64,000 nucleotides of DNA, from contig NZ_SSHH01000001.1 in assembly GCF_004965515.1 (NCBI RefSeq), forward strand, positions 1,309,037 through 1,373,036. Reading direction: 5' to 3'. A program made the position numbers and the translations under genes. A model generated the notes under the pieces. It saw nothing but the letters and a program-made list of their open reading frames with translations. It was not told the DNA's origin and did no database searches. The stretch comes from Alteraurantiacibacter aquimixticola (GTDB lineage Bacteria > Pseudomonadota > Alphaproteobacteria > Sphingomonadales > Sphingomonadaceae). Within the stretch, counting starts at the first letter, position 1; each line of letters starts with the position of its first letter. Below are positions 1 to 64,000 of this stretch, in pieces.

Positions 1-24
1 GCACAAATGGCTGGGATTGTGAAC

Positions 25-1833
25 ATGGGGACGAATGACAAGATGCAGCCTGATCTGGAACTGTGGCCCATCGGCAATTGCCAGGTTTCCGGCCTGATCG
101 ACAGGCGCGGCGGGCTGGTCTGGGGCTGCGTCCCGAGGGTGGATGGCGATCCGGTGTTCTGCTCGCTGCTCAATGGCGAGAACCCGGATGCCGGCGTCTG
201 GCGCTTCGAGCTGGAAGGGCAGGTCAGCGCGCGGCAGGAATATATCCGCAACACGCCCAACCTTGTCACCACGCTTGAAGCCGAGGATGGCAGCGCGGTG
301 GAAATCCTCGATTTCTGCCCGCGTTACGAACGCTCGGGCCGCATGTATCGCCCGGTCTCCTTCGTGCGCATCGTGCGCCCGATCGCCGGCAATCCGCGCA
401 TCAAGGTGGTGCTGCGGCCGATGAAGAACCACGGCGCCTCGCTGGCGGAGACGACCAACGGCACCAACCACATCCGCTTCCTCACCACCGGGCAGGCGCT
501 GCGCCTCTCCACCGATGCACCGATCGGCTACATCCTTGAAGGCCGCACCTTCCGGGTGGAGGATGATACGCATTTCTTCCTCGGCCCGGACGAGCCCTTC
601 GTTGGGAACCTGCGCGAGGAAGTGCGGGGGATGGAACAGCTGACGCGCAAATACTGGCAGCTCTGGGTCCGCAGCCTCGCTACGCCCTTTGAATGGCAGG
701 AAGAGGTAATCCGCTGCGCCATCACGCTCAAGCTCTGCCAGCATGAGGAGACGGGGGCGATCGTCGCGGCGCTCACCACCTCCATTCCCGAAGCGCCAGG
801 GAGCGAGCGCAACTGGGACTATCGCTACTGCTGGATTCGCGATTCCTATTACACGGTGCAGGCGCTGAACCGGCTCGGCGCGCTCGACGTGCTGGAGAAA
901 TACCTCTCCTTCCTGCGCAATATTGTCGACAATGCTGAAGGCGGGCAGATCCAGCCGCTTTATTCGGTAATGGGCGTGGCGGAGCTGGACGAGACGACCG
1001 CGCCCTATCTCGCCGGATATCGCGGCATGGGACCGGTGCGCATCGGCAATGCCGCCTACAAGCAGGTGCAGCATGACTGCTATGGCCAGATCGTGCTGCC
1101 GACCGTGCAGGGCTTTATCGACCAGCGCCTGCTGCGCATCGCCGATGACAGCGATTTCGAGGCGCTGGAGAAGGTCGGCGAAATGGCGTGGAAGATGCAC
1201 GACCAGCCCGATGCCGGCCTGTGGGAATTCCGCACGCGGCAGGAAGTGCACACCTATTCCGCCGTGATGAGCTGGGCCGCGTGTGATCGCCTCGCCACCG
1301 TGGCTGGCCTGCGCGGCAAGGATGACCGCGCTGCCTTCTGGCAGGAACGCGCAGATTCTGTCCGCTGCAAGATCGATGCCGAAGCGTGGAAACAGAATGG
1401 CGAGGCCGGGCATTACGGCGCCAGCTTCGAGAGCGACTATCTTGACGCCAGCCTGCTGCAATTGCTGGAGCTACGCTTCATCGCTCCGGACGACGACCGC
1501 TTCCAGTCCACCTTCGCCATGGTGGAGCGCGACCTGCGGCGCGGCGAGCACATGCTGCGCTATGCCGCGGAGGACGACTTCGGCGCACCGGAAACCGCCT
1601 TCAACATCTGCACCTTCTGGCTGATCGAGGCGTTGGCGCTGATGGGCCGCAAGGACGAGGCGCGCGAACTCTTCTGCACCATGCTGGACCATCGCACAGG
1701 TTCGGGCCTGCTGTCGGAAGATATGGACTTCGAAACCGGCGAACTTTGGGGGAACTTCCCGCAGACCTACTCGCTGGTAGGAGTAATCAACTGCGCGGGC
1801 CTGCTGTCGCGGCCGTGGAATACCGTGCGCTAG
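25..1833 (+). CDS. Glycoside hydrolase family 15 protein (glucoamylase/trehalase type)
   Basis: A cytosolic (alpha/alpha)6-barrel hydrolase of family GH15, whose members cleave alpha-glucosidic bonds in glucan or trehalose. The N-terminal beta domain (LWPIGNCQVSGLIDR, VPRVDGDPVFCSLL) and the barrel signature NWDYRYCWIRDSYY near residue 265 are clear, and about 600 residues is normal for the family. No signal peptide is seen. It lies 7 bases before otsA; in sphingomonads this enzyme commonly sits with the trehalose-synthesis genes, so a role in trehalose turnover is inferred. The start is uncertain: ATG at 7, 25 or 43 are all in frame. 25 is preferred because it follows a GGGA at suitable spacing. 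Substrate cannot be told from sequence alone. Confidence 0.9.
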   Translation: MGTNDKMQPDLELWPIGNCQVSGLIDRRGGLVWGCVPRVDGDPVFCSLLNGENPDAGVWRFELEGQVSARQEYIRNTPNLVTTLEAEDGSAVEILDFCPRYERSGRMYRPVSFVRIVRPIAGNPRIKVVLRPMKNHGASLAETTNGTNHIRFLTTGQALRLSTDAPIGYILEGRTFRVEDDTHFFLGPDEPFVGNLREEVRGMEQLTRKYWQLWVRSLATPFEWQEEVIRCAITLKLCQHEETGAIVAALTTSIPEAPGSERNWDYRYCWIRDSYYTVQALNRLGALDVLEKYLSFLRNIVDNAEGGQIQPLYSVMGVAELDETTAPYLAGYRGMGPVRIGNAAYKQVQHDCYGQIVLPTVQGFIDQRLLRIADDSDFEALEKVGEMAWKMHDQPDAGLWEFRTRQEVHTYSAVMSWAACDRLATVAGLRGKDDRAAFWQERADSVRCKIDAEAWKQNGEAGHYGASFESDYLDASLLQLLELRFIAPDDDRFQSTFAMVERDLRRGEHMLRYAAEDDFGAPETAFNICTFWLIEALALMGRKDEARELFCTMLDHRTGSGLLSEDMDFETGELWGNFPQTYSLVGVINCAGLLSRPWNTVR

Positions 1834-1840
1834 GGGAAGC

Positions 1841-3226
1841 ATGAGCAGACTTGTCGTAATTTCGAACCGTGTCGCGGTGGCCAAGGCGCGCGGTGCGGCC
1901 GGGGCCCAGGGCGGGCTGGCCGGCGCGCTCAATGCGGCGCTCAAGGAAAACGGCGGCATCTGGTTCGGCTGGTCGGGCCAGGAATGTGACGAGTTTTCCG
2001 GCCAGGTATCCTTCCAGCGATCCGGCGACGGCGTCACCACCGCGACCATCGATCTCGAAAAGCACGATATCGATGAGTATTACTACGGCTACGCCAACTC
2101 CACGCTATGGCCGCTGTTCCATTTCCGCATCGACTTGACAGAATATGAGCGCGAATTCGGCAAGGGCTATGAACGGGTGAACGAATTGTTCGCCCAGGCC
2201 GCGCAGCCCCTGATCGAAGAAGACGACATCGTCTGGGTGCATGATTACCATTTCATGCCGCTGGGCGAACGCCTGCGTTCGATGGGCCTCAAGAACAAGA
2301 TCGGCTTCTTCCTGCACATCCCCTGGCCGCCGACGAACCTGTTCGTCTCGCTGCCTTATCACGAGCGGCTGGTGCGCAGCCTGCTGCACTACGATCTGAT
2401 TGGATTCCAGAACGATACCTGGCTGGACAGTTTCCTCCACTACTGCCGCAAGGAATTGGGTGCGGAGGTGGATGAGGCCGCCGGGACGATCACGCTGGAT
2501 GGCCGGACCTCGCTCGCCAAGGCCTATCCCATCGGCATCGATTACGATTATTTCACGGGGTTGGGCGACACCGGTGATGCGCGGCAGGCCGAACAGCGGC
2601 TGATTTCATCTACGCGGCGCCGCACAGCGATGATCGGGGTGGACCGCCTCGACTATTCCAAGGGGCTGCCCGAGCGGCTCGACGGCATCAGCCGCTTCTT
2701 CGACAATTACCCCGAACACACGCGCGACCTCGTCTTTATCCAGATCGCGCCGCCCAGTCGTGAGGACATAGGTTCCTACCAGCAAATCCGCGCTGTGCTG
2801 GAGCAGAAGACCGGGCAGATCAACGGCGCGCGATCCGAGGTCGATTTGGTCCCTGTGCGCTACGTCAACAGGGGCTATTCGCAGGCCGAGCTTTACGGCT
2901 TCTACCGTGGTTCCAAGATCGGCCTCGTCACGCCGCTACGCGACGGGATGAACCTGGTGGCGAAGGAATATATCGCGGCACAAGACCCGGAGGATCCGGG
3001 CGTGCTGATCCTTTCCCGCTTTGCCGGCGCCGCCCAGCAAATGCCCGACGCACTGCTGATCAATCCGCACAGTCCGGACGATATCGCCTACAATATCAAG
3101 CTCGCGCTCGACATGCCGCTGGAAGAGCGCAAGGCCCGCTACGAGAAGCTGATTGGCACCGTCCGCGATGACAACGTGCTGGTCTGGACCGAGAACTTCA
3201 TCGCCGACCTGAAAGCGCGCGACTGA
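1841..3226 (+). CDS. otsA: Trehalose-6-phosphate synthase (UDP-forming type)
   Basis: Transfers glucose from an NDP-glucose to glucose-6-phosphate, the first step of the OtsA/OtsB osmoprotectant pathway. GT20 family, 461 residues, the usual length. Visible motifs: N-terminal SRLVVISNRVA, the acceptor/donor region VHDYHFMPL near residue 133, IGVDRLDYSKGL near 265, and PLRDGMNLVAKEY near 365 for the nucleotide-sugar site. It follows the GH15 gene by 7 bases, suggesting one transcript. otsB (the phosphatase) is not in the window; in related genomes it commonly lies upstream of the GH15 gene, just outside this window. The next gene is convergent. Confidence 0.96.
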   Translation: MSRLVVISNRVAVAKARGAAGAQGGLAGALNAALKENGGIWFGWSGQECDEFSGQVSFQRSGDGVTTATIDLEKHDIDEYYYGYANSTLWPLFHFRIDLTEYEREFGKGYERVNELFAQAAQPLIEEDDIVWVHDYHFMPLGERLRSMGLKNKIGFFLHIPWPPTNLFVSLPYHERLVRSLLHYDLIGFQNDTWLDSFLHYCRKELGAEVDEAAGTITLDGRTSLAKAYPIGIDYDYFTGLGDTGDARQAEQRLISSTRRRTAMIGVDRLDYSKGLPERLDGISRFFDNYPEHTRDLVFIQIAPPSREDIGSYQQIRAVLEQKTGQINGARSEVDLVPVRYVNRGYSQAELYGFYRGSKIGLVTPLRDGMNLVAKEYIAAQDPEDPGVLILSRFAGAAQQMPDALLINPHSPDDIAYNIKLALDMPLEERKARYEKLIGTVRDDNVLVWTENFIADLKARD

Positions 3227-3247
3227 CCGCGGGCGCGAGCTGGTGGG

Positions 3248-3706
3248 TCAGAGATAGACCTGCCGGGGCTTGTCGTCGTCGCGGTTCCGCATCTGGAATT
3301 CGGCCATGTCCTTCAACTCGCGATGCTTGGGTCGCTCGGCCCGAGAGCGCAGGGTCTGGTTGACGCGCCACACGAGGAACTTGGGCTGCACCGGCTTGCG
3401 GATATAGTCCTGTGCACCGTTGTAATAGGCGCGCGTCTCATCCTCGGGACCCTGGACGCTGGTGAACATCATCACCGGCAGGTCGTAGAATTTCGGGGAC
3501 TGGCGCAGGCGGCGCAGGAAGGTGGAGCCGCTCTCGCCCGGCATGTTCTCGTCCAGCAGCAGCAGGTCGGGCCGCCGCCATTGTAGCAGTTTCAAGGCTT
3601 CGGCAGCATCGGTCACCCAACCGCAGGCATGCCCTGCGCTGATGAGGATTTCCGAGGCCAGTTCGGCAACGATCTCGTCGTCATCGACGACAAGGATATG
3701 GGCCAT
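3248..3706 (-). CDS. Single-domain response regulator (CheY-like receiver)
   Basis: A phosphorylation-dependent signalling protein, 152 residues. The receiver fold is complete: acidic pocket DDDE near residues 8-11, phospho-acceptor Asp52 in LLLDENMP, the switch Thr/Ser near 82 in MMFTSVQ, and the conserved Lys104 in YIRKPVQ. The C-terminal 40 residues are charged and contain no recognisable output or DNA-binding domain, so it probably acts by protein contact. No kinase gene is adjacent, so the partner is unknown. Start ATG is preceded by GGGAG in the upstream bases. Confidence 0.9.
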   Translation of the reverse strand: MAHILVVDDDEIVAELASEILISAGHACGWVTDAAEALKLLQWRRPDLLLLDENMPGESGSTFLRRLRQSPKFYDLPVMMFTSVQGPEDETRAYYNGAQDYIRKPVQPKFLVWRVNQTLRSRAERPKHRELKDMAEFQMRNRDDDKPRQVYL

Positions 3707-3827
3707 GACAGCAACTCCCGCTTGTTGTTGCGAAAACTGCCATGAGCAATACTTGGAAATGCCGAAACCGTCCTTCAGGGTTCCTACCTATTGGGCGTCC
3801 CGGCGGGACGGTTGCGGAAGGCAGCTC

Positions 3828-4253
3828 TCATCCAAGCGTCAATATGACGGCGCGTACCGCCATCACGCCGAGGACGATGCTCGATATGGTGAATAGCGCA
3901 ATCCGCACCGGGATGGTGTTGACCAGCGCTTGCCAGAAGGAATGGACAAGCCGGATGGCAACATAGGCCCAGGCCAGCCACACATCGGTCTGCGTCGCAC
4001 CGCCAATCGCGAAGATGGCTACTAGTGCATAAAAGATCGTCGGTTGTTCCATCAGGTGATTGTAATTGTGCGCTTTCCACTGGATGTTATCGGGGATTAC
4101 GCCATCAAGGTCGCTGCCTCGCCCACCTCGCGTTCGTTCCGGTGGGAGGTTTAGTTTGGCGAGGGCGGGAAGCCGCGTTGCTGCCATCCACACGAGCATG
4201 ACGATCGACCAGGCAACCAGCACCGCCGCCGGGGCGAGAATTTCCATCTGCAT
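3828..4253 (-). CDS. MAPEG family membrane protein
   Basis: A small integral membrane protein of about 141 residues with four predicted hydrophobic helices, the layout of MAPEG proteins (membrane-associated proteins in eicosanoid and glutathione metabolism). Visible landmarks are the first helix (EILAPAAVLVAWSIVMLVW), the central stretch HNYNHLMEQPTIFYAL, and the two C-terminal helices. Bacterial members may have glutathione transferase or peroxidase activity, but the substrate here is unknown. The ATG at 4253 is preferred over 4259, because the GGAGGA run lies at proper distance only from the second ATG. Confidence 0.88.
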   Translation of the reverse strand: MQMEILAPAAVLVAWSIVMLVWMAATRLPALAKLNLPPERTRGGRGSDLDGVIPDNIQWKAHNYNHLMEQPTIFYALVAIFAIGGATQTDVWLAWAYVAIRLVHSFWQALVNTIPVRIALFTISSIVLGVMAVRAVILTLG

Positions 4254-4318
4254 GACCATTCCTCCTCCTTCAACGGGGCCGGAGACTGGTCGGACGAAAT
4301 TAGATTGTCAAATGAAAC

Positions 4319-5281
4319 CTATTTGTCCTGCAGGACAGCCGCAATGGCTTGGAGATCGGTATTGCCACCGGTGGCGATGACCACCGTATTCCCGTCTACT
4401 TCAACCTTGCCCGCCAGCGCCGCCGCCAGCGCCACGGCACCGCCGGGTTCGAGGACAAGGCGCAATTCCCCCGCCGCAAAGCGCTGGGCGTGGCGCACTT
4501 CCTCCTCGCTGACGCGCAGGCCGCTAACGCAGCGTTCCTTCAGCACGGCAAAGTTGATCTCCGCCGTTGCCAGCGTTTGCAGCGCATCGCAGGCTGTCGG
4601 CGGCGGGTTCGGGCGGACGGACTGGATTGCTCCTGCCTCAAGCGAGCGGCAGACATCGTCCCATCCTTCCGGCTCTACCGGAATAACCTCCGCATCGGGG
4701 CAGGCGAGGGCGAGGCCCGCGCTAAGGCCACCGCCTCCGCAGCAGGCGAGGATGCGCGATGGCTGGTGGCCGAGCTGGTGCGCGATCTCTATCCCCGCGC
4801 TGCCTTGCCCCTCGATCACCCAGCGGTCGGCAAAGGCATGGACAAGGATGGCGCCCGTTTTCATGACGATTGCCAGTGCAATCTCCTCGCGGTTCTCGGT
4901 CATGCGGTCGTAGAAAACGATTTGCGCACCGAGCTCGCGCGTGCGGTTCACTTTGATCGCCGGTGCGTCGGACGGCATCACGATAGTCGCGGCAATATCC
5001 AGCCGCCGAGCCGCCCAGGCAACGCCTTGCGCATGGTTCCCGCTGGAAACCGCCACCACGCCAAGCGCGCGTTCTTCGGCCGACAAGTCGCTGAGCCGGT
5101 TCCATCCGCCGCGGATCTTGAAGGCGCCGATCGGCTGCAGGCATTCGGCCTTGAGCCAGAATTTCCGGCCCTCATGCTCGACCGGCAGCAGCGGCGTGGG
5201 AGGCAGGATTTCGGCGATTTTCGCTGCCGCACGGGCCACGCCTTCGGCTGTCGGAAGCACAAGCTGGTTTGCATTCGTCAT
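4319..5281 (-). CDS. PLP-dependent threonine/serine dehydratase-like enzyme
   Basis: Fold type II PLP enzyme of the threonine dehydratase/serine racemase group, 320 residues. The PLP-binding lysine is Lys55 in PIGAFKIRGG; the phosphate-binding glycine loop is CGGGGLSAG at 181-189; SSGNHAQG at 79-86 is the substrate-carboxylate loop. It has no C-terminal ACT domain, so it resembles the short catabolic or racemase forms rather than the allosteric biosynthetic IlvA (about 500 residues). The likely reaction is threonine or serine to a 2-oxo acid plus ammonia, but racemase activity cannot be excluded. An upstream in-frame ATG at 5299 adds six residues; MTNANQ at 5281 is the likelier start. It is divergent from the next gene with about 117 bases between them. 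Confidence 0.9.
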   Translation of the reverse strand: MTNANQLVLPTAEGVARAAAKIAEILPPTPLLPVEHEGRKFWLKAECLQPIGAFKIRGGWNRLSDLSAEERALGVVAVSSGNHAQGVAWAARRLDIAATIVMPSDAPAIKVNRTRELGAQIVFYDRMTENREEIALAIVMKTGAILVHAFADRWVIEGQGSAGIEIAHQLGHQPSRILACCGGGGLSAGLALACPDAEVIPVEPEGWDDVCRSLEAGAIQSVRPNPPPTACDALQTLATAEINFAVLKERCVSGLRVSEEEVRHAQRFAAGELRLVLEPGGAVALAAALAGKVEVDGNTVVIATGGNTDLQAIAAVLQDK

Positions 5282-5398
5282 CACAATTGCGAAATACATG
5301 TTTACGCGACACGCGCCAGCGCCTATCGGGCGCGCCCTTCATCCCGGGAACCAGCCTGTTTTGGGTCCATTGTCCGGGCAGTGGACCGGAGGAATGCA

Positions 5399-6454
5399 AT
5401 GACCGACACGAAGATCAACGACACGCGCAAGAAGGAACTGCTTTCGACCGAGGTCGAGCATATCGACATCACGAAGTTCGATGCGCGCCCGATCATCGAT
5501 TCGATGGGCAAGATGAGCTTCACCAGCCGCGATCTCGCGCGCGCCACCGGCATCTACAACCAGATGCTGGAGGACAAGGATTGCACCATCTTCCTCGTCA
5601 TTGCCGGTTCCACCAGTGCAGGTGGCTGCATGGACCTCTATGCAGAGCTGATCCGCAATAACATGGTCGATTGCGTGGTCGCCACCGGCGCCACCATCGT
5701 CGACATGGATTTCTTCGAGGGCCTTGGCCACAAGCACTACCAGGCGCTGGAAATCCCCGACGACGACACGCTGCGCTCGCTCTATATCGACCGCATCTAT
5801 GACACCTATATCGACGAGGAGCAGCTGCAGGACTGCGACTTCACGATCAACAAGATCGCGAATGCCCTGGAGCCCAAGGCCTATTCCAGCCGCGCTTTCA
5901 TCCGCGAGATGGGCAAGTACCTTGTCGAGCACGGCAAGAAGGAGAACAGCCTCGTCAAGCTCGCCTATGAGCATGACGTGCCGATCTTCTGCCCGGCCTT
6001 CGTCGATTCCTCTGCCGGTTTCGGCCTGGTGAAGCACCAGGTGGACCGCATGAAGGAAGGCAAGCCTTACATGATGATCGATGCGATCGCCGATTTCCGC
6101 GAGCTCACCGACATCAAGATCGAGGCGGGCGAAAGCGGCCTGCTGATGGTCGGCGGCGGCGTGCCGAAGAACTTCATTCAGGATACGGTCGTTTGCGCCG
6201 AAATCCTGGGCCATGAAGACGTGGCGGTCCACAAATATGCCGTGCAGATCACCGTCGCCGATGTACGCGACGGTGCCTGCTCCTCTTCCACGCTGCAGGA
6301 AGCGGCGAGCTGGGGCAAGGTCAACACCGGGATCGAACAGATGGTCTTTGCCGAGGCCGGCTCGGTCATGCCGCTGCTGGCCTCCGACGCCTATCACCGC
6401 GAGCACTGGAAGACGCGCGAGAAGCGCCGCTGGGCCAAGCTGTTCGACAAGTAG
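5399..6454 (+). CDS. Deoxyhypusine synthase family protein (polyamine aminobutyl/propyl transferase-like)
   Basis: 351-residue NAD-dependent enzyme of the deoxyhypusine synthase (DHS) superfamily. In bacteria, which lack eIF5A, DHS homologues act on free polyamines, for example as homospermidine synthases. Family marks are AGSTSAGG near residue 68, the C-terminal SWGKV and the PLL near the end. Aligned by eye to eukaryotic DHS, the catalytic lysine of the VKVYAD motif falls on Met315 (EQMVFAE), so the imine-forming lysine appears to be missing. An ornithine decarboxylase gene 1.8 kb downstream could supply putrescine. The frame stays open far upstream over the divergent dehydratase, but ATG 5399 follows a GGAGG and the conserved protein begins there. 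Confidence 0.88.
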   Translation: MTDTKINDTRKKELLSTEVEHIDITKFDARPIIDSMGKMSFTSRDLARATGIYNQMLEDKDCTIFLVIAGSTSAGGCMDLYAELIRNNMVDCVVATGATIVDMDFFEGLGHKHYQALEIPDDDTLRSLYIDRIYDTYIDEEQLQDCDFTINKIANALEPKAYSSRAFIREMGKYLVEHGKKENSLVKLAYEHDVPIFCPAFVDSSAGFGLVKHQVDRMKEGKPYMMIDAIADFRELTDIKIEAGESGLLMVGGGVPKNFIQDTVVCAEILGHEDVAVHKYAVQITVADVRDGACSSSTLQEAASWGKVNTGIEQMVFAEAGSVMPLLASDAYHREHWKTREKRRWAKLFDK

Positions 6455-6470
6455 GCTCGGGAAAATCCTT

Positions 6471-6548
6471 TCGTCATTGCGAGTGTAGCGAAGCAATCCG
6501 GTCCGGACCTGGATTGCTTCGCGACTTTTGGCCGCTCGCAATGGCGTG
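6471..6548. repeat. Dispersed palindromic intergenic repeat, copy 1
   Basis: An imperfect palindrome between two convergent genes. The left arm begins TCGTCATTGCGAG and contains AGCGAAGCAATCC; the right arm contains GGATTGCTTCGC and ends CTCGCAATG. The inner arms AGCGAAGCAATCC and GGATTGCTTCGC are nearly perfect complements. A second element with the same TCGTCATTGCGAG outer end lies at 61562-61660. This kind of REP-like element is common between genes in sphingomonads. It could fold in RNA and end or stabilise transcripts of both flanking genes. Confidence 0.8.
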
Positions 6549-6560
6549 ATTCAGCGGAGC

Positions 6561-7514
6561 TTAGCCCCTCGCCGGTTCGTTCAATGAAGCGGCGAGGTCG
6601 GCCATCGACATGAATTGTTCGATGCAGGTCTCGATCATCTCCCGATCGCGGCCTGCATCGATATTTCCGCTTTCGAACATGTTGGATGTTTCTAGCACGA
6701 TCGTCAGTTCGCCCTGGTGGAACAGCGCGCGCACCTTCTTGCCGGAAAACGCCTCCTCCAGCGCGATCAGCCGTTCGACATAGCTGGGATGGACGAGGTA
6801 GCGTGCCTCCACCTGGTCGGTGGTGTAAACGGTGAATTCGTCCTCGAAGCGCGGATGGACCATGTCCGCCTTCTGCAGGTCCAGGCCCGCCACGCCGAGG
6901 CTGTCCTTCTCGCCGAAGAAGCCGAACTTCTTGTGCCGCTTTGCCCGTTCCACCAGCGTAGTGGCGTGGAACTGCCGGTCGAAGGTGAGCGTCATCACCG
7001 GGCCGCGGAAGACGGTGACGTAGTGGGAGTTTTTCCCGCTCTGTCGCTTCTGCTGCAAATGCGCCTCATGCAGGGTGAAGCGGCGGCCGCCTACTTCCCC
7101 GCTCCAAAGGTCTTCGAAACTGGAGCGCTGGAAACCCGGCACCATCTTGAAGTGCTGCGCGCGTTCGAACCCTAAGCCGGGTTCGATATCGTGCTGGTAA
7201 TCGAGGCCGAGAGCCTGAGCGAGGGCGATATTGATCCCCTCCTTGGTCTCCTTCACCGCCTTCGCGCGCGGAAGGTAGCTCCACCAGGCAGCTACGGCGC
7301 CGGTGCCCATGATGATCCATAGCTTCAGCTGCCCGTCGAGGGCGGGGCCGAACAGCAGGAAGGCGGCTAGTGGCAACACCAAGAAAGCGGACAGGACAAA
7401 GCGCGAATTGCTCTTTTCACGCGCCGCGTCGCGCACCACGGCCTGTTCGCGCAGCCAGTCGCCCAGCTCCCCATTCAGCAGCGCGTCAACGTCCGGCCGT
7501 TCGATCACCGCCAT
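6561..7514 (-). CDS. DUF3137 domain membrane protein
   Basis: 317 residues of unknown function. Two hydrophobic helices at about residues 42-60 and 66-84 (FVLSAFLVLPLAAFLLFG and LWIIMGTGAVAAWW) are followed by a large soluble domain typical of DUF3137. It is divergent from lemA, 68 bases apart start to start; DUF3137 and LemA proteins often occur side by side in proteobacteria, so they probably act in the same membrane process. No catalytic motif is evident. Start ATG is preceded by a GGAAGGGGGA purine run. Confidence 0.88.
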   Translation of the reverse strand: MAVIERPDVDALLNGELGDWLREQAVVRDAAREKSNSRFVLSAFLVLPLAAFLLFGPALDGQLKLWIIMGTGAVAAWWSYLPRAKAVKETKEGINIALAQALGLDYQHDIEPGLGFERAQHFKMVPGFQRSSFEDLWSGEVGGRRFTLHEAHLQQKRQSGKNSHYVTVFRGPVMTLTFDRQFHATTLVERAKRHKKFGFFGEKDSLGVAGLDLQKADMVHPRFEDEFTVYTTDQVEARYLVHPSYVERLIALEEAFSGKKVRALFHQGELTIVLETSNMFESGNIDAGRDREMIETCIEQFMSMADLAASLNEPARG

Positions 7515-7582
7515 TCCCCCTTCCCGTCCAGCAACATCAATGGCACACTTTCGGTTAACAGGGATAGGGCAGGGGGCTTCCT

Positions 7583-8131
7583 ATGGAATGGATTCTTATC
7601 GGCGTCGTCGTCCTGGTGGGCATCATGCTCATCGGCATCTACAACCGGCTTGTGGCGCTGCGTCAGAACGTCAACCAGGGCGTGGCGGATATCGATGCGC
7701 AGCTGCGCCAGCGGCATGACCTCATTCCCAACCTGGTGAACACGGTGAAGGGCTATGCCGCGCACGAGCAGGAAACGCTCGATGCGGTGATTTCCGCACG
7801 CAACACCGCATCACAGGGCGCGCTGGAATCGGGCAATGAGGCGCAGCTTCGCGTCGCGCTCGACCGCCTTCTGGCTTTGGGCGAGGCCTATCCCGACCTC
7901 AAGGCTTCCGCCAACTTCCAGGAATTGCAGCGTGAACTGGCCGATGTAGAAGACAAGCTGGCCGCCGCGCGCCGCGCGCTCAACGCTGCTGTTTCGCGTT
8001 ACAATACAGGGATTCAGAGCTTCCCGGCGGTGCTCTTCGCCGGCATTCTGGGCTTTCGCGAAGCCGATTTTCACCGGCTCGACGACAGTGAGAAGGGCAC
8101 GGTGGAGGCCGTGCCGGACGTCGCCTTCTGA
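7583..8131 (+). CDS. lemA: LemA family protein
   Basis: 182 residues with one N-terminal membrane helix (WILIGVVVLVGIMLIGIYN) and then the alpha-helical LemA domain, including the conserved stretch RQRHDLIPNLVNTVKGYA and the C-terminal RYNTGIQSFP. The bulk of the protein is expected outside the cytoplasm. The molecular function of LemA is unknown; family members are envelope proteins often linked to DUF3137 or TPM-domain partners. It is divergent from the DUF3137 gene, with a shared promoter region of 68 bases. Confidence 0.94.
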   Translation: MEWILIGVVVLVGIMLIGIYNRLVALRQNVNQGVADIDAQLRQRHDLIPNLVNTVKGYAAHEQETLDAVISARNTASQGALESGNEAQLRVALDRLLALGEAYPDLKASANFQELQRELADVEDKLAAARRALNAAVSRYNTGIQSFPAVLFAGILGFREADFHRLDDSEKGTVEAVPDVAF

Positions 8132-8149
8132 TTTTCTCGGAACACTTCG

Positions 8150-8292
8150 TCGAATGATGCGTGGGAAGACCATGCGTTTTGTTATTGCATCATTCATCCG
8201 CCTCCTTATATGCCGCGCTTCCGCTGCCCCAAGGGGACTTCCAACCGCAAGGCAGCTTGTGAGTACTAACGTTCTGGGGGTCCCTTGAATTG
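8150..8292 (+). ncRNA. Structured leader of the ornithine decarboxylase gene (speF-type motif)
   Basis: The 158-base gap before the decarboxylase gene holds clear RNA structure. A perfect 9-bp inverted repeat, GAATGATGC at 8152-8160 and GCATCATTC at 8187-8195, encloses GTGGGAAGACCATG, the ribosome site and start of a short open frame. Two mutually exclusive 3' stems follow: GCTGCC (8223-8228) with GGCAGC (8251-8256), and CAAGGGGAC (8230-8238) with GTCCCTTG (8280-8287, one bulge). The second would cover the stretch between the GGGGG ribosome site and the TTG start. Position and gene match the speF leader motif reported upstream of alphaproteobacterial ornithine decarboxylases. A polyamine-responsive switch is inferred. 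No covariance search was possible. Confidence 0.7.
8172..8288 (+). CDS. Candidate leader peptide upstream of ornithine decarboxylase
   Basis: A 38-codon frame with ATG at 8172, preceded by GTGGGAAG. Its TGA (8286-8288) ends one base before the TTG start of the decarboxylase. The product begins MRFVIASFIRLLICRAS, hydrophobic then basic, with no similarity I can name. Its start lies in the loop of a perfect 9-bp stem, and its 3' half runs through the stems that could cover the decarboxylase ribosome site. This arrangement allows translation of the frame to open or close the downstream start. It may instead be a chance frame inside a purely structural RNA; codon-level conservation would decide. 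Confidence 0.4.
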   Translation: MRFVIASFIRLLICRASAAPRGLPTARQLVSTNVLGVP

Positions 8293-9492
8293 CACAGTTA
8301 TCCCGACGCAAAAGCTGTAGTCCGCGCCCTTTCGCCGGATGAGGCAGTGATTCTGAACCGCCCGCATGCCGCGGCGCGGGCAGCACGCTTTTTTGCCGAG
8401 AAGTTTCCGGGCACCGCCATGTATGCGGTGAAGGCGAATCCCTCGCCCGATCTGATTCGCATCCTGTGGGACGCGGGCATCACCCATTACGACGTCGCCT
8501 CCATCGCCGAAGTGCGCATGGTGCGCGAAGTCCTGCCGGAAGCGAAGCTGTGCTTCATGCATCCCGTGAAGACCTCCAGCGCCATTCGCGAGGCCTATTT
8601 CACCCATGGCGTGAGGACTTTCAGCCTCGATACGCTGGAAGAACTGGCGAAGATCGTCGACGCGACGACCAATGAGGCGGGCGAAGCAGCAAGCGACCTG
8701 CAGCTGCTGGTGCGCCTGCGCGTTTCTTCCGAACATTCCGAGCTCTCTCTGGCAGCGAAGTTCGGTGTCGACCTCGCCGATGCAGCGCCGCTGCTGCAGG
8801 AAACCCGCCAGCATTGCGATGCGTTGGGCATCTGCTTCCATGTCGGCAGCCAGGCGATGACGCCCTTTGCCTATGTCCAGGCGCTGGAACGCGTGCGCGC
8901 CGCGATTGCCGAGGCGGCTGTGACCGTGGACATCGTGGATGTCGGTGGCGGTTTCCCCAGCGTCTATCCCGATCTCGATCCGCCGGCGATGGAAGACTAT
9001 TTCGCACAGATCCACCGCCACTTCGAAGCGCTGCCGATTTCCTATTCGGCGGAGCTTTGGGGTGAGCCGGGCCGCGCGCTGTGCGCCGAATATTCCAGCC
9101 TGATCGTGAAGGTGGAAAAGCGCCGCGGGAACGAACTCTACATCAATGACGGCGCCTATGGCGCGCTATTCGATGCCGCGCATGTCGACTGGCGCTTTCC
9201 GGTCGTGGCGCTTGAGGACGACCTTTTGCAGCCGGTCGCGGAATTCTCCTTCTACGGCCCGACCTGTGACGATGCCGATTACATGAAGGGCCCGTTCCTG
9301 CTGCCCGAGGATATCCAGGCCGGCGATTTCATCGAGATCGGCATGCTTGGCGCCTATGGCGCGGCGATGCAGACGCGTTTCAACGGCTTCGGCGCGACGC
9401 AGGGCTATGTGGTGGAGAACGAACCGATGTTCAGCCTCTATCGCGGCGATCGCCCGACGCCTGCCAGCGACAATGTGGTGAGCTTGCGCTGA
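8290..9492 (+). CDS. Ornithine (lysine/ornithine) decarboxylase, alanine-racemase fold
   Basis: Converts ornithine to putrescine with PLP. This is the eukaryotic-like, fold type III enzyme: 400 residues, PLP lysine in AVKANPSP near residue 40, the substrate/phosphate region GGGFPS near 220, and the active-site cysteine motif GPTCDDADYM near 327 at the dimer interface. The start is TTG at 8290: the conserved protein begins at HSYPDAKAV and no ATG lies nearby; a GGGGG at 8276-8280 serves as ribosome site. Translation is probably controlled by the structured leader and its short frame. It should supply putrescine for the DHS-like enzyme at 5399. Some relatives also accept lysine. Confidence 0.93.
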   Translation: MHSYPDAKAVVRALSPDEAVILNRPHAAARAARFFAEKFPGTAMYAVKANPSPDLIRILWDAGITHYDVASIAEVRMVREVLPEAKLCFMHPVKTSSAIREAYFTHGVRTFSLDTLEELAKIVDATTNEAGEAASDLQLLVRLRVSSEHSELSLAAKFGVDLADAAPLLQETRQHCDALGICFHVGSQAMTPFAYVQALERVRAAIAEAAVTVDIVDVGGGFPSVYPDLDPPAMEDYFAQIHRHFEALPISYSAELWGEPGRALCAEYSSLIVKVEKRRGNELYINDGAYGALFDAAHVDWRFPVVALEDDLLQPVAEFSFYGPTCDDADYMKGPFLLPEDIQAGDFIEIGMLGAYGAAMQTRFNGFGATQGYVVENEPMFSLYRGDRPTPASDNVVSLR

Positions 9493-9499
9493 CAAGCGA

Positions 9500-9528
9500 A
9501 AGGGGCCGGAGATCGCCTCCAGCCCCTT
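9500..9528. terminator. Bidirectional hairpin between convergent genes
   Basis: AAGGGGCCGGAG and CTCCAGCCCCTT form a 12-bp stem with one mismatch and a short loop. It lies in the 60-base gap between the stop of the decarboxylase (plus) and the stop of the cytochrome gene (minus), the right place for a shared terminator. There is no strong T run on either side. Confidence 0.65.
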
Positions 9529-9552
9529 CGTTCACAACAGCCGTATCGGCGA

Positions 9553-10092
9553 TCAGTCGAAAATGCTGATCCCGCGCGATTCGCGCTCGGTGGATTCGTG
9601 CAGGATGCCCTGGGTGGGCACGTCGGGCTTGAACAGCTCGTGGCAGGCGAGGCAGTTCTCTACCAGCCGGTCGCCGATGGCGCGCCATGCCTCCACATCC
9701 TCGGATCGCGCCTCGACCAGCGGCAAGGCGTCCTGGCCGATCTGCGTCAGCTCATCGGAATGCTGCCGCCAGTCGAAATTGTTGGCCCATTGTTCGTCGA
9801 ATTCGCCGGTTCCGGGCACCTTGATGATCTGGCCGCCCAGGATCATGTCGTAAACGGCGCCGCGCACCTGGTCCCAGTCATGGTCATCACGCGGCATGTC
9901 GCCATTGCCCACGGCCCAGATGAAGTCGGCGGACTGGTCGATGATCCCGACCATCGAGGCATTTATGCTGACCGGTAGCGACTGCAGGCCCGCCGTTGCC
10001 TCTGCGTCGGCCGCATCCTGCGCTTCCTGCTGGCAAGACGCGAGCGACAGGGCGGCGAGCGGAAGCGCAAGCGTAGCGATGATCCGTTTCAT
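9553..10092 (-). CDS. Cytochrome c prime/c556-like haem lipoprotein
   Basis: 179 residues. A signal peptide ends in a lipobox (LSLASC, lipid on the Cys near residue 20). A single haem-binding motif NCLACH lies near the C-terminus, the layout of four-helix cytochromes c' and c556. The middle is acidic and helical. It probably carries electrons or binds small ligands such as NO in the periplasm, anchored to a membrane. The partner is unknown, and hemA next door on the same strand is likely coincidence or loose haem context. The start at MKRIIATL (10092) is preferred over the upstream ATG at 10143, because the signal peptide begins there. Confidence 0.85.
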   Translation of the reverse strand: MKRIIATLALPLAALSLASCQQEAQDAADAEATAGLQSLPVSINASMVGIIDQSADFIWAVGNGDMPRDDHDWDQVRGAVYDMILGGQIIKVPGTGEFDEQWANNFDWRQHSDELTQIGQDALPLVEARSEDVEAWRAIGDRLVENCLACHELFKPDVPTQGILHESTERESRGISIFD

Positions 10093-10219
10093 AATGTTTC
10101 TCCCCTTGGTCGGGCCGACGAGCTTCGCAAGCCCATTGGCCATGGTCGAGGGATAGCGGGGTCGTGGCGAGCCCGCTTTGACGCAGATCAGTTTGTCATT
10201 GGGGTGACGGGCAGGCCGC

Positions 10220-11440
10220 CTAGGCCGCCTTCTGCAGTTCCAGTTCCAGCCTATCCCAGATTTCCACCAGAGCCTGCGTCAGCTCGTCCATCATCTCCGC
10301 CGTATGGGCAGGACCGGGCGTGAAGCGCAGGCGTTCCGTGCCGCGCGGCACGGTGGGGAAATTGATCGGCTGCACATAGACGCCATATTCGGCGAGCAGC
10401 ATGTCGCTGATCTTCTTGGCGCGCACCGGATCGCCCACCATCAGCGGGACGATGTGCGTGGTGCTGTCCATCACCGGCAGGCCGGCATCGCGGAACTTCT
10501 GCTTCAGCAAAGCGGCCGCGGCCTGCTGACCGTCCCGCTCGACGCTCGATTGCTTCAGGTGCCGCACGGCTGCCAGCACGCCCGCCACCAGCACGGGGCT
10601 GAGCGAGGTGGTGAAGATGAAGCCCGGTGCATAGGAGCGGATGCAGTCGATAACCTTGCGGCTCGAAGCGACATAGCCGCCCATCACGCCGAATGCCTTG
10701 CCCAGCGTGCCTTCGATCAGGTCGATGCGATGGGCAGCATTGTCGCGTTCGGAAATGCCGCCGCCGTGGTCGCCATACATGCCCACGGCGTGGACCTCGT
10801 CGACATAGGTGAGGGCATTGTACTTATCAGCCAGGTCGCAAATCGCGTGGATCGGGGCGACGTCACCATCCATCGAATAGACGCTTTCGAATGCGATCAG
10901 CTTCGGCACGTCCGGATCCTCGGCGGCGAGCAACTGTTCAAGATGCTCGACATCGTTGTGGCGGAAAATGCGCTTCTCGCAGCCCGAATTGCGGATCCCG
11001 GCGATCATGCTGGCATGGTTCAGCTCATCGGAGAAGATGATGCAGCCGGGCAGCAGTTTGGCGAGGGTGGACAGCGTCGCATCGTTGGAAACGTATCCGC
11101 TGGTGAACAGCAGCGCGGCTTCCTTGCCGTGCAGGTCCGCCAGTTCTTCTTCCAGCTGAATGTGGTAATGCGTGTTGCCGCCGATATTGCGCGTGCCGCC
11201 GGAGCCTGCGCCGACATCGTGCAGCGCCTCTTCCATGGCGGCGACAACCTTGGGGTGCTGGCCCATGGCGAGATAGTCGTTCGAGCACCATACGGTGATC
11301 GGCTTCGGGCCGTTATGACCGGCGAAGCAGCGCGCGTTCGGGAAGGCGCCCTTGTTGCGCAAGATATCGATGAAGACGCGGTAGCGCCCCTCGGCATGCA
11401 GCCGGTCGATCGCCTGGTCGAATATCTGGTCGTAGTTCAG
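10220..11440 (-). CDS. hemA: 5-aminolevulinate synthase
   Basis: Condenses glycine with succinyl-CoA to form 5-aminolevulinate (Shemin route), typical of Alphaproteobacteria. PLP fold type I; motifs [15 protein letters not shown], the [11 protein letters not shown]sp, and the PLP lysine in [13 protein letters not shown]. The conserved protein begins [14 protein letters not shown], and the codon before it is CTG (11440-11438), not ATG; about 406 residues from here matches the family. Alternatives in frame are TTG at 11503 or ATG at 11608, which would overlap the end of murI and add 21 or 56 non-conserved residues. The inverted repeat at 11532-11546 would then be coding for the longest form. 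Confidence 0.93.
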
Positions 11441-11531
11441 CGTACTTGTCCGATCAGCGCCGCTTTCAGGTGCGCGGCCTCGAGTCCCGGCGGACTTAGT
11501 CAATCCGGCCCGCGGTTTAAAGAACGATGTT

Positions 11532-11546
11532 TGCGAAGGATTCGCA
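11532..11546. promoter_or_regulatory. Perfect inverted repeat upstream of hemA, candidate operator
   Basis: TGCGAA-GGA-TTCGCA, a perfect 6-bp inverted repeat with a 3-base spacer, lies right after the murI stop and about 92 bases before the conserved start of hemA. The spacing and shape resemble sites bound by dimeric regulators; the geometry is like the iron-control element of Irr (TTC/GAA arms) but the sequence differs. It is too short, and lacks a T run, to be a good terminator. Confidence 0.35.
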
Positions 11547-12344
11547 TCACAGTGAGCAGATTTTTGCGATTCCGTAGGGTTCGAACGCTTGAAGGAGAGC
11601 AGGGTCATCGTGTTTATCACCGGTCACGATTGCAAAGTCGGGTTGCTGCCGGTCGAATGACTGGCCCTGCGTGAGATAGGCGATGCGACGGGCGATACCT
11701 TGCGCTCCGTCAACAAAATTCACTTTCCCACCGAAAGCCGCGCCAAGTTCATCCTCCAGCAGCGGGAAGTGGGTGCAGGCGAGCACGGCCGTGTCGATAT
11801 CCGCGCCGCCTGCCTGCGCGCGAAGTCCTTCAACGGCCCGCGCAAAGATGGCCGGGTCGGGTGTGCCGCCCCGCAGCTTCAGTTCGGCCGCGCCGACCAG
11901 TTCGGGAGCGGCATGCCGAAGCAATGTCTTGTCGGAGGCGAACTCGGCTTCGAGATTGTCGACATATGCCTGGCGGATGGTCGCCGCCGTACCGAGCAGG
12001 CCGATCACACCGGTCTTCGTCATTTCGGCAGCGGGTTTTATCGCGGGCACGGTGCCTACGATCGGCGTCTCCAGCACCTCGCGGACCATGCCGAGAGCGA
12101 TGGTCGACGCGGTGTTGCAGGCGATGCAGATCAGGCGCGGGTGATAACGCTCCGCCAGCCTTCCCAGCAGTCCGGCCACGCGTGCAGCAATCTCTGCCTC
12201 GGTCTTGTCGCCATAGGGGAGGGCGGCCTGGTCGGCGACATAGATCACCGGCGCATCGGGCAGCAGCTTGCGCACCTCGGCCAGCACGCTGAGCCCGCCG
12301 ACGCCGGAATCGAAAATCAGGATGGGGGCGGCAGGATCGACCAT
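11547..12344 (-). CDS. murI: Glutamate racemase
   Basis: Makes D-glutamate for peptidoglycan. 265 residues, cofactor-independent Asp/Glu racemase fold. The two catalytic cysteines are in CIACNTAST near residue 73 and [10 protein letters not shown] near 190; the N-terminal [11 protein letters not shown] is the classic substrate loop. It lies between the LuxR/EF-hand gene upstream and hemA downstream on the same strand, with 47 and about 106 bases between coding parts. Confidence 0.97.
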
Positions 12345-12391
12345 GGCGCGCAGCGATGGCCGAGGGCCTGCCGACCGTCAAGCGGAGGTTC

Positions 12392-13150
12392 TTACTGGCG
12401 GCTTTCCCAATCTGCGGGCAGCAAGGGAATGCCGCGCTCGAGGAACTGCGGAAGAATTATGCCGGCAAATTCCTCGTGACTGACACGACCATCGCCGTCC
12501 GTGTCGGAATCTGCGAGGTACCGCGCCCATGCCTCCTCGCCTTCGAGCCGCTCAGTGATGTTGGCCTCTTCGAAGGCGAGAGGCTCGCCCGTCTCCGAGG
12601 AGCCGACAATGACCAGCGACTCTGGTCCCTCTTCCTGCTCGATATAGCCGGATCCGTCCTTGTCCTGCCTGTCGAACATGCCGCGCACAAATTCGCGTAC
12701 ACGCTCCGGCGTGGCCGGGGCGTATTGGAGTTCCGACGGGTTGCCGGGATTACCCTGTGTCGTCCCGGCAGCTTCATGTATCGACACGGCGGCGTCAGTG
12801 CCCCCTTGCTGACTGAAAACAAGAAGGGCGGCTGCCAAAATAGTCATGATCATAACTCCCAATGCCAGTGGTCTGGAGAACCACCTGTTGCCTGGAAGGG
12901 TCGCTGTTTCGAGGTCCGGCGACTGGGCTACCGGCTGCTGGTACCCTTCCGCATCGGCCAACAGCCGCGCAGCTTCCAGCGAGGAACTCACGCCCAGCTT
13001 GGTGCGCGCCATCTTCAGCCGCTTCTCGACCGCATAGTATGAAATGCCGAAGTCGAGCGCGATTTCCTTGGCGGTCTTGTGCTGCAGCCAAGCGCGCAGC
13101 ACTTGCTTCTCCCGCTCAGTCAGGCGGTTGATGGGTGTCCTCTCGTCCAT
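12392..13150 (-). CDS. Membrane-anchored LuxR-type regulator with periplasmic EF-hand pair
   Basis: 252 residues with an unusual order of parts. Residues 8-65 are a LuxR/GerE helix-turn-helix (LTEREKQVLRAWL, KTAKEIALDFGIS, VEKRLKMARTKLGV). A single membrane helix follows at about 95-114 (LALGVMIMTILAAALLVFSQ). The C-terminal part, expected in the periplasm, has two canonical EF-hand loops: DKDGSGYIEQEE at 163-174 and DTDGDGRVSHEE at 216-227. The layout suggests a one-component sensor that reads periplasmic calcium and binds DNA from the membrane, like ToxR in topology. Targets are unknown; murI is the next gene on the strand. ATG at 13150 is preferred over 13180, where the added residues look unstructured. 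Confidence 0.85.
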   Translation of the reverse strand: MDERTPINRLTEREKQVLRAWLQHKTAKEIALDFGISYYAVEKRLKMARTKLGVSSSLEAARLLADAEGYQQPVAQSPDLETATLPGNRWFSRPLALGVMIMTILAAALLVFSQQGGTDAAVSIHEAAGTTQGNPGNPSELQYAPATPERVREFVRGMFDRQDKDGSGYIEQEEGPESLVIVGSSETGEPLAFEEANITERLEGEEAWARYLADSDTDGDGRVSHEEFAGIILPQFLERGIPLLPADWESRQ

Positions 13151-13284
13151 GCTTGCAGCGATAGGCGGAACGAGCGGCAAACCAAAGTGCGGTCGGTTGG
13201 TACCATTCGCCTTTAACGCCGCGTTGCTCCGGCGCGGATCAGATTCAGACTGCCAATCAGCGCACCAGCGGTTATGGGTGGGTC

Positions 13285-13866
13285 ATGGACTGGCTCTACG
13301 CGCTTCTACTCGGTTACATTTCCGGATCTATCCCTTTCGGCCTGCTGCTGGCCATGGCGGCGGGCAAGGGCGATGTACGCAAGATCGGCAGTGGCAATAT
13401 CGGCGCGACCAATGTGCTGCGCACGGGCAGCAAGTGGCTGGCTGCGGGAACGCTCTTGCTGGACCTCGCCAAGGGGTTCCTGCCGGTTTTCCTCGCTTGG
13501 CGGTACTTTCCGCAAGGGGTGCCATTCGCCGCACTGGGCGCAGTACTGGGCCATTGTTTCCCGGTCTGGCTGAAGTTCAAAGGTGGCAAGGGCGTTGCGA
13601 CCAATGCGGGCGTCGCCTTCGGCATCGCATGGCCCATTGGGCTGGCCTATGCCGCCGTGTGGCTGGGCTTGCTGGCGGCACTGCGGATCAGCTCGGTGGC
13701 CGGGATGAGCGCGGTGGTCGCCGCTGCCATTGCCGCTGCCGTGCTGGGCTACATGGCATTCGTGCCGGTCCTTACCGCCATCGCGGTGCTGGTGATCTTC
13801 CTCCACCGCGAGAATTTGAAGCGCCTGCGCGAGGGGACCGAACCGCGCATCGGCGGCAAGAAGTGA
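13285..13866 (+). CDS. plsY: Glycerol-3-phosphate acyltransferase (acyl-phosphate dependent)
   Basis: Integral membrane enzyme that moves an acyl group from acyl-phosphate to glycerol-3-phosphate, the first step of phospholipid synthesis. 193 residues with several membrane helices. The three conserved motifs are visible: SGSIPFG near residue 13, GSGNIGATNVLRTG near 36 and KFKGGKGVATNAG near 98. Its TGA stop overlaps the dprA ATG (TGATG at 13864-13868), so the two are co-translated. Confidence 0.96.
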   Translation: MDWLYALLLGYISGSIPFGLLLAMAAGKGDVRKIGSGNIGATNVLRTGSKWLAAGTLLLDLAKGFLPVFLAWRYFPQGVPFAALGAVLGHCFPVWLKFKGGKGVATNAGVAFGIAWPIGLAYAAVWLGLLAALRISSVAGMSAVVAAAIAAAVLGYMAFVPVLTAIAVLVIFLHRENLKRLREGTEPRIGGKK

Positions 13867-14972
13867 TGGCGACGGCCACGCTTGGTCAGGATGAGGCCTT
13901 TGCCCGCATCCGCTTGCTCCGCTCTCCCAATATCGGCCCCGTCAGCTACGCCCAACTCCTGGCCCGTTTCGGCAATGCGCAGGCTGCGCTTGATGCGCTG
14001 CCCGACCTCGCTGCAAAGGGGAAACGCCAGTACCGCGCCGCACCCGGATCGCGGATCGAGGCGGAGGTGGCGGCGGTGCGCAAGGCCGGCGCGCGTTACC
14101 TCTTTCACGACATGCCGGAATATCCCGCCCTGTTGCGCGAAATCGACGGGTCGCCGCCGATTCTGACGGTGCGGGGTGACTTGTCGCTGGCAGCACGTCC
14201 CTGCGTTGCCATGGTCGGTGCGCGCAACGCCTCCGCCGCGGCCGTGAAGCTGGCGCGCGAATTTGCCACGGCGCTGGCGGCAGAGGGGCTGACGGTCGTC
14301 TCCGGCCTCGCTCGCGGCATCGACGGAGCAGCGCATGAAGGCGCGCTGCCCGCCACGATCGGCGTGATCGCCAGCGGCATCGACATTACCTATCCGCCGC
14401 AGCATGCCGATTTGCAGGAGCGGGTGGCGAGCGAGGGGCTGCTGATTGCCGAGGAGCCGCCGGGCACCGAACCGCGCGGCCAGCTCTTTCCCAAGCGCAA
14501 CCGCATTATCGCCGGGCTCAGCGCCGGGACACTGGTGGTGGAAGCCGCGCCCAAGTCCGGCTCGCTCATTACCGCCAGGCTGGCGGGCGAGGCGGGGCGC
14601 GAGGTCATGGCGATCCCCGGAAGCCCGCTCGAACCGCGCAGCGAAGGGTGTAACAGGCTGATCCGCGAAGGGGCGGTGCTGGTGCAGTCACCCGATGATG
14701 TGGTGGAGCTGCTCTCTTCCTTCGACGGTACGCCGCGCTCCACTTTCCGCGAACATGCCGTGCCTTTCGACCTCGGCGATTTCGAGCCCGATGCCGAAGC
14801 TGCCGACCCCGGTGACATCGCCGCTCTCCTCACCACCGCGCCCGTGCCGGTGGACGAGATCGTGCGCCAGAGCGGGCAGGGCGCGGGTGCCGTGCAGATG
14901 GCGCTGCTCGAGCTGGAGATTTCCGGGCGGCTTGCCCGTCACGCGGGTGGTCGTGTATCCCTCGTGCTTTGA
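13866..14972 (+). CDS. dprA: DNA-processing protein DprA
   Basis: Single-strand DNA-binding protein that loads RecA during natural transformation. 368 residues: an N-terminal helix-hairpin-like part, the Rossmann-like DprA core (VGARNASAAAVKLAREFA, SGLARGIDGAAHEGAL, FPKRNRIIAGLS, SGSLITARLAGEAGREV) and a C-terminal winged-helix domain from about 310 onward (PVPVDEIVRQSGQGAGAV). All core motifs are intact. Translationally coupled to plsY, an arrangement common in alphaproteobacteria. Its presence alone does not prove competence; no other com genes are in the window. Confidence 0.95.
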   Translation: MATATLGQDEAFARIRLLRSPNIGPVSYAQLLARFGNAQAALDALPDLAAKGKRQYRAAPGSRIEAEVAAVRKAGARYLFHDMPEYPALLREIDGSPPILTVRGDLSLAARPCVAMVGARNASAAAVKLAREFATALAAEGLTVVSGLARGIDGAAHEGALPATIGVIASGIDITYPPQHADLQERVASEGLLIAEEPPGTEPRGQLFPKRNRIIAGLSAGTLVVEAAPKSGSLITARLAGEAGREVMAIPGSPLEPRSEGCNRLIREGAVLVQSPDDVVELLSSFDGTPRSTFREHAVPFDLGDFEPDAEAADPGDIAALLTTAPVPVDEIVRQSGQGAGAVQMALLELEISGRLARHAGGRVSLVL

Positions 14973-14985
14973 AGGGGGGATTGGA

Positions 14986-15690
14986 ATGGCAAAATCGGTT
15001 GATGTAGGTGGTCTGCTCACGTCGATGACGGACCTCATTCGGGACAATTCGCGTGACGCGCTGCTCTATGTGCTCGTGATAGGTGGCATCGGTGCGCTGG
15101 GTGTCGCGACGGGACTGACATCGGTCGAAGAGTTCGATCTGTCGACGGGGTTCATGGTCGATGCGAACGACAGCCCCGGCAGCGGGTTGTTCGAACTCAT
15201 CGGCCTGATCGCGATGATCGTGGCTTCGTATTGGCTTGCCAGGCGTTACCTTGGCTCGCGGGGCCGGCTGAGGTCGGACGAGAATCGCTTCTGGTCCTAT
15301 CTGGGCATGGCAATCCTTTCAGGCATCGGCATCGTGATCGGTTTCGTCCTGCTGATCGTTCCCGGCATCTTCCTGCTCGTGCGGTGGTCGGCTGCCACGG
15401 GTTTCGTGATCGGCGAACAGCGCGGTGTGGTGGATTCGCTCTCGGCCAGCTGGGATGCGACAAAGGGACATGGCTGGACCATCTTCCTGGCCGCGCTGGT
15501 ACTCATCATCGGCCTGATCATCATTGGCGGCATCATAAGCTTGGTGTTCGGCCTGTTCGGCGCGACGCTGCTGGGCATCGTTTCCGCCTTCATGGAGGCT
15601 GCGGGCAACGCAATCACCATAGCTTTGGGCATCGCGATCTATTGCGCGGTGAGTGAAGGTGCCGAGCAGGTGGGTGAGGTGTTTTCCTGA
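14986..15690 (+). CDS. Multi-pass membrane protein of unknown function
   Basis: 234 residues with about five to six hydrophobic helices (for example LLYVLVIGGIGALGVATGL, MAILSGIGIVIGFVLLIVPG and FLAALVLIIGLIIIGGII). The central PGIFLLVRWSAATGFVIGE followed by a segment around SLSASWDATKGHGWTIF resembles the membrane part of bacterial YciC-type or glycerophosphodiester-phosphodiesterase-type membrane proteins, but I do not assign a function. ATG 14986 follows GGGGGGATTGGA. It lies between dprA (13 bases) and topA. Confidence 0.8.
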   Translation: MAKSVDVGGLLTSMTDLIRDNSRDALLYVLVIGGIGALGVATGLTSVEEFDLSTGFMVDANDSPGSGLFELIGLIAMIVASYWLARRYLGSRGRLRSDENRFWSYLGMAILSGIGIVIGFVLLIVPGIFLLVRWSAATGFVIGEQRGVVDSLSASWDATKGHGWTIFLAALVLIIGLIIIGGIISLVFGLFGATLLGIVSAFMEAAGNAITIALGIAIYCAVSEGAEQVGEVFS

Positions 15691-15770
15691 TACAAGACCG
15701 CTTGACGAATCCTGACGAGCCGCACCACCCTCGCGCGTACGTACACGTGTAGGGACAGTCTTTTTACATC

Positions 15771-18308
15771 ATGCAGCTTGTTATCGTCGAGTCGCCCGCC
15801 AAGGCGAAGACCATCGAGAAATACCTGGGCAAGGACTTCAAGGTCCTGGCCTCCTACGGCCATGTCCGCGACCTCCCGCCCAAGGATGGCTCGGTCCGGC
15901 CGGACGAGGATTTCGCGATGGACTGGGAGGTCTATGCCGAAAAGCGCAATCGCGACCAGGTGAAGGCGATTGCCGATGCGGCCAAGAAGGCCGACCGCCT
16001 GATCCTCGCCACCGACCCCGATCGCGAGGGGGAGGCGATCAGCTGGCACGTGCAGGAGCTGCTGAAGAAGCGCAAGGCGCTGCCTGACGAGGTGGAGCGC
16101 GTTACCTTCAACGCGATCACCAAGCAGGCGGTGACCGATGCGATGAAGGCGCCGCGCGGTCTCGATACCGATTTGATCGACGCTTATCTCGCCCGCCGCG
16201 CGCTCGACTACCTGTTCGGCTTCACCCTCTCGCCCGTGCTGTGGCGCAAGCTGCCCGGCGCCAAGAGTGCGGGCCGCGTGCAGTCGGTCGCTCTGCGTTT
16301 GATTTGCGAGCGCGAGCACGAGATCGAGATATTCAAGCCGGAGGAATACTGGTCCGTCGTCGCCAAGATGGAGCAGGATGGCACGGCATTCGACGCGCGC
16401 CTGGTGCGCTTCGATGGCAAGAAGCTGGAACGCCTCTCCATCGGCGACAAGGGCATGGCCGAAGCGGCGAAGGCGGCGGTGGAGAACGGGCGCTTCACGG
16501 TCGAGGACGTCGAGACCAAGCCGCTCAAGCGCAATCCCGCGCCGCCTTTCACTACCTCCACGCTGCAGCAGGAAGCCGCGCGCAAGCTCGGCTTCTCCGC
16601 CAGCCACACGATGCGCTGCGCCCAGTCGCTCTACGAAGCGGGCGCGATCACCTATATGCGTACGGACGGCGTGCAGATGGATGGCAGCGCCATTTCCGCC
16701 TGCCGCAAGGCCATCGCCGATCGTTATGACGGGCACTACATGCCTGAAAAGCCGCGTTTCTATGCCAGCAAGGCGAAGAACGCGCAGGAAGCGCATGAAG
16801 CGATCCGTCCCACCGATTTCGGCCGCGACCGTGCGGGTTCGGGTGACGAGGGCAAGCTCTACGACCTGATCTTCAAGCGCGCGATGGCGAGCCAGATGGC
16901 AGCTGCGCAGCTGGAGCGCACCACGATCACCCTGCGCGATGGCACCGGCCAGCACGAGCTGCGTGCAACCGGCCAGGTGATCAAGTTCCCCGGCTTCCTG
17001 GCCGTCTATTCCGAAAGCTTCGACGAGAAGCGCGAGGAGGACGAAGACGGCCTGCTCCCGGCGATGGCGAAGGGCGATTGCCCGGCGAAGAAGGCGGTTG
17101 AGGCGACGCAGCATTTCACCCAGCCGCCGCCGCGCTTTTCCGAAGCCAGCCTGGTGAAGCGCCTGGAGGAACTCGGCATCGGCCGTCCCTCCACATATGC
17201 CTCCACCATCCAGACCCTGCGCGACCGCGCCTATGTGCGGATGGAGAAAAACCGTTTCTTTGCAGAGGATTCGGGACGGCTCCTGACGGCGTTTCTCGAA
17301 CGGTTCTTCCCCCGCTATGTTGCTTATGACTTCACCGCGGGTATGGAAGACGAGCTGGACGAGGTCTCCGGCGGGCGTGCAGAATACAAGAAGCTGCTCG
17401 AGGATTTCTGGCGCGATTTCAAGCCGAAGAGCGACGAGGTCATGGAGCGCCAGCCCTCCGAAGTGACCGAGGTGCTGGACGAATTCCTCGCCGATTATCT
17501 CTTCCCTCCGCGCGAGGACGGCAAGGATCCGCGCTTCTGCCCTCTATGTGCCGAACAGGGCCGCGAGGGCGGGGAGCTGCACCTGCGCGGCGGTCGCTAT
17601 GGTGCATTCATCGGCTGCGTGAACTATCCGGAATGCACGTTCCGGCGGAAATTCGGCCAGCCAGGCGATGGCGACGGGTCGGACGACACGGTGATGGGGC
17701 AGGATCCGGAAACGGGTCTCGACGTCGAGCGCAAGACCGGCCGCTATGGCCCCTATGTACAGCTGGGCGAGGGCAAGGATGCAAAGCGTGCCTCGATTCC
17801 CAAGGATGTCGACGATTTCGATCTCGACTGGGCGCTGAAACTGTTGGCGCTGCCGCGAATCATTGGCGATCATCCTGAAACGGGCCTGCCGATCGAAGCC
17901 GCCATCGGGCGCTATGGCCCCTATCTCCGCCACGATGGCAAATATGCACGCCTGCAATCGACGCGCGACGTGTTCGAGACGGGCATGAATGCGGCGGTCA
18001 CGCTGCTCGCAGAGGCCGCCAATCGCAAGGGCGGTTCGCGCGGCAAGGCGGAACCGATCAAGACTTTCGGCGAGCACCCCGATTCGGGTGGGGAGATGAA
18101 GGTGATGCCGGGCCGCTACGGGCCCTATGTCACCGATGGCAGCACCAATGCGACTATCCCCAAGGATGTGAAGCCGGAGGATGTGACCGAGGAGCAGGCG
18201 ATCGAGCTGATCAAGGCACGTGCCGCCAAGGGACCCGCGAAGAAGAAGGGGCGCAAGAAGGCGGCGAAAAAGAAGCCTGCAGCCAAGAAGGCGGCCGCGA
18301 CGAAATAG
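15771..18308 (+). CDS. topA: DNA topoisomerase I
   Basis: Type IA topoisomerase that relaxes negative supercoils. 845 residues: Toprim domain at the N-terminus (VIVESPAKAKTIEKYLG, DPDREGEAISWH), the cleavage region with the active Tyr in AITYMRTDG near residue 298, a C-terminal zinc-ribbon-like CPLC...YPEC segment near 590, several topoisomerase C-terminal repeats (GRYGPYV units), and a Lys/Ala-rich tail of about 30 residues that likely binds DNA. Complete, no frameshift. Confidence 0.97.
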   Translation: MQLVIVESPAKAKTIEKYLGKDFKVLASYGHVRDLPPKDGSVRPDEDFAMDWEVYAEKRNRDQVKAIADAAKKADRLILATDPDREGEAISWHVQELLKKRKALPDEVERVTFNAITKQAVTDAMKAPRGLDTDLIDAYLARRALDYLFGFTLSPVLWRKLPGAKSAGRVQSVALRLICEREHEIEIFKPEEYWSVVAKMEQDGTAFDARLVRFDGKKLERLSIGDKGMAEAAKAAVENGRFTVEDVETKPLKRNPAPPFTTSTLQQEAARKLGFSASHTMRCAQSLYEAGAITYMRTDGVQMDGSAISACRKAIADRYDGHYMPEKPRFYASKAKNAQEAHEAIRPTDFGRDRAGSGDEGKLYDLIFKRAMASQMAAAQLERTTITLRDGTGQHELRATGQVIKFPGFLAVYSESFDEKREEDEDGLLPAMAKGDCPAKKAVEATQHFTQPPPRFSEASLVKRLEELGIGRPSTYASTIQTLRDRAYVRMEKNRFFAEDSGRLLTAFLERFFPRYVAYDFTAGMEDELDEVSGGRAEYKKLLEDFWRDFKPKSDEVMERQPSEVTEVLDEFLADYLFPPREDGKDPRFCPLCAEQGREGGELHLRGGRYGAFIGCVNYPECTFRRKFGQPGDGDGSDDTVMGQDPETGLDVERKTGRYGPYVQLGEGKDAKRASIPKDVDDFDLDWALKLLALPRIIGDHPETGLPIEAAIGRYGPYLRHDGKYARLQSTRDVFETGMNAAVTLLAEAANRKGGSRGKAEPIKTFGEHPDSGGEMKVMPGRYGPYVTDGSTNATIPKDVKPEDVTEEQAIELIKARAAKGPAKKKGRKKAAKKKPAAKKAAATK

Positions 18309-18312
18309 GAAA

Positions 18313-18332
18313 TTCCGGCCGTCCCGCCGGAA
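18313..18332 (+). terminator. Hairpin after topA
   Basis: TTCCGGC (18313-18319) and GCCGGAA (18326-18332) form a perfect 7-bp stem with a 6-base loop, 5 bases after the topA stop. There is no T run, only AAAAT, so it may end transcripts weakly or protect the 3' end. Confidence 0.5.
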
Positions 18333-18414
18333 AAATCGTGCAGGTCCTTAACGGCGTTGGGGATTTGGTAAATATTTTGCGGCTAGAACGTCCTGCAAGG
18401 TTAGGACGGGTTCC

Positions 18415-18687
18415 GTGATTGAAATCGAAGTTCAGAACGAGACCAATCAGTCGCAGGAGCGCCTGCGGTTTGCTGCTGTGCCGCGCATCGGCGAAGGGCT
18501 TCGCTTGCGCGGTCCCGACGGCATGTGGGCCAGCTTCGACGTGCTCGATGTTTGGTACCAAAAGGCGGATTTTGGCGACCTGTGGGTTCCCTATATCCAT
18601 GTAAGGATCACTCCTGGCGAAGGCGCGCATCCGGCGCCGTTCGAGATGGACGGAATGCGAGGGGAGTTCGAACCATTCGGAACCTGA
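18415..18687 (+). CDS. Small conserved-looking protein of unknown function
   Basis: 90 residues starting at GTG 18415, no signal peptide or membrane helix. Compact mixed sequence: IEIEVQNETN at the start, RLRFAAVPRIGEGLRLRG, then an aromatic-rich stretch (FDVLDVWYQKADFGDLWVPY) ending IHVRITPG. It looks like a small beta-rich domain. Its TGA overlaps the likely start of the response regulator gene (CTGA at 18684-18687), so the two are probably made together and may act in the same pathway. No function assigned. Confidence 0.7.
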   Translation: MIEIEVQNETNQSQERLRFAAVPRIGEGLRLRGPDGMWASFDVLDVWYQKADFGDLWVPYIHVRITPGEGAHPAPFEMDGMRGEFEPFGT

Positions 18688-19364
18688 TCAAACGGACAAC
18701 GGGTCCGCAAGCCAATCAGAACGACAATCCGGGCGCCGGCAAGACGCTGGCGCAGAAGATCGCCGACGCCAATCGCGAGCGCGATCCCGGTATCGTCGAT
18801 CCGTTACAGGAGTTCGAAGAGGAAAAGGATGCGCCGGCAGCGGAGGCCCCGCGCCAGCGCACCCCGCAGGCCGAACAGCCCGCCAAGCCTCGTCCTGCAC
18901 CGCGCGCCGGGTCGTCCGATTCGGTGGATACGGACGAGATCGTGCGCCAGGCGAAAGCGCAACGGCAGGGCGGGACTGCTCCGGCAATCGGCCGCGGCAA
19001 GACCTGCCTGGTCGTCGATGACAGCCGTGTCGTGCGCAAGGTCGCCAGCAAGATCGCCGCTAGCCTTGGCTATCGCGTTGTCGAGGCGGAAAATGGCGAG
19101 GAGGGCCTCGCCCGCTGCAAGCAGCACATGCCCGACCTCGTCCTCACCGACTGGCAAATGCCGGTGATGAGCGGCATCGAATTCGTCGGCGAACTGCGCG
19201 CCATTCCCACGCACAAGGCACCGACCGTGGTGTTCTGTACGCAGATGAGCCAGGCCTCAGATATTCATGAGGGCATCGCCGCCGGCGCCGACGACTACAT
19301 CGTCAAGCCGTTCGACGAAGCACAGCTGCGCGCCAAGCTGCTGAAGCTGGAAAGCTCCGGCTAA
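18684..19364 (+). CDS. Response regulator with long N-terminal linker
   Basis: About 226 residues: a 105-residue polar, Pro/Ala-rich N-terminal extension and then a CheY-like receiver (acidic pocket VVDDSRVVRK, phospho-Asp in LVLTDWQMPVMSG, switch Thr in VVFCTQMS, Lys in IVKPFDEAQ). No output domain follows. The start is unclear: no ATG, GTG or TTG lies near the beginning of the protein-like sequence. A CTG at 18684 overlaps the stop of the preceding gene as CTGA, like the ATGA couplings elsewhere in this window. The frame is open upstream to GTG 18525, inside the preceding gene. Confidence 0.82.
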   Translation: MIKRTTGPQANQNDNPGAGKTLAQKIADANRERDPGIVDPLQEFEEEKDAPAAEAPRQRTPQAEQPAKPRPAPRAGSSDSVDTDEIVRQAKAQRQGGTAPAIGRGKTCLVVDDSRVVRKVASKIAASLGYRVVEAENGEEGLARCKQHMPDLVLTDWQMPVMSGIEFVGELRAIPTHKAPTVVFCTQMSQASDIHEGIAAGADDYIVKPFDEAQLRAKLLKLESSG

Positions 19365-19449
19365 GCGAAGCCCCGGGCTGGGAGCGCCGCACGGCAATCC
19401 CGGTCATCGCCTCTTGTGTTTGTCTGAATCAAACGCCAGATGGCGGCTG

Positions 19450-20859
19450 ATGGATCAGGCGGCCAACATACCAACGCGCACAGACGCGGCCGCATCCCAG
19501 CACGTCGATACACACCCCGGTTTGCCCACGCCGCGCCGCTGGTGGGCCATTATCGCAATCAGTTTCGGAACCTCGTTGCTCGTCATTGACGGCTCGATTC
19601 CCAATGTCGCCTTGCCGACGATCGCGCGCGAGCTTGGGGTGAGCAATTCGGTCGTCACCAACGTGGTCACCGTTTACCAGCTCGTGCTGGTGATGTTGCT
19701 GCTGCCCTTCTCCTCGCTGGGAGACAGGATCGGCCACCGGCGCCTGTATCAATACGGGCAGGGTGTTTTCATGCTGGCATCGGCGCTGTGCCTGTTTGCT
19801 GACAGCCTGACCCTCCTCCTATTGTTGCGTGCCTTGCAAGCCATCGGCGCCGGCATGGCGCTGAGCGTATCGGCGGCGATGCTGAGGCAGATATATCCGG
19901 CGAAGAGCCTTGGCGCGGGGCTGGGTGTGAATAGCGTGATCGTCGCCTCCTCGGCCGCTCTGGCACCCACGTTGGGCGGCTATATCGTCGGGCACCTTGA
20001 CTGGCAGTGGGTCTTCGTTGCTGCCGCGCCTCTCGCCATTGTCAGCTTGCTACTGGGGCAAGCCTTGCCTGAACCGGAGCCGCAGGATCGCAAAAACGAC
20101 TGGCTCGGCTCCGTATGGAGTGCGCTGACCATGCTGCTGGTGATCGGCGGCCTGCAGCTCGGCACCCATGGCTATCCGCCGGTCGGCGTGCTTCTCGCGC
20201 TTGCCGGTGTGGTCTCACTGGTCGGACTCGTGCGGAGGGAAAAGGCGAGTCCCGCACCCGTTTTGCCGGTCGATCTACTCTCCAAACCTGTGATTGGCCT
20301 GTCCGCATTGGCGGGTATGTCGAGCTTCATCGCCGCTGGATCATTGATGCTTTCACTGCCTTTCCGGCTCGAGGAAGGCATGGGCTACGACCCGCAGACG
20401 GTGGGGCTGCTATTGCTGCCTTTCCCGCTCACCATGCTAGTGGTATCCCCGCTTGCGGGCTGGATGAGCGACCGGGTCGCGGCCACCAAGCTGGGCGTCA
20501 CCGGCATGAGCATCGCCATTATCGGACTGCTGCTGCTCGCCTTCATGCCCGATGATCCGGGCGAGACGGGCATCGCCCTGCGCCTCGCCTTCACCGCACT
20601 GGGCTTCGGCCTGTTCTTCGCCCCCAATACACGCCTGCTGATCGGCCGTGCCCCGCGCGACCGGGCGGCGGCGGCAGGCGGCCTCATGTCCACTTCGCGG
20701 CTTTTGGGCCAGACGCTGGCGGCGGTGGCGGTCGGCATATTACTCGCGGGCGGTCTCGGCATGGGACCGGTGCCGATGTTTGTATCCTGCGCGCTTGCTG
20801 CAGTGGCGGCACTGTGCAGCCTGACGCGATATCAGTTCAGGGCGAGCAAGGCGGGTTAG
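19450..20859 (+). CDS. MFS drug-efflux transporter, 14-helix (DHA2/EmrB-QacA) type
   Basis: 469 residues, about 14 membrane helices. Motifs: LVIDGSIPNVALPTIAREL in helix 1 (the DHA2 signature), LGDRIGHRRLYQYG loop 2-3 (motif A), and LRALQAIGAGMALSVSAAML (motif C-like). Such proteins use the proton gradient to export lipophilic cations or other drugs. No membrane-fusion partner or regulator gene is adjacent. ATG 19450 follows a GTTTG-N7-CAAAC inverted repeat by 15 bases. The stop overlaps the convergent era stop by four bases. Confidence 0.92.
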   Translation: MDQAANIPTRTDAAASQHVDTHPGLPTPRRWWAIIAISFGTSLLVIDGSIPNVALPTIARELGVSNSVVTNVVTVYQLVLVMLLLPFSSLGDRIGHRRLYQYGQGVFMLASALCLFADSLTLLLLLRALQAIGAGMALSVSAAMLRQIYPAKSLGAGLGVNSVIVASSAALAPTLGGYIVGHLDWQWVFVAAAPLAIVSLLLGQALPEPEPQDRKNDWLGSVWSALTMLLVIGGLQLGTHGYPPVGVLLALAGVVSLVGLVRREKASPAPVLPVDLLSKPVIGLSALAGMSSFIAAGSLMLSLPFRLEEGMGYDPQTVGLLLLPFPLTMLVVSPLAGWMSDRVAATKLGVTGMSIAIIGLLLLAFMPDDPGETGIALRLAFTALGFGLFFAPNTRLLIGRAPRDRAAAAGGLMSTSRLLGQTLAAVAVGILLAGGLGMGPVPMFVSCALAAVAALCSLTRYQFRASKAG

Positions 20860-21746
20860 CGCACCCAGTCCAGCCCCATCTCCTCATAGATTTCGCGCTT
20901 TTCGGCCCAGTTTTCCTCGACCTTTACATGCAGGAAGAGGTGGACGGGAACGCCGAGGATTTCGGACAATTCCTTGCGCGCAGCCTCGCCGATTGCCTTG
21001 ATGCGGCTGCCGCCCTTGCCGAGAACGATCGACTTCTGGCTGTCGCGTGCGATCACGATCTGCTGGCGGATTTCGACGCTGCCATCCTTGCGCTGGGTAT
21101 AGCTCTCGTGCCGCACGGCTGAGTCGTAAGGCAGTTCGTCATGCAGCTGCTGGTAAAGCTGTTCGCGCGTCACTTCGGCGGCGAGCAACCGCTCTGAAGC
21201 GTCCGAGACCTGATCCTCCGGATAATGCCACGGGCCTTCGGGCATCAGGCCTGCCAGGTGATCCTTCAGTTCGGGCACGCCATCGCCGGTGAGGGCGGAA
21301 ACGAAGAAGACCTCCGAGAAATCGACTTCGCCGGAGAGTTCCTCGGCGAGGGCGAGCAATGGTTCCTTGGCGCTGGCATCGACCTTGTTGAGGACGAGGA
21401 TCTTGCGTTCGGGCCGGTTCTTCAGCGCCTCGATCAGCGGCATCAGCTCATGCCGGCGCTGCTTCATCGGGTCGACCACCAGCAGCACTGCATCGGCGGC
21501 GGTGGTGCCTTCCCATGCCGCGCTCACCATGGCGCGGTCGAGTCGACGCTTGGGCTCGAAAATGCCGGGCGTGTCGACAAGGATGATCTGCGTCTTGCCC
21601 TGCAGCGCAATGCCCAGCAGGCGCGCGCGCGTGGTCTGCGCCTTGGAACTGGTGATGGCGACTTTCTGCCCCACCAACTGGTTGACCAGCGTGGACTTGC
21701 CCGCATTGGGCGCGCCGATCACCGCGACAAGGCCGCAACTCGTCAT
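20856..21746 (-). CDS. era: GTPase Era
   Basis: Essential GTPase that binds 16S rRNA near its 3' end and helps 30S assembly. 296 residues: G1 GAPNAGKST near residue 10, G2 region TSKAQTTRARLLG, G3 DTPGIF, G4 LNKVD, and a C-terminal KH domain (IVLGKGGSRIKAIGEAARKELSEI in part). The start is ATG 21746 (MTSCGLVAVIG); an open frame extends upstream into rnc but is not coding. It is last in the lepB-rnc-era operon. The spacer to rnc is only 28 bases and is mostly a repeat element. Confidence 0.97.
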   Translation of the reverse strand: MTSCGLVAVIGAPNAGKSTLVNQLVGQKVAITSSKAQTTRARLLGIALQGKTQIILVDTPGIFEPKRRLDRAMVSAAWEGTTAADAVLLVVDPMKQRRHELMPLIEALKNRPERKILVLNKVDASAKEPLLALAEELSGEVDFSEVFFVSALTGDGVPELKDHLAGLMPEGPWHYPEDQVSDASERLLAAEVTREQLYQQLHDELPYDSAVRHESYTQRKDGSVEIRQQIVIARDSQKSIVLGKGGSRIKAIGEAARKELSEILGVPVHLFLHVKVEENWAEKREIYEEMGLDWVR

Positions 21747-21755
21747 ATCCGATCT

Positions 21756-21774
21756 TCCTGAGCTTGACGAAGGA
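21756..21774. repeat. Dispersed repeat core in the rnc-era spacer
   Basis: On the coding strand TCCTTCGTCAAGCTCAGGA fills the gap between the rnc stop (21775) and the era start (21746). The ends TCCT and AGGA are complementary. This sequence type (CTTCG-N-CAAGCTCAGGA) is a very common intergenic repeat in sphingomonad genomes. Its last bases, AGGAAG, lie at the right distance to act as the era ribosome-binding site. Confidence 0.6.
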
Positions 21775-22446
21775 TCACCCGAACTTCTCCATGAACAATT
21801 TGGCCGCTTCGGCTTCCGCCTCACGCTTGGAGCCGGACGTGGCTTCAACCTCGCCGACATTATGCACGCTAACGCGCACGGTGAAACGCGCGGCGTGGTC
21901 AGGCCCCGAGCGGTCCACGACCTTGTATTCAGGCGGGCGACGCTGGTTGCCTGCTGCCCATTCCTGCAGCGCGCTCTTGGGATGCTTGGCGTGGCCGACA
22001 TGGCCTTCCACCGCATCATTCCACAGCACGCGGATTACGTCGCGCGTGGCATCGAAACCATTGTCAATGAAGCCGGCGCCGAGAAGCGCCTCCATGATAT
22101 CGCCCAGCACATTGTCGCTGTCATGCGCGCCATCGTCGCGCGCCTGGCGGCCAAGGCGGATATGGTCGGACGCGCCAATTGACCGGGCCACTTCGGCACA
22201 GGCTTGCTTGCTGACCAGCGCGTTCAGCCGCTGCGCCAGCTTGCCTTCGCTGCCATTGTTGCGTGCATAGAGCCATTCGGCGATGGCAAGGCCTAGGACG
22301 CGGTCGCCGAGGAATTCCAGCCTCTCATAATCGCGCGCATCGCCGGTGGAGCCATGGGTCAGCGCCTCATGCCACAAATCACCTTGTGTGACAGTGAAAC
22401 CGAGCCCTTCCAGCCAGTCCCTCGATGCCGGATCGAGCTTGGTCAT
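21775..22446 (-). CDS. rnc: Ribonuclease III
   Basis: Double-strand-specific endoribonuclease for rRNA and mRNA processing. 223 residues: catalytic signature ERLEFLGDRVLGLAIAEWLY near residue 42, second acidic site in DNVLGDIMEALLGAGFID, and a C-terminal dsRNA-binding domain (HPKSALQEWAAGN, SGSKREAEAEAAKLFME). The start ATG at 22446 overlaps the lepB stop (ATGA), which decides it over the longer frame beginning at 22506. Middle gene of lepB-rnc-era. Confidence 0.97.
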   Translation of the reverse strand: MTKLDPASRDWLEGLGFTVTQGDLWHEALTHGSTGDARDYERLEFLGDRVLGLAIAEWLYARNNGSEGKLAQRLNALVSKQACAEVARSIGASDHIRLGRQARDDGAHDSDNVLGDIMEALLGAGFIDNGFDATRDVIRVLWNDAVEGHVGHAKHPKSALQEWAAGNQRRPPEYKVVDRSGPDHAARFTVRVSVHNVGEVEATSGSKREAEAEAAKLFMEKFG

Positions 22447-23285
22447 ATGCCGCGGAACATCCGGCTCCAGCGTGCGGCGGTAAACCAGGTCCATGGCTTG
22501 ACCCATTCGGCATTGCCGTCCGTGCTGAAATACATGAGGCTCGCTTTGGCAACGACGTTGTCGACCGGCACCAGGCCGATGCCGCGCCCGGCTTCGGCGG
22601 GAAAGCGGCTGTCGAGCGAGTTGTCGCGATTGTCGCCCATCAGGAACAGGTGGCCCTCGGGCACGACCACGGGCGCGGTCACGTCCTGCGGTTCGAGCCC
22701 GAAATCGAGGATGTTGTAGGACACGCCATTGGGCAGCGTTTCGCGGAATTGCGGGTAGCGGCAGACGAAAGTGCCATCGTCCTCGCGCGCGGCGAAACGG
22801 GCATAGCGGCAGCGGCCATCGGGGCGGATGGGCAGCACGAAATCCTCCACCTGCTCGAAGCCGACCGGCTGTTCGTTGATGTGCAGCACGCCGTTGACCA
22901 ACTGGATCGTGTCGCCCGGCACGCCGACCACGCGCTTGATATAGTCGCTGCCGTCGATCGGATGCTCGAAGATCACGATGTCGCCGGGATCAGGCGTATC
23001 GGCCAGGATGCGGCTTTCAGGCAGCAGCGGGGCGTTGAAGGGCAGCGAGCGGTAGGAATAGCCATAGGGCCATTTGGCGGCGAACAGGTAATCGCCCACC
23101 AGCAGGCGCGGCATCATGCTTTCGCTGGGAATATTGAAGCTGGTGAAGAAGAAGCTGCGGAAGATCAGCACGATGATCACCAGCTTCACGCAGAACCACG
23201 CGAAGCTGCCGAGGCTTTCCTTGTTCTCTTCCTTCGCCGCCGGCGCGCTTTCAGCCGGCTCGATCTCGCGGATGTTCTCGTTCAT
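22443..23285 (-). CDS. lepB: Signal peptidase I
   Basis: Membrane serine protease that removes signal peptides from secreted proteins. 280 residues: cytoplasmic N-terminus, one membrane helix (FAWFCVKLVIIVLIFRSFFF), catalytic Ser in FNIPSESMMPRLLVGDYLF near residue 47-65, general-base Lys in DYIKRVVGVPGDTI, and the C-terminal box GDNRDNSLDSRF. The start MNENIREIEP at 23285 fits the family; the open frame runs further upstream but without a protein-like sequence. First gene of lepB-rnc-era. Confidence 0.97.
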   Translation of the reverse strand: MNENIREIEPAESAPAAKEENKESLGSFAWFCVKLVIIVLIFRSFFFTSFNIPSESMMPRLLVGDYLFAAKWPYGYSYRSLPFNAPLLPESRILADTPDPGDIVIFEHPIDGSDYIKRVVGVPGDTIQLVNGVLHINEQPVGFEQVEDFVLPIRPDGRCRYARFAAREDDGTFVCRYPQFRETLPNGVSYNILDFGLEPQDVTAPVVVPEGHLFLMGDNRDNSLDSRFPAEAGRGIGLVPVDNVVAKASLMYFSTDGNAEWVKPWTWFTAARWSRMFRGI

Positions 23286-23395
23286 GGGCGCGGTCTTGTT
23301 GCCGGGGAGGGGCAACGTCAAGAAAAATGCCCATTGCCCCCTTGCTTTGATCGACCAAGCGCATACCCCATGGGGCGAAACCCGAACCATGGAGC

Positions 23396-24934
23396 ATGTC
23401 CTTGTCCGATCCGCGCGCGCCCGTCTGGAAGAAGCTGTCCCTGCATCGCGATCCGCCTTTGCTGGAGCTGTTCGCCGATGATCCGCAGCGGGTGGAAAAA
23501 CTCTCGACAAGGGTGGAGCTGGATGAGGGCGGCATCCTGTTCGACTGGTCGAAGACCCACCTGACCGATCTCTATCTCGACGAGTTCGAGGAGCTGGCCG
23601 AGGCGAGCCAGTTCGATGAGATGCGCCGCAAGCTCTTTGCGGGCGAGGTGGTCAATCCCACCGAGGGCCGCGCCGCTGAACATTCCGCCCTGCGCGGCGT
23701 GGGCAAGGACAGTTCGGTTGAGGAAGCCGAAGCCCTGCGCGCCCGCATGCAGCTGCTGGTCGAGGCCATTCACGAAGGCGCGCTGGGAGAGGTGAAACAC
23801 CTGATCCATATCGGCATTGGCGGCAGTGCGCTCGGTCCGGCGCTGGCGGTGGATGCGCTGTCCCGCGACCTTTCGCTGGTGGACGTGCATGTGGTTTCGA
23901 ACATCGACGGTGTCGCGCTGGAAGCGGCCTTTGCCGCCTGCGATCCGGCGACCACGATGATCGCGGTTGCCTCCAAGACCTTCACCACGATCGAGACCAT
24001 GACCAATGCGCAAAGCGCGCTGAAATGGCTGGCGCAGAACGGCGTATCCGATCCCTCGGGACGTGTGGTCGCGCTCACAGCCGCGCCGGAAAAGGCGGTG
24101 GAATGGGGCGTGGACGAAACGCGCATCCTGCCTTTCTCCGAAAGCGTAGGCGGGCGTTATTCGCTCTGGTCCAGCATCGGCTTTCCCATTGCCGTCGCCA
24201 TCGGGTGGGAGGATTTCGAGCTGATGCTGCAGGGCGCGGCGACAATGGACGCACATTTCCGCGACACGGAGGGGCGCGACAATGTCTGCCTGCGCGCCGC
24301 CTTTGCCGACCAGCTCTACACCCGACTGCGCGGCTGCGAGACGCGCGCAGTGTTCTGCTATGACGAACGCCTTGGCCTGCTGCCTGATTACCTCCAGCAG
24401 CTGGAGATGGAATCGAACGGCAAGCGCGTGACTGCCGAGGGAGAACCGGTCGATTTCCCCACCGCTCCGATCACCTGGGGCGGGGTGGGCACCGATGCGC
24501 AGCATGCGGTGTTCCAGCTGCTCCACCAGGGCACGCATCTGGTGCCGGTGGATTTCATCGCCAGCATCGCGCCGGGCGACGAGCTTGACCCCGCGCATCA
24601 CCAGATCCTGCTGACCAATTGCTTCGCGCAAGGCGCGGCGCTGATGGCGGGCGGGAATATGAGCGCGGATGGAAAGGACCCGGCGCGCGCTTTCCCGGGC
24701 GATCGCCCCTCGGCCACCATCCTGTGCGACGATCTTGATTCTGAGACTCTGGGTGCGCTTATCGCCTTCCACGAGCACCGCACCTTCGCCAATGCCGTGC
24801 TGATGGGCATCAATGCTTTCGATCAGTTCGGCGTGGAGCTGGGCAAGAAGATGGCCAAGGATATCGAGGGCGGCGAGGCGAGCTTCGATGCCAGTACCGA
24901 GGCGCTGCTGAAGGCTGCCGGCCTGTCCGAGTAG
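23396..24934 (+). CDS. pgi: Glucose-6-phosphate isomerase
   Basis: Interconverts glucose-6-phosphate and fructose-6-phosphate. 512 residues. Signatures: HIGIGGSALGPALAVDAL near residue 140, SKTFTTIETMTNA, VGGRYSLWSSIGFP near 252, and the C-terminal active-site segment FDQFGVELGKKMAKDI with the catalytic Lys. Divergent from lepB with a 110-base gap between the starts. It also feeds glucose-6-phosphate to OtsA. Confidence 0.97.
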   Translation: MSLSDPRAPVWKKLSLHRDPPLLELFADDPQRVEKLSTRVELDEGGILFDWSKTHLTDLYLDEFEELAEASQFDEMRRKLFAGEVVNPTEGRAAEHSALRGVGKDSSVEEAEALRARMQLLVEAIHEGALGEVKHLIHIGIGGSALGPALAVDALSRDLSLVDVHVVSNIDGVALEAAFAACDPATTMIAVASKTFTTIETMTNAQSALKWLAQNGVSDPSGRVVALTAAPEKAVEWGVDETRILPFSESVGGRYSLWSSIGFPIAVAIGWEDFELMLQGAATMDAHFRDTEGRDNVCLRAAFADQLYTRLRGCETRAVFCYDERLGLLPDYLQQLEMESNGKRVTAEGEPVDFPTAPITWGGVGTDAQHAVFQLLHQGTHLVPVDFIASIAPGDELDPAHHQILLTNCFAQGAALMAGGNMSADGKDPARAFPGDRPSATILCDDLDSETLGALIAFHEHRTFANAVLMGINAFDQFGVELGKKMAKDIEGGEASFDASTEALLKAAGLSE

Positions 24935-25027
24935 CCGCCCCGGTCTTCCTACCGGCGTATTTACCTTCTCGCGACGGGCAAATCTTAACCACCAGAGATT
25001 AGCCTTTCCCGCTCATTCACCAGAACA

Positions 25028-26080
25028 ATGAGCAGGAATACGGGGGCGCACAGGCCGATGATCAGGACCAAGACCGCGCTCGTCGTGGGCCCTGGCGCTG
25101 CCGGGGAAATCGATCTTCCCGATGCGCGTGAGATGCTCGGCCGGACAGTGCAGGCGCTCGATTTCCGCCGCCTCGGCAGCGATCTCGAAACCGACGATAT
25201 GAAGACGCTGGCGGCGCGGATCGAGGCCTATGCCATCGAGACGAAGGTCAAGCATCACGAGCTGATGGAGGCTGCGGAAAAAGTGCGCACCGCCGCGCGC
25301 ATTGCCGATTCGATCGACCTCGTGCTCGAACAGCTCGCGCATGACCCGCATGCCAGCTCCGTCATCAAGCTCGCCATTGCGACCTTCACCTTGCAGGCGG
25401 AGAGCCGCTGCTCGCTGCAGGCCGAGCCGATGGTGGAGGGTGACTTGCCGTTGCGCGGGAGCGAAAACTGGCTGTTCCAGGTCGGACGGATAATCACCAA
25501 TGGTGTGCCGCGCGATGAAGCTGCCCGCTGCCTCGAGAACCTGGTGATCGTCAGTTTCAACCGCGACCGCTCGCTCGAACATTTCCTGCCGCATATGATC
25601 GGCATGGCTTTCGGCATGACGCTGGTGGAGGCGCGCGAGCTGGTTTCCGAAAGGCTCAACATCACCCACCCGCTGGGCGTTGCTGGCCACCTGCCCTGGG
25701 CAACCGGCAAGGGCGGCGTCGAGTGGGGCGAAACCGAACCTTCGGATCTGAAGCAACTGGTCGCGAGCATCGATTCCGCTTCCGAACGCAAGGAGCACAA
25801 GGAATATCTGGCGGGCCTGCGCCAGACCATCGCGGCATCGCCGCGCATCGTTTTCCTCGGCTTCGATTTCCATCCGCAAGATGTCGAATTCCTGTTCGAC
25901 CAGCCTCTTGAGCGCCAGCCCGACGTGTTGGGTACCGCCTGTGCGATGAGCGAGGCGATGGAGGATGCGATCACGCGCATGCTGCAGGATCGCGCGGCTT
26001 TGCGCCCCGATCGCCTCGGGCTGCTCGACATGCGCTGTTTCGAGCTGCTGCGCGAATTCAACCTGTTTCTGGAAAGCTGA
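25028..26080 (+). CDS. Stand-alone SIR2-like protein of unknown function
   Basis: 350 residues, soluble. The N-terminus TALVVGPGAAGEIDLP (from about residue 15) resembles the NAD-binding GAGAS loop of SIR2-like domains, with Pro and Ala at key places, and RIVFLGFDFHPQDVEFL near residue 276 matches the FLGFSFHPQN region of those domains. The middle is helical, as in the SIR2_2 group found in antiviral and effector proteins. No second enzymatic domain, no membrane helix, and no partner gene: neighbours are pgi and gor. The altered glycine loop could mean loss of NADase activity. The assignment is by eye and moderate. ATG 25058 is an alternative start. Confidence 0.6.
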   Translation: MSRNTGAHRPMIRTKTALVVGPGAAGEIDLPDAREMLGRTVQALDFRRLGSDLETDDMKTLAARIEAYAIETKVKHHELMEAAEKVRTAARIADSIDLVLEQLAHDPHASSVIKLAIATFTLQAESRCSLQAEPMVEGDLPLRGSENWLFQVGRIITNGVPRDEAARCLENLVIVSFNRDRSLEHFLPHMIGMAFGMTLVEARELVSERLNITHPLGVAGHLPWATGKGGVEWGETEPSDLKQLVASIDSASERKEHKEYLAGLRQTIAASPRIVFLGFDFHPQDVEFLFDQPLERQPDVLGTACAMSEAMEDAITRMLQDRAALRPDRLGLLDMRCFELLREFNLFLES

Positions 26081-26183
26081 TTAGCACGGCGCGGTAAGCG
26101 CTCGCGGTTGGCAAGCGTATGCACTGCCGCCATATGGCGCAGGCATTCCATTGCCACTCATCCAACAGGAACGGGCCAGCTTC

Positions 26184-27530
26184 ATGTCAGACTTCGACTA
26201 CGACCTCTTCGTAATGGGTGCCGGATCGGGCGGCGTGCGTGCGGCGCGCATCTCCGCCAGCCACGGCGCGAAAGTGGCCGTGGCTGAGGAGCATCGCGTC
26301 GGCGGCACCTGCGTGATCCGCGGCTGCGTGCCCAAGAAGATGCTCGTCTACGGCTCCATGTTCGCCGAGGAGCTGGGCCATGCGGAGAATTATGGCTGGG
26401 ATATCGAGGGCAAGAGCTTCGACTGGAAGCGTTTGCGCGACTTCGTGAACAATGATGTCGACCGGCTCGAGGGACTCTACGAAAAGACGCTCCAGAGCCA
26501 TGAGGTGGACCTGTTCGCCGAACGCGCCAGCATTGCCGGGCCGAACACGGTGAAGCTCGCCTCGGGACGCGAGGTGACGGCGAAGAAGATCCTGATTGCC
26601 GTGGGCGCTTGGCCCGCCATGCCCGATTTCCCCGGAGTGGAGCACTGCATCAGCTCCAACGAGGTCTTCCACCTGGAAGAGAAGCCCAACTGCCTGATGG
26701 TGGTCGGCGGCGGCTATATCGCGATGGAATTCGCCGGTATTTTCAATGCGCTGGGTAGCGAAGTGACGGTGGTCAATCGCACCGACCGCATCCTCAGGAG
26801 CTACGATGAGCAGATCGTCGACCGCATGCTGCATATCGCCATGGGGCGGGGCATCAACTTCAAGATGCACTCGAAGATTGCGAAGGTCGAGAAGACCGAT
26901 GATGGATGCCTGCTGGTCGACCTTGGAGACAGCAATCCGCTCCGCGTAAACCAGGTGCTGATCGCCACCGGCCGCAAGCCGAAGACAGACGGGCTGGGGC
27001 TTGAGAACGCCGGCGTCGCAATGGACGAGAAAGGCGCGATCAAGGTCGACGAATACAACCGCACGTCATGCCAGAGCATCTATGCCGTGGGTGACGTGAC
27101 CGACCGTGTGCAGTTGACGCCGGTCGCCATTCGCGAAGGCCATGCCTTTGCCGACACCGTCTTCGGCAACAATCCACGCACGGTGGATTACGATCACATC
27201 CCCAGCGCCGTCTTCACCCAGCCACCGCTCGCCGGCGTGGGCCTGACCGAGCGTGACGCCAAGAACCAGTATGGCAATGTGAAGGTCTATTCCTCCGACT
27301 TCCGGCCGATGAAGAACATGTTCAACCCGCATGCGGAGCGCGGCCACTACAAGATGATTGTCGATGAGGCTTCGGAGAAGATCCTCGGCATCCACATGAT
27401 CGGGCCGGAATCGCCGGAAATCCTGCAGGTGGCCGCTGTGGCCGTGAAGGCCGGGCTGACCAAGCAGGCCTTCGATGACACGATGGCGCTGCATCCCAGC
27501 ATGGCGGAGGAACTGGTGCTGCTGAAGTAG
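26184..27530 (+). CDS. gor: Glutathione-disulfide reductase
   Basis: Flavoprotein that reduces GSSG with NADPH. 448 residues: FAD site FVMGAGSGGVRAAR, redox-active pair in GGTCVIRGCVPKKM, NADPH domain VVGGGYIAMEFAGIFNALG, second FAD motif YAVGDVTDRVQLTPVA, and the C-terminal HPSMAEE with the catalytic His of the partner subunit. The start ATG 26184 fits the family N-terminus (MSDFDYDLF). Followed after 13 bases by the DUF488 gene. Confidence 0.95.
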   Translation: MSDFDYDLFVMGAGSGGVRAARISASHGAKVAVAEEHRVGGTCVIRGCVPKKMLVYGSMFAEELGHAENYGWDIEGKSFDWKRLRDFVNNDVDRLEGLYEKTLQSHEVDLFAERASIAGPNTVKLASGREVTAKKILIAVGAWPAMPDFPGVEHCISSNEVFHLEEKPNCLMVVGGGYIAMEFAGIFNALGSEVTVVNRTDRILRSYDEQIVDRMLHIAMGRGINFKMHSKIAKVEKTDDGCLLVDLGDSNPLRVNQVLIATGRKPKTDGLGLENAGVAMDEKGAIKVDEYNRTSCQSIYAVGDVTDRVQLTPVAIREGHAFADTVFGNNPRTVDYDHIPSAVFTQPPLAGVGLTERDAKNQYGNVKVYSSDFRPMKNMFNPHAERGHYKMIVDEASEKILGIHMIGPESPEILQVAAVAVKAGLTKQAFDDTMALHPSMAEELVLLK

Positions 27531-27543
27531 CGCCGCCAAGGCG

Positions 27544-27993
27544 ATGGCCAATCCGCAGCTCTTCACCATCGGCTACCAGCAGGCGACGCAGCCGGGGCTG
27601 ATCGCCTTGCTGCAGGAGCATGGGATTACACTGCTCGCCGATGTCAGGGCGCGGGCGCAGTCGCGCAAGCCGGGCTTTTCGAAGAGCAACCTTGCTGCCT
27701 CATTGGCGGAGGAGGGCATCGCCTATCGCCATTTCCGCGACCTTGGCACGCCGCCGGAGGGCAGGGCGGCTGCACGGCGCGGCGATCGGGAAACCTTGCG
27801 CGAAGTCTATTCCGGCCAGCTCGAACTGCCCGAGGCGCTGGCCGCAATGGCTGAGCTGCGCGCACTGGCGCTGGAGCGGGTCACCTGCCTGCTATGCTAT
27901 TGCCGCGAGGCGGAGAAATGCCACCGCCACCTGCTGGTGGAAGCGGCCTTCGATGATTTCGCGGTGACGGACCTGCAGCCCGCTATCGCCTAA
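27544..27993 (+). CDS. DUF488 family protein
   Basis: 149 residues. The family is defined by the start FTIGYQQATQPGLIALLQ, a basic middle segment around RAQSRKPGFSKSNL, and the C-terminal LLCYCREAEKCHRHLLVE with clustered Cys and His that could bind metal or act catalytically. DUF488 proteins are of unknown function. It follows gor by 13 bases, so it may be co-transcribed. Its stop overlaps the stop of convergent aroB by four bases. Confidence 0.9.
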   Translation: MANPQLFTIGYQQATQPGLIALLQEHGITLLADVRARAQSRKPGFSKSNLAASLAEEGIAYRHFRDLGTPPEGRAAARRGDRETLREVYSGQLELPEALAAMAELRALALERVTCLLCYCREAEKCHRHLLVEAAFDDFAVTDLQPAIA

Positions 27994-29099
27994 TGCGCCT
28001 GTAGCTGCTCGCCGAGGAAGGTGGAGACATCGCTTAGCTCTACCTGCTTGTCGACAAATGCCTCTCCGATGTCCCGCAGCAGGATGAAGGGCAGGGTGCC
28101 CGCATCCATCTTCTTGTCATGCAGCATATGCGCGGCGAGCGCATCGCCCGAGCAATTGAGGCCCAGCGCGGCAATTTCACTCGGCAGGCCCGCACTTGAG
28201 ATTGCTGCAGTAACACGTGCGGCATCATCTTGTGAAATATAAGCTTTTCGCGCCGAATAGCGGGCAGAAAGGACCATCCCCAGCGCCACGCCTTCGCCAT
28301 GCAGCAAGCGGTCGGAAAAGCCCGTCTGCGCCTCCAGCGCATGGCCGAATGTGTGGCCGAGGTTGAGCAGGGCGCGCGTGCCGGTGGTCTCGCGCTCGTC
28401 CTCGGCGACGATGCGTGCCTTGGCCTTGACGCTTTCGGTCACGGCATATTCCTGCGCCTCGCGGTCGCCCGCCATCACCTTCGCGCCGTTATCCTCGCAC
28501 CAGTCGAAGAAGGCGCGATCGCCGAGGATGCCGTATTTGATCACCTCGGCGTAACCGGCCCCTAGCTCACGTTGAGGCAGGGTCGAGAGGGTGTCCAGGT
28601 CGGCCAAGACGAGGCTGGGCTGGTGGAAAGCGCCAACAAGGTTCTTGCCCGCACTGGTATTGATCGCGGTCTTCCCGCCAACCGAGCTGTCGACCTGCGC
28701 CAGCAAAGTTGTCGGCAGCTGGATGAAGCCGCAGCCGCGTTTCAGGATCGCTGCAGCAAAGCCGGTGAGGTCTCCGATCACGCCGCCGCCCAATGCCAGG
28801 ATATGATCGCCGCGTTCGACCTCTTCGGCGAGCAGCCAGTCCATCACGCGTTCGAGCACGGCCCAGCTCTTGCTGCCTTCGCCGGGATCGAGGACGAGGA
28901 AACGCGGCTCGTGCCCGGCGGCCTCCAGCGATTTCGCCACCGGCTCCTGCCAGTGCTTCGCCACATTGGCATCGGTGATCACCGGCACGCGCTTCTTGCG
29001 CAGCAGCGGCCCGCACTGGTTGGCGACGTCGGCCAGCAATCCGCCATCGACGCGCACTTCATAGGAGCGTCCGGCCAGTTCGACGCGGGTTACAGACAT
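27990..29099 (-). CDS. aroB: 3-Dehydroquinate synthase
   Basis: Second step of the shikimate pathway: DAHP to 3-dehydroquinate, NAD and metal dependent. 369 residues. Motifs: GEGSKSW near residue 90, the NAD loop ALGGGVIGDLTGFAA, LAQVDSSVGGKTAIN, and the metal-binding LLNLGHTFGHALEA with conserved His residues. It begins inside the end of aroK (10-base overlap), the usual aroK-aroB operon. Confidence 0.97.
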   Translation of the reverse strand: MSVTRVELAGRSYEVRVDGGLLADVANQCGPLLRKKRVPVITDANVAKHWQEPVAKSLEAAGHEPRFLVLDPGEGSKSWAVLERVMDWLLAEEVERGDHILALGGGVIGDLTGFAAAILKRGCGFIQLPTTLLAQVDSSVGGKTAINTSAGKNLVGAFHQPSLVLADLDTLSTLPQRELGAGYAEVIKYGILGDRAFFDWCEDNGAKVMAGDREAQEYAVTESVKAKARIVAEDERETTGTRALLNLGHTFGHALEAQTGFSDRLLHGEGVALGMVLSARYSARKAYISQDDAARVTAAISSAGLPSEIAALGLNCSGDALAAHMLHDKKMDAGTLPFILLRDIGEAFVDKQVELSDVSTFLGEQLQAH

Positions 29100-29671
29100 T
29101 TCTCGAGAGCCTCCAAGATACGGTTCACCGCCGCGCCATGCGGGCCGGCATCGCTCATCACGTGAATTTGCGCCTGGCTGTAGAAAGGCTCACGCTCGGC
29201 CTTCATCGCCTCCACCTTCTCGCGCACGTTTCCGCCGCGCAGCAGCGGGCGCTTGTCGTTGCGGCTGACGCGTTCGACCAAAGTATCGACATCGCTGTCG
29301 AGCCAGATGGTCAGTGCCTTCTTGCGAATAGCCTCGCGCGTCTCATCCTGCACGAAAGCGCCGCCGCCCGTTGCGATCACCGATTTCCCGCCATCGAGCA
29401 GGCGCGCGATCACCCGGCGCTCTCCATCACGGAAATAGGCCTCGCCAAACTGGTCGAAGATTTCCGCAATCTCCATCTGCGCGGCTTCCACGATCGCATC
29501 GTCGGCATCGTGGAAGGGCAGCGAAAGCATCTGCGCCAGCTTGCGGCCGATGGTCGATTTGCCCACGCCCATCATCCCCACCAGCACCAATGGCCGGTCG
29601 ATCCGGGCGGCGATTGCCTTGACCCGTGCATCGTCGGGCCCCTGTCCCGCGGATGGTTGCGCGTTGTTCAT
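29090..29671 (-). CDS. aroK: Shikimate kinase
   Basis: Phosphorylates shikimate with ATP. 193 residues: P-loop GMMGVGKSTIGRKLA near residue 33, DADDAIVE, the shikimate-binding GEAYFRDGERR and ATGGGAFV, and the lid region KRPLLRGGNV. The first 25 residues are an extra polar extension, frequent in alphaproteobacterial AroK. Operon with aroB; divergent from the small membrane protein gene at 29752. Confidence 0.96.
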   Translation of the reverse strand: MNNAQPSAGQGPDDARVKAIAARIDRPLVLVGMMGVGKSTIGRKLAQMLSLPFHDADDAIVEAAQMEIAEIFDQFGEAYFRDGERRVIARLLDGGKSVIATGGGAFVQDETREAIRKKALTIWLDSDVDTLVERVSRNDKRPLLRGGNVREKVEAMKAEREPFYSQAQIHVMSDAGPHGAAVNRILEALEKCL

Positions 29672-29751
29672 TGCCGTTGGGCCTATAATTGCGCTAACCG
29701 CCGGTGCAAGTTTGCTGAGCCTGCTATCGACGGGCCGGGATCGAGGAATTG

Positions 29752-29892
29752 GTGTCGAAACGCCTGATGAGTGTCATGATCGCCCTTGCCGTTCTGGCCG
29801 CCGCCGTGCTGGCGCTGGCCTGGTATGATGGCGGGCGAGAGGAGCAGCGACTGATCGTGGAAGAAGTGCAATTGCCGGAGCCGGGTGAATGA
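29752..29892 (+). CDS. Small single-pass membrane protein
   Basis: 46 residues starting at GTG 29752 (or 41 from ATG 29767). One hydrophobic helix (MIALAVLAAAVLALAWY) followed by an acidic tail (EEQRLIVEEVQLPEPGE). Its TGA overlaps the ATG of the next gene (ATGA at 29889-29892), which strongly suggests that it is real and co-translated. The combination of a small membrane anchor with a large exported helical protein suggests an envelope pair. Function unknown. Confidence 0.65.
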   Translation: MSKRLMSVMIALAVLAAAVLALAWYDGGREEQRLIVEEVQLPEPGE

Positions 29893-31727
29893 AGCGCATG
29901 CTGATGCTGGGGGGCGCCGCGCTGGCGCTTTCCTCCTCGCTGGCCATGGCCCAGCCCGAAGACCTGCTGCCTGATATCTTCAATGATCCGCCTCCTGCGG
30001 CGCCAGCGCCTACGCCAACCCCCAGGGCGCAGCCGGCCCCGGGACCGGCTCCGGTGGCGCCAGCTCCGGGGGAGACCTCTGCGCCGGTGATACAGCCCCT
30101 CCCGGGTGACGCACCCCCGACGCCTGCTATCGCCGATATCGATCTGCCTGCCAATTTCCCTTCGCTGGCTGAGCTTGAGGAGATGGACGAGAGCGAGATC
30201 AACGAATTGCTGGGCCTGCGCCCCAAATTCGACGTGCCGCCCATGGCGCGCCGGGCGATGGAGCGCATCGGCGTCATCTCCAGCAGCGAGGGCGGCTTTC
30301 CGTCGCGCGCCCTGGCCGGGCAGCCCGCCGCGCTGGTCCGATCGGCTCTCGAAGGAACGCGTGGGCCGCTGGTTTCCCGCTGGGGGCACATCCTGCTGCG
30401 CCGCACGCTGGCGAGCCGCATGGACGCGCCAGACGGCATGGACCCGGCCGAATTCGCCGCCCTGCGCGCCGCTCTCCTCAACCGGATGGGCGAGGTGCGC
30501 ATTGCCCGCTCGCTGGTGCAGGACGTCGATGGCGGCAATTACACGCCCGAGCTGAGCGCAGCGGCCTTCACCGCCTTTGTCGAAACCGGCGACCTGTTGG
30601 GTGCATGCCCGATCTCGCGCCTGCATTCCGAGCATCTGGAGAGTGGGGAATGGACCCTGACGCAGGCGATCTGCGATGCTTTCAGCGGTGAAGAACGCGC
30701 CGCCGACCGTCGCTTGCAGCGCGCACTGGGCACGGGTGAGGCGGAAGAGATCGATGTGCGCCTGGCGCAGCTTTTCGCCGGCGCCGCCGGTGATGGCGGG
30801 CGCGGCGTGACGATCGAGTGGGACGGTGTGGACGAACTCACCCCGTGGCGGCTCGCGATGGCCCGCGCCCTCGGCACCGAATTGCCGGATGCCCTGCGCG
30901 CCGATGCGCCTGCGCGCTTCGACCTGTTCGAGGCGACGATCCCGGCCACGCCGCTTCCCCAACGCGTGCAATCCGCCGACCGAGCCGCCGAACGCGGAAT
31001 CCTGTCCGCGCGGGCGATGGTCGATCTCTATTCGCAACTTTACGCCAGCGACGCGGTGGAGGCGGGTGAGCGTGTTCCCTCCGTGACCCTGCGCGAAGCC
31101 TATGTCGCAGAGGACCCGGCCGCGCGGATCGCAGTGATGCGCGGATTGTGGGGCGAGGATGTCAATTACGGCCGCATGGTGCTGACCGCCTATGCCGCCG
31201 CGCGCCTTCCCGCCACCGAAGCGCTGGCGGGCGACGCCGGCCCCGTTCTCGCTTCCATGCTCAGCGCTGGTCTCGATGCCAATGCGATGCGCTGGGCCGA
31301 TGTGGTCGAGGAAGGATCGCTGGGCTGGGCGCTACTTGCACTCGCCAATCCGGCGAGTGGAGCGGTGGATGAAGGCGCTTTCCGGACCTTCGCGTCCGAC
31401 GATAGCAGCGCCGAATCGCGCAAGACACAGTTCCTGCTGGCAGGGCTTGCCGGGCTGGGCCGGCTCGACAATGCGGTTGTCGGGGAACTGGCTGGTGACC
31501 TTGGCATCGATTTCAACCGCCAGACCGCGTGGAGCGAGCGGATCGGACAGGCCGGGCGCTATCGCAACCAGGCGCTGGTGGCGCTGCTGGCGGGTGTCGG
31601 CATGCAGGGCGATGGCTGGCACCGGATGACCGCGCGGCACCTCTACCATATCGTCAGCGCGCTCAACGCCGCGGGCCTTTCCGCCGAGGCGCGGATGATC
31701 GCGGCGGAGGCAGTGGCGCGGGGTTAG
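29889..31727 (+). CDS. Large exported alpha-helical protein of unknown function
   Basis: 612 residues. A signal peptide (about 1-21, ends ALSSSLAMAQ) is followed by a Pro/Ala-rich linker to about residue 85, then an Ala/Leu-rich helical region over 500 residues with repeated helix pairs, like an alpha-solenoid. No catalytic motif is visible and Cys residues are few. Coupled by ATGA to the small membrane protein upstream; xerD starts 34 bases after its stop. I recognise no family. It could be a periplasmic scaffold. Confidence 0.8.
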   Translation: MKRMLMLGGAALALSSSLAMAQPEDLLPDIFNDPPPAAPAPTPTPRAQPAPGPAPVAPAPGETSAPVIQPLPGDAPPTPAIADIDLPANFPSLAELEEMDESEINELLGLRPKFDVPPMARRAMERIGVISSSEGGFPSRALAGQPAALVRSALEGTRGPLVSRWGHILLRRTLASRMDAPDGMDPAEFAALRAALLNRMGEVRIARSLVQDVDGGNYTPELSAAAFTAFVETGDLLGACPISRLHSEHLESGEWTLTQAICDAFSGEERAADRRLQRALGTGEAEEIDVRLAQLFAGAAGDGGRGVTIEWDGVDELTPWRLAMARALGTELPDALRADAPARFDLFEATIPATPLPQRVQSADRAAERGILSARAMVDLYSQLYASDAVEAGERVPSVTLREAYVAEDPAARIAVMRGLWGEDVNYGRMVLTAYAAARLPATEALAGDAGPVLASMLSAGLDANAMRWADVVEEGSLGWALLALANPASGAVDEGAFRTFASDDSSAESRKTQFLLAGLAGLGRLDNAVVGELAGDLGIDFNRQTAWSERIGQAGRYRNQALVALLAGVGMQGDGWHRMTARHLYHIVSALNAAGLSAEARMIAAEAVARG

Positions 31728-31761
31728 GGCCATCTCCGCGGCAATCGACACTTTCCTTGCC

Positions 31762-32610
31762 ATGCTTGCCGCCGAGCGCGGTGCTGCTGCCAATACGCTC
31801 GCTGCCTATCGCCGCGACCTCGAAGGAGCGGAGGAACTGCTGGGCGACCTGCTGACGGCGGATCGGGCGCAGCTGGGTTCGCTGGCCGGGAAGTGGGTGG
31901 ACCTCGCCCCCTCCAGCGTCGCGCGCAAGAGTTCCGCCTTGCGCCAGTTTTACGGCTTCCTCGTCGATGAAGGGATGCGCCGGGACGATCCGTCGCCTGC
32001 TTTACCGCGCCCTGCCGCGCGTCGTCCGCTGCCAAAGATCCTGACGCATGCGCAGGTGGAAGCGCTGTTCGAACGCGTTGAGCTGGAAGCCGAAAGCGGC
32101 AGGCCGGAGGCTTTGCGCAACCTCGCCCTCCTCGAATTGCTCTACGGCTCGGGCCTCCGGGCGAGCGAACTGGTCGCGCTACCGCTCTCCGCGGTGCCGC
32201 GCGATGCGCCGTTCCTGACCGTCACCGGCAAGGGCTCGCAGCAACGCATGGTTCCCGTGTCGCGCCGGGCGCAGGCGGCAATCGCGCGATGGATGGAAGT
32301 GCGCACGGGAGATGCCCCCTTCCTCTTCCCCTCGCGCAAGACGCATCTCAGCCGCATCCGGCTTTACCAGCTGGTGAAGGAGCTTGCGATTCGCGCCGGG
32401 CTGGACCCGAAAAAGGTCTCTCCCCACGTGCTGCGCCATGCCTTTGCCACGCATCTGCTGGAGGGCGGGGCGGACCTGCGCGTACTGCAGACACTGCTCG
32501 GCCACGCCGATATCGCCACCACGCAGATCTATACGCATGTCGATTCAGCGCGATTGGTTGCACTTGTAAACGAGCGACATCCTCTTGCAGGTCGCGCCCG
32601 GTCCGGTTAG
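31762..32610 (+). CDS. xerD: Site-specific tyrosine recombinase XerD
   Basis: Resolves chromosome dimers at dif with XerC and FtsK. 282 residues: SAM-like N-terminal domain ([19 protein letters not shown]), then the catalytic domain with Arg in [31 protein letters not shown], and [16 protein letters not shown] carrying His and the nucleophile Tyr. The protein-like sequence seems to start a few codons before ATG 31762 (IDTFLAM), but no usual start codon is there before an in-frame stop near 31696. It lies between the exported protein and accA. Confidence 0.94.
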
Positions 32611-32620
32611 CGCGATTGCC

Positions 32621-33580
32621 ATGATTTCCTATCTCGAATTCGAAAAGCCCGTCGCCGCGATCGAAGCAAAGATCGCCGAACTGCGCACCGCCGCCGGTGA
32701 AGATGGCGATGTCGACATTTCGCCGGAACTGGCGCGGCTCGAAAAGAAGAGCGCGGAGCTGCTCGCCAGCACCTATGCCTCGCTCTCGCCGTGGCAGAAG
32801 ACGCAGGTGGCCCGGCACGGCGCGCGCCCGCATTTTCGCGACTACGTCCAGCACATGTTCAGCGACTTCACGCTGCTGGGCGGTGACAGGCTCTACGCCG
32901 ATGACGAAGCGATCATGGGCGGCCTAGCGACGATCGACGGGCGCAAGGTCATGCTGATCGGGCACGAGAAGGGCTCGGACACCGAAAGCCGCATGCGGCA
33001 CAATTTCGGCATGGGGAAGCCGGAGGGCTATCGCAAGGCGATCCGCCTGATGGAAATGGCCGACCGCTTCGGCCTGCCGGTGGTGACGCTGGTGGACACG
33101 ATGGGCGCCTTTCCCGGCATCGAGGCCGAAGAGCGCGGCCAGGCCGAGGCCATTGCCCGCTCGACCGAAGCCTGCCTGGCGCTGGGCGTGCCGATGGTTG
33201 CGGCCATTGTGGGCGAGGGCGGCTCAGGTGGCGCAGTGGCGCTGGCGAGCGCCGAGCGCGTGCTGATGTTCGAACATGCAGTCTATTCGGTGATTTCGCC
33301 CGAAGGCTGCGCCTCCATCCTCTGGCGCACCGCCGAAAAGGCACCGCAGGCGGCCGAGGCAATGAAGATGACCGCGCAGGACCTGATGGGCCTGGGCGTG
33401 ATCGATCGGATCGTGCCCGAGCCCGTGGGCGGCGCGCATCGCGATCCCCCGGCAGCGGCTGCCTCTCTGGCACAAGCCATTGGCGAAGAACTGGACGCGC
33501 TTGCCGGCAAGGATGCGGATACTTTGCGCGCGATGCGGGAGGAACGCTTCCTGGCGATCGGCGAAGGACTCGCTCGCTAG
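32621..33580 (+). CDS. accA: Acetyl-CoA carboxylase carboxyltransferase subunit alpha
   Basis: With AccD it transfers CO2 from carboxybiotin to acetyl-CoA, making malonyl-CoA. 319 residues. Crotonase-like fold with the conserved [37 protein letters not shown] and [14 protein letters not shown] segments. The start [10 protein letters not shown] (32621) matches the family. It begins 10 bases after xerD and is probably in the same transcript. Confidence 0.97.
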
Positions 33581-33672
33581 CGAGGCGGAACGAAAGCCGT
33601 TCCAACGAGTTGCTTTCAGAGGGATATCGGGCCAGTCATGGGTTCCGATAATGGTCGTACTGGGAGCCCTTG

Positions 33673-35157
33673 ATGCCTTCTATCCGCAAATCGCAATTCA
33701 CACGTCTGGCGCTGGCGAGCGCAGCATCGCTGGCCATGGCGGCCTGCGCCACGATACCTGGTGCCAACATCGCCCCGGGCTCTCCCATCACCGCGGCTGA
33801 AGCGCAGCAGGGGGCTGAGTATCACCCGCAGTTCATCGCCGAATTCGGTGGCGAGATGAGCGGGCCCTACGCGTCCTATGTCGAGGATGTGGGGCAGGGG
33901 ATTGCCGTGCAGTCGGGCCTCGCCACTTCACCCGATGCCTTTGATGTGACGTTGCTCAATTCCTCGGTCAACAATGCCTTCGCGGTGCCGGGCGGCTATG
34001 TCTATGTCACCCGCCAGCTCGTTGGCCTGATGAACAATGAGGCGGAGCTGGCCGCTGTCCTGGGCCACGAGATTGGCCACGTCGCTGCGCGCCATTCCGC
34101 CCGCCGGCAGGCAGCGGCGCAGCGCAACCAGCTGGGTGGCCTCGGCATCGCGATCCTGTCCAGCGTGCTGCTTGGCGACAGCCCGCTAGGCGACACCATC
34201 GCGCGCGGTGCGCTGCAGGGCTCGCAGCTGCTGACGCTCAGCTATTCGCGCAACCAGGAGATCGAGGCCGACAATTTGGGCGTGCAGTATCTCACCCGCG
34301 CCGGATACGATCCGCGCTCGATGGCAACGCTGCTGCAGAGCCTGGCGGCGCAGAACTCGCTCGATGCGCAGCTGCAGGGCCGCGACAATGCGACGATCCC
34401 GGAATGGGCCTCGACCCACCCTGATCCGGCAAGCCGCGTGCAGAACGCGCTGGCGCAGGCCGGCGGCGGCACTGGCGTGGTCAATCGCGAGACCTTCATG
34501 CGCCGCATCGATGGCCTGATCTATGGCGACGATCCCGCGCAGGGCATGATCGAGGGAAGCGATTTCATCCACCCCGAATTGCGCCTGCGCTTCACCGCGC
34601 CGCAGGGCTTCTACATGGTCAATGGCACGCGTGCGGTATCGGTGAACGGCGATGCCGGGCGTTCGCAGCTGACCACCGGGCCGTTCGACGGCAATCTCGA
34701 CAGCTATGTCCGCGCGGTCTTCCGCGCACTGGGCGGGGACCAGCAGCAGATCGCCCCTGATTCCGTGCAGCGGGCCAACGTCAACGGCCTTCCCGCCACC
34801 TATGGCACTGCCCGCGTGAACAATGGGCAGCAGCAGGTGGACGTGACTGTCTTCGCCTATGACTTCGGCAATGGCCAGGCGTACCACTTCCAGTCGATCA
34901 CGCCTGCGGGCCAGGCCGGGACTTTCAACGGCATGTATAATTCCATGCGCCGTATCAGTTCGGCAGAGGCCGGGCAGGTAGTTCCGCGCCGGATCGACAT
35001 CGTCACCGCAGGCCGCAGCGACACGGTTGCCACGCTGGCGCGCCGCATGGCCTATTCCGACGGGCAGGAAGCGCGCTTCCGGGTGCTCAATGGCCTGTTT
35101 GGCGATGCCACGGTGGTGCCGGGCCGCGAATACAAGATCGTCGTTCGCGCCAACTGA
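33673..35157 (+). CDS. M48 family metalloprotease, lipoprotein
   Basis: Zinc protease of the BepA/YfgC-like M48 group, acting at the inner face of the outer membrane in protein quality control. 494 residues: signal peptide with lipobox (LAMAACAT, lipid on Cys near 24), the zinc site HEIGHVAARHSAR near residue 132 and the third ligand Glu in NQEIEADNLGVQYL. The C-terminal 200 residues end in a segment RSDTVATLARRMAY that resembles a LysM-like module. ATG 33673 is used in preference to TTG 33670. It is followed by a strong terminator. Confidence 0.92.
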   Translation: MPSIRKSQFTRLALASAASLAMAACATIPGANIAPGSPITAAEAQQGAEYHPQFIAEFGGEMSGPYASYVEDVGQGIAVQSGLATSPDAFDVTLLNSSVNNAFAVPGGYVYVTRQLVGLMNNEAELAAVLGHEIGHVAARHSARRQAAAQRNQLGGLGIAILSSVLLGDSPLGDTIARGALQGSQLLTLSYSRNQEIEADNLGVQYLTRAGYDPRSMATLLQSLAAQNSLDAQLQGRDNATIPEWASTHPDPASRVQNALAQAGGGTGVVNRETFMRRIDGLIYGDDPAQGMIEGSDFIHPELRLRFTAPQGFYMVNGTRAVSVNGDAGRSQLTTGPFDGNLDSYVRAVFRALGGDQQQIAPDSVQRANVNGLPATYGTARVNNGQQQVDVTVFAYDFGNGQAYHFQSITPAGQAGTFNGMYNSMRRISSAEAGQVVPRRIDIVTAGRSDTVATLARRMAYSDGQEARFRVLNGLFGDATVVPGREYKIVVRAN

Positions 35158-35173
35158 GCCAGATATGTCAACG

Positions 35174-35211
35174 CAAAAGGGCGCCGCCAGCAATGGCAGC
35201 GCCCTTTTTTC
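35174..35211 (+). terminator. Rho-independent terminator of the M48 protease gene
   Basis: AAAAGGGCGCCGCCA and TGGCAGCGCCCTTTT pair around a 4-base loop, followed by a T run, 17 bases after the stop. The classic shape makes this the clearest plus-strand terminator in the window. Confidence 0.85.
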
Positions 35212-35246
35212 GTGCCCGCCAACTATCCGCTGCGGGCAAAAGAAAA

Positions 35247-35270
35247 GGGCGGCAGGTTTCCCTGCCGCCC
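35247..35270 (-). terminator. Rho-independent terminator of the pilin genes
   Basis: A perfect 10-bp stem, GGGCGGCAGG and CCTGCCGCCC, with loop TTTC. On the minus strand it is followed by TTTTCTTTT, so it fits as the end of the Flp pilin transcript. A further small hairpin GACCCC-GTTC-GGGGTC lies at 35285-35300, just after the pilin stop. Confidence 0.82.
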
Positions 35271-35306
35271 CTGTCTTTTGCTCAGACCCCGTTCGGGGTC
35301 ACGCCA

Positions 35307-35480
35307 TTAGGTGTTGGCGTTCGAGAGCTGCTCAGACACCTTGTTGAAGGTGGTGTTCAGCTCGTTGCCAACGCCCTGCAGGGCGGTGATGGCAGCAACA
35401 GCGATCAGAGCGGCGATCAGGCCATATTCGATGGCGGTCGCGCCTTCTTCGTCGCGCAGCATGTTCTTGAAGAAAGTCAT
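35307..35480 (-). CDS. Flp family type IVb pilin (first)
   Basis: 57 residues: MTFFKNMLRDEEG then ATAIEYGLIAALIAVAAI. The basic leader, Gly before the cleavage point, conserved Glu-Tyr and long hydrophobic helix define a Flp/Fap pilin processed by a TadV-type prepilin peptidase. Such pilins build Tad adhesive pili. No tad assembly gene is in the window. A GGAGAC precedes the ATG. Its product is similar to the pilin encoded just upstream at 35583, so the two are likely duplicates. Confidence 0.92.
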   Translation of the reverse strand: MTFFKNMLRDEEGATAIEYGLIAALIAVAAITALQGVGNELNTTFNKVSEQLSNANT

Positions 35481-35582
35481 GTCAGTCTCCTGGTTTTCAA
35501 GTCTTCGGTACCCGATCCGATCGGTTCCCCGGCTTCGGACACTCGCAGGTCTAAGATCGAAAGATTGATAAAGTCCTAAACT

Positions 35583-35762
35583 CTATCGAGCGTTCGAAAC
35601 CGCTGTCTGGACGCGATCCCACATCGCCATTGCCGAATTGCCGAAAGCGGTCATCCCGCCGATCATCGCGATAACGATGAGCGAAGCGATCAGGCCATAT
35701 TCGATAGCCGTGGCACCCTGTTCGTCCTTGAGCAGGTTGAAAAAGGTCGTTGTGGCAGACAT
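35583..35762 (-). CDS. Flp family type IVb pilin (second)
   Basis: 59 residues: SATTTFFNLLKDEQG then ATAIEYGLIASLIVIAMIGG, the same prepilin layout as the neighbouring pilin (identical ATAIEYGLIA core). It could be transcribed with it; the gap is 102 bases, long enough for a separate promoter and different expression. ATG 35762 is preferred to 35771. Two pilins without the tad locus nearby suggest the assembly genes lie elsewhere. Confidence 0.92.
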   Translation of the reverse strand: MSATTTFFNLLKDEQGATAIEYGLIASLIVIAMIGGMTAFGNSAMAMWDRVQTAVSNAR

Positions 35763-35840
35763 TGAACGCATCCTTTCAAGATCGGATGCTCACTATTTTT
35801 GGCCACAATTCCTAACGAAAGGTTGAGAGAGGCTCTTCAA

Positions 35841-36242
35841 GTGGAAAAAAACCCGACATGGATGCCGGTCGTGGCCCTCGCCCTGCGCGATCAATCCGGC
35901 CGCCTGCTGCTGCAGAAAAGGCCTCCGCACAAGCACCATGGCGGGTTATGGGAATTACCCGGCGGAAAGGTAGAAAGTGATGAATTTCCGCGACTTGCGC
36001 TGACACGTGAAATTGCGGAAGAACTCGCGATCACGATCGATCCGGCGTCGCTTACGCCCGGCCTTTTGGCCGACGAAGGCGAGTTTGGCGCAACTGTACT
36101 GTTTGTTTACGATTGCAGCCGCTGGAGCGGTGAAATTCGTCCGCTGGAGCATCAGGAGTGGGGCTGGTTCACATTTGCCGAGGCGGGCGAACTGCCGCTG
36201 GCGCCAATGGATCGCGACCTCATAAAAAGAATGGCGCAATAG
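35841..36242 (+). CDS. MutT-like NUDIX hydrolase ((deoxy)nucleoside triphosphate pyrophosphohydrolase)
   Basis: 133 residues. The NUDIX box is GGKVESDEFPRLALTREIAEEL near residues 45-66 (key residues Gly, Glu, REIAEEL), and the N-terminal ALRDQSGRLLLQKRPPHKHHGGLWELPG is typical of MutT. It probably hydrolyses oxidised dGTP to prevent A:T to C:G changes. The start GTG 35841 is chosen because the family protein begins EKNPTWMPVV and AGAGAGG lies upstream; TTG at 35799 or 35823 are alternatives. Confidence 0.9.
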   Translation: MEKNPTWMPVVALALRDQSGRLLLQKRPPHKHHGGLWELPGGKVESDEFPRLALTREIAEELAITIDPASLTPGLLADEGEFGATVLFVYDCSRWSGEIRPLEHQEWGWFTFAEAGELPLAPMDRDLIKRMAQ

Positions 36243-36287
36243 CTATTGCCAAGCTTGGCCAGCCCCCCTATGTGGCGCCCTCCAAGC

Positions 36288-36364
36288 GCGCCCGTAGCTC
36301 AGCTGGATAGAGCACCAGACTACGAATCTGGGGGTCAGAGGTTCGAATCCTTTCGGGCGCGCCA
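36288..36364 (+). tRNA. tRNA-Arg (anticodon ACG)
   Basis: 77 bases folding as a full cloverleaf: acceptor GCGCCCG/CGGGCGC, D-arm GCTC-AGCTGGATA-GAGC, anticodon stem CAGAC/ATCTG region with loop anticodon ACG (wobble A read as inosine), T-arm AGAGG-TTCGAAT-CCTTT, discriminator G and an encoded CCA. Read CGU/CGC/CGA. It lies 45 bases after the NUDIX gene and is followed by a strong hairpin. Confidence 0.97.
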
Positions 36365-36365
36365 T

Positions 36366-36405
36366 TTTACAGGCCGTCTCCGCGAAAGCGGGGGCGGCCT
36401 GTAAA
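36366..36405 (+). terminator. Hairpin after tRNA-Arg
   Basis: TTTACAGGCCG (36366-36376) and CGGCCTGTAAA (36395-36405) form a perfect 11-bp stem that continues inward through CCGC-GAAA-GCGG. It starts two bases after the tRNA CCA. The arms are AT-rich at the base, giving a T/A tail inside the stem; it probably ends the tRNA transcript. Confidence 0.7.
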
Positions 36406-36536
36406 GTTTCTGGCCCGGATTCGGTTGCCCGGCCTCCTCTCAACCCACCACCTCTTTTAGTCCATTCGTCGCGGAAATCCGGAACGCGTGCGCGTCCCAT
36501 CCATTGATTCGCCAAACGCAATCAAAGGAAGAGCCC

Positions 36537-37025
36537 ATGAGCACGACCGATATTTTTGCCCGACTGAAGGAAGACCACGACAGCCATCGCGCGCTGCTCG
36601 ACAAGCTCGAGGAAACGCATGGCGAGAGCCAGGAGCGCAAGGAGTTGTTCGAGCGCTTCACGCTGGAAGCGAAGAGCCATGCAGCCGCCGAGGAGCAGGC
36701 GCTCTATTCAACGATGATGCGCAAGCCCCCGACCACGGACGAGACGCGCCACTCCGTCGCCGAGCATCACGAGATCGAGGAAATGCTCAACGACCTTGCC
36801 GCCACCGACATGTCCTCTGGCGCCTGGCTGACCAAGTTCAAGCAGCTCAAGCACGATTACCTGCACCATATCGATGAAGAGGAAGAGGACCACTTCCCCG
36901 ATTTCGAGAACGAGCTTACGAATGAGGACGAGCAGCACATGCGCGAGGTCTTCGATCGCCGGAAGAAGGCGGAAAAGGCCGATGCCAAGGTGACGCCGGA
37001 AAAGATGGAAGACGCCAAGGAATAG
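36537..37025 (+). CDS. Hemerythrin HHE-domain protein
   Basis: 162 residues. Four-helix bundle with the iron-ligand pattern of HHE proteins: DHDSHR near residue 12-17, KSHAAAEEQ near 45, AEHHEIEEM near 75, and KHDYLHHIDEEEEDHF near 103-118. Such proteins bind a di-iron centre and sense or buffer O2, NO or iron. The C-terminal 35 residues are highly charged. ATG 36537 follows AAGGAAGAG. The next gene starts four bases after its stop, with AAGGA inside this gene, so the two are coupled. Confidence 0.9.
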   Translation: MSTTDIFARLKEDHDSHRALLDKLEETHGESQERKELFERFTLEAKSHAAAEEQALYSTMMRKPPTTDETRHSVAEHHEIEEMLNDLAATDMSSGAWLTKFKQLKHDYLHHIDEEEEDHFPDFENELTNEDEQHMREVFDRRKKAEKADAKVTPEKMEDAKE

Positions 37026-37029
37026 GTAT

Positions 37030-38586
37030 TTGCCGACGAGCGACAACTCGGCACAGCGTAACAGGACGGACACCGGGCTCGACCCCTCATCGGTCGAGCC
37101 CGGTGTCTGGCGTTATGCGAAGGCCACGCGCGCCACGCTGGTGGTGGATGGCGAGAACTATTTCGAGCTGATCCAGCAGGCGATGCTCAAGGCGCGGCAG
37201 CGAATCCTGCTGATCGGGTGGGATTTCGATACGCGCATCCACCTCTCCAAGGGGCGGCGCTGGTGGGAGAAGGGCTGGCGCAAGCATTACCCCCGCCGGT
37301 TGGGCAGCTTCATATACTGGCTGGCGCGCCATCGCGACGGGCTGGAAATCCGCATCCTCAAATGGAGTTACGGTGTCATCAAGTTCGCCGGCCGCGGCAG
37401 CATGATGATGGATCTCATGCGCTGGTGGCCGATTCGCCGGATCGACTTCAAATTCGACACCGCGCATCCGGTCGGATGTTGTCACCACCAGAAGATCGTG
37501 GTGATCGACGATCGCTTTGCCGTGTGCGGCGGCATCGACATGACCACGCGGCGCTGGGACACGCGCGATCACCTGGAAGACGACAATCGTCGGCGGCAGC
37601 CGAGCGGGAAGCCCTATGGGCCATGGCACGATGTAACCATGGTGATGGAGGGCGATGTCGCCTCCGCGCTGGGCGAGTTGGGCAGGGCGCGCTGGCGGCG
37701 GGCGGGCGGGAAGGCGCTCTCCGTACCGGAGCAATCACCCGATACGGCCTGGCCCGATGGGCTGGTCGCGCATTTCGAGAATGTCGAGATCGGCATTGCC
37801 CGGACGATGGCGGAATATGGCGACGATCCCAAGATCGACGAGATCGAGCAGCTCTTCACCCGCCAGATCGCCGGAGCGCAGCGCTTTATCTATGCCGAAA
37901 GCCAGTATTTCGCCTCTCGCGCCATATGCGAGGCTCTGGCGAAACGGCTGACCGAACCTGATCCGCCGGAAATCGTGGTCGTGCATCCGGAAGAGGCGGA
38001 CGGCTATCTCGAACAGGTGGCCATGGGCCCGGCCCGCGCGCGGCTCGTCGCCGCCATTCGCGAGCTGGACCAGAACGAGAAATTCCACCTCTACGTACCC
38101 TATACCGGTGAAACGCCGGTCTATGTCCATGCCAAGCTGATGATCGTCGACGATCGAATCCTCCGCGTCGGCTCGGCCAATTTCAACAACCGCTCGATGG
38201 GCCTCGACAGCGAGTGCGACGTGTTCATCGATTGCAACCGGCCGGGCAACGGCCATGCGGAAGAGCAGATCCGCAAGCTGCGAATATCCCTGCTGGCCGA
38301 ACACTGCGCGATCGGGGAACTCGAATGCGAGACCATGCTGCGCGAAGCCGGATCGATGGCAGCGATGATCGCCCGGCTCGAAGGCGGGCGGCGCTGCCAG
38401 CTGCGTGCGTTACATCCACCCGAACCCACCGAACTTGAAGCCGAACTGGCCGATCGCCAGATGCTCGATCCCGAGGATCCCGACGACCTGTTCGAGATAA
38501 TGCCGCGCAAACGTGGCCTTTTTCGTCCGGGCAGCCTATTGGCGAGGGCCAGGGCAAGATTGACAAGGAAACGACAAGGCAAATGA
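37030..38586 (+). CDS. Phospholipase D-like phosphatidyltransferase
   Basis: 518 residues with two HKD motifs: HHQKIVVIDDRFAVCGG near residue 154 and HAKLMIVDDRILRVGSANFNNRS near 365. This is the layout of PLD and cardiolipin synthase enzymes. There is no N-terminal membrane helix or signal peptide, unlike classic Cls, so it may be a cytosolic or peripheral phospholipase. The TTG start at 37030 is supported by AAGGA eight bases upstream and by no better codon before the conserved region. Its TGA overlaps the folE ATG (ATGA). Confidence 0.9.
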   Translation: MPTSDNSAQRNRTDTGLDPSSVEPGVWRYAKATRATLVVDGENYFELIQQAMLKARQRILLIGWDFDTRIHLSKGRRWWEKGWRKHYPRRLGSFIYWLARHRDGLEIRILKWSYGVIKFAGRGSMMMDLMRWWPIRRIDFKFDTAHPVGCCHHQKIVVIDDRFAVCGGIDMTTRRWDTRDHLEDDNRRRQPSGKPYGPWHDVTMVMEGDVASALGELGRARWRRAGGKALSVPEQSPDTAWPDGLVAHFENVEIGIARTMAEYGDDPKIDEIEQLFTRQIAGAQRFIYAESQYFASRAICEALAKRLTEPDPPEIVVVHPEEADGYLEQVAMGPARARLVAAIRELDQNEKFHLYVPYTGETPVYVHAKLMIVDDRILRVGSANFNNRSMGLDSECDVFIDCNRPGNGHAEEQIRKLRISLLAEHCAIGELECETMLREAGSMAAMIARLEGGRRCQLRALHPPEPTELEAELADRQMLDPEDPDDLFEIMPRKRGLFRPGSLLARARARLTRKRQGK

Positions 38587-39179
38587 GCTGCGATATTGAC
38601 GGGCAGGACGGCAAAATCCCGGTTCCCGAGGATGTCCAGGACGCGATCCGCACGCTGATCCGCTGGTCGGGCGACAACCCTGATCGCGAAGGCCTGGTGG
38701 ACACGCCGGCCCGCGTGGCGCGCGCGTGGAAGGAATATTGCCAGGGCTATGACGAGGATCCGAGCCACCACCTCAGCCGCGTGTTCGAGGAAGTGGGCGG
38801 CTATGACGAGATCGTGCTGCTGAAGGATATCCCCTTCCAGAGCCATTGCGAACACCACATGGCCCCGATCATCGGCAAGGCGGCGATCGCCTATCTGCCG
38901 AATGACCATGTCGTCGGAATTTCCAAGCTGGCGCGCGTGCTGCACGGCTATGCCCGTCGCCTGCAGATCCAGGAGCGGCTGACCGCCGAAGTTGCGGAGT
39001 GCATCTGGAAACATCTGGAACCGCGCGGCGTGGCTGTCGTTATCGAGGCAAGCCATGCCTGCATGACCGCGCGCGGTGTGCGTACGCCGGGCGTCAACAT
39101 GGTCACAAGCCGGGTGATGGGCCTGTTCCGCAGCGATTCAAAGAGCCGTGAGGAAGTCCTCAAGCTGATGGGCTATTGA
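38583..39179 (+). CDS. folE: GTP cyclohydrolase I
   Basis: Converts GTP to dihydroneopterin triphosphate for folate synthesis. 198 residues. Zinc ligands: Cys and His in SHCEHHMAPI near residue 83 and Cys in ASHACMTARGV near 157. Also GKAAIAYLPNDHVVGISKLAR and the C-terminal SREEVLKLM. Overlaps the PLD gene by four bases, an unexpected pairing without obvious pathway link. Confidence 0.97.
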   Translation: MSCDIDGQDGKIPVPEDVQDAIRTLIRWSGDNPDREGLVDTPARVARAWKEYCQGYDEDPSHHLSRVFEEVGGYDEIVLLKDIPFQSHCEHHMAPIIGKAAIAYLPNDHVVGISKLARVLHGYARRLQIQERLTAEVAECIWKHLEPRGVAVVIEASHACMTARGVRTPGVNMVTSRVMGLFRSDSKSREEVLKLMGY

Positions 39180-39217
39180 GCCGGCATGCGGCCATCGAAC
39201 TGTTTGAAAGGTAGGAA

Positions 39218-40510
39218 ATGACGGCACTTCACGTGCGCGGCGGACAGAAGCTGCAGGGAAAAATCGATCCATCAGCAAACAAGAATGCGGTTCTGCCGAT
39301 CTTGTGTGCCACTTTGCTCAGCAATGCGCCGATCACCCTGCGCAACGTGCCCGAAATTACCGATGTCCAGCGCATCCATGATTTCTTCCAGGAGCTGGGC
39401 AGCACGGTGAAATGGGACAAGGCGGCCCAGGTACTGGAGATCGACCACTCCACGATTTCGATGAGCGCCCGCGCCACGCTGCCGCAGGCAATGCGTGCCA
39501 GTATCATGATGATTCCCGGCCTGCTGTGGCGTCTGGGCGAGGCGCGGCTCGAGCATGAGGTGAAGGGCTGCACGCTGGGCGCGCGCGAGATCGACCCGCA
39601 TGTCGCCGTGTTCAAGGCCTTCGGGGCCGATGCGTCCACCGAGGGCAAGAACATCGTCTTCCGTAATCGCGGCAAGGTTCCGGGCACGCGCATGTGGCTC
39701 GAATATGCCAGCGTCACCACCACCGAAAACTTCATCATCTCCGCCCTGTGCGCCACCGGGACCAGCGAGATCGTCAACGCCGCCTGCGAGCCGCATGTGC
39801 AGGAAATGTGCACCTTCCTCGAGCTGATGGGCGCGAAGATTCGCGGCAAGGGCACCTCCACGGTGAAGGTCGAAGGTGCGACCGAACTGGGCGGGGCGGA
39901 CTACACCTTCGTGGAGGATTTCCACGAGGTTGCCACCTTCCTCGCGCTGGCGGCCGTTACCGGCGGCGACATCTCGGTGCGCAATTCGCAGCCCGAAATG
40001 TTCATGCTGATCGATCGCACTTTCGAGAAATTCGGTGCGCATGTGGAACACGCCAACGGCTTCTCGCGCCTTAACGCGCCGGACGAGCTGGTGGTGCAGC
40101 AGAACTTCACCAGCCACATCACCACGAAGGTTGAGGCTGCTCCGTGGCCCTATATCCCGGCCGACCTGCTGCCGATCTTCATCGCGCTAGGCGTGAAAGC
40201 CAAGGGCCAGACGATGTTCTGGAACAAGGTCTACGAAGGCGGCCTCACCTGGCATACCGAGCTGTCGCTGTTCGGCGCGCATACCTTGCTGTGCGATCCG
40301 CACCGGCTAATCACCTTCGGGGGCAACCACCTCGTGCCGGGGACGGTGACCAGCCCCTATATCATCCGCGTTGCCATCGCCTTGCTGATGGTCGCGGCTT
40401 CTATCGACGGCGAATCGACCATCCTCGATGCCGACCCGATCCGCCGTGCACATCCCAACTTCGTGCCCAATATCGACAGCCTGGGCGTGAACGTGAAGTG
40501 GGCAGACTGA
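39218..40510 (+). CDS. Divergent MurA-like enolpyruvyl transferase
   Basis: 430 residues of the EPSP synthase/MurA superfamily. Shared with MurA: KNAVLP with the catalytic-site Lys22, Cys118 in VKGCTLGAREID (Cys115 equivalent, the fosfomycin target), ENFIISALCATGT, EP near 190, and Asp in YIPADLLPIF. Not shared: the ARPVDLH motif reads AREIDPH, the substrate segment NRFMHVPEL reads EGGLTWHTEL, and the C-terminal YHIDRGYE reads DPIRRAHPNF. So it is probably a paralogue whose acceptor sugar may differ from UDP-GlcNAc, or a second MurA. A normal murA is not in this window. The gene stands alone after folE. Confidence 0.8.
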   Translation: MTALHVRGGQKLQGKIDPSANKNAVLPILCATLLSNAPITLRNVPEITDVQRIHDFFQELGSTVKWDKAAQVLEIDHSTISMSARATLPQAMRASIMMIPGLLWRLGEARLEHEVKGCTLGAREIDPHVAVFKAFGADASTEGKNIVFRNRGKVPGTRMWLEYASVTTTENFIISALCATGTSEIVNAACEPHVQEMCTFLELMGAKIRGKGTSTVKVEGATELGGADYTFVEDFHEVATFLALAAVTGGDISVRNSQPEMFMLIDRTFEKFGAHVEHANGFSRLNAPDELVVQQNFTSHITTKVEAAPWPYIPADLLPIFIALGVKAKGQTMFWNKVYEGGLTWHTELSLFGAHTLLCDPHRLITFGGNHLVPGTVTSPYIIRVAIALLMVAASIDGESTILDADPIRRAHPNFVPNIDSLGVNVKWAD

Positions 40511-40569
40511 GCAGATTCGCTTTACGAGTGTGGTAGCGCTATCATCCCTGCTCCTTGGAGGAGGGGATC

Positions 40570-42090
40570 ATGCGCTTTGCATTTGTTGCCGCAGCTGTGG
40601 CTTGGGGATTTTCGTCGCCACTGGCGGCCGAACCGGTGGGCCAGTTCGATGACCATGCTGATATCGGGGAACCGTCGCACGAAGGCGCGGTGACCCTCGA
40701 TGGCGAAAGCTATCGCATCACCGGCGGCGGGGCGAATATCTGGGGCGAGGCGGACGTCTTCCATTATGCCTGGACGCAGCGCTCGGGCGATCTGCACATC
40801 TCTGCTGATATCGCCTTCGAAGGCGAGGGCGGCGACCCGCATCGCAAGGCAGGGGTGATGATCCGCCAGAACCTCACGCCGGCCTCTCCCTATGCCGATG
40901 TGATGGTGCATGGTGACGGGCTGGTGGCGCTGCAATATCGCGAAGTGCAGGACGGGCCGACGCGGCAGATCACCTCTGCCGGACCGCATCGCGGGGCCGT
41001 GCGGCTCGAGCGAGAAGGCGACTTCGTCTATTTCTCGGTCGAGGGTGAGGACGGCGCGCTGGAACATGCCGGCGGCAGCTTCCGTATTCCCTTCCAGGCG
41101 CCATACCTGGTCGGCCTCGCCGTCTCCGCGCATGACGATGCGGTGAGTGAAACTGCGATGTTTTCCGACGTCACGCTGGACGTCCCGCAACTCGCCTATG
41201 TGCCCGACACCGGCTACGCGGCGCAGGTCGAGGCGACGCTCGAGTTGATGGAAGTGGGCGGCGCACAATCGCGCCGCGTGATCCGCCATTTCGATGGCAA
41301 GATCGAGGCGCCCAACTGGTCGCTCGATGGCGAAACGCTCTATTATAATTCGGGCGGTCGGATCTATGCGATCCCCGTCGGTGGCGGCGAGTCCGTCGAG
41401 ATCGATACCGGGCGGCATGTCGACAACAATAACGACCACGGCCTCTCGCCCGATGGCACGCAAATGGTCATTTCCGACCAGATCGAGCCGGACAATCTCA
41501 GCAGAATCCATATCGTGACGCTCGACGGTACGCAGCCGGTGAGAGAAATCGTCAACGATCCCGATGCGCGCAGCTACTGGCATGGCTGGTCGCCTGACGG
41601 GCAGACGCTCGCCTATGTCCGCGTGGGCGCGAATGACGACAGCTACGACATCTGGGCCGCCGATGTGGACACGCGGGAGATATCGCCGCTGGTGGTGGCG
41701 CCGGGCGTCGATGACGGGCCGGAATATTCACCCGATGGACGGCACCTCTATTTCAACTCCACTCGCTCAGGCGCGATGGCACTGTGGCGCGCCGATGCCG
41801 ATGGCAGCAATCCGGTGCAGCTGACGCATGACCCGGCGCGGCGCGACTGGTTCCCGCATATCTCGCCCGATGGGCGCTGGATCGCCTACATCTCCTTCGG
41901 CGAGGATATCGCGCTCACCGACCATCCGCCCAACCGAGAGGATGTGCAACTGCGCCTTCTGCCGACCGATGGCAGCGCGGAGCCGGTGATCCTGACGCGG
42001 CTGTTCGGCGGGCAGGGGACGATCAACGTGCCCAGCTGGTCACCTGACAGTAGCCGGATCGCCTTCGTCAGCTATCGCCTCAAACGCTAA
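40570..42090 (+). CDS. Exported TolB-like beta-propeller protein
   Basis: 506 residues with a signal peptide (MRFAFVAAAVAWGFSSPLAA). The N-terminal half (about 25-205) looks like a carbohydrate-binding or concanavalin-like jelly roll (DLHISADIAFEGEGGD, GVMIRQNLTP). The C-terminal half has at least five PD40/TolB-type repeats (NWSLDGETLYYNSGG, GLSPDGTQMVISDQ, GWSPDGQTLAYVR, EYSPDGRHLYFNST, HISPDGRWIAYISFG, SWSPDSSRIAFVSY), a six-blade propeller. Likely a secreted enzyme or binding protein acting on sugars or peptides. Start MRFAF after GGAGG. Confidence 0.85.
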   Translation: MRFAFVAAAVAWGFSSPLAAEPVGQFDDHADIGEPSHEGAVTLDGESYRITGGGANIWGEADVFHYAWTQRSGDLHISADIAFEGEGGDPHRKAGVMIRQNLTPASPYADVMVHGDGLVALQYREVQDGPTRQITSAGPHRGAVRLEREGDFVYFSVEGEDGALEHAGGSFRIPFQAPYLVGLAVSAHDDAVSETAMFSDVTLDVPQLAYVPDTGYAAQVEATLELMEVGGAQSRRVIRHFDGKIEAPNWSLDGETLYYNSGGRIYAIPVGGGESVEIDTGRHVDNNNDHGLSPDGTQMVISDQIEPDNLSRIHIVTLDGTQPVREIVNDPDARSYWHGWSPDGQTLAYVRVGANDDSYDIWAADVDTREISPLVVAPGVDDGPEYSPDGRHLYFNSTRSGAMALWRADADGSNPVQLTHDPARRDWFPHISPDGRWIAYISFGEDIALTDHPPNREDVQLRLLPTDGSAEPVILTRLFGGQGTINVPSWSPDSSRIAFVSYRLKR

Positions 42091-42123
42091 GGGCGCGCCG
42101 CGCGGGTTTTCCGCGGGCGCGCC
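42091..42123. terminator. GC-rich hairpin between convergent genes
   Basis: GGCGCGCCGCGCGG and CCGCGGGCGCGCC pair around GTTTT. It starts at the stop of the TolB-like gene and lies before the end of the convergent peroxiredoxin gene, so it may serve both directions. No T run. Confidence 0.6.
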
Positions 42124-42149
42124 ATCGCAAATTTCCGAAGCTCTCGGGC

Positions 42150-42629
42150 TTACAGCTGGCCGAGCATATGCTCCGCGCTTGAAACCTTGAACTGGCCGGG
42201 CTCTTCCACGTTGAGCTCGGTCACCACGCCATTGTCCACGATCATGGAATAGCGCTGGCCGCGCGTGCCCATGCCGAAGCCGCTGCCGTCCATCGTCAGG
42301 CCCACGGCTTGGGCGAAATCGCCATTGCCGTCTGCCAGCATGGTGATGTCGGACGAGCCGGAAGCATCGTTCCATGCGCCCATCACGAAGGCGTCGTTCA
42401 CCGCGGTGCAGGCAATCTCGTCCACGCCTTTTGCCTTCAGCTCGGCCGCCTTTTCGACATAGCCGGGCAGGTGCTTGGCGGAGCAAGTGGGGGTGAAGGC
42501 ACCGGGCACGGAGAACAGCGCCACCTTCTTGCCGGCGAAGAAATCGCCGCTCTGTACCTTGTCCGGCCCGTCCGCCGTGGCTTTCACCAGCGCTACGTCG
42601 GGCAGCTTGTCACCTTTGGAAATCGTCAT
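42150..42629 (-). CDS. Peroxiredoxin, Prx5/AhpE-like
   Basis: Reduces peroxides using a reactive Cys. 159 residues: peroxidatic Cys49 in VPGAFTPTCSAKHLP, a second Cys74 in EIACTAVND, and the Arg in GMGTRGQRYSMIV near 120. The resolving Cys of human PRDX5 near the C-terminus is absent (SSAEHMLGQL), so it is probably reduced by glutathione or glutaredoxin (1-Cys mechanism). A fused glutaredoxin domain, present in some relatives, is missing. ATG 42629; divergent from ahcY with 176 bases between. Confidence 0.93.
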   Translation of the reverse strand: MTISKGDKLPDVALVKATADGPDKVQSGDFFAGKKVALFSVPGAFTPTCSAKHLPGYVEKAAELKAKGVDEIACTAVNDAFVMGAWNDASGSSDITMLADGNGDFAQAVGLTMDGSGFGMGTRGQRYSMIVDNGVVTELNVEEPGQFKVSSAEHMLGQL

Positions 42630-42749
42630 GTGGGATAATCCTCCTGTCCCCCGTCCGACCTCACAGATAGGCGAGCCGCCGCAATGTGCAACCGAAAGGG
42701 CGGGGTTGTTACGCGGCGCGCACCTCATTATGTGCTGTTCCCGCAAAAC

Positions 42750-42774
42750 GCGTTGCATGGAGCCCCGGCGACGC
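42750..42774 (+). promoter_or_regulatory. Leader hairpin upstream of ahcY
   Basis: GCGTTGC (42750-42756) and GCGACGC (42768-42774) form a 7-bp stem with one U-G pair and an 11-base loop (ATGGAGCCCCG), 18 bases before the AGGAG of ahcY. Known SAH or SAM riboswitches occur at genes of this kind, but I cannot match this to one of them. Confidence 0.3.
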
Positions 42775-42805
42775 TTCACCCAACAGAGAGTCAGGAGAAG
42801 TGACC

Positions 42806-44212
42806 GTGGCCACTGCCGCTGCCGAAAAAGACTATATCGTCAAGGATATCAGCCTCGCCGAATATGGCCGGGACGAGATTGCCATTGCCGAAACCGAAAT
42901 GCCGGGCCTGATGGCCACGCGCGAGGAATATGGTGCCTCGCAGCCGCTGAAGGGCGCGCGCATCACCGGATCGCTGCACATGACGATCCAGACCGCCGTG
43001 CTGATCGAAACGCTGGTGGCGCTGGGCGCCGAAGTGCGCTGGGCGACCTGCAACATCTTCTCGACGCAGGATCATGCCGCCGCCGCCATTGCCGACCAGG
43101 GCATCCCCGTCTTCGCGATCAAGGGCGAGAGCCTGGCCGAATATTGGGACTATGTCGGCAAGATCTTCGATTGGGGCGATGACACCACTGCCAACATCAT
43201 TCTCGATGATGGCGGCGATGCAACCATGTTCGCCCTTTGGGGTGCGCGGATCGAAGCTGGCGAAACCATGCCCGAGCCGCAGAACGCCGAAGAAATCGAG
43301 ATGCAGCGTGCGCTGAAGGAATTCATCAAGCGCAAGCCCGGCTACCTCACCGAGAGTGTGAAGAACATCAAGGGCGTCTCCGAAGAGACGACCACCGGTG
43401 TCCACCGCCTGTACTCGCTCGCCAAGGCCGGCAAGCTGCCTTTCCCCGCGATCAACGTGAACGACAGTGTGACCAAGTCGAAGTTCGACAACCTCTACGG
43501 CTGCAAGGAATCGCTGGTCGACGCCATCCGCCGCGCCACCGACACCATGCTCGCCGGCAAGGTCGCCTGCGTCGCCGGCTTCGGCGATGTGGGCAAGGGC
43601 TCTGCGGATTCGCTGCGCAATGGCGGCGCCCGCGTGATGGTGACCGAAATCGACCCGATCTGCGCGCTGCAGGCGGCGATGGAAGGCTATGAAGTCGTCA
43701 CCATGGAAGAAGCGGTGAAGCGCTGCGACATCTTCTGCACCACCACCGGCAATGAAGACGTCATCACCGCAGAGCACATGAAGGCGATGAAGCCGATGAG
43801 CATCGTCTGCAATATCGGCCACTTCGACTCAGAGATCCAGATTTCCGCCCTCGACAATTACGACTGGAAGGAAATCAAGCCGGGTACGGACATCGTTACC
43901 TTCCCCGATGGCAAGCAGATCATCATCCTTGCCAAGGGTCGCCTGGTGAACCTGGGCTGCGCCACCGGCCATCCCAGCTTCGTGATGAGCTGTTCCTTCA
44001 CCAACCAGGTGCTGGCGCAGATCGAGCTGTTCAATAATCCCGGGCAGTATGAGAACGACGTCTATGTCCTGCCCAAGCACCTGGACGAGAAGGTGGCGGC
44101 GCTGCATCTCGACAAGCTGGGCGTGAAGCTCACCAAGCTGAGCCAGAAGCAGGCGGATTACATCGGCGTTCCGGTGGAAGGGCCGTTCAAGCCCGAGCAT
44201 TATCGCTACTGA
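42806..44212 (+). CDS. ahcY: Adenosylhomocysteinase
   Basis: Hydrolyses S-adenosylhomocysteine to adenosine and homocysteine, keeping methylation going. 468 residues; [48 protein letters not shown] (Lys/Asp active-site region), NAD loop [12 protein letters not shown] and the C-terminal Lys-Tyr KPEHYRY. The start is GTG 42806, eight bases after AGGAG; GTG 42800 is too close to it. It heads the conserved alphaproteobacterial block before divL. Confidence 0.97.
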
Positions 44213-44234
44213 TACGCGTAACTGCGTGAAAACC

Positions 44235-44276
44235 GGCGGGCGGGGCTCCACATTCGTGGAGTCTCGCCCGTCTGCC
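44235..44276 (+). terminator. Hairpin after ahcY
   Basis: GGGCGGGGCTCCAC and GTGGAGTCTCGCCCG pair around ATTC, with outer bases also complementary (GGC/GCC). It lies 22 bases after the ahcY stop and before the kinase gene. No T run, so termination strength is uncertain. Confidence 0.6.
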
Positions 44277-44313
44277 ATTGCATCGCCGCCCCCCCGGCAA
44301 TAGCTGTCACATC

Positions 44314-46656
44314 ATGGAACTCTCCCCATCAGCCATGGCGCTTGTCGGCCTGCTCCTCGCAGGCTGGACCTTCGGCGCCGTGTGGGTGGTGATCGCCGCG
44401 CAAAAACGCGCAAGACAGGCGCGGGCGGCGCGCTCGGCGGCAAGGCGCCTTGGGCGCATGATCGACGACTCCCCGGCCATTCCCATGCTTGTGCGCGGCG
44501 ATGGGCGGATCGAGGGGCCGGAGAGGCTGGCAGCGTGGCTTGGGCTGTCCCGCATGCCGGGCTTCGTCAGCGAGCTCAACTCAGGCGATGCCGGGCTGAT
44601 CGAGGAAGATCTCGAGCAATTGCGCGAGGCGATCCGGCGGACGCAGAAGACCGCAGCACCTTTCCGCATGGTCATCACTCCGCGCGGCTCCACCAAGAGC
44701 CTCGCCCTGCGCGGACAGCAGGCCGATCCTGCCGTCGCTCCTCCCGGATCCGCGCTGATCTGGTGGTTCGACTTCTCCGAAAGCCAGGGAGAACTCTCCC
44801 GCCTGCGTGCCGAAACTGCGCGGGCCCGCAACGATTTCGCCGCGCTTGTCGGACTTATCGAGGCCGCGCCCATGCCGATGTGGTTCCGCGGACCCGACAT
44901 GAAACTGCGCCTCGTGAACAGCGCCTATGTCGATGCGGTCGAGGCCGAGGATGCGGCGACGGCGGTCGAAGAACAGGTCGAGCTGATCGAGCCGGTGGAC
45001 GGCCTTTCGGCTGCGCAAGTGGCCAAGCAATCGCGCGACAAGGACCTGCCGGTGGAACGCATCGTGCAGGCCACCATCGGCAATCAGCGCCGCACCTTGC
45101 GGGTCAGCGACCTGCCGCTGGGCGAGGAGGGCGTGGCCGGTTACGCCATCGATATCGAGGAAATGGAAGAGCAGGCTCGTGCCCTGCGCGCCTTCCGCGA
45201 AGCGCAACGCTCCATGCTCGACCAGCTCTCTGTCGGTGTGGCGCAGTTCGATGCCGACCAGCGCCTGGCCTTCGCCAACCAGCCTTTCCAGCGCATCTTC
45301 GCCCTGCCTGCGGCGGCGCAACTCGACCCGCCCGATTTCGACCGCTTCCTCGACATGGCGCGCGACAAGGCGCGCCTGCCCGAAGTACGCGACTTTCCCG
45401 AATGGCGCGCCGAATTGCGCGGATGGTTCCTGCGCGATGCACCGCAGGAGGATGGCTGGACGCTGTCGGACGGCACGCATTTGCGTATCGTCGCGCAGCC
45501 CATGCCGGACGGATCGCTGGTGATGGTGGCCGAGGACCGCTCCGAACAGCTGGCGCTTTCAGCGATGCGCGACACGCTGCTGCGCACCCGGACCGCCACG
45601 TTCGACAGCCTGTTCGAATCGCTCGCCGTCTTTTCGCCCGATGGCCGTATGCAATTGTGGAACCGGCGCTTCCCGCAGGTCTGGGGCATCGACGAGGAAT
45701 TCATGGACGAGCATCCGCATGTCGACGGCCTTCTCGATCGTATCCAGCAAGTGCTCGCACGCCCCGGCCAGCGCGCCGCGATCGGGGAGGTTGTGCGCTC
45801 CGCCACGCTCGATCGCAAACAACGCGGCGGACGGGTGCAGCTCGCCGACGGACGCACGCTGGAATTCGCCGGCGTACCGCTGCCCGATGGCAATGGGCTG
45901 CTGACCGTTCTCGACGTCACCGATTCCACCAAGGCCGAAGCCGCGCTGCGCGAACGCAATACAGCGCTGGAGGAAGCCGATGCGGTGAAGACGCGCTTCC
46001 TCGCCAACATGTCCTACGAATTCCGTACGCCGCTAACCTCGATCGGTGGTTTTGCCGAGCTGCTGCAGTCGGGCGTGGCGGGCGAGCTGTCGGAACGCGG
46101 CAAGGAATATGTCAGCGCCATTGTCGCCAGCGTGGAGCGGCTGACCGCGCAGATCGAAAGCGTGCTCGACCTGACGCAGAGCGAAGCGGGCCTGTTGCCT
46201 ATCGCCACCGAGGAGGTGGACCTGCTCTCCTTCGTCACCACCGTGGTGCGCGAGCGCGAGGAGGCAATCGAGGCGAAGGATGTGACGGTCGACCTGCGCG
46301 GCGACAAGAGCGCAGGCCATGTGATGGCGGACCGCCGCCAGCTGAGCCGCGCTATCGGTAACATCCTCGACAATGCGATTGCTGCCGTGCCCGAGAAGGA
46401 CGGTCGCATCCTTGTGATGCTGCAGCGGCGCACCAACAGCGTGCGCGTTGTGATTTCCGACAATGGCCCGGGCATGCAGCCGGGCGAGCTGGCCCGCGCG
46501 CTCGATGGCTATGGCTTGTCGGGCGATGGCAGCGGCACGGAAAAGCGCGGGCTGGGCCTGCCTTTGGCGCGCCAGCTGATCGAGGCGCATGGCGGCAGGC
46601 TGGATATCCAGTCCGAAAAGGGCGCGGGCACCACCGCGACCGTTATCCTGCCGTGA
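44314..46656 (+). CDS. divL: DivL-like PAS sensor kinase with Tyr in place of the phospho-His
   Basis: 780 residues. One N-terminal membrane helix (about 5-27), then a Pro/Ala-rich and PAS-rich region (PAS-like units near 180, 300-400 and 420-540), a dimerisation helix, and an HATPase domain with N-box AIGNILDNAIAAV, G1 DNGPGMQPGEL and G2 GLGLPLARQLIEAHGG. The H-box reads NMSYEFRTPLTSI: Tyr568 stands where His is phosphorylated in normal kinases. Caulobacter DivL, which controls CckA/CtrA during the cell cycle, shows the same swap. Gene context (ahcY before, tsaE-amgK-murU-addBA-trxA after) also fits divL. The GTG of tsaE overlaps its stop. Confidence 0.85.
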   Translation: MELSPSAMALVGLLLAGWTFGAVWVVIAAQKRARQARAARSAARRLGRMIDDSPAIPMLVRGDGRIEGPERLAAWLGLSRMPGFVSELNSGDAGLIEEDLEQLREAIRRTQKTAAPFRMVITPRGSTKSLALRGQQADPAVAPPGSALIWWFDFSESQGELSRLRAETARARNDFAALVGLIEAAPMPMWFRGPDMKLRLVNSAYVDAVEAEDAATAVEEQVELIEPVDGLSAAQVAKQSRDKDLPVERIVQATIGNQRRTLRVSDLPLGEEGVAGYAIDIEEMEEQARALRAFREAQRSMLDQLSVGVAQFDADQRLAFANQPFQRIFALPAAAQLDPPDFDRFLDMARDKARLPEVRDFPEWRAELRGWFLRDAPQEDGWTLSDGTHLRIVAQPMPDGSLVMVAEDRSEQLALSAMRDTLLRTRTATFDSLFESLAVFSPDGRMQLWNRRFPQVWGIDEEFMDEHPHVDGLLDRIQQVLARPGQRAAIGEVVRSATLDRKQRGGRVQLADGRTLEFAGVPLPDGNGLLTVLDVTDSTKAEAALRERNTALEEADAVKTRFLANMSYEFRTPLTSIGGFAELLQSGVAGELSERGKEYVSAIVASVERLTAQIESVLDLTQSEAGLLPIATEEVDLLSFVTTVVREREEAIEAKDVTVDLRGDKSAGHVMADRRQLSRAIGNILDNAIAAVPEKDGRILVMLQRRTNSVRVVISDNGPGMQPGELARALDGYGLSGDGSGTEKRGLGLPLARQLIEAHGGRLDIQSEKGAGTTATVILP

Positions 46657-47096
46657 TCGTCGACCTGCCGGACCTCGCGGCGATGGAAGCCTTCGGCGTG
46701 CGGATCGCGAAGCAACTCCGCGCGGGTGACGTCGTGGCGCTTACCGGCGGGCTGGGGGCGGGCAAGACCACGCTCTCTCGGGCCATTTTGGCGTCGCTCG
46801 GCCATGCGGGCGAAGTCCCGTCGCCGACCTTCACGATCATCGAGACCTATGATCCGCCTTCCGTCCGCTTGCCCGTGGTGCATGCGGATTTCTACCGCCT
46901 GGAAGACCCAAGCGAGGTGGAGGAGATCGGGCTCGACGATTATCGCGAGGGCGCGGTGCTGCTGGCCGAATGGCCCGACCATGCCGGCGGCTTCGCGCAT
47001 GAGGCGGGCTGCCTTTCCATCGCGCTGGAAATCTGTGGTGAAGGGCGCAAGGCGATTGTCGAATGCGGGACCGATTGGCTAGGGCGGGAACCATGA
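46653..47096 (+). CDS. tsaE: tRNA threonylcarbamoyladenosine biosynthesis ATPase TsaE
   Basis: Helper ATPase of the TsaB-TsaD complex that makes t6A37 in tRNAs reading ANN codons. 147 residues: P-loop TGGLGAGKTTLSRAIL near residue 31, SPTFTIIETY and VHADFYRLEDP, all family hallmarks. GTG start at 46653 overlaps the TGA of the kinase gene; its own TGA overlaps the ATG of amgK. Confidence 0.95.
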   Translation: MIVDLPDLAAMEAFGVRIAKQLRAGDVVALTGGLGAGKTTLSRAILASLGHAGEVPSPTFTIIETYDPPSVRLPVVHADFYRLEDPSEVEEIGLDDYREGAVLLAEWPDHAGGFAHEAGCLSIALEICGEGRKAIVECGTDWLGREP

Positions 47097-48070
47097 GCGC
47101 AGAGCTGCCCGCGGGCGTCGAATCATTCCTGGAACAGGCCGGTTGGGGCGATGCGGATATCGTGCCGCTGCCCGGTGATGCCAGCTTCCGCCGCTATTTC
47201 CGCATCCATCGTGGTGACGAAACGGCCCTGCTGATGGACGCACCGCCCCCGCATGAGGATCCGCGGCCCTTCCTGCATGTCGGCCATTGGTTGATCGAAC
47301 ACGGCCACCATGCTCCCGCCATTCATGCTGAGGATGCCGCACGCGGCCTCGTGCTCATCGAGGATTTCGGCACGGACCGCATGCGTGATTGGCTGGACGA
47401 GAACCCGCAGGCAGAGGAAGCGACCTATGTCAGGGCGATCGATACGCTGGTGGAGCTGCACAAGTCGCCGCCGGGACCGTTCGAGCCCTATGACATGCCC
47501 ACCTATCTGCGCGAGACGCGGCTGTTCACCGAATGGTTCTGCCCCGCCGCCGGTATGGAAGTGGACGAGGCGGGACACGATGCCGCCTGGGAAGAGGCGC
47601 TGACGCCCCTGCTGGATCGCCAGCAACCGGGTGTCACCGTGCTGCGGGACTATCATGCAGAGAACATCATGCTGCTGCCCGGGGGCGGGCAGGGCCTGAT
47701 CGATTTCCAGGACGCGCTGATCGGCCACCCGGCCTATGACGTCGTCTCCCTGCTGCAGGATGCCCGTCGTGACGTCACGCCTGCGCTCGAAGCGGCTATG
47801 CTGGAGCACTATAAGGCCGCGACCGGGGTGGGCGATGAATTCGCCGCCGACTACGCGTTGCTGGGCGCGCAGCGGAACGCCAAGATCGTCGGCATCTTCA
47901 CGAGGCTTTGGAAGCGTGACGCCAAGCCGCGCTACCTCTCCATGATCCCGCGCGTATGGGAAGCGCTGGAGCGCGACCTTGCCCATCCCGCGCTTGCCCC
48001 CGTGGCGTCATGGTTTGATGCCAATGTTCCGGCCGAATGGCGCGAGAGACGCGGTGGAGGCTTGGGATGA
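47093..48070 (+). CDS. amgK: N-acetylmuramate/N-acetylglucosamine kinase
   Basis: Aminoglycoside-phosphotransferase-fold sugar kinase that phosphorylates MurNAc at the anomeric position in the peptidoglycan recycling path that bypasses MurA. 325 residues: N-lobe GDASFRRYFRI, catalytic loop LRDYHAENIMLL near residue 186, and Mg-site GLIDFQDALIGHPAYDVVSLL. ATG 47093 overlaps the tsaE stop; murU follows with another ATGA overlap, supporting the joint AmgK-MurU function. Confidence 0.93.
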   Translation: MSAELPAGVESFLEQAGWGDADIVPLPGDASFRRYFRIHRGDETALLMDAPPPHEDPRPFLHVGHWLIEHGHHAPAIHAEDAARGLVLIEDFGTDRMRDWLDENPQAEEATYVRAIDTLVELHKSPPGPFEPYDMPTYLRETRLFTEWFCPAAGMEVDEAGHDAAWEEALTPLLDRQQPGVTVLRDYHAENIMLLPGGGQGLIDFQDALIGHPAYDVVSLLQDARRDVTPALEAAMLEHYKAATGVGDEFAADYALLGAQRNAKIVGIFTRLWKRDAKPRYLSMIPRVWEALERDLAHPALAPVASWFDANVPAEWRERRGGGLG

Positions 48071-48798
48071 GCGCATCCGGGGAGAGGAAGCTGGCGTCGG
48101 ACACGGCGATGGTGATGGCCGCCGGCCTCGGCAAGCGCATGCGCCCGCTCACCGCCACACAGCCGAAGCCGATGGTGCGCATCGCCGGCAAGCCGCTGAT
48201 CGACCATGCGCTCGATCGCCTGGCCGAAGCCGGCATCGCCCGCGCGGTGGTCAATGTCCACTACCTCGCCGATGCGCTGGAAGCCCATGTGAGAGAGCGC
48301 AAGGCTCCCGAGATCGTGATTTCGGACGAGCGAACCTTGCTGCTGGAAACCGGCGGCGGCCTGGTGAAGGCGCAGGGCCAGCTCCCCGATCCCTTCTTTT
48401 GCCTCAATTCGGATAATCTGTGGCTCGACGGGCCGAAGAACGCTTTCGCCGATCTGTCCGCCATGTGGGATGCTTCGCGCATGGATGCGCTGCTTCTGCT
48501 GGTGCCGCACAAGGGCGCGAGCAATTTTGCCGGCAAGGGCGACTTCCACATGGATGCGCTGGGCCGCCTGCGCCGCCGCCGTTCTGGCCGGATCGCGCCC
48601 TACATCTTCACCGGTATCCAGCTCGTCTCCAAGCGCCTGCTGCGCGATGCGCCCGAGGGGCCGTTTTCTACGAACATCCTGTGGGATCGCGCAATCGAGG
48701 AAGAGCGGCTGTTCGGCTGCGCCTTCACCGGACGCTGGTTCGAAGTCGGCACGCCGCAAGCCATCGTTCCGACAGAGCTGGCGCTGCGCGAAGCCTGA
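48067..48798 (+). CDS. murU: N-acetylmuramate alpha-1-phosphate uridylyltransferase
   Basis: Makes UDP-MurNAc from MurNAc-1-phosphate and UTP, using the product of AmgK. 243 residues, nucleotidyltransferase fold: AMVMAAGLGKRMRPLTATQPKPM near the N-terminus with the GxGKRM loop, Lys of KPM, and the metal-binding NSDNLW near residue 118. Stop/start overlaps on both sides (ATGA upstream, TGATG downstream). Confidence 0.94.
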   Translation: MSASGERKLASDTAMVMAAGLGKRMRPLTATQPKPMVRIAGKPLIDHALDRLAEAGIARAVVNVHYLADALEAHVRERKAPEIVISDERTLLLETGGGLVKAQGQLPDPFFCLNSDNLWLDGPKNAFADLSAMWDASRMDALLLLVPHKGASNFAGKGDFHMDALGRLRRRRSGRIAPYIFTGIQLVSKRLLRDAPEGPFSTNILWDRAIEEERLFGCAFTGRWFEVGTPQAIVPTELALREA

Positions 48799-51764
48799 TG
48801 GCGGGCGCGCGGCCGGAGATATATTCCATCGCCGCGCATCGCGGCTTTGCCGATGCGCTGGTGGCGGGCTTGGTCCCGCGCTATTCGGAAGCCCACTTCG
48901 GCCTTGCCCGCACCACGCTGATCCTGCCCAGCGCGCGCGCCATGCGCACGATGGGGGAGGCCTTCATCCGTCATTTCGGCGAGCACGGGCAGCAGGGCCT
49001 GCTGATGCCGCGCATGGCGGTGGTGGGCGACCTTGATCTCGATGAAACGCTCGGCCCGCTGCTCGACAGCCTCGGCGCCGCGCTCGACGTGCCGCCCGCC
49101 GCCGATCCGACCTATCGCTGGCTGCGCCTTGCGGAACTGATCCGCAAGCACCGGGGCGACGGTGCGCCGGGAGAGGCGGGCCTGCTGCGCCTCGCTTTCA
49201 CCATGGGGCAGGTGATGGACCGGCTGCTGGTGGAGGATATCGCTCCCGAGCAGCTGGTGAAGAAGGAAGTGCTCGACCTGCTGCCGGAGGTGTCGACCCA
49301 CTGGATCCATGGGCTCAAGCTGTTCATGGCGGTGCAGGATGACTGGCTGGAGGAATTGCAGGAACGCGGCGAGGTCGATGCGGCGACCAGGCGAAACCTG
49401 CTGTTCGACGCGGCGGCACAGCGGCTGCGCGAGAATCCGCCCGCGACGCCGATCATCGCCGCCGGTGTCACCAGCGCCGCGCCCGCCTTGGCGCGCTTGC
49501 TGCGGGTGATTGCCGACCTGCCGCAAGGTGCGGTGGTACTCCCCGATCTCGACCTGTCGATGTCGCAGGAAGTGTGGGACGAGTTGGGAGAGGCCGACGG
49601 GCAGGGCGCGGAAACGCCCTTTGCGCGCGACGACGCGCTGACCCATCCGCAATATCATTTGAAGCTGCTGCTCAACCGCATGGGCGTCGCCCGTGCCGAG
49701 GTGGAGCCATGGCACCGCGCGGGACTGGGCAAGGGCCCGCCGGAGCGCAGCCATGCGATTTCCAGCCTGTTCCTGCCGCCCGAAGCGAGCAAGGCCTGGG
49801 CTGAACTGCCTTCCGAGAAACGCCGCCTCGCCGGTGTGCGGATGATGGAATGCGCGCATCCGGAGGAGGAGGCGCAGGCGATCGCCTTGCTGGTGCGGCA
49901 GGCGCTGGAGGAACCGGGCAAGCGCGTGGCGGTGATCACCCCCGATCGCGGGCTGGCGGGCCGGGTGGTGCAGCATTTGAAACGCTGGAATATCGAGGCG
50001 GACGACACAGCTGGCCGGCCGCTGGCGCAGACCCCGGCGGGCCGCGTGCTGCTGCTGCTGGCGGAGGTCGCGGCGGACCAGGCCTCACCGGTGGAGCTGG
50101 TGGCGCTGCTCGAACATCCGCTGGTCCGACGTGGTGAGCAGCGCGAGGCCTGGCTCAAGGCCGCCCGCGCGCTTGAACTGCGGCTGCGCGGCCCGCGTCC
50201 CGAACCGGGGCTGGAACCCCTGCGCGCGCTGGCCGTCGCCGCGGGCCATGGCGACTGGTGGCAGGAGGTCGAGACGATACTCGGCCCGCTGATGCTGCCG
50301 CCGGAGCAAAAGCTCGGCCTCGCCGAGGCGCTCGACTTGCTGGCCACTGCGGGCGAGGCCCTGTGCGGCGAGGACCTGTGGTCGCAGGAAGACGGCCGCA
50401 CGCTGGCGCGCATGGTCGAGAACCTGCGCCTCCATGCGCGCGCCACCGAAACACGGCTCGCGGTCGAGGAACTGCCCGGTGTTCTGCGCGATGCAATGGA
50501 CCGGGAGGCGGTGCGCCCTCCCTATGGCGGCCATCCGCGCATCGCCCTTTACGGCCTGCTCGAAAGCCGCATGACCCGCGCCGACCTCGTGATTTGCGCC
50601 GGGCTCAACGAAGGGACCTGGCCTGCCACGCCTGCTGCGGATCCGGTGCTGGCACCTGCCATCCTGCGCGTGCTGGGCGTGCCGGGAGCGGACTTCCGCA
50701 TCGGCCTTGCCGCGCATGACCTTGCAGGAGCCCTGGGTGCGCCCGAAGTCGTGCTCAGCCGGGCGCAGCGCGACGCGGGCGGCCCCGTGATCGCCTCGCG
50801 CTTCTGGCTGCGCGTGCAGGCGCTGCTCGGGCGCGATCTGCTGCCGCGCTATATGGATGGCGAGATCGTGTCGATGGCGCAGGCGGTGGATGAGGGGGAG
50901 AGCCTGCCCGCCCATCCGCGCCCCGATCCCAAGCCAACAGCGGCACAGCGGCGCGAAAACCTCAGCGTTACCGCGCTCGACCGGCTGCGCAGCGATCCCT
51001 ACCAGTTCTACGCGCAGAAGATCCTCAAGCTGCGTGAGCTCGACCTGCTCGATGCCGAACCCTCGCCCGCATGGCAGGGCACGCTCGCCCATGCGATCCT
51101 CGAACAATGGCACCAGGGCACCGGGACGCTCGAGGAGCTGGCGGAGCATCACTTGCACGAAATGCGCGCCCACCCGCTGATGCGGGCGCTGTGGCGGCCG
51201 CGGCTGATGAAGGCGCTCGAATGGATCAAGGCGCAGATCGAGGCCGATCCCGCACGCGTTCCCGTGGCGTGGGAGGTGGAGGGCGAGGTCACTTTCAAGG
51301 GCGTGACAATCACCGGCAAGGCCGACCGGATCGACCTGCTGCCCGACCGCAGCCTCGCCATTGTCGATTACAAGACCGGCTCTCCGCCATCAGGCAGGGA
51401 GGTGGAGGCGGGCTTTGCCATGCAGCTGGGTACGCTGGGCCTGATGGCGACGGAAGGCGCGTTCGGCGATGTGCGCGGCAAGCCTGCGGTGTTCGAATAC
51501 TGGTCGCTAGGGAAGAGCGATACGAGCGAAACGGGCTTCGGTTATATCAAGACGCCGCTGAAAATCGGCAACAAGCGCACCGGGATCGCAGCGGACAAGT
51601 TCCTGCCCGAAGCACAGCGCTTCCTCACCGATGCCATCGACCGTTGGATCCTCGGCGAGGAAGGCTTCACCGCAAGGCTCAACCCGGCGGCCAAGGTCTA
51701 TGCCGAATACGACCATCTGATGCGGCTCGACGAGTGGATGGGCCGCGAGGACGGCGACGCATGA
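48798..51764 (+). CDS. addB: Double-strand break repair protein AddB
   Basis: Subunit of the AddAB helicase-nuclease that processes double-strand ends for RecA. 988 residues. As in alphaproteobacterial AddB, no intact Walker A loop is seen at the N-terminus (LARTTLILPSARAMRTMGEAF), so the helicase core is degenerate. The C-terminal PD-(D/E)xK nuclease is clear: LDRLRSDPYQFYAQKIL, TGKADRIDLLPDRSLAIVDYK near residues 836-856. ATG 48798 overlaps the murU stop (TGATG). Its TGA overlaps the addA ATG. Confidence 0.94.
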   Translation: MAGARPEIYSIAAHRGFADALVAGLVPRYSEAHFGLARTTLILPSARAMRTMGEAFIRHFGEHGQQGLLMPRMAVVGDLDLDETLGPLLDSLGAALDVPPAADPTYRWLRLAELIRKHRGDGAPGEAGLLRLAFTMGQVMDRLLVEDIAPEQLVKKEVLDLLPEVSTHWIHGLKLFMAVQDDWLEELQERGEVDAATRRNLLFDAAAQRLRENPPATPIIAAGVTSAAPALARLLRVIADLPQGAVVLPDLDLSMSQEVWDELGEADGQGAETPFARDDALTHPQYHLKLLLNRMGVARAEVEPWHRAGLGKGPPERSHAISSLFLPPEASKAWAELPSEKRRLAGVRMMECAHPEEEAQAIALLVRQALEEPGKRVAVITPDRGLAGRVVQHLKRWNIEADDTAGRPLAQTPAGRVLLLLAEVAADQASPVELVALLEHPLVRRGEQREAWLKAARALELRLRGPRPEPGLEPLRALAVAAGHGDWWQEVETILGPLMLPPEQKLGLAEALDLLATAGEALCGEDLWSQEDGRTLARMVENLRLHARATETRLAVEELPGVLRDAMDREAVRPPYGGHPRIALYGLLESRMTRADLVICAGLNEGTWPATPAADPVLAPAILRVLGVPGADFRIGLAAHDLAGALGAPEVVLSRAQRDAGGPVIASRFWLRVQALLGRDLLPRYMDGEIVSMAQAVDEGESLPAHPRPDPKPTAAQRRENLSVTALDRLRSDPYQFYAQKILKLRELDLLDAEPSPAWQGTLAHAILEQWHQGTGTLEELAEHHLHEMRAHPLMRALWRPRLMKALEWIKAQIEADPARVPVAWEVEGEVTFKGVTITGKADRIDLLPDRSLAIVDYKTGSPPSGREVEAGFAMQLGTLGLMATEGAFGDVRGKPAVFEYWSLGKSDTSETGFGYIKTPLKIGNKRTGIAADKFLPEAQRFLTDAIDRWILGEEGFTARLNPAAKVYAEYDHLMRLDEWMGREDGDA

Positions 51765-54700
51765 GCGGCCGCGTCTTCTCCCTCAGCCGTCCGCAGGAAC
51801 AGGCGGTCGATCCGCGCGACAGCGTGTGGCTCTCCGCCTCTGCGGGTACGGGCAAGACGCAGGTCCTTTCCGCCCGTGTGCTGCGCCTGCTGTTGCAGGA
51901 GGATGTGCGACCCGAACAGATACTCTGCCTCACTTTCACCAAGGCGGGCGCGGCGGAAATGGCGACGCGCGTCAGCGCCGTGCTCGCCAACTGGGTGCGG
52001 ATGAAGGACACCGACCTTGCGGCCGACCTGATCGCCATCGGCGCGGACAACGATCCGGCCACGCGCCAGCGGGCGCGCACGCTCTTTGCCAGCGTGCTCG
52101 ATTGCCCCGGTGGCGGCCTCAGGATCGATACCATCCACGCCTTTGCGCAATGGCTGCTTTCCGCCTTTCCGGTGGAGGCCGGGATCGAGCCGGGCACGCA
52201 GCCGATGGAGGACCGCGACCGCGAGATCCTCGCCCATCGCGTACTGGCGGACATGCTGGTGGAATGGGAGCGGGACGGCGATGCGGAGGCTATCGGTGCG
52301 CTCGAAATGCTCTCCGTCCGCATGGGTCCCGAAGGCGCGCGCCAATGGCTGATGCGCTGCGCCAATGCGCGCGAGGCATGGTTTGGCCCCTCGGCATGGC
52401 AACCGCCGATGCGCGAGCGGGTGGAGCGTCTGCTGGGCATTGGCGCGGGCGAAACGGTGGAGGACGTGGTCGCATGGTGCGCGGACGACACCTTCGACAC
52501 CGCCGCTTTGCGCCGCGTGCATGATGCCTATGCCAGCTGGAACACCAAGAACGGCAACAAGTATCTCGCACCCATCGAGCAATGGCTTGCCGCCTCGCCG
52601 GAAGATCGCCTTGCCGGATGCGCCACGCTGGCGAGCACGCTGTTCAACGACAAGGGCGAGCTGAAGTATCAGAATTCGCTCCTCAAGCAGGACCCCGATA
52701 TCGCCACCGTGGGGGAAGACCTGCTCGCCTCACTGCAAGTGATCGCCGCGAAGAAGGCGCTGTTCGACCTCGCGGACCTCGTCACGCCGGCTCTTGCCAT
52801 CGGGCGGCGCTATGCGCTGGCTTGGGACGAGGCGAAGCGGCGCGAGGGGCTGGTCGATTTCGACGACCTTATCCGGCAGGCGGCCCTGCTGCTGGCCGAC
52901 CGCGATATGGGCGAGTGGATCCGCTACAAGCTCGACCGGCGGATCGACCATGTGCTGATCGACGAGGCGCAGGACACCAACGAAGCGCAATGGTCGATCG
53001 TCGATGCGCTGACCGACGATTTCTTCACCGGCCTCGGCCAGCGGGGCGAGAAGCTGCGCACCATATTCGTGGTCGGCGACTACAAGCAGGCGATCTTCCG
53101 CTTCCAGGGAACCAGCCCGGAGAATTTCGCCGCGGCCAAGGCGCGCTACAAGGAATTGCTCGCCCAGCGTGAGGCCAATGCCATCACCATGCGCGCCAAT
53201 ATCGAGGCGCGGCCATTGCAGGAGATCGATCTCGACCGCTCCTATCGCACCGCGCAGGACGTGCTCGATTTCGTCGACGATGCGATTCACGCGATCGGCT
53301 CCGAACAGCTTGGGCTGAAGGAGACCGCGGAGGAGCATGTCGGCGACCGCGACCGGCCCGGCCTCGTCACGCTGTGGAACCCGGTTCTCGCCATCCCCGA
53401 GGATGCGGAAGAGGATGCCGATCCGGAAGGCCCCGAAAGCTGGATCTCCGCGCCTGAGCGGCGGATGGCGGACAAGATCGCGCGGCAGGTAAAGCAGTGG
53501 ATGCATGATGGCTTCCCGCTGGTGAAGGGCGGCCATCGCAATGCCGGGCCGGGCGATGTGATGGTGCTGGTGAGGAAGCGCCGCGACCTTGCCGGGTTGA
53601 TTGTCGCGCGGCTGCATGCGGCAGGCGTGCCGGTGGCGGGTGTCGACCGTTTGCGCCTCGGAGCGCCGCTGGCGGTGAAGGACTTGATGGCGGCGCTGCG
53701 CTTTGCCGCGCAACCGGCGGACGGCCTGAGCCTCGCCGCGCTGCTCGTCTCGCCGATCTTCGGTTGGAGCCAGCAGGACTTGCTCGACCACGGTTACCGC
53801 AAGGGCCGGATCAGCCTGTGGGATCATCTGCGCAAGTCGGACCATCCGCTGGTTGTCGAAACCCTTGCGATGCTGCGCGACCTGCTCGCCATTGCCGATT
53901 TCGAGCCGCCGCAAGCGCTGATCCACTGGATGCTGGTGGGCAAGTGGCAGGCGCGGCGCAAGCTGACCACGAGGCTGGGGAGCGAAGCGAACGATCCGAT
54001 CGACGAGCTGCTCAATGCCGCGCTCTCCTACGCCGCCAGCCACACGCCATCCTTGCAGGGCTTCATCCACTGGTTCGATGCGGGCGAGGGCGAGCTGAAG
54101 CGCGATGCGGCGGAGGCGGGTGAGCTGGTGCGGGTGATGACCGTGCACGGTTCCAAGGGATTGCAGGCGCCCATCGTCATCCTGGCCGATGCGGCGGGCA
54201 ATCCGCATACGTCCAGGACGCAGGGGCTGGAGCTGGAAGAGCAGCTTCCGGGCGGTGGCGGAAAGGCGATCCCGCTGCCCGATCTGCGCAAGGAGGAGAA
54301 GGCTGGCGCCATCCTCGAAGCCGAGGAGCAGGCCAAGGCCGAGGAAATGGCCGAACATTGGAGGCTGCTCTATGTCGCCATGACCCGCGCGGAGGAGGCG
54401 CTGTTTATCGGCGGCGCACTGGGCCAGCGCGAGAAAGCGCCCAACGAGGATAGCTGGCACGCGCGGCTTGCACCCCTGTTCGATGACGGTGCGCTGGACG
54501 ATCCGATCTGGGGCGCACGGATGGAGCGGGGGGAGCGAGCGCCTGCGGTTCCTTCCGCCAAGGCCGAGAAGGACGCCGAGCGCCTCGAATTGCCCAAATG
54601 GGCGCGCACCCCCATTGGCCCCGAACCGCGCCCGCCGCGTCCGCTCGCGCCATCGGCTGCAGGTGAGGAGCAGGGCGCCGATCCGCCTCTGCCGCCCGAG

Positions 54701-55222
54701 ATCGCCGCCACCGCCGCAAGGCGCGGCGTACTGATGCACAGCCTGCTCGAACGCCTACCTGATATTCCCGCTCAAGAACGCGCGGAGAAGGGCACGGCCT
54801 GGCTGGAACGCATGGCGGGCGAGTTCGACCCGCTGCAGCGCATGGAAATGCTCGGCAAGGCGCTGGCCGTGCTCGAAAGCCCGCAATGGGCGGAGCTGTT
54901 CGGTCCCGATGCGCTGGCCGAAGTGCCGCTCGCCGCGACGGTCGCAGGCCAGGTGATCGCCGGCACTGCCGACCGGCTGCTGGTCACCGAAAGCCGCGTG
55001 CTCGTCGCCGATTTCAAGACCGCGCGGCGGCCGCCTTCCTCGCTGGAAGACATGCCCGCCGCCACGATCCGCCAGATGGGTGCCTATGTCGCGGCGCTGG
55101 AGGTGATCTTTCCCGGCCGCGAAATCGGCGCGGCGGTGCTCTACACCCAGACCCCGCAGCTCATCGAAATTCCGGGGGATATCCTCGCGGCGAACAAACC
55201 GCGCTTGGCAGGGGTGCAGTAA
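51761..55222 (+). CDS. addA: Double-strand break repair helicase AddA
   Basis: 1153 residues, UvrD-type SF1A helicase plus nuclease. Walker A SASAGTGKTQVLSARV at 26-33, motif Ia LTFTKAGAAEM, Walker B VLIDEAQDTNEAQW, motif III VVGDYKQAIFRFQG, motif IV DLDRSYRTAQDVL, motif V VMTVHGSKGLQAPIVIL, motif VI LLYVAMTRAEEALFI, and a C-terminal nuclease domain (GTADRLLVTESRVLVADFKT, IRQMGAYVAAL). Complete. Last of the overlapping genes that start at the divL-like kinase; trxA follows after 76 bases. Confidence 0.96.
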   Translation: MSGRVFSLSRPQEQAVDPRDSVWLSASAGTGKTQVLSARVLRLLLQEDVRPEQILCLTFTKAGAAEMATRVSAVLANWVRMKDTDLAADLIAIGADNDPATRQRARTLFASVLDCPGGGLRIDTIHAFAQWLLSAFPVEAGIEPGTQPMEDRDREILAHRVLADMLVEWERDGDAEAIGALEMLSVRMGPEGARQWLMRCANAREAWFGPSAWQPPMRERVERLLGIGAGETVEDVVAWCADDTFDTAALRRVHDAYASWNTKNGNKYLAPIEQWLAASPEDRLAGCATLASTLFNDKGELKYQNSLLKQDPDIATVGEDLLASLQVIAAKKALFDLADLVTPALAIGRRYALAWDEAKRREGLVDFDDLIRQAALLLADRDMGEWIRYKLDRRIDHVLIDEAQDTNEAQWSIVDALTDDFFTGLGQRGEKLRTIFVVGDYKQAIFRFQGTSPENFAAAKARYKELLAQREANAITMRANIEARPLQEIDLDRSYRTAQDVLDFVDDAIHAIGSEQLGLKETAEEHVGDRDRPGLVTLWNPVLAIPEDAEEDADPEGPESWISAPERRMADKIARQVKQWMHDGFPLVKGGHRNAGPGDVMVLVRKRRDLAGLIVARLHAAGVPVAGVDRLRLGAPLAVKDLMAALRFAAQPADGLSLAALLVSPIFGWSQQDLLDHGYRKGRISLWDHLRKSDHPLVVETLAMLRDLLAIADFEPPQALIHWMLVGKWQARRKLTTRLGSEANDPIDELLNAALSYAASHTPSLQGFIHWFDAGEGELKRDAAEAGELVRVMTVHGSKGLQAPIVILADAAGNPHTSRTQGLELEEQLPGGGGKAIPLPDLRKEEKAGAILEAEEQAKAEEMAEHWRLLYVAMTRAEEALFIGGALGQREKAPNEDSWHARLAPLFDDGALDDPIWGARMERGERAPAVPSAKAEKDAERLELPKWARTPIGPEPRPPRPLAPSAAGEEQGADPPLPPEIAATAARRGVLMHSLLERLPDIPAQERAEKGTAWLERMAGEFDPLQRMEMLGKALAVLESPQWAELFGPDALAEVPLAATVAGQVIAGTADRLLVTESRVLVADFKTARRPPSSLEDMPAATIRQMGAYVAALEVIFPGREIGAAVLYTQTPQLIEIPGDILAANKPRLAGVQ

Positions 55223-55298
55223 TGCTTTTGACAAGGATCATTGCCGAATTCGCGCGCAATCCTAAATTGGCGGCAACTCAGTTTCAGGAGAATATGTG

Positions 55299-55619
55299 AT
55301 GGCCACCAAGACCGTTACCGATGCCAGCTTCAAGTCCGATGTCCTCGAAAGCGACAAGCCGGTCGTGATCGACTTCTGGGCCGACTGGTGCGGCCCCTGC
55401 AAGATGGTCGCCCCGGCGCTGGAGGAAATCAGCGAGGAACTGGCCGACAAGGTGACCATCGCGAAGATGGACATCATGGAGAACCCGGAAATCCCCGGTT
55501 CGCTGGGAGTCCAGTCGATCCCCTATTTCGTCGTCTACAAGAATGGCGAGAAGGTTGCCGAGCAGTTGGGCGCTGCTCCCAAGAGCGCGCTCAAGGGCTG
55601 GATCGAAAGCGTTATCTAA
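55299..55619 (+). CDS. trxA: Thioredoxin
   Basis: 106 residues, cytosolic dithiol reductant. Active site FWADWCGPCKMVAP with Cys31 and Cys34; cis-Pro in VQSIPYFVVYKNG. CAGGAG lies eight bases before ATG 55299. The addA-trxA order is a typical alphaproteobacterial feature. Stop overlaps that of the convergent gene by four bases. Confidence 0.97.
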   Translation: MATKTVTDASFKSDVLESDKPVVIDFWADWCGPCKMVAPALEEISEELADKVTIAKMDIMENPEIPGSLGVQSIPYFVVYKNGEKVAEQLGAAPKSALKGWIESVI

Positions 55620-56428
55620 CCGTCCATCGCATCGAGCCGCTTCGCCATGTCCTCCCACAGGGCTGGCGAGGCGGCTCCGATGAGGCCGGAATAGGGATCG
55701 TCGTCCACGCGATAGGGAGATCCGTCTGGCCGCGCGGCCTTGCCGCCAGCCTCGTTCAGCCACAACACGCCCGCCGCATGGTCCCATGCCAGCGTGCGTT
55801 CGAACAGCGAGACGTCGTTTTCGCCGAGGCCGAGCCGCGGATATTGTTCCGCCGCGCAATAGGGCACGTCGACCAGCCGGTAATGCGGGGCGATATGCTC
55901 CATCACACGGTCGCGCTTGCCCATATCCATGAACAGCAGGGAGATGGCCGCGACGGGGGAGGCTTCTCCGGTGGCGCGCGCATCCACTTTCTCGCCATTG
56001 ACGAAAGCGCCCTTGCCGCGATGGGCGGTGCATAGCCGCCCAGATAGGCAGTCATAGATCCACCCTGTGTGCGCCTCGCCGCCCGAAGCCATGGCAAGGA
56101 GGATGCCGAAAGGCGGCTTGCCGGTGGCGAAATTGCGCGTGCCGTCAATCGGATCGACGATCCAGCAATCGCCGGACAGGCGATCCAGCACGCTCTTGTC
56201 CGCATGCGCCGCCTCTTCGCCCACGATGGGCAGGCCGGGGATGATCTTTGCCAGGCCCTCGGAAAGCATCTCCTCGCTCTCGCGATCGGCAACGGTGACG
56301 GGGTCATTGCCGCCCTTGTCCTCGACATCGCCATCCTTGAGGTTCTGGAACCGCTTAAGAATGACCTTCTCGGTCACTTCGCGCATCAGTTCCTCGACCG
56401 CAGCGTGAAAGGCCATGATATCGCTCAC
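55616..56428 (-). CDS. Inositol-monophosphatase family phosphatase
   Basis: 270 residues, Mg-dependent sugar/nucleotide phosphatase fold. Metal-site motifs: GEEAAH near residue 70, WIVDPIDGTRNFATG near 88-102 and AWDHAAGVLWLNEAGG near 214. Family members include histidinol phosphatase, CysQ and SuhB. It starts within the argJ stop (ATGA), so it is in the arginine gene transcript; a histidinol-phosphate or general phosphatase role is possible, not proven. Confidence 0.9.
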   Translation of the reverse strand: MSDIMAFHAAVEELMREVTEKVILKRFQNLKDGDVEDKGGNDPVTVADRESEEMLSEGLAKIIPGLPIVGEEAAHADKSVLDRLSGDCWIVDPIDGTRNFATGKPPFGILLAMASGGEAHTGWIYDCLSGRLCTAHRGKGAFVNGEKVDARATGEASPVAAISLLFMDMGKRDRVMEHIAPHYRLVDVPYCAAEQYPRLGLGENDVSLFERTLAWDHAAGVLWLNEAGGKAARPDGSPYRVDDDPYSGLIGAASPALWEDMAKRLDAMDG

Positions 56429-57663
56429 GAGCGGTAGTCCGCGTTGATCGCAATGTAGCCATGCGTGAGGTCACAGGTCCACACGGTCGCTCGCCCATCA
56501 CCCAGGCCGATATCGACGGTAATGTCGATCTCCTGTCCCTGGAGGTGCTTCGCCACCGGCGCTTCGTCATAATCGGGGAGGGGCAAGCCGCTTTTCGCCG
56601 CCCAGATGCCGCCGAATGCGATGGAAAGCTTGTCCCGGTCCGCCGGTTCGCCCGCCTTGCCCACGGCCATGACCACGCGGCCCCAATTGGCATCGCCGCC
56701 CGCGATGGCTGTCTTCACCAGCGGGGAGTTGGCGATGGACAGGCCGATGCGGCGCGCGCTGTCATCGCTGGTCGCGCCTTGTACAGCCACCGAAATGAAC
56801 TTCTGCGCACCTTCGCCATCGCGGACGACGAGGTGGGCCAGCTGGCGGCAAATATCCTCCATCGCGGCCATGAAGGCGTCCGCGCCCGGGCTGTCGCTTG
56901 AAGCGAGCGGCGCATTGCCCGCCTTGCCCGTGGCGAAGGCTAGCACCGTGTCGCTGGTCGAGGTGTCGCTATCCACGGTGATGCAGGAATAGGTCCGCTC
57001 ATTCGCGGCGGAAAGGCATTGCTGAAGGAAGCCAGGCTCCACCGCCGCATCGGTGAAGATATAGCCGAGCATGGTCGCCATATCGGGCGCGATCATGCCG
57101 CTGCCCTTGATGATTCCGTTCAACGTCACGCGCGTGTCACCGATCATGGCGGACACCGTCGCGCCCTTGGCAAAAGTGTCTGTTGTTCCGATAGTTATCG
57201 CCGCATCTTCCCATGAGCAGGGAGGTCCAGACAGGGCATTCGCGACGCCCTCGCGCGCCTTGTCCTTGGGCAGCGGCACGCCGATCACGCCGGTGGAGGA
57301 GACGAGCACGTCCGCAGGCTCACAGCCCAGATGCCCGGCCACTTGCGCCATGATCTGCTCCACCGCCTCGCGACCGCGATAGCCGGTGAAGGCGTTGGAA
57401 TTGCCCGCATTCACCACCAATGCACGCGCTTTGCCGCGCTTCACCTGCTCGCGGCCCATCTCAACTTCGGTCGAGCAACAGACATTCTTGGTAAATACGC
57501 CGGCAAGGACTGTTCCGTCCGCCAACTCCGCATAGGTCAGGTCGCAGCGATCCCAGTTCTTGTAGCGGGCCCGCGCCACGCGCAGGGTCACGCCCGCAAT
57601 ATCGGGCATGGCGGGAAAGGGCAGGGCGAGGGGAGAAGGTAGCAAATCCATGGGGAGGCGCAT
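56425..57663 (-). CDS. argJ: Bifunctional glutamate N-acetyltransferase/amino-acid acetyltransferase
   Basis: Moves acetyl from N-acetylornithine to glutamate (cyclic arginine pathway); it may also use acetyl-CoA. 412 residues. Self-cleaving nucleophile Thr in KGSGMIAPDMATMLGY near residues 186-201; also VVNAGNSNAFTG and GGDANWGRVVMAVG. The in-frame ATG at 57651 is an alternative start, leaving 408 residues. Overlaps the downstream phosphatase gene. Confidence 0.96.
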   Translation of the reverse strand: MRLPMDLLPSPLALPFPAMPDIAGVTLRVARARYKNWDRCDLTYAELADGTVLAGVFTKNVCCSTEVEMGREQVKRGKARALVVNAGNSNAFTGYRGREAVEQIMAQVAGHLGCEPADVLVSSTGVIGVPLPKDKAREGVANALSGPPCSWEDAAITIGTTDTFAKGATVSAMIGDTRVTLNGIIKGSGMIAPDMATMLGYIFTDAAVEPGFLQQCLSAANERTYSCITVDSDTSTSDTVLAFATGKAGNAPLASSDSPGADAFMAAMEDICRQLAHLVVRDGEGAQKFISVAVQGATSDDSARRIGLSIANSPLVKTAIAGGDANWGRVVMAVGKAGEPADRDKLSIAFGGIWAAKSGLPLPDYDEAPVAKHLQGQEIDITVDIGLGDGRATVWTCDLTHGYIAINADYRS

Positions 57664-57746
57664 AAGCCCAAGCTAAGCGCGTTACAATCGGCTCCGAGAC
57701 AGTTTGGCAATGTCGTGGTCAGCTTTTTGCGATATAAGAGAAGCCT

Positions 57747-58403
57747 ATGTTTCGCGTGATCCTCGCACTGGCGTTGGGCCTGACAGGCTTGGCCTTTATT
57801 GCCCCTCCCGCTCTGGCTGAGGAAGCGGGTGCGGAGCAGAAATGTGGTCCGGCCAACTTTGATCGAGACGCCGAAAAGGCAGTTTGCATTAAAGTATCGG
57901 TCAACCTGGAAGGCCGTGCCACCGATTGCGAAGTGGCCATTTCGAGCGGTGATTCTGCCTTTGATCAGCAGAGCTGCGAAATGGCAGAGCAACGCGGACG
58001 CTGGCGGCCCGCGCTCGACAGCTCGGGACAGCCTGAGTTGCAGGACGCTTATCTGTGGCTTTCGGCGGGGTTGGATGGTGACCCAATGGCGCACCCGAAA
58101 CAGCCTGCCATTCCGTATCGCTACCCGGCCCGCGCGCGGCGAAACGGCGAAGAGGGCGATGTCGGGATTGAGGCGACGGTTGGCCTTGATGGCCGGGTTC
58201 GCAGATGTGTTGTGACGCAATCGAGCGGTTCCGCGATCTTGGATGACGCCAGCTGTGCGCAGATGACTCGCTATGGGCGCTTCATTGTGCCGCTTGATGA
58301 AGCGGGTAATCCTACCGAGCAGACTTTCAGCCAGATCCTGCGCTGGCGTTTGTCCGAAGTGCCCACCGCGACTGGCGAAAACTCACCCGCGGTTCAGCCT
58401 TAA
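57747..58403 (+). CDS. Exported protein with two TonB C-terminal-like domains
   Basis: 218 residues, signal peptide about 1-24 (ALALGLTGLAFIAPPALA). Two tandem parts of about 85 residues look like TonB carboxy-terminal domains: VCIKVSVNLEGRATDCEV near 46-63 and GDVGIEATVGLDGRVRRCVV near 144-163, each with SSG, DxxSC and a (R/G)RW/GRF motif that end the repeat. There is no Pro-rich stretch and no membrane helix beyond the signal, so it cannot transmit energy like TonB. It may bind outer-membrane proteins. Function unknown. Confidence 0.75.
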   Translation: MFRVILALALGLTGLAFIAPPALAEEAGAEQKCGPANFDRDAEKAVCIKVSVNLEGRATDCEVAISSGDSAFDQQSCEMAEQRGRWRPALDSSGQPELQDAYLWLSAGLDGDPMAHPKQPAIPYRYPARARRNGEEGDVGIEATVGLDGRVRRCVVTQSSGSAILDDASCAQMTRYGRFIVPLDEAGNPTEQTFSQILRWRLSEVPTATGENSPAVQP

Positions 58404-58443
58404 TTGTGGACGTATTCGTCCTTTGCCACTACATCGCGCCCTG

Positions 58444-58710
58444 ATGCTTCGCCAATTGCTGACCCTGCTGGCCGTTCTGTCCGGGCTCACCGCCACGGTG
58501 GCCCCGGCGCATGCGCTGGATGCAGGCGTCCAGGTGGTGGAAGTGGCGCAGGACAGCATCGGCTGCCAGCCGCCGCTGGCTATCCTCGCCGAAGCGACGC
58601 CCAGCGCTTTTCACAAGGAAAGCGATGCGCAGCAGGTGCCTTGTCCGCGTCCGCTGCAGCGCGTGGTTGCGCCGGCGATCGTGCTGAAGGCGGACCGCGC
58701 GCGCGAATAG
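58444..58710 (+). CDS. Small exported protein directly upstream of secA (candidate secretion monitor)
   Basis: 88 residues with an N-terminal signal sequence (MLRQLLTLLAVLSGLTA, likely cleaved near AHA at 24). The remainder is short, with two Cys (about 41 and 67) and ends PRPLQRVVAPAIVLKADRARE. It begins ATG 58444 and ends 90 bases before the secA ATG. Size, export signal and location recall SecM-type arrest peptides, which sit upstream of secA and regulate it. There is no sequence similarity to SecM that I can see; a plain small periplasmic protein is equally possible. Confidence 0.7.
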   Translation: MLRQLLTLLAVLSGLTATVAPAHALDAGVQVVEVAQDSIGCQPPLAILAEATPSAFHKESDAQQVPCPRPLQRVVAPAIVLKADRARE

Positions 58711-58800
58711 GCGCGTCGGCCATCTCCATAACACGCTGATTTCAACGGCTTGTGCGAAGGCACGGTCGTACCCTCCATATTTCTGACAGGATATTCGCCC

Positions 58801-61548
58801 ATGTGGCAGACAATCGCCAAATCGGTCTTCGGATCGGCCAACGACCGCTATGTTCGCTCGCTCGACAAAATCGTTGCCCGTATCAACGCGCTTGAAACGC
58901 AGCTGGAGGACTTCTCCGATGACGAGCTGAAGGCGCAGACCGCAAAGTTCCGCCTGAAGCTGGAAGAGGGCGCCACGCTCGACGACCTGCTGCCCGAAGC
59001 CTTCGCCACCGTGCGCGAGGCATCGCGGCGTGTCCTTGGCATGCGCCATTTCGATGTGCAGATGGTGGGCGGCATCACGCTCCACCGCGGTGAGATTGCG
59101 GAGATGAAGACGGGTGAGGGCAAGACGCTGGTCGCCACCCTCGCCACCTATCTCAACGCGATCGAGGGGAAGGGCGTCCACGTTGTGACCGTGAACGACT
59201 ATCTCGCCCGCCGCGACGCCGAATGGATGGGCCAGCTGCATAAGTGGCTGGGCCTGACCGTGGGCGTGATCGTGCCCAATCTGCCCGAACATGCCCGGCG
59301 TGAGGCCTATGCCGCCGACATCACCTACGGCACGAACAACGAATTCGGCTTCGATTACCTGCGCGACAATATGAAGGACAGTCGCGCCAAGATGGTGCAG
59401 CGGCCCTTCAACTTCGCCATCGTCGACGAGGTGGACTCGATCCTGATCGACGAGGCACGCACCCCGCTGATCATCTCCGGCCCGACAGAGGACAAGTCCG
59501 AGCTCTATGTGGCGCTCGACAAGATCGTGAAGGGCCTTGAGGAAGAGTTCTACGAGAAGGACGAGAAGGCGCGGAACATCCAGCTGACCGAGGATGGCGT
59601 GGAAGAGGTGGAAAAGCGCCTCATCGCCGCCGGCCTGCTGGAAAGCGACAATCTCTACGATATCGAGAACACGCAGGTGGTCCACCACCTCGACCAGGCG
59701 CTGCGCGCGGTGGTGATGTTCAAGAAGGACACCGACTACATCGTCAAGGATGACAAGGTCGTCATCATCGACGAGTTCACCGGCCGCATGATGGACGGCC
59801 GCCGCTGGTCGAACGGCCTGCACCAGGCGGTCGAGGCGAAGGAGGGCGTGGAGATCCAGCCCGAGAACCAGACCATGGCCTCGATCACCTTCCAGAACTA
59901 TTTCCGCATGTATCCCAAGCTGTCCGGCATGACCGGCACAGCCTCCACCGAAGCCTCGGAATTCTGGGACATCTACAAGCTCAACGTCGTCGAAATTCCC
60001 ACCAATGTGCCGGTGCGGCGGATCGACGAGGAGGACGAGTTCTACAAGAACACGCAGGACAAGTTCCTCGCCATCGCCAAGGCGATCAAGGAGAAGAACG
60101 AGCTGGGCCAGCCCGTGCTGGTGGGCACGGTGTCGATCGAGAAGTCAGAGCTGCTCAGCCAGTTCCTCGACAAGGAAGGCGTGAAGCACAACGTGCTCAA
60201 CGCCCGCATGCATGAGCAGGAAGCGCATATCGTGGCGCAGGCCGGCCGCATCGGTGCGGTGACCATCGCCACCAACATGGCCGGCCGCGGGACCGACATC
60301 CAGCTGGGCGGCAATGTCGAATTCCGCACAGATGACGAGCTGGGCCTGATGGAAGACGGTCCGGAGAAGGACGCCGCCATCGCCCGCATCAAGGCCGAAG
60401 TGGCTGAGGAACGGCAGAAGGTACTGGATGCCGGCGGTCTGTTCGTGCTCGGCACCGAGCGCCATGAAAGCCGCCGCATCGACAACCAGCTGCGCGGCCG
60501 TTCCGGCCGTCAGGGCGACCCCGGCCTCTCGCGCTTCTACCTCTGCCTGGAGGATGACCTGCTGCGCATCTTCGGTCCGGACACGCTCTTCGCCAAGATG
60601 ATGAACTCCAACCTGGAGGATGGCGAGGCGATCGGCTCCAAGTGGCTGTCGAAAGCCATCGAGACCGCGCAGAAGAAGGTCGAGGCGCGCAATTACGAAA
60701 TGCGCAAGCAGGTCGTCCAGTACGACGACGTGATGAATGACCAGCGCAAGGTCATCTACGAACAGCGCGCCGAGATCATGGACTCCGAGACCGTCGATGA
60801 CGTCGTGGAGGACATGCGCCAGGATGCGATCAACGCCATCGTCGCCACAGCTTGCCCGCCGGGTTCTTACCCTGAGCAGTGGGACGTCGAGGGTCTGAAG
60901 ACCAAGGTCGAGGATGTGCTGGGCATGACCCCGCCGATCGACAACTGGCTGGAAGAGGATGCGGTCGAACCCGAGATGATCGAGGAACGGCTGCAGGACC
61001 TCGCCAAGCAGCGCCTGGAAGACCGCACCAGGGATTTCGAGGAGCCGATGTGGCGCCGGGCGGAAAAGGGCATCCTGCTCCAGCAGCTCGACCATCACTG
61101 GAAGGAGCATCTCGCCACGCTGGATGCGCTGCGCCAGGTGGTGTTCCTGCGCGCCTATGCGCAGAAGCAGCCGCTCAACGAATACAAGCAGGAAGCTTTC
61201 GGCCTGTTCGAGATGATGCTCGAATCGATCCGCGAGAGCGTGACCAAGATCCTGCTCACCGCAGACTTCCGTGCCGCCGCACCGCCGCCTCCGCGCGAGC
61301 TGCCCCAGCTGCCCGAATTCATGACCGGCCATATCGACCCGCTGACCGGCGAGGACAATTCCAATGACGGTGACGGTTCGGCGCAGCGCCCGGCCCTGTT
61401 CGGTGCACTGGCGGGTTCGGTGATGGCACAGGCGAGCCCCGGCGGCGCGAACCGCGAGGATCCCTATGCCGGCAAGGTCACCAACCGCAACGCGCCGTGC
61501 CCCTGCGGTTCGGGCAACAAGTACAAGCACTGCCACGGGGCGGTGTAA
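58801..61548 (+). CDS. secA: Preprotein translocase ATPase SecA
   Basis: Motor of the Sec export path. 915 residues: Walker [12 protein letters not shown] near residue 102, DEAD-like [16 protein letters not shown], preprotein cross-linking and helical wing domains, [18 protein letters not shown] in the second ATPase domain, and the C-terminal zinc module [14 protein letters not shown] that binds SecB and phospholipid. Complete. ATG 58801 has AGGA ten bases upstream. Its 5' side holds the small exported protein, which may control it. Confidence 0.98.
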
Positions 61549-61561
61549 GCCAAGGAATAGA

Positions 61562-61660
61562 TCGTCATTGCGAGGAGGTACGAACTCGTTCGGGCCGACG
61601 CGGCAATCCAGGGCGGGTCTGCGCGACGCCCTGGCTCGCTTTGCTACGCTCGCGATGACG
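61562..61660. repeat. Dispersed palindromic intergenic repeat, copy 2
   Basis: A composite palindrome between secA and the SMP-30 gene: it starts TCGTCATTGCGAG, like the copy at 6471-6548, and ends CTCGCGATGACG, the complement of the start. An inner pair CCAGGGC and GCCCTGG is also complementary. It may form a stable hairpin that ends the secA transcript. Confidence 0.78.
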
Positions 61661-61724
61661 GTTGAGGGAGACTTGCCCCAATCCTAACGATCGTTATTGT
61701 CTTTCCTCGGAAGGGGAGAGAGCG

Positions 61725-62588
61725 ATGCAGATCACAAGGCTGGACCTGCCGCGGCGCTCGGTAGGCGAAGGGCCCGTCTGGGACGTGGCCGAACAGGCGC
61801 TCTATTACATCGATATCCTCGAAAAGAAGGTGCTGCGCTGGCATCCGGAGAGCGGCGCGCATCGCGAGTGGGTCGTGCCCGACATGATCGGGTCCATGGC
61901 CTTGCGCGAGGGCGGCGGGGCGATCGTTGCCCTGGTGGACGGTATCCATGCGCTGGACTTGGACAGCGGAGAGGTCACGCCGCTGGCGCTGCTGGAACCG
62001 GCCAATCCCGCGATCCAGCTCGCTGACGGCAAGGTGGACCGCAAGGGACGCTTCATCTTCGGCACCAGCCATCGCAAGGCGGCGGAACCGGCGGGCGGGC
62101 TGTTCTCGCTCGATCACGGGAAGATCACCCAGCTCGATAGCGGGCTGACGCTCGGCAATGGCCCCTGCTGGTCGCCCGACGACAAGGTGCTCTACCACGC
62201 CGACAGCATGGCGCATGTGATCTACGCCTATGACTATGACCTCGCGACCGGAGAGACCTCCAACCGCCGCGAGTTCTTCAACACCAGCGCCTATGGCCCC
62301 ATCCCCGACGGAGCGACGGTGGACACGGACGGCAACCTCTGGACCGCGATCTGCGAAGGTGGGGTGGTCCTGTGCCTGTCGCCTGAAGGCATGGTGCTGC
62401 GCGAGATTGAAATGCCGACCAAGCTGCCCGCGAGCTGCATGTTCTTCGGCCCCGATCTCGACCGGCTATTCGTGCCCAGTATCGACCCGACCTTCCTCGG
62501 GCGCGAGCCGGGCGAGGGCGACGGGTGGAACTATGTGATCGACGGACTTGGCGTCACCGGCCTGCGGGAGCCGCGCTATCATGGATAA
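61725..62588 (+). CDS. SMP-30/gluconolactonase/LRE family hydrolase
   Basis: 287 residues, six-blade propeller lactonase. Metal ligands: Glu in SVGEGPVWD near 15, Asn in LGNGPCWSPDD, and Asp in DGATVDTDGNLWTAI near 198. The family includes gluconolactonases and related sugar lactonases, so a sugar-lactone hydrolase is likely. No signal peptide. ATG 61725 is supported by AAGGGGAGAG. The next gene starts eight bases before its stop, so the two are co-translated; transport of a sugar acid or its lactone by the partner is a guess. Confidence 0.9.
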   Translation: MQITRLDLPRRSVGEGPVWDVAEQALYYIDILEKKVLRWHPESGAHREWVVPDMIGSMALREGGGAIVALVDGIHALDLDSGEVTPLALLEPANPAIQLADGKVDRKGRFIFGTSHRKAAEPAGGLFSLDHGKITQLDSGLTLGNGPCWSPDDKVLYHADSMAHVIYAYDYDLATGETSNRREFFNTSAYGPIPDGATVDTDGNLWTAICEGGVVLCLSPEGMVLREIEMPTKLPASCMFFGPDLDRLFVPSIDPTFLGREPGEGDGWNYVIDGLGVTGLREPRYHG

Positions 62589-63774
62589 GCGCCTACCCCC
62601 GCTGCTGGTCGCGGTGTTCATCAATATCGCGGGTTTCAGCCTGATCCTGCCGCTGCTGCCCTTCTACGGGCAGGTCTTCGGCGCGCAACCTTTCGAGATC
62701 GGCCTGCTCTTCGCCGCCTACAGCTTCGGCAATGTCTTCGGCGAGATCTATTGGGGTCGCCAGTCGGATCGCTGGGGCAGGCGCAAAGTGTTGGTGGTGA
62801 CGACTTTCATCGCCGGCCTCTCCTACATCGCTTTCGCCTATGCGCCGACCTTGTGGGCCGCGATCGGCATTCGCGTGTTCAGCGGCTTTTTCTCGGGCAC
62901 GCTGAGTGTGTGCCAGGGGTTCATCGCCGATGTTTCTGCGCCGGAGAGGCGCGCCAAGACCATGGGCTATTTCGGCGCGGCCTTCTCGCTCGGCATCGCA
63001 TTCGGTCCGGTGCTCGGCGGCGTGTTCGCGGGTGACGAGGTGGCGGCGGAGAGCTTCCGCCTGCCGATCTTCCTAGCCGGCTGCCTGTCGGTCCTCGCCA
63101 GCCTGTGGTGCATGGCGGTGCTGCGCGATGCCGTGGAGCCGAGCGGTAAGGGACGGCCCCTGCCGAAATATTCGGAGGCGTTCGCTTTCGTGAGTTCGGA
63201 ACCGCTGCTGGCGCGGCTGTTCGTCATCTCCTTCTTCGGCATCGCCGCCTTCGCCTCGATGGAGGCGGTTTACGGCTTGTGGAGCGAAGCGAATTTCGGG
63301 TGGAGTGCGAACGATCTCGGCTTTGCCTTCCTCGCCATTGGTGGGGGCGGACTGTTCGCCCAGCTGGTGCTGATCGGCCCGCTGGTCGCCCGTTTCGGGG
63401 AGGCGCGGGTGATCGTCATGGGCCTCGCCCTGTTGGCTCTCTCCATGCTGCTGCAACCGGTGATCCGCCTGCCGATATCAGGTGTGTTGCTGATGGGCGT
63501 GCTGATGACGGGGCACAGCCTCGCTTTCCCCTCCGCAGGCGCGCTGCTCAGCCGCAATACACCGCCGGAGAGGCAGGGAAGCACGATGGGGCTGCTGATG
63601 GCCTCCAACGCCGTGGGCCGCATAATCGCGCCGCCCATCTTCGGATGGATCTATGCGCTCAACATGGATGCGCCCTGGTTCGCGGGGGCGGCAATGATCG
63701 CGCTGGTGGTGCTGGTGGCCTTCCAGGCGGTAGGCTTGCTTGATCGGCAACGGGCAGCAGCCGATACAAATTGA
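62581..63774 (+). CDS. MFS transporter, 12-helix TetA/DHA1 type
   Basis: 397 residues, 12 membrane helices. Motif A GRQSDRWGRRKVLV between helices 2 and 3; motif C-like GYFGAAFSLGIAFGPVLGG in helix 5. Exports a small molecule by proton exchange or takes one up; substrate unknown. ATG 62581 overlaps the end of the SMP-30 gene by eight bases, which suggests a shared substrate or pathway. Confidence 0.92.
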   Translation: MDKRLPPLLVAVFINIAGFSLILPLLPFYGQVFGAQPFEIGLLFAAYSFGNVFGEIYWGRQSDRWGRRKVLVVTTFIAGLSYIAFAYAPTLWAAIGIRVFSGFFSGTLSVCQGFIADVSAPERRAKTMGYFGAAFSLGIAFGPVLGGVFAGDEVAAESFRLPIFLAGCLSVLASLWCMAVLRDAVEPSGKGRPLPKYSEAFAFVSSEPLLARLFVISFFGIAAFASMEAVYGLWSEANFGWSANDLGFAFLAIGGGGLFAQLVLIGPLVARFGEARVIVMGLALLALSMLLQPVIRLPISGVLLMGVLMTGHSLAFPSAGALLSRNTPPERQGSTMGLLMASNAVGRIIAPPIFGWIYALNMDAPWFAGAAMIALVVLVAFQAVGLLDRQRAAADTN

Positions 63775-63832
63775 GGCTTGCCCATGCGCGCCAGTGCGAT
63801 AGCCTCCTTTCAATCCAAGGGAGGATCGACCC

Positions 63833-64000
63833 ATGAAGCGCGCCTTTTCGATTGCTATCGCCGCCGCCCTGCTAGCCACCGGCTCCATCGCCCATGCCGA
63901 CCATCACGCCGGAGCATCTGCAGCGATTGCCGCTGCCGTCGCCGATGATCGCCGACCCGAGGTCGACACCGCGCGCGATCCGCTGCGCAAGCCGGCCGAG
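63833..64000 (+). CDS. Start of an exported protein, cut by the window end (possible SAM-methyltransferase-like)
   Basis: 56 codons are visible: signal peptide (AFSIAIAAALLATGSIAHA) and the beginning of the mature part, ADHHAGASAAIAAAVADD and RDPLRKPAE. In sphingomonads, a short leader of this type followed by VADxxRP...RDxxRKPAE introduces exported class I methyltransferase-like proteins. I infer that from memory of the pattern; the catalytic region is beyond the window. GGGAGGAT lies seven to ten bases before the ATG. Confidence 0.6.
   Translation, partial: MKRAFSIAIAAALLATGSIAHADHHAGASAAIAAAVADDRRPEVDTARDPLRKPAE

Follow-up and report, generated by a model that had tools for sequence, protein, structure and literature searches.

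In E. coli, an ornithine decarboxylase gene is under the control of speFL, a short translated frame, and its ribosome site is covered by an RNA structure. In Salmonella, according to the text on orf34 in PMC6386406, the speF leader carries a short translated frame (orf34) that controls the ornithine decarboxylase gene, with an RNA structure over the ribosome site, and orf34 acts via Rho termination, unfolding and RNase G. Ornithine decarboxylase is the commitment step towards polyamines, and a further control element of its gene has been published, the odc1 (uORF-25-1) motif of Brewer et al. 2021 (RNA Biol 18:2417, PMC8632094), the odc1 section of which names no ligand and gives a metabolite riboswitch as one possibility. 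That section describes 272 alphaproteobacterial examples with a long extended stem and a large loop, in which the right arm holds and masks the ribosome site, bases near the 5′ end pair into the loop as a pseudoknot, and the UUG of an 11-codon uORF is followed, after two bases, by the UUG of the decarboxylase. For the Sphingomonas echinoides leader, the same section reports lacZ fusions in E. coli in which both starts were used, the uORF start approximately three-fold more. Of three changes made at strictly conserved positions ahead of the pseudoknot bases, all led to the loss of enzyme-frame expression, and two had little effect on the uORF. On uORF length, the odc1 text states "no evidence for variation". 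No later work on odc1 was found in a literature search limited to open-licence PMC papers; passages of PMC11109978 mention neither ornithine nor odc, and passages of PMC10619552 cover the polyamines of one Sphingomonas.

The decarboxylase locus and the odc1 motif

We analysed the leader of an ornithine decarboxylase gene in a 64,000-nucleotide stretch of the Alteraurantiacibacter aquimixticola genome (hereafter the window). The PLP-dependent enzyme is encoded at 8290–9492 on the + strand and carries the domains PF02784 and PF00278; its best solved matches are lysine/ornithine decarboxylases. With ATG, GTG or TTG allowed, the enzyme start was TTG in all 159 distinct loci compared. Upstream of the decarboxylase on the same strand, 5492–6385 encodes a deoxyhypusine-synthase-like domain (PF01916, E 6.4e-89), and in Sphingomonas parapaucimobilis (L230) a PLP enzyme behind the leader studied here is directly followed by a gene annotated as deoxyhypusine synthase. 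These neighbours fit a polyamine setting, and we presume that a deoxyhypusine-synthase-like gene by the decarboxylase possibly serves homospermidine synthesis.

The leader at 8220–8320 is very probably an odc1 (uORF-25-1) motif, that is, a translational control leader of ornithine decarboxylase that would work as set out in the last section. Compared with the text description in the odc1 section of PMC8632094, as distinct from its consensus drawing, the window contains the features given there, and no difference from that text was found. An extended stem with a large loop holds the ribosome site in its right arm (8232–8243/8275–8286), a pseudoknot links the 5′ end to the loop (8223–8228/8251–8256), the starts read TTG at 8285, AA, and TTG at 8290, the uORF encodes 11 amino acids (8285–8320), and an ornithine decarboxylase gene lies downstream in an alphaproteobacterial host. 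The odc1 element and its coding uORF are already in print (Brewer et al. 2021, PMC8632094). An Rfam scan gave no odc1 match, either in the window at gathering score or in 8000–8500 at E ≤ 10; the matches returned were one tRNA in the window at gathering score and, in 8000–8500 at E ≤ 10, three snoRNA or sRNA matches that were judged to be chance.

The leader had earlier been linked, from the sequence alone, to the alphaproteobacterial speF leader family (RF00518), which belongs to the same gene class in the same bacterial class. That it is a divergent member of this family is scarcely credible: the speF covariance model, when run, gave no match in the window at gathering score nor in 8000–8500 at E ≤ 10, and speF was carried by 11 of 289 class genomes, a sample in which the four family members, the own genome among them, all lacked it. 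The speF loci differ in sequence, and at all 11 of them the enzyme was approximately 30% identical over the aligned part to the decarboxylase studied here. With no match, a different sequence and another decarboxylase lineage, speF was rejected as the identity of the leader.

A separate observation concerns the speF loci themselves, 8 of the 11 having been scanned. At the six loci with both above gathering score (L061, L062, L064, L066, L067 and L068), the Rfam sRNA ar45 shares the strand of the speF leader and ends 7–8 bases ahead of it; ar45 was also found at L070 and L071, where speF fell below gathering score. Instead of being an sRNA in its own right, ar45 may form the beginning of the speF leader.

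The distribution of the leader was determined with model R1, which covers the part of the leader with the two downstream stems. Of the order's 296 genomes, the own genome among them, 212 gave a match; by our count, these comprise 211 of the 213 family genomes and one of the 83 others, the latter weakly (E 5.4e-4). The two family genomes missed were G151 (locus L080) and G155, in which the best decarboxylase match reached only E 2.9e-14. In a class-wide sample, R1 matched 7 of 385 genomes, namely five family members and two weak matches outside the family without GG[GA]GGTC[CT]CTTGA. Both searches used stricter filters, with which weak matches are lost. No convincing further copy was found in the own genome, the next best match having an E of 1.99. 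Named relatives include Aurantiacibacter, Qipengyuania, Novosphingobium, Sphingobium and Sphingomonas, and a plasmid search returned a single record, a Sphingomonas plasmid of 880 kb on which a PLP enzyme is preceded by the same leader. At the DNA level, 8132–8400 matched 36 of 61 genomes (own included), and 29 of the 36 alignments start only at 8201–8214.

Leader RNA, promoter and the longer upstream frame

Leaders were compared in upstream DNA from 100 loci (93 distinct) and in a larger set of 214 loci, which after dropping L085 (no anchor) and L212 (no upstream DNA) gave 159 distinct leaders. The conserved block runs from approximately 8220 to past the enzyme start. Its first helix, the pseudoknot, joins GCTGCC (8223–8228) and GGCAGC (8251–8256) and was a pairing helix in 90 of 93 leaders, in a search with six pairs as the requirement, which excluded L057, L080 and L085. 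Across 86 distinct rows, preselected for a pairing helix, 98.6% of cells were paired; the six cells in which both sides had changed belong to a single pair, where U-A had become A-U in five and C-G in one. In none of 500 shuffles was the paired percentage, the count of doubly changed cells or the covariation score reached; the number of pairs changed on both sides (one of six) was reached by 181 of 500 and the number of pair types by 165 of 500. As a control, slid partners paired in at most 49.2%. Preceding the second strand is the conserved AACCGCAA (8243–8250); ACCG[CT]AAGG plus second strand was present in 142 of the 159 distinct leaders, and the core CG[CT]AAGG plus second strand was absent in 8.

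The ribosome-site stem joins AGGGGACTTCCA (8232–8243), taken as P1 of the 2021 paper, with TGGGGGTCCCTT (8275–8286), which includes the Shine-Dalgarno GGGGG (8276–8280; GGAGG in 15 of 90 leaders), extends into the uORF start codon and is followed by GAATTG. Between GGCAGC and this 3′ strand lies a loop, the length of which varies among leaders. In the window the stem has 12 contiguous pairs, three of them G-U; at least nine contiguous pairs were found in 80 of 90 distinct leaders, and the central five positions pair in all 90 anchor-bearing leaders (counting was by sequence anchors, and three of 93, L009, L057 and L085, were dropped for lack of one). Little covariation is seen, the observed pairing being reached in 69 of 1000 shuffles of the strands, as would be expected of a stem with the ribosome site in one strand, where the Shine-Dalgarno is held anyway. 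The automatic consensus structure of model R1 missed this stem because the alignment was out of register there. The computed energy of the stem was −18.4 kcal/mol, against −9.0 kcal/mol for the ribosome site with a typed anti-Shine-Dalgarno, and over 20 leaders the folding energy was mildly better than that of simple shuffles (mean z −1.16).

Two stems in this part of the leader had been described in the sequence-only reading as competing. The inverted repeats 8223–8228/8251–8256 and 8230–8235/8282–8287 are indeed present, and R1 recognises this part across the family; competition between them is not needed, since in their supported form (8223–8228/8251–8256 and 8232–8243/8275–8286) the helices share no bases and can coexist as a pseudoknot. 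By the order and spacing of the helices as modelled, an H-type pseudoknot is possible.

Two other foldings were seen in the loop region. At 8247–8260 of the window, GCAAG can pair with CTTGT just downstream, which places the second pseudoknot strand in a loop; this hairpin is used in the minimum-energy fold, and at least five pairs of a GCAAG/CUUGY hairpin were found in 114 of 151 leaders vs approximately 58 of 151 with the downstream bases shuffled. As a candidate alternative hairpin read from the sequence, it is a lead only. In ten leaders (L059, L060, L081, L082, L087, L161, L163, L181, L208 and L210), sequence inserted between pseudoknot strand and ribosome-site stem seems, by eye, to form an extra hairpin, in some of them with bases of the ribosome-site stem; a fold switch in these leaders is conceivable.

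Upstream of the block, a putative promoter has a −35 box TTGCAT (8185–8190) and a −10 box TATATG (8207–8212), both on the + strand, from which transcription would start near 8219–8221, probably within a few bases of 8220. Among 148 of the 159 distinct leaders (the others having no recognisable core or too little DNA), a TATATG-like −10 box ends 8–10 bases before the GCTGCC strand in 123; in 125, 16–17 bases separate the −10-like hexamer from the best −35-like hexamer, which mostly reads TTTACA or TTGCNN. Both boxes come from best-match searches, which always return something. A strict consensus promoter scan of 7900–8400 found none, and the argument for the promoter is therefore one of conservation.

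The predicted transcription start lies 3′ of ATG 8172 and inside a 38-codon frame to which the sequence-only reading had assigned the control: the frame, running from this ATG to a TGA at 8286–8288 (8172–8288, + strand), would be gated by a 9-bp stem (8152–8195, + strand) and couple into the enzyme start. Both exist as described, the stem as a perfect inverted repeat (8152–8160/8187–8195), and the TGA does end one base before TTG 8290. Neither is conserved among the relatives. Of 93 distinct upstream regions, only that of the window has a perfect 9-bp repeat in the matching stretch (−145 to −85). In 23 of the 93 an ATG precedes the TGA in frame, and 28 of them have an ATG, GTG or TTG 31 or more codons upstream; in the close relative L002, a stop interrupts the frame 31 bases ahead of the enzyme start. 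Both the stem and ATG 8172 begin upstream of the promoter and start proposed above and of the block conserved in most relatives, and the fold of 8132–8320 does not stand out from shuffles (z −0.61; 50 of 200 at least as good). The TGA itself is supplied by the conserved CCCTTGARTTG, so its position beside the enzyme start is uninformative on the longer frame. We judge both frame and stem to be chance, and control through them to be highly improbable. What holds of that reading is its outline, namely a structured leader that probably controls translation of the decarboxylase, with the ribosome site covered by one stem and a short frame linked to the start of the enzyme: it sensed a known element correctly and delimited it wrongly.

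The uORF and its overlap with the enzyme gene

The conserved uORF (8285–8320, + strand) starts with TTG, encodes MNCTVIPTQKL in 11 codons and ends with TAG at 8318–8320, overlapping the enzyme gene in another frame. An anchor with the ribosome site and the upstream UUG was found at 212 of the 213 loci having upstream DNA. The uORF has 11 codons in 154 of the 159 distinct leaders, nine codons in two (L040, L092) and 16 codons in two (L179, L208); in L080 the stop is lost and the frame runs to 22 codons. The stops are TAG in 150, TGA in five and TAA in four. The uORF stop is also absent from L085, which has no anchor and stands outside this count. L080 and L085 both failed the pairing-helix search, and their genomes gave no R1 match and a weak one (E 8.7e-7), respectively. 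Seven of the eight leaders without the core CG[CT]AAGG and second strand keep the 11-codon uORF; among the leaders sampled, the uORF is more often retained after loss of the RNA core than the core after loss of the uORF. One leader, L057, still has both UUGs and the 11-codon uORF, although its pseudoknot and the 5′ strand of its ribosome-site stem seem to be gone.

Within the peptide, positions 3, 4 and 6–8 take a restricted set of residues, and the last three residues vary widely (PRL, HGL, HWL, RWG, LLQ, QKL). The stop is held between codons 10 and 17 while the end of the peptide varies, which points to a function for the place of termination. A coding role of the leader, by the 11-codon uORF, is likely. 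The sequence-only reading had thought such a role to be new; it had a different frame in mind, and for the 11-codon UUG uORF of odc1 the role is already in print (odc1 text of PMC8632094).

In the overlap, the wobble base of each enzyme codon is the second base of a uORF codon. Among 156 leaders (L080, L179 and L208 left out; relatedness ignored), His at enzyme codon 2 was CAC in 103 of 104, and His was CAT at codon 3 in 45 of 45, at codon 4 in 36 of 43 and at codon 5 in 22 of 23; from enzyme codon 13 on, 346 CAC stood to 340 CAT. Val at enzyme codon 10 was GTA in 132 of 132, vs 113 of 1,624 further on, and this codon thus supplies the uORF stop. Codon choice in the overlap is extreme, and its direction changes by position. 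A general A/T preference near starts was rejected as its cause, as it cannot flip by position; an RNA constraint on the overlap bases is a possible cause.

Substitutions were counted on a minimum spanning tree of 154 leaders (L080, L179, L208, L040 and L092 left out; relatedness ignored). Enzyme-silent changes that alter the peptide numbered 118 vs 66.6 expected, a lesser enrichment than in the downstream control (431 vs 164.9), and uORF-silent changes that alter the enzyme numbered 64 vs 85.4 expected (control 71 vs 171.7). The uORF peptide is constrained, not residue by residue, and the exact peptide only partly so; a looser enzyme N-terminus may be part of the difference between overlap and control. 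What is conserved here is the fold, the start codons, the stop position and the codon choice.

These data bear on two readings in which one layer of the leader does the sensing. The uORF peptide could itself be the sensor: nascent-chain arrest near the stop with polyamine or ornithine would park a ribosome approximately 28 bases inside the enzyme gene and block 8290, and the fold would set the overall rate only. That the uORF start, the stop position and many codons are held beyond the needs of the enzyme frame speaks for this, as do the restricted residues at positions 3, 4 and 6–8 and the uORF kept in seven of eight leaders without the RNA core, L057 keeping it despite the seeming loss of both helices; leader-frame control is also known for another ornithine decarboxylase gene, Salmonella speF (text on orf34 in PMC6386406). 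Against it, the last three residues vary widely, a variability that seems to us atypical of arrest peptides, the uORF can be 9 or 16 codons long, and the peptide-changing substitutions are many (118 vs 66.6 expected). We regard arrest by the peptide as possible and, on balance, improbable.

In a strict metabolite riboswitch, the possibility named in the odc1 section of PMC8632094, a ligand would stabilise the fold and mask both starts, and the uORF would be a minor by-product. The wide retention of ACCGCAA, the pseudoknot and the ribosome-site stem agrees with this; however, it leaves unexplained the uORF stop supplied by a rare codon (132 of 132 Val), the position-specific codon choice and the core-less leaders with a kept uORF. 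We consider it rather unlikely.

Start selection and relation to known systems

The mechanism that we favour combines the fold with the two starts. An RNA beginning at approximately 8220 would form the 12-bp stem 8232–8243/8275–8286, pairing the Shine-Dalgarno 8276–8280 and the UU of the first UUG, and 8223–8228 would form a pseudoknot with 8251–8256 in the loop. Once the site opens, a 30S subunit would pick one of two UUGs that lie five bases apart and have a common ribosome site: the choice of 8285 would yield an 11-residue peptide ending inside the enzyme gene, the choice of 8290 the enzyme, and a uORF choice would cost one enzyme initiation. The conserved ACCGCAA and the pseudoknot region would favour the enzyme start, and further repression probably comes from the nascent peptide or from the ribosome that terminates its synthesis. 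Feedback by polyamine or ornithine, also proposed in the sequence-only reading, would be plausible, as judged from the gene alone.

A more specific form of this mechanism makes odc1 a start-codon selector, with two frames at one ribosome site, the metabolite being read by the nascent uORF peptide or by the terminating ribosome inside the enzyme gene, and the pseudoknot setting the start ratio. We offer this form as speculative and doubtful; if true, such a selector would represent a type of polyamine feedback that differs from both speFL and riboswitches. The question posed by odc1 is in any case narrowed: the element is near-universal in one family, its uORF is held at the codon level, and the stop position is steadier than the end of the peptide. 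Natural variants, some with the fold lost and the uORF kept and others with both lost, are possible comparison strains.

Among known systems, the speF leader RF00518 is likewise alphaproteobacterial and precedes an ornithine decarboxylase gene, but its sequence and structure are unrelated and its decarboxylase is of another lineage. The orf34 leader of Salmonella, as far as the orf34 text of PMC6386406 describes it, resembles odc1 in having a short translated frame and an RNA structure over the ribosome site, whereas the odc1 uORF is 11 codons long, has its start five bases ahead of that of the enzyme and terminates within the enzyme gene. No conserved separate frame with ATG that, like orf34, closes ahead of the enzyme start was found in the one upstream phase covered, where 23 of 93 leaders have an in-frame ATG. 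In contrast, odc1 as described in its section of PMC8632094 shares with the window the gene, the bacterial class, the stem, the pseudoknot, the UUG starts and the 11-residue peptide. Relatives examined here depart from that text in carrying uORFs of 9 and 16 codons and lost stops, whereas the text reports no evidence for length variation. Relative to that section, the codon choice in the overlap, the 9- and 16-codon uORFs and the uORF kept in seven of eight core-diverged leaders are additions to what has been described for odc1.
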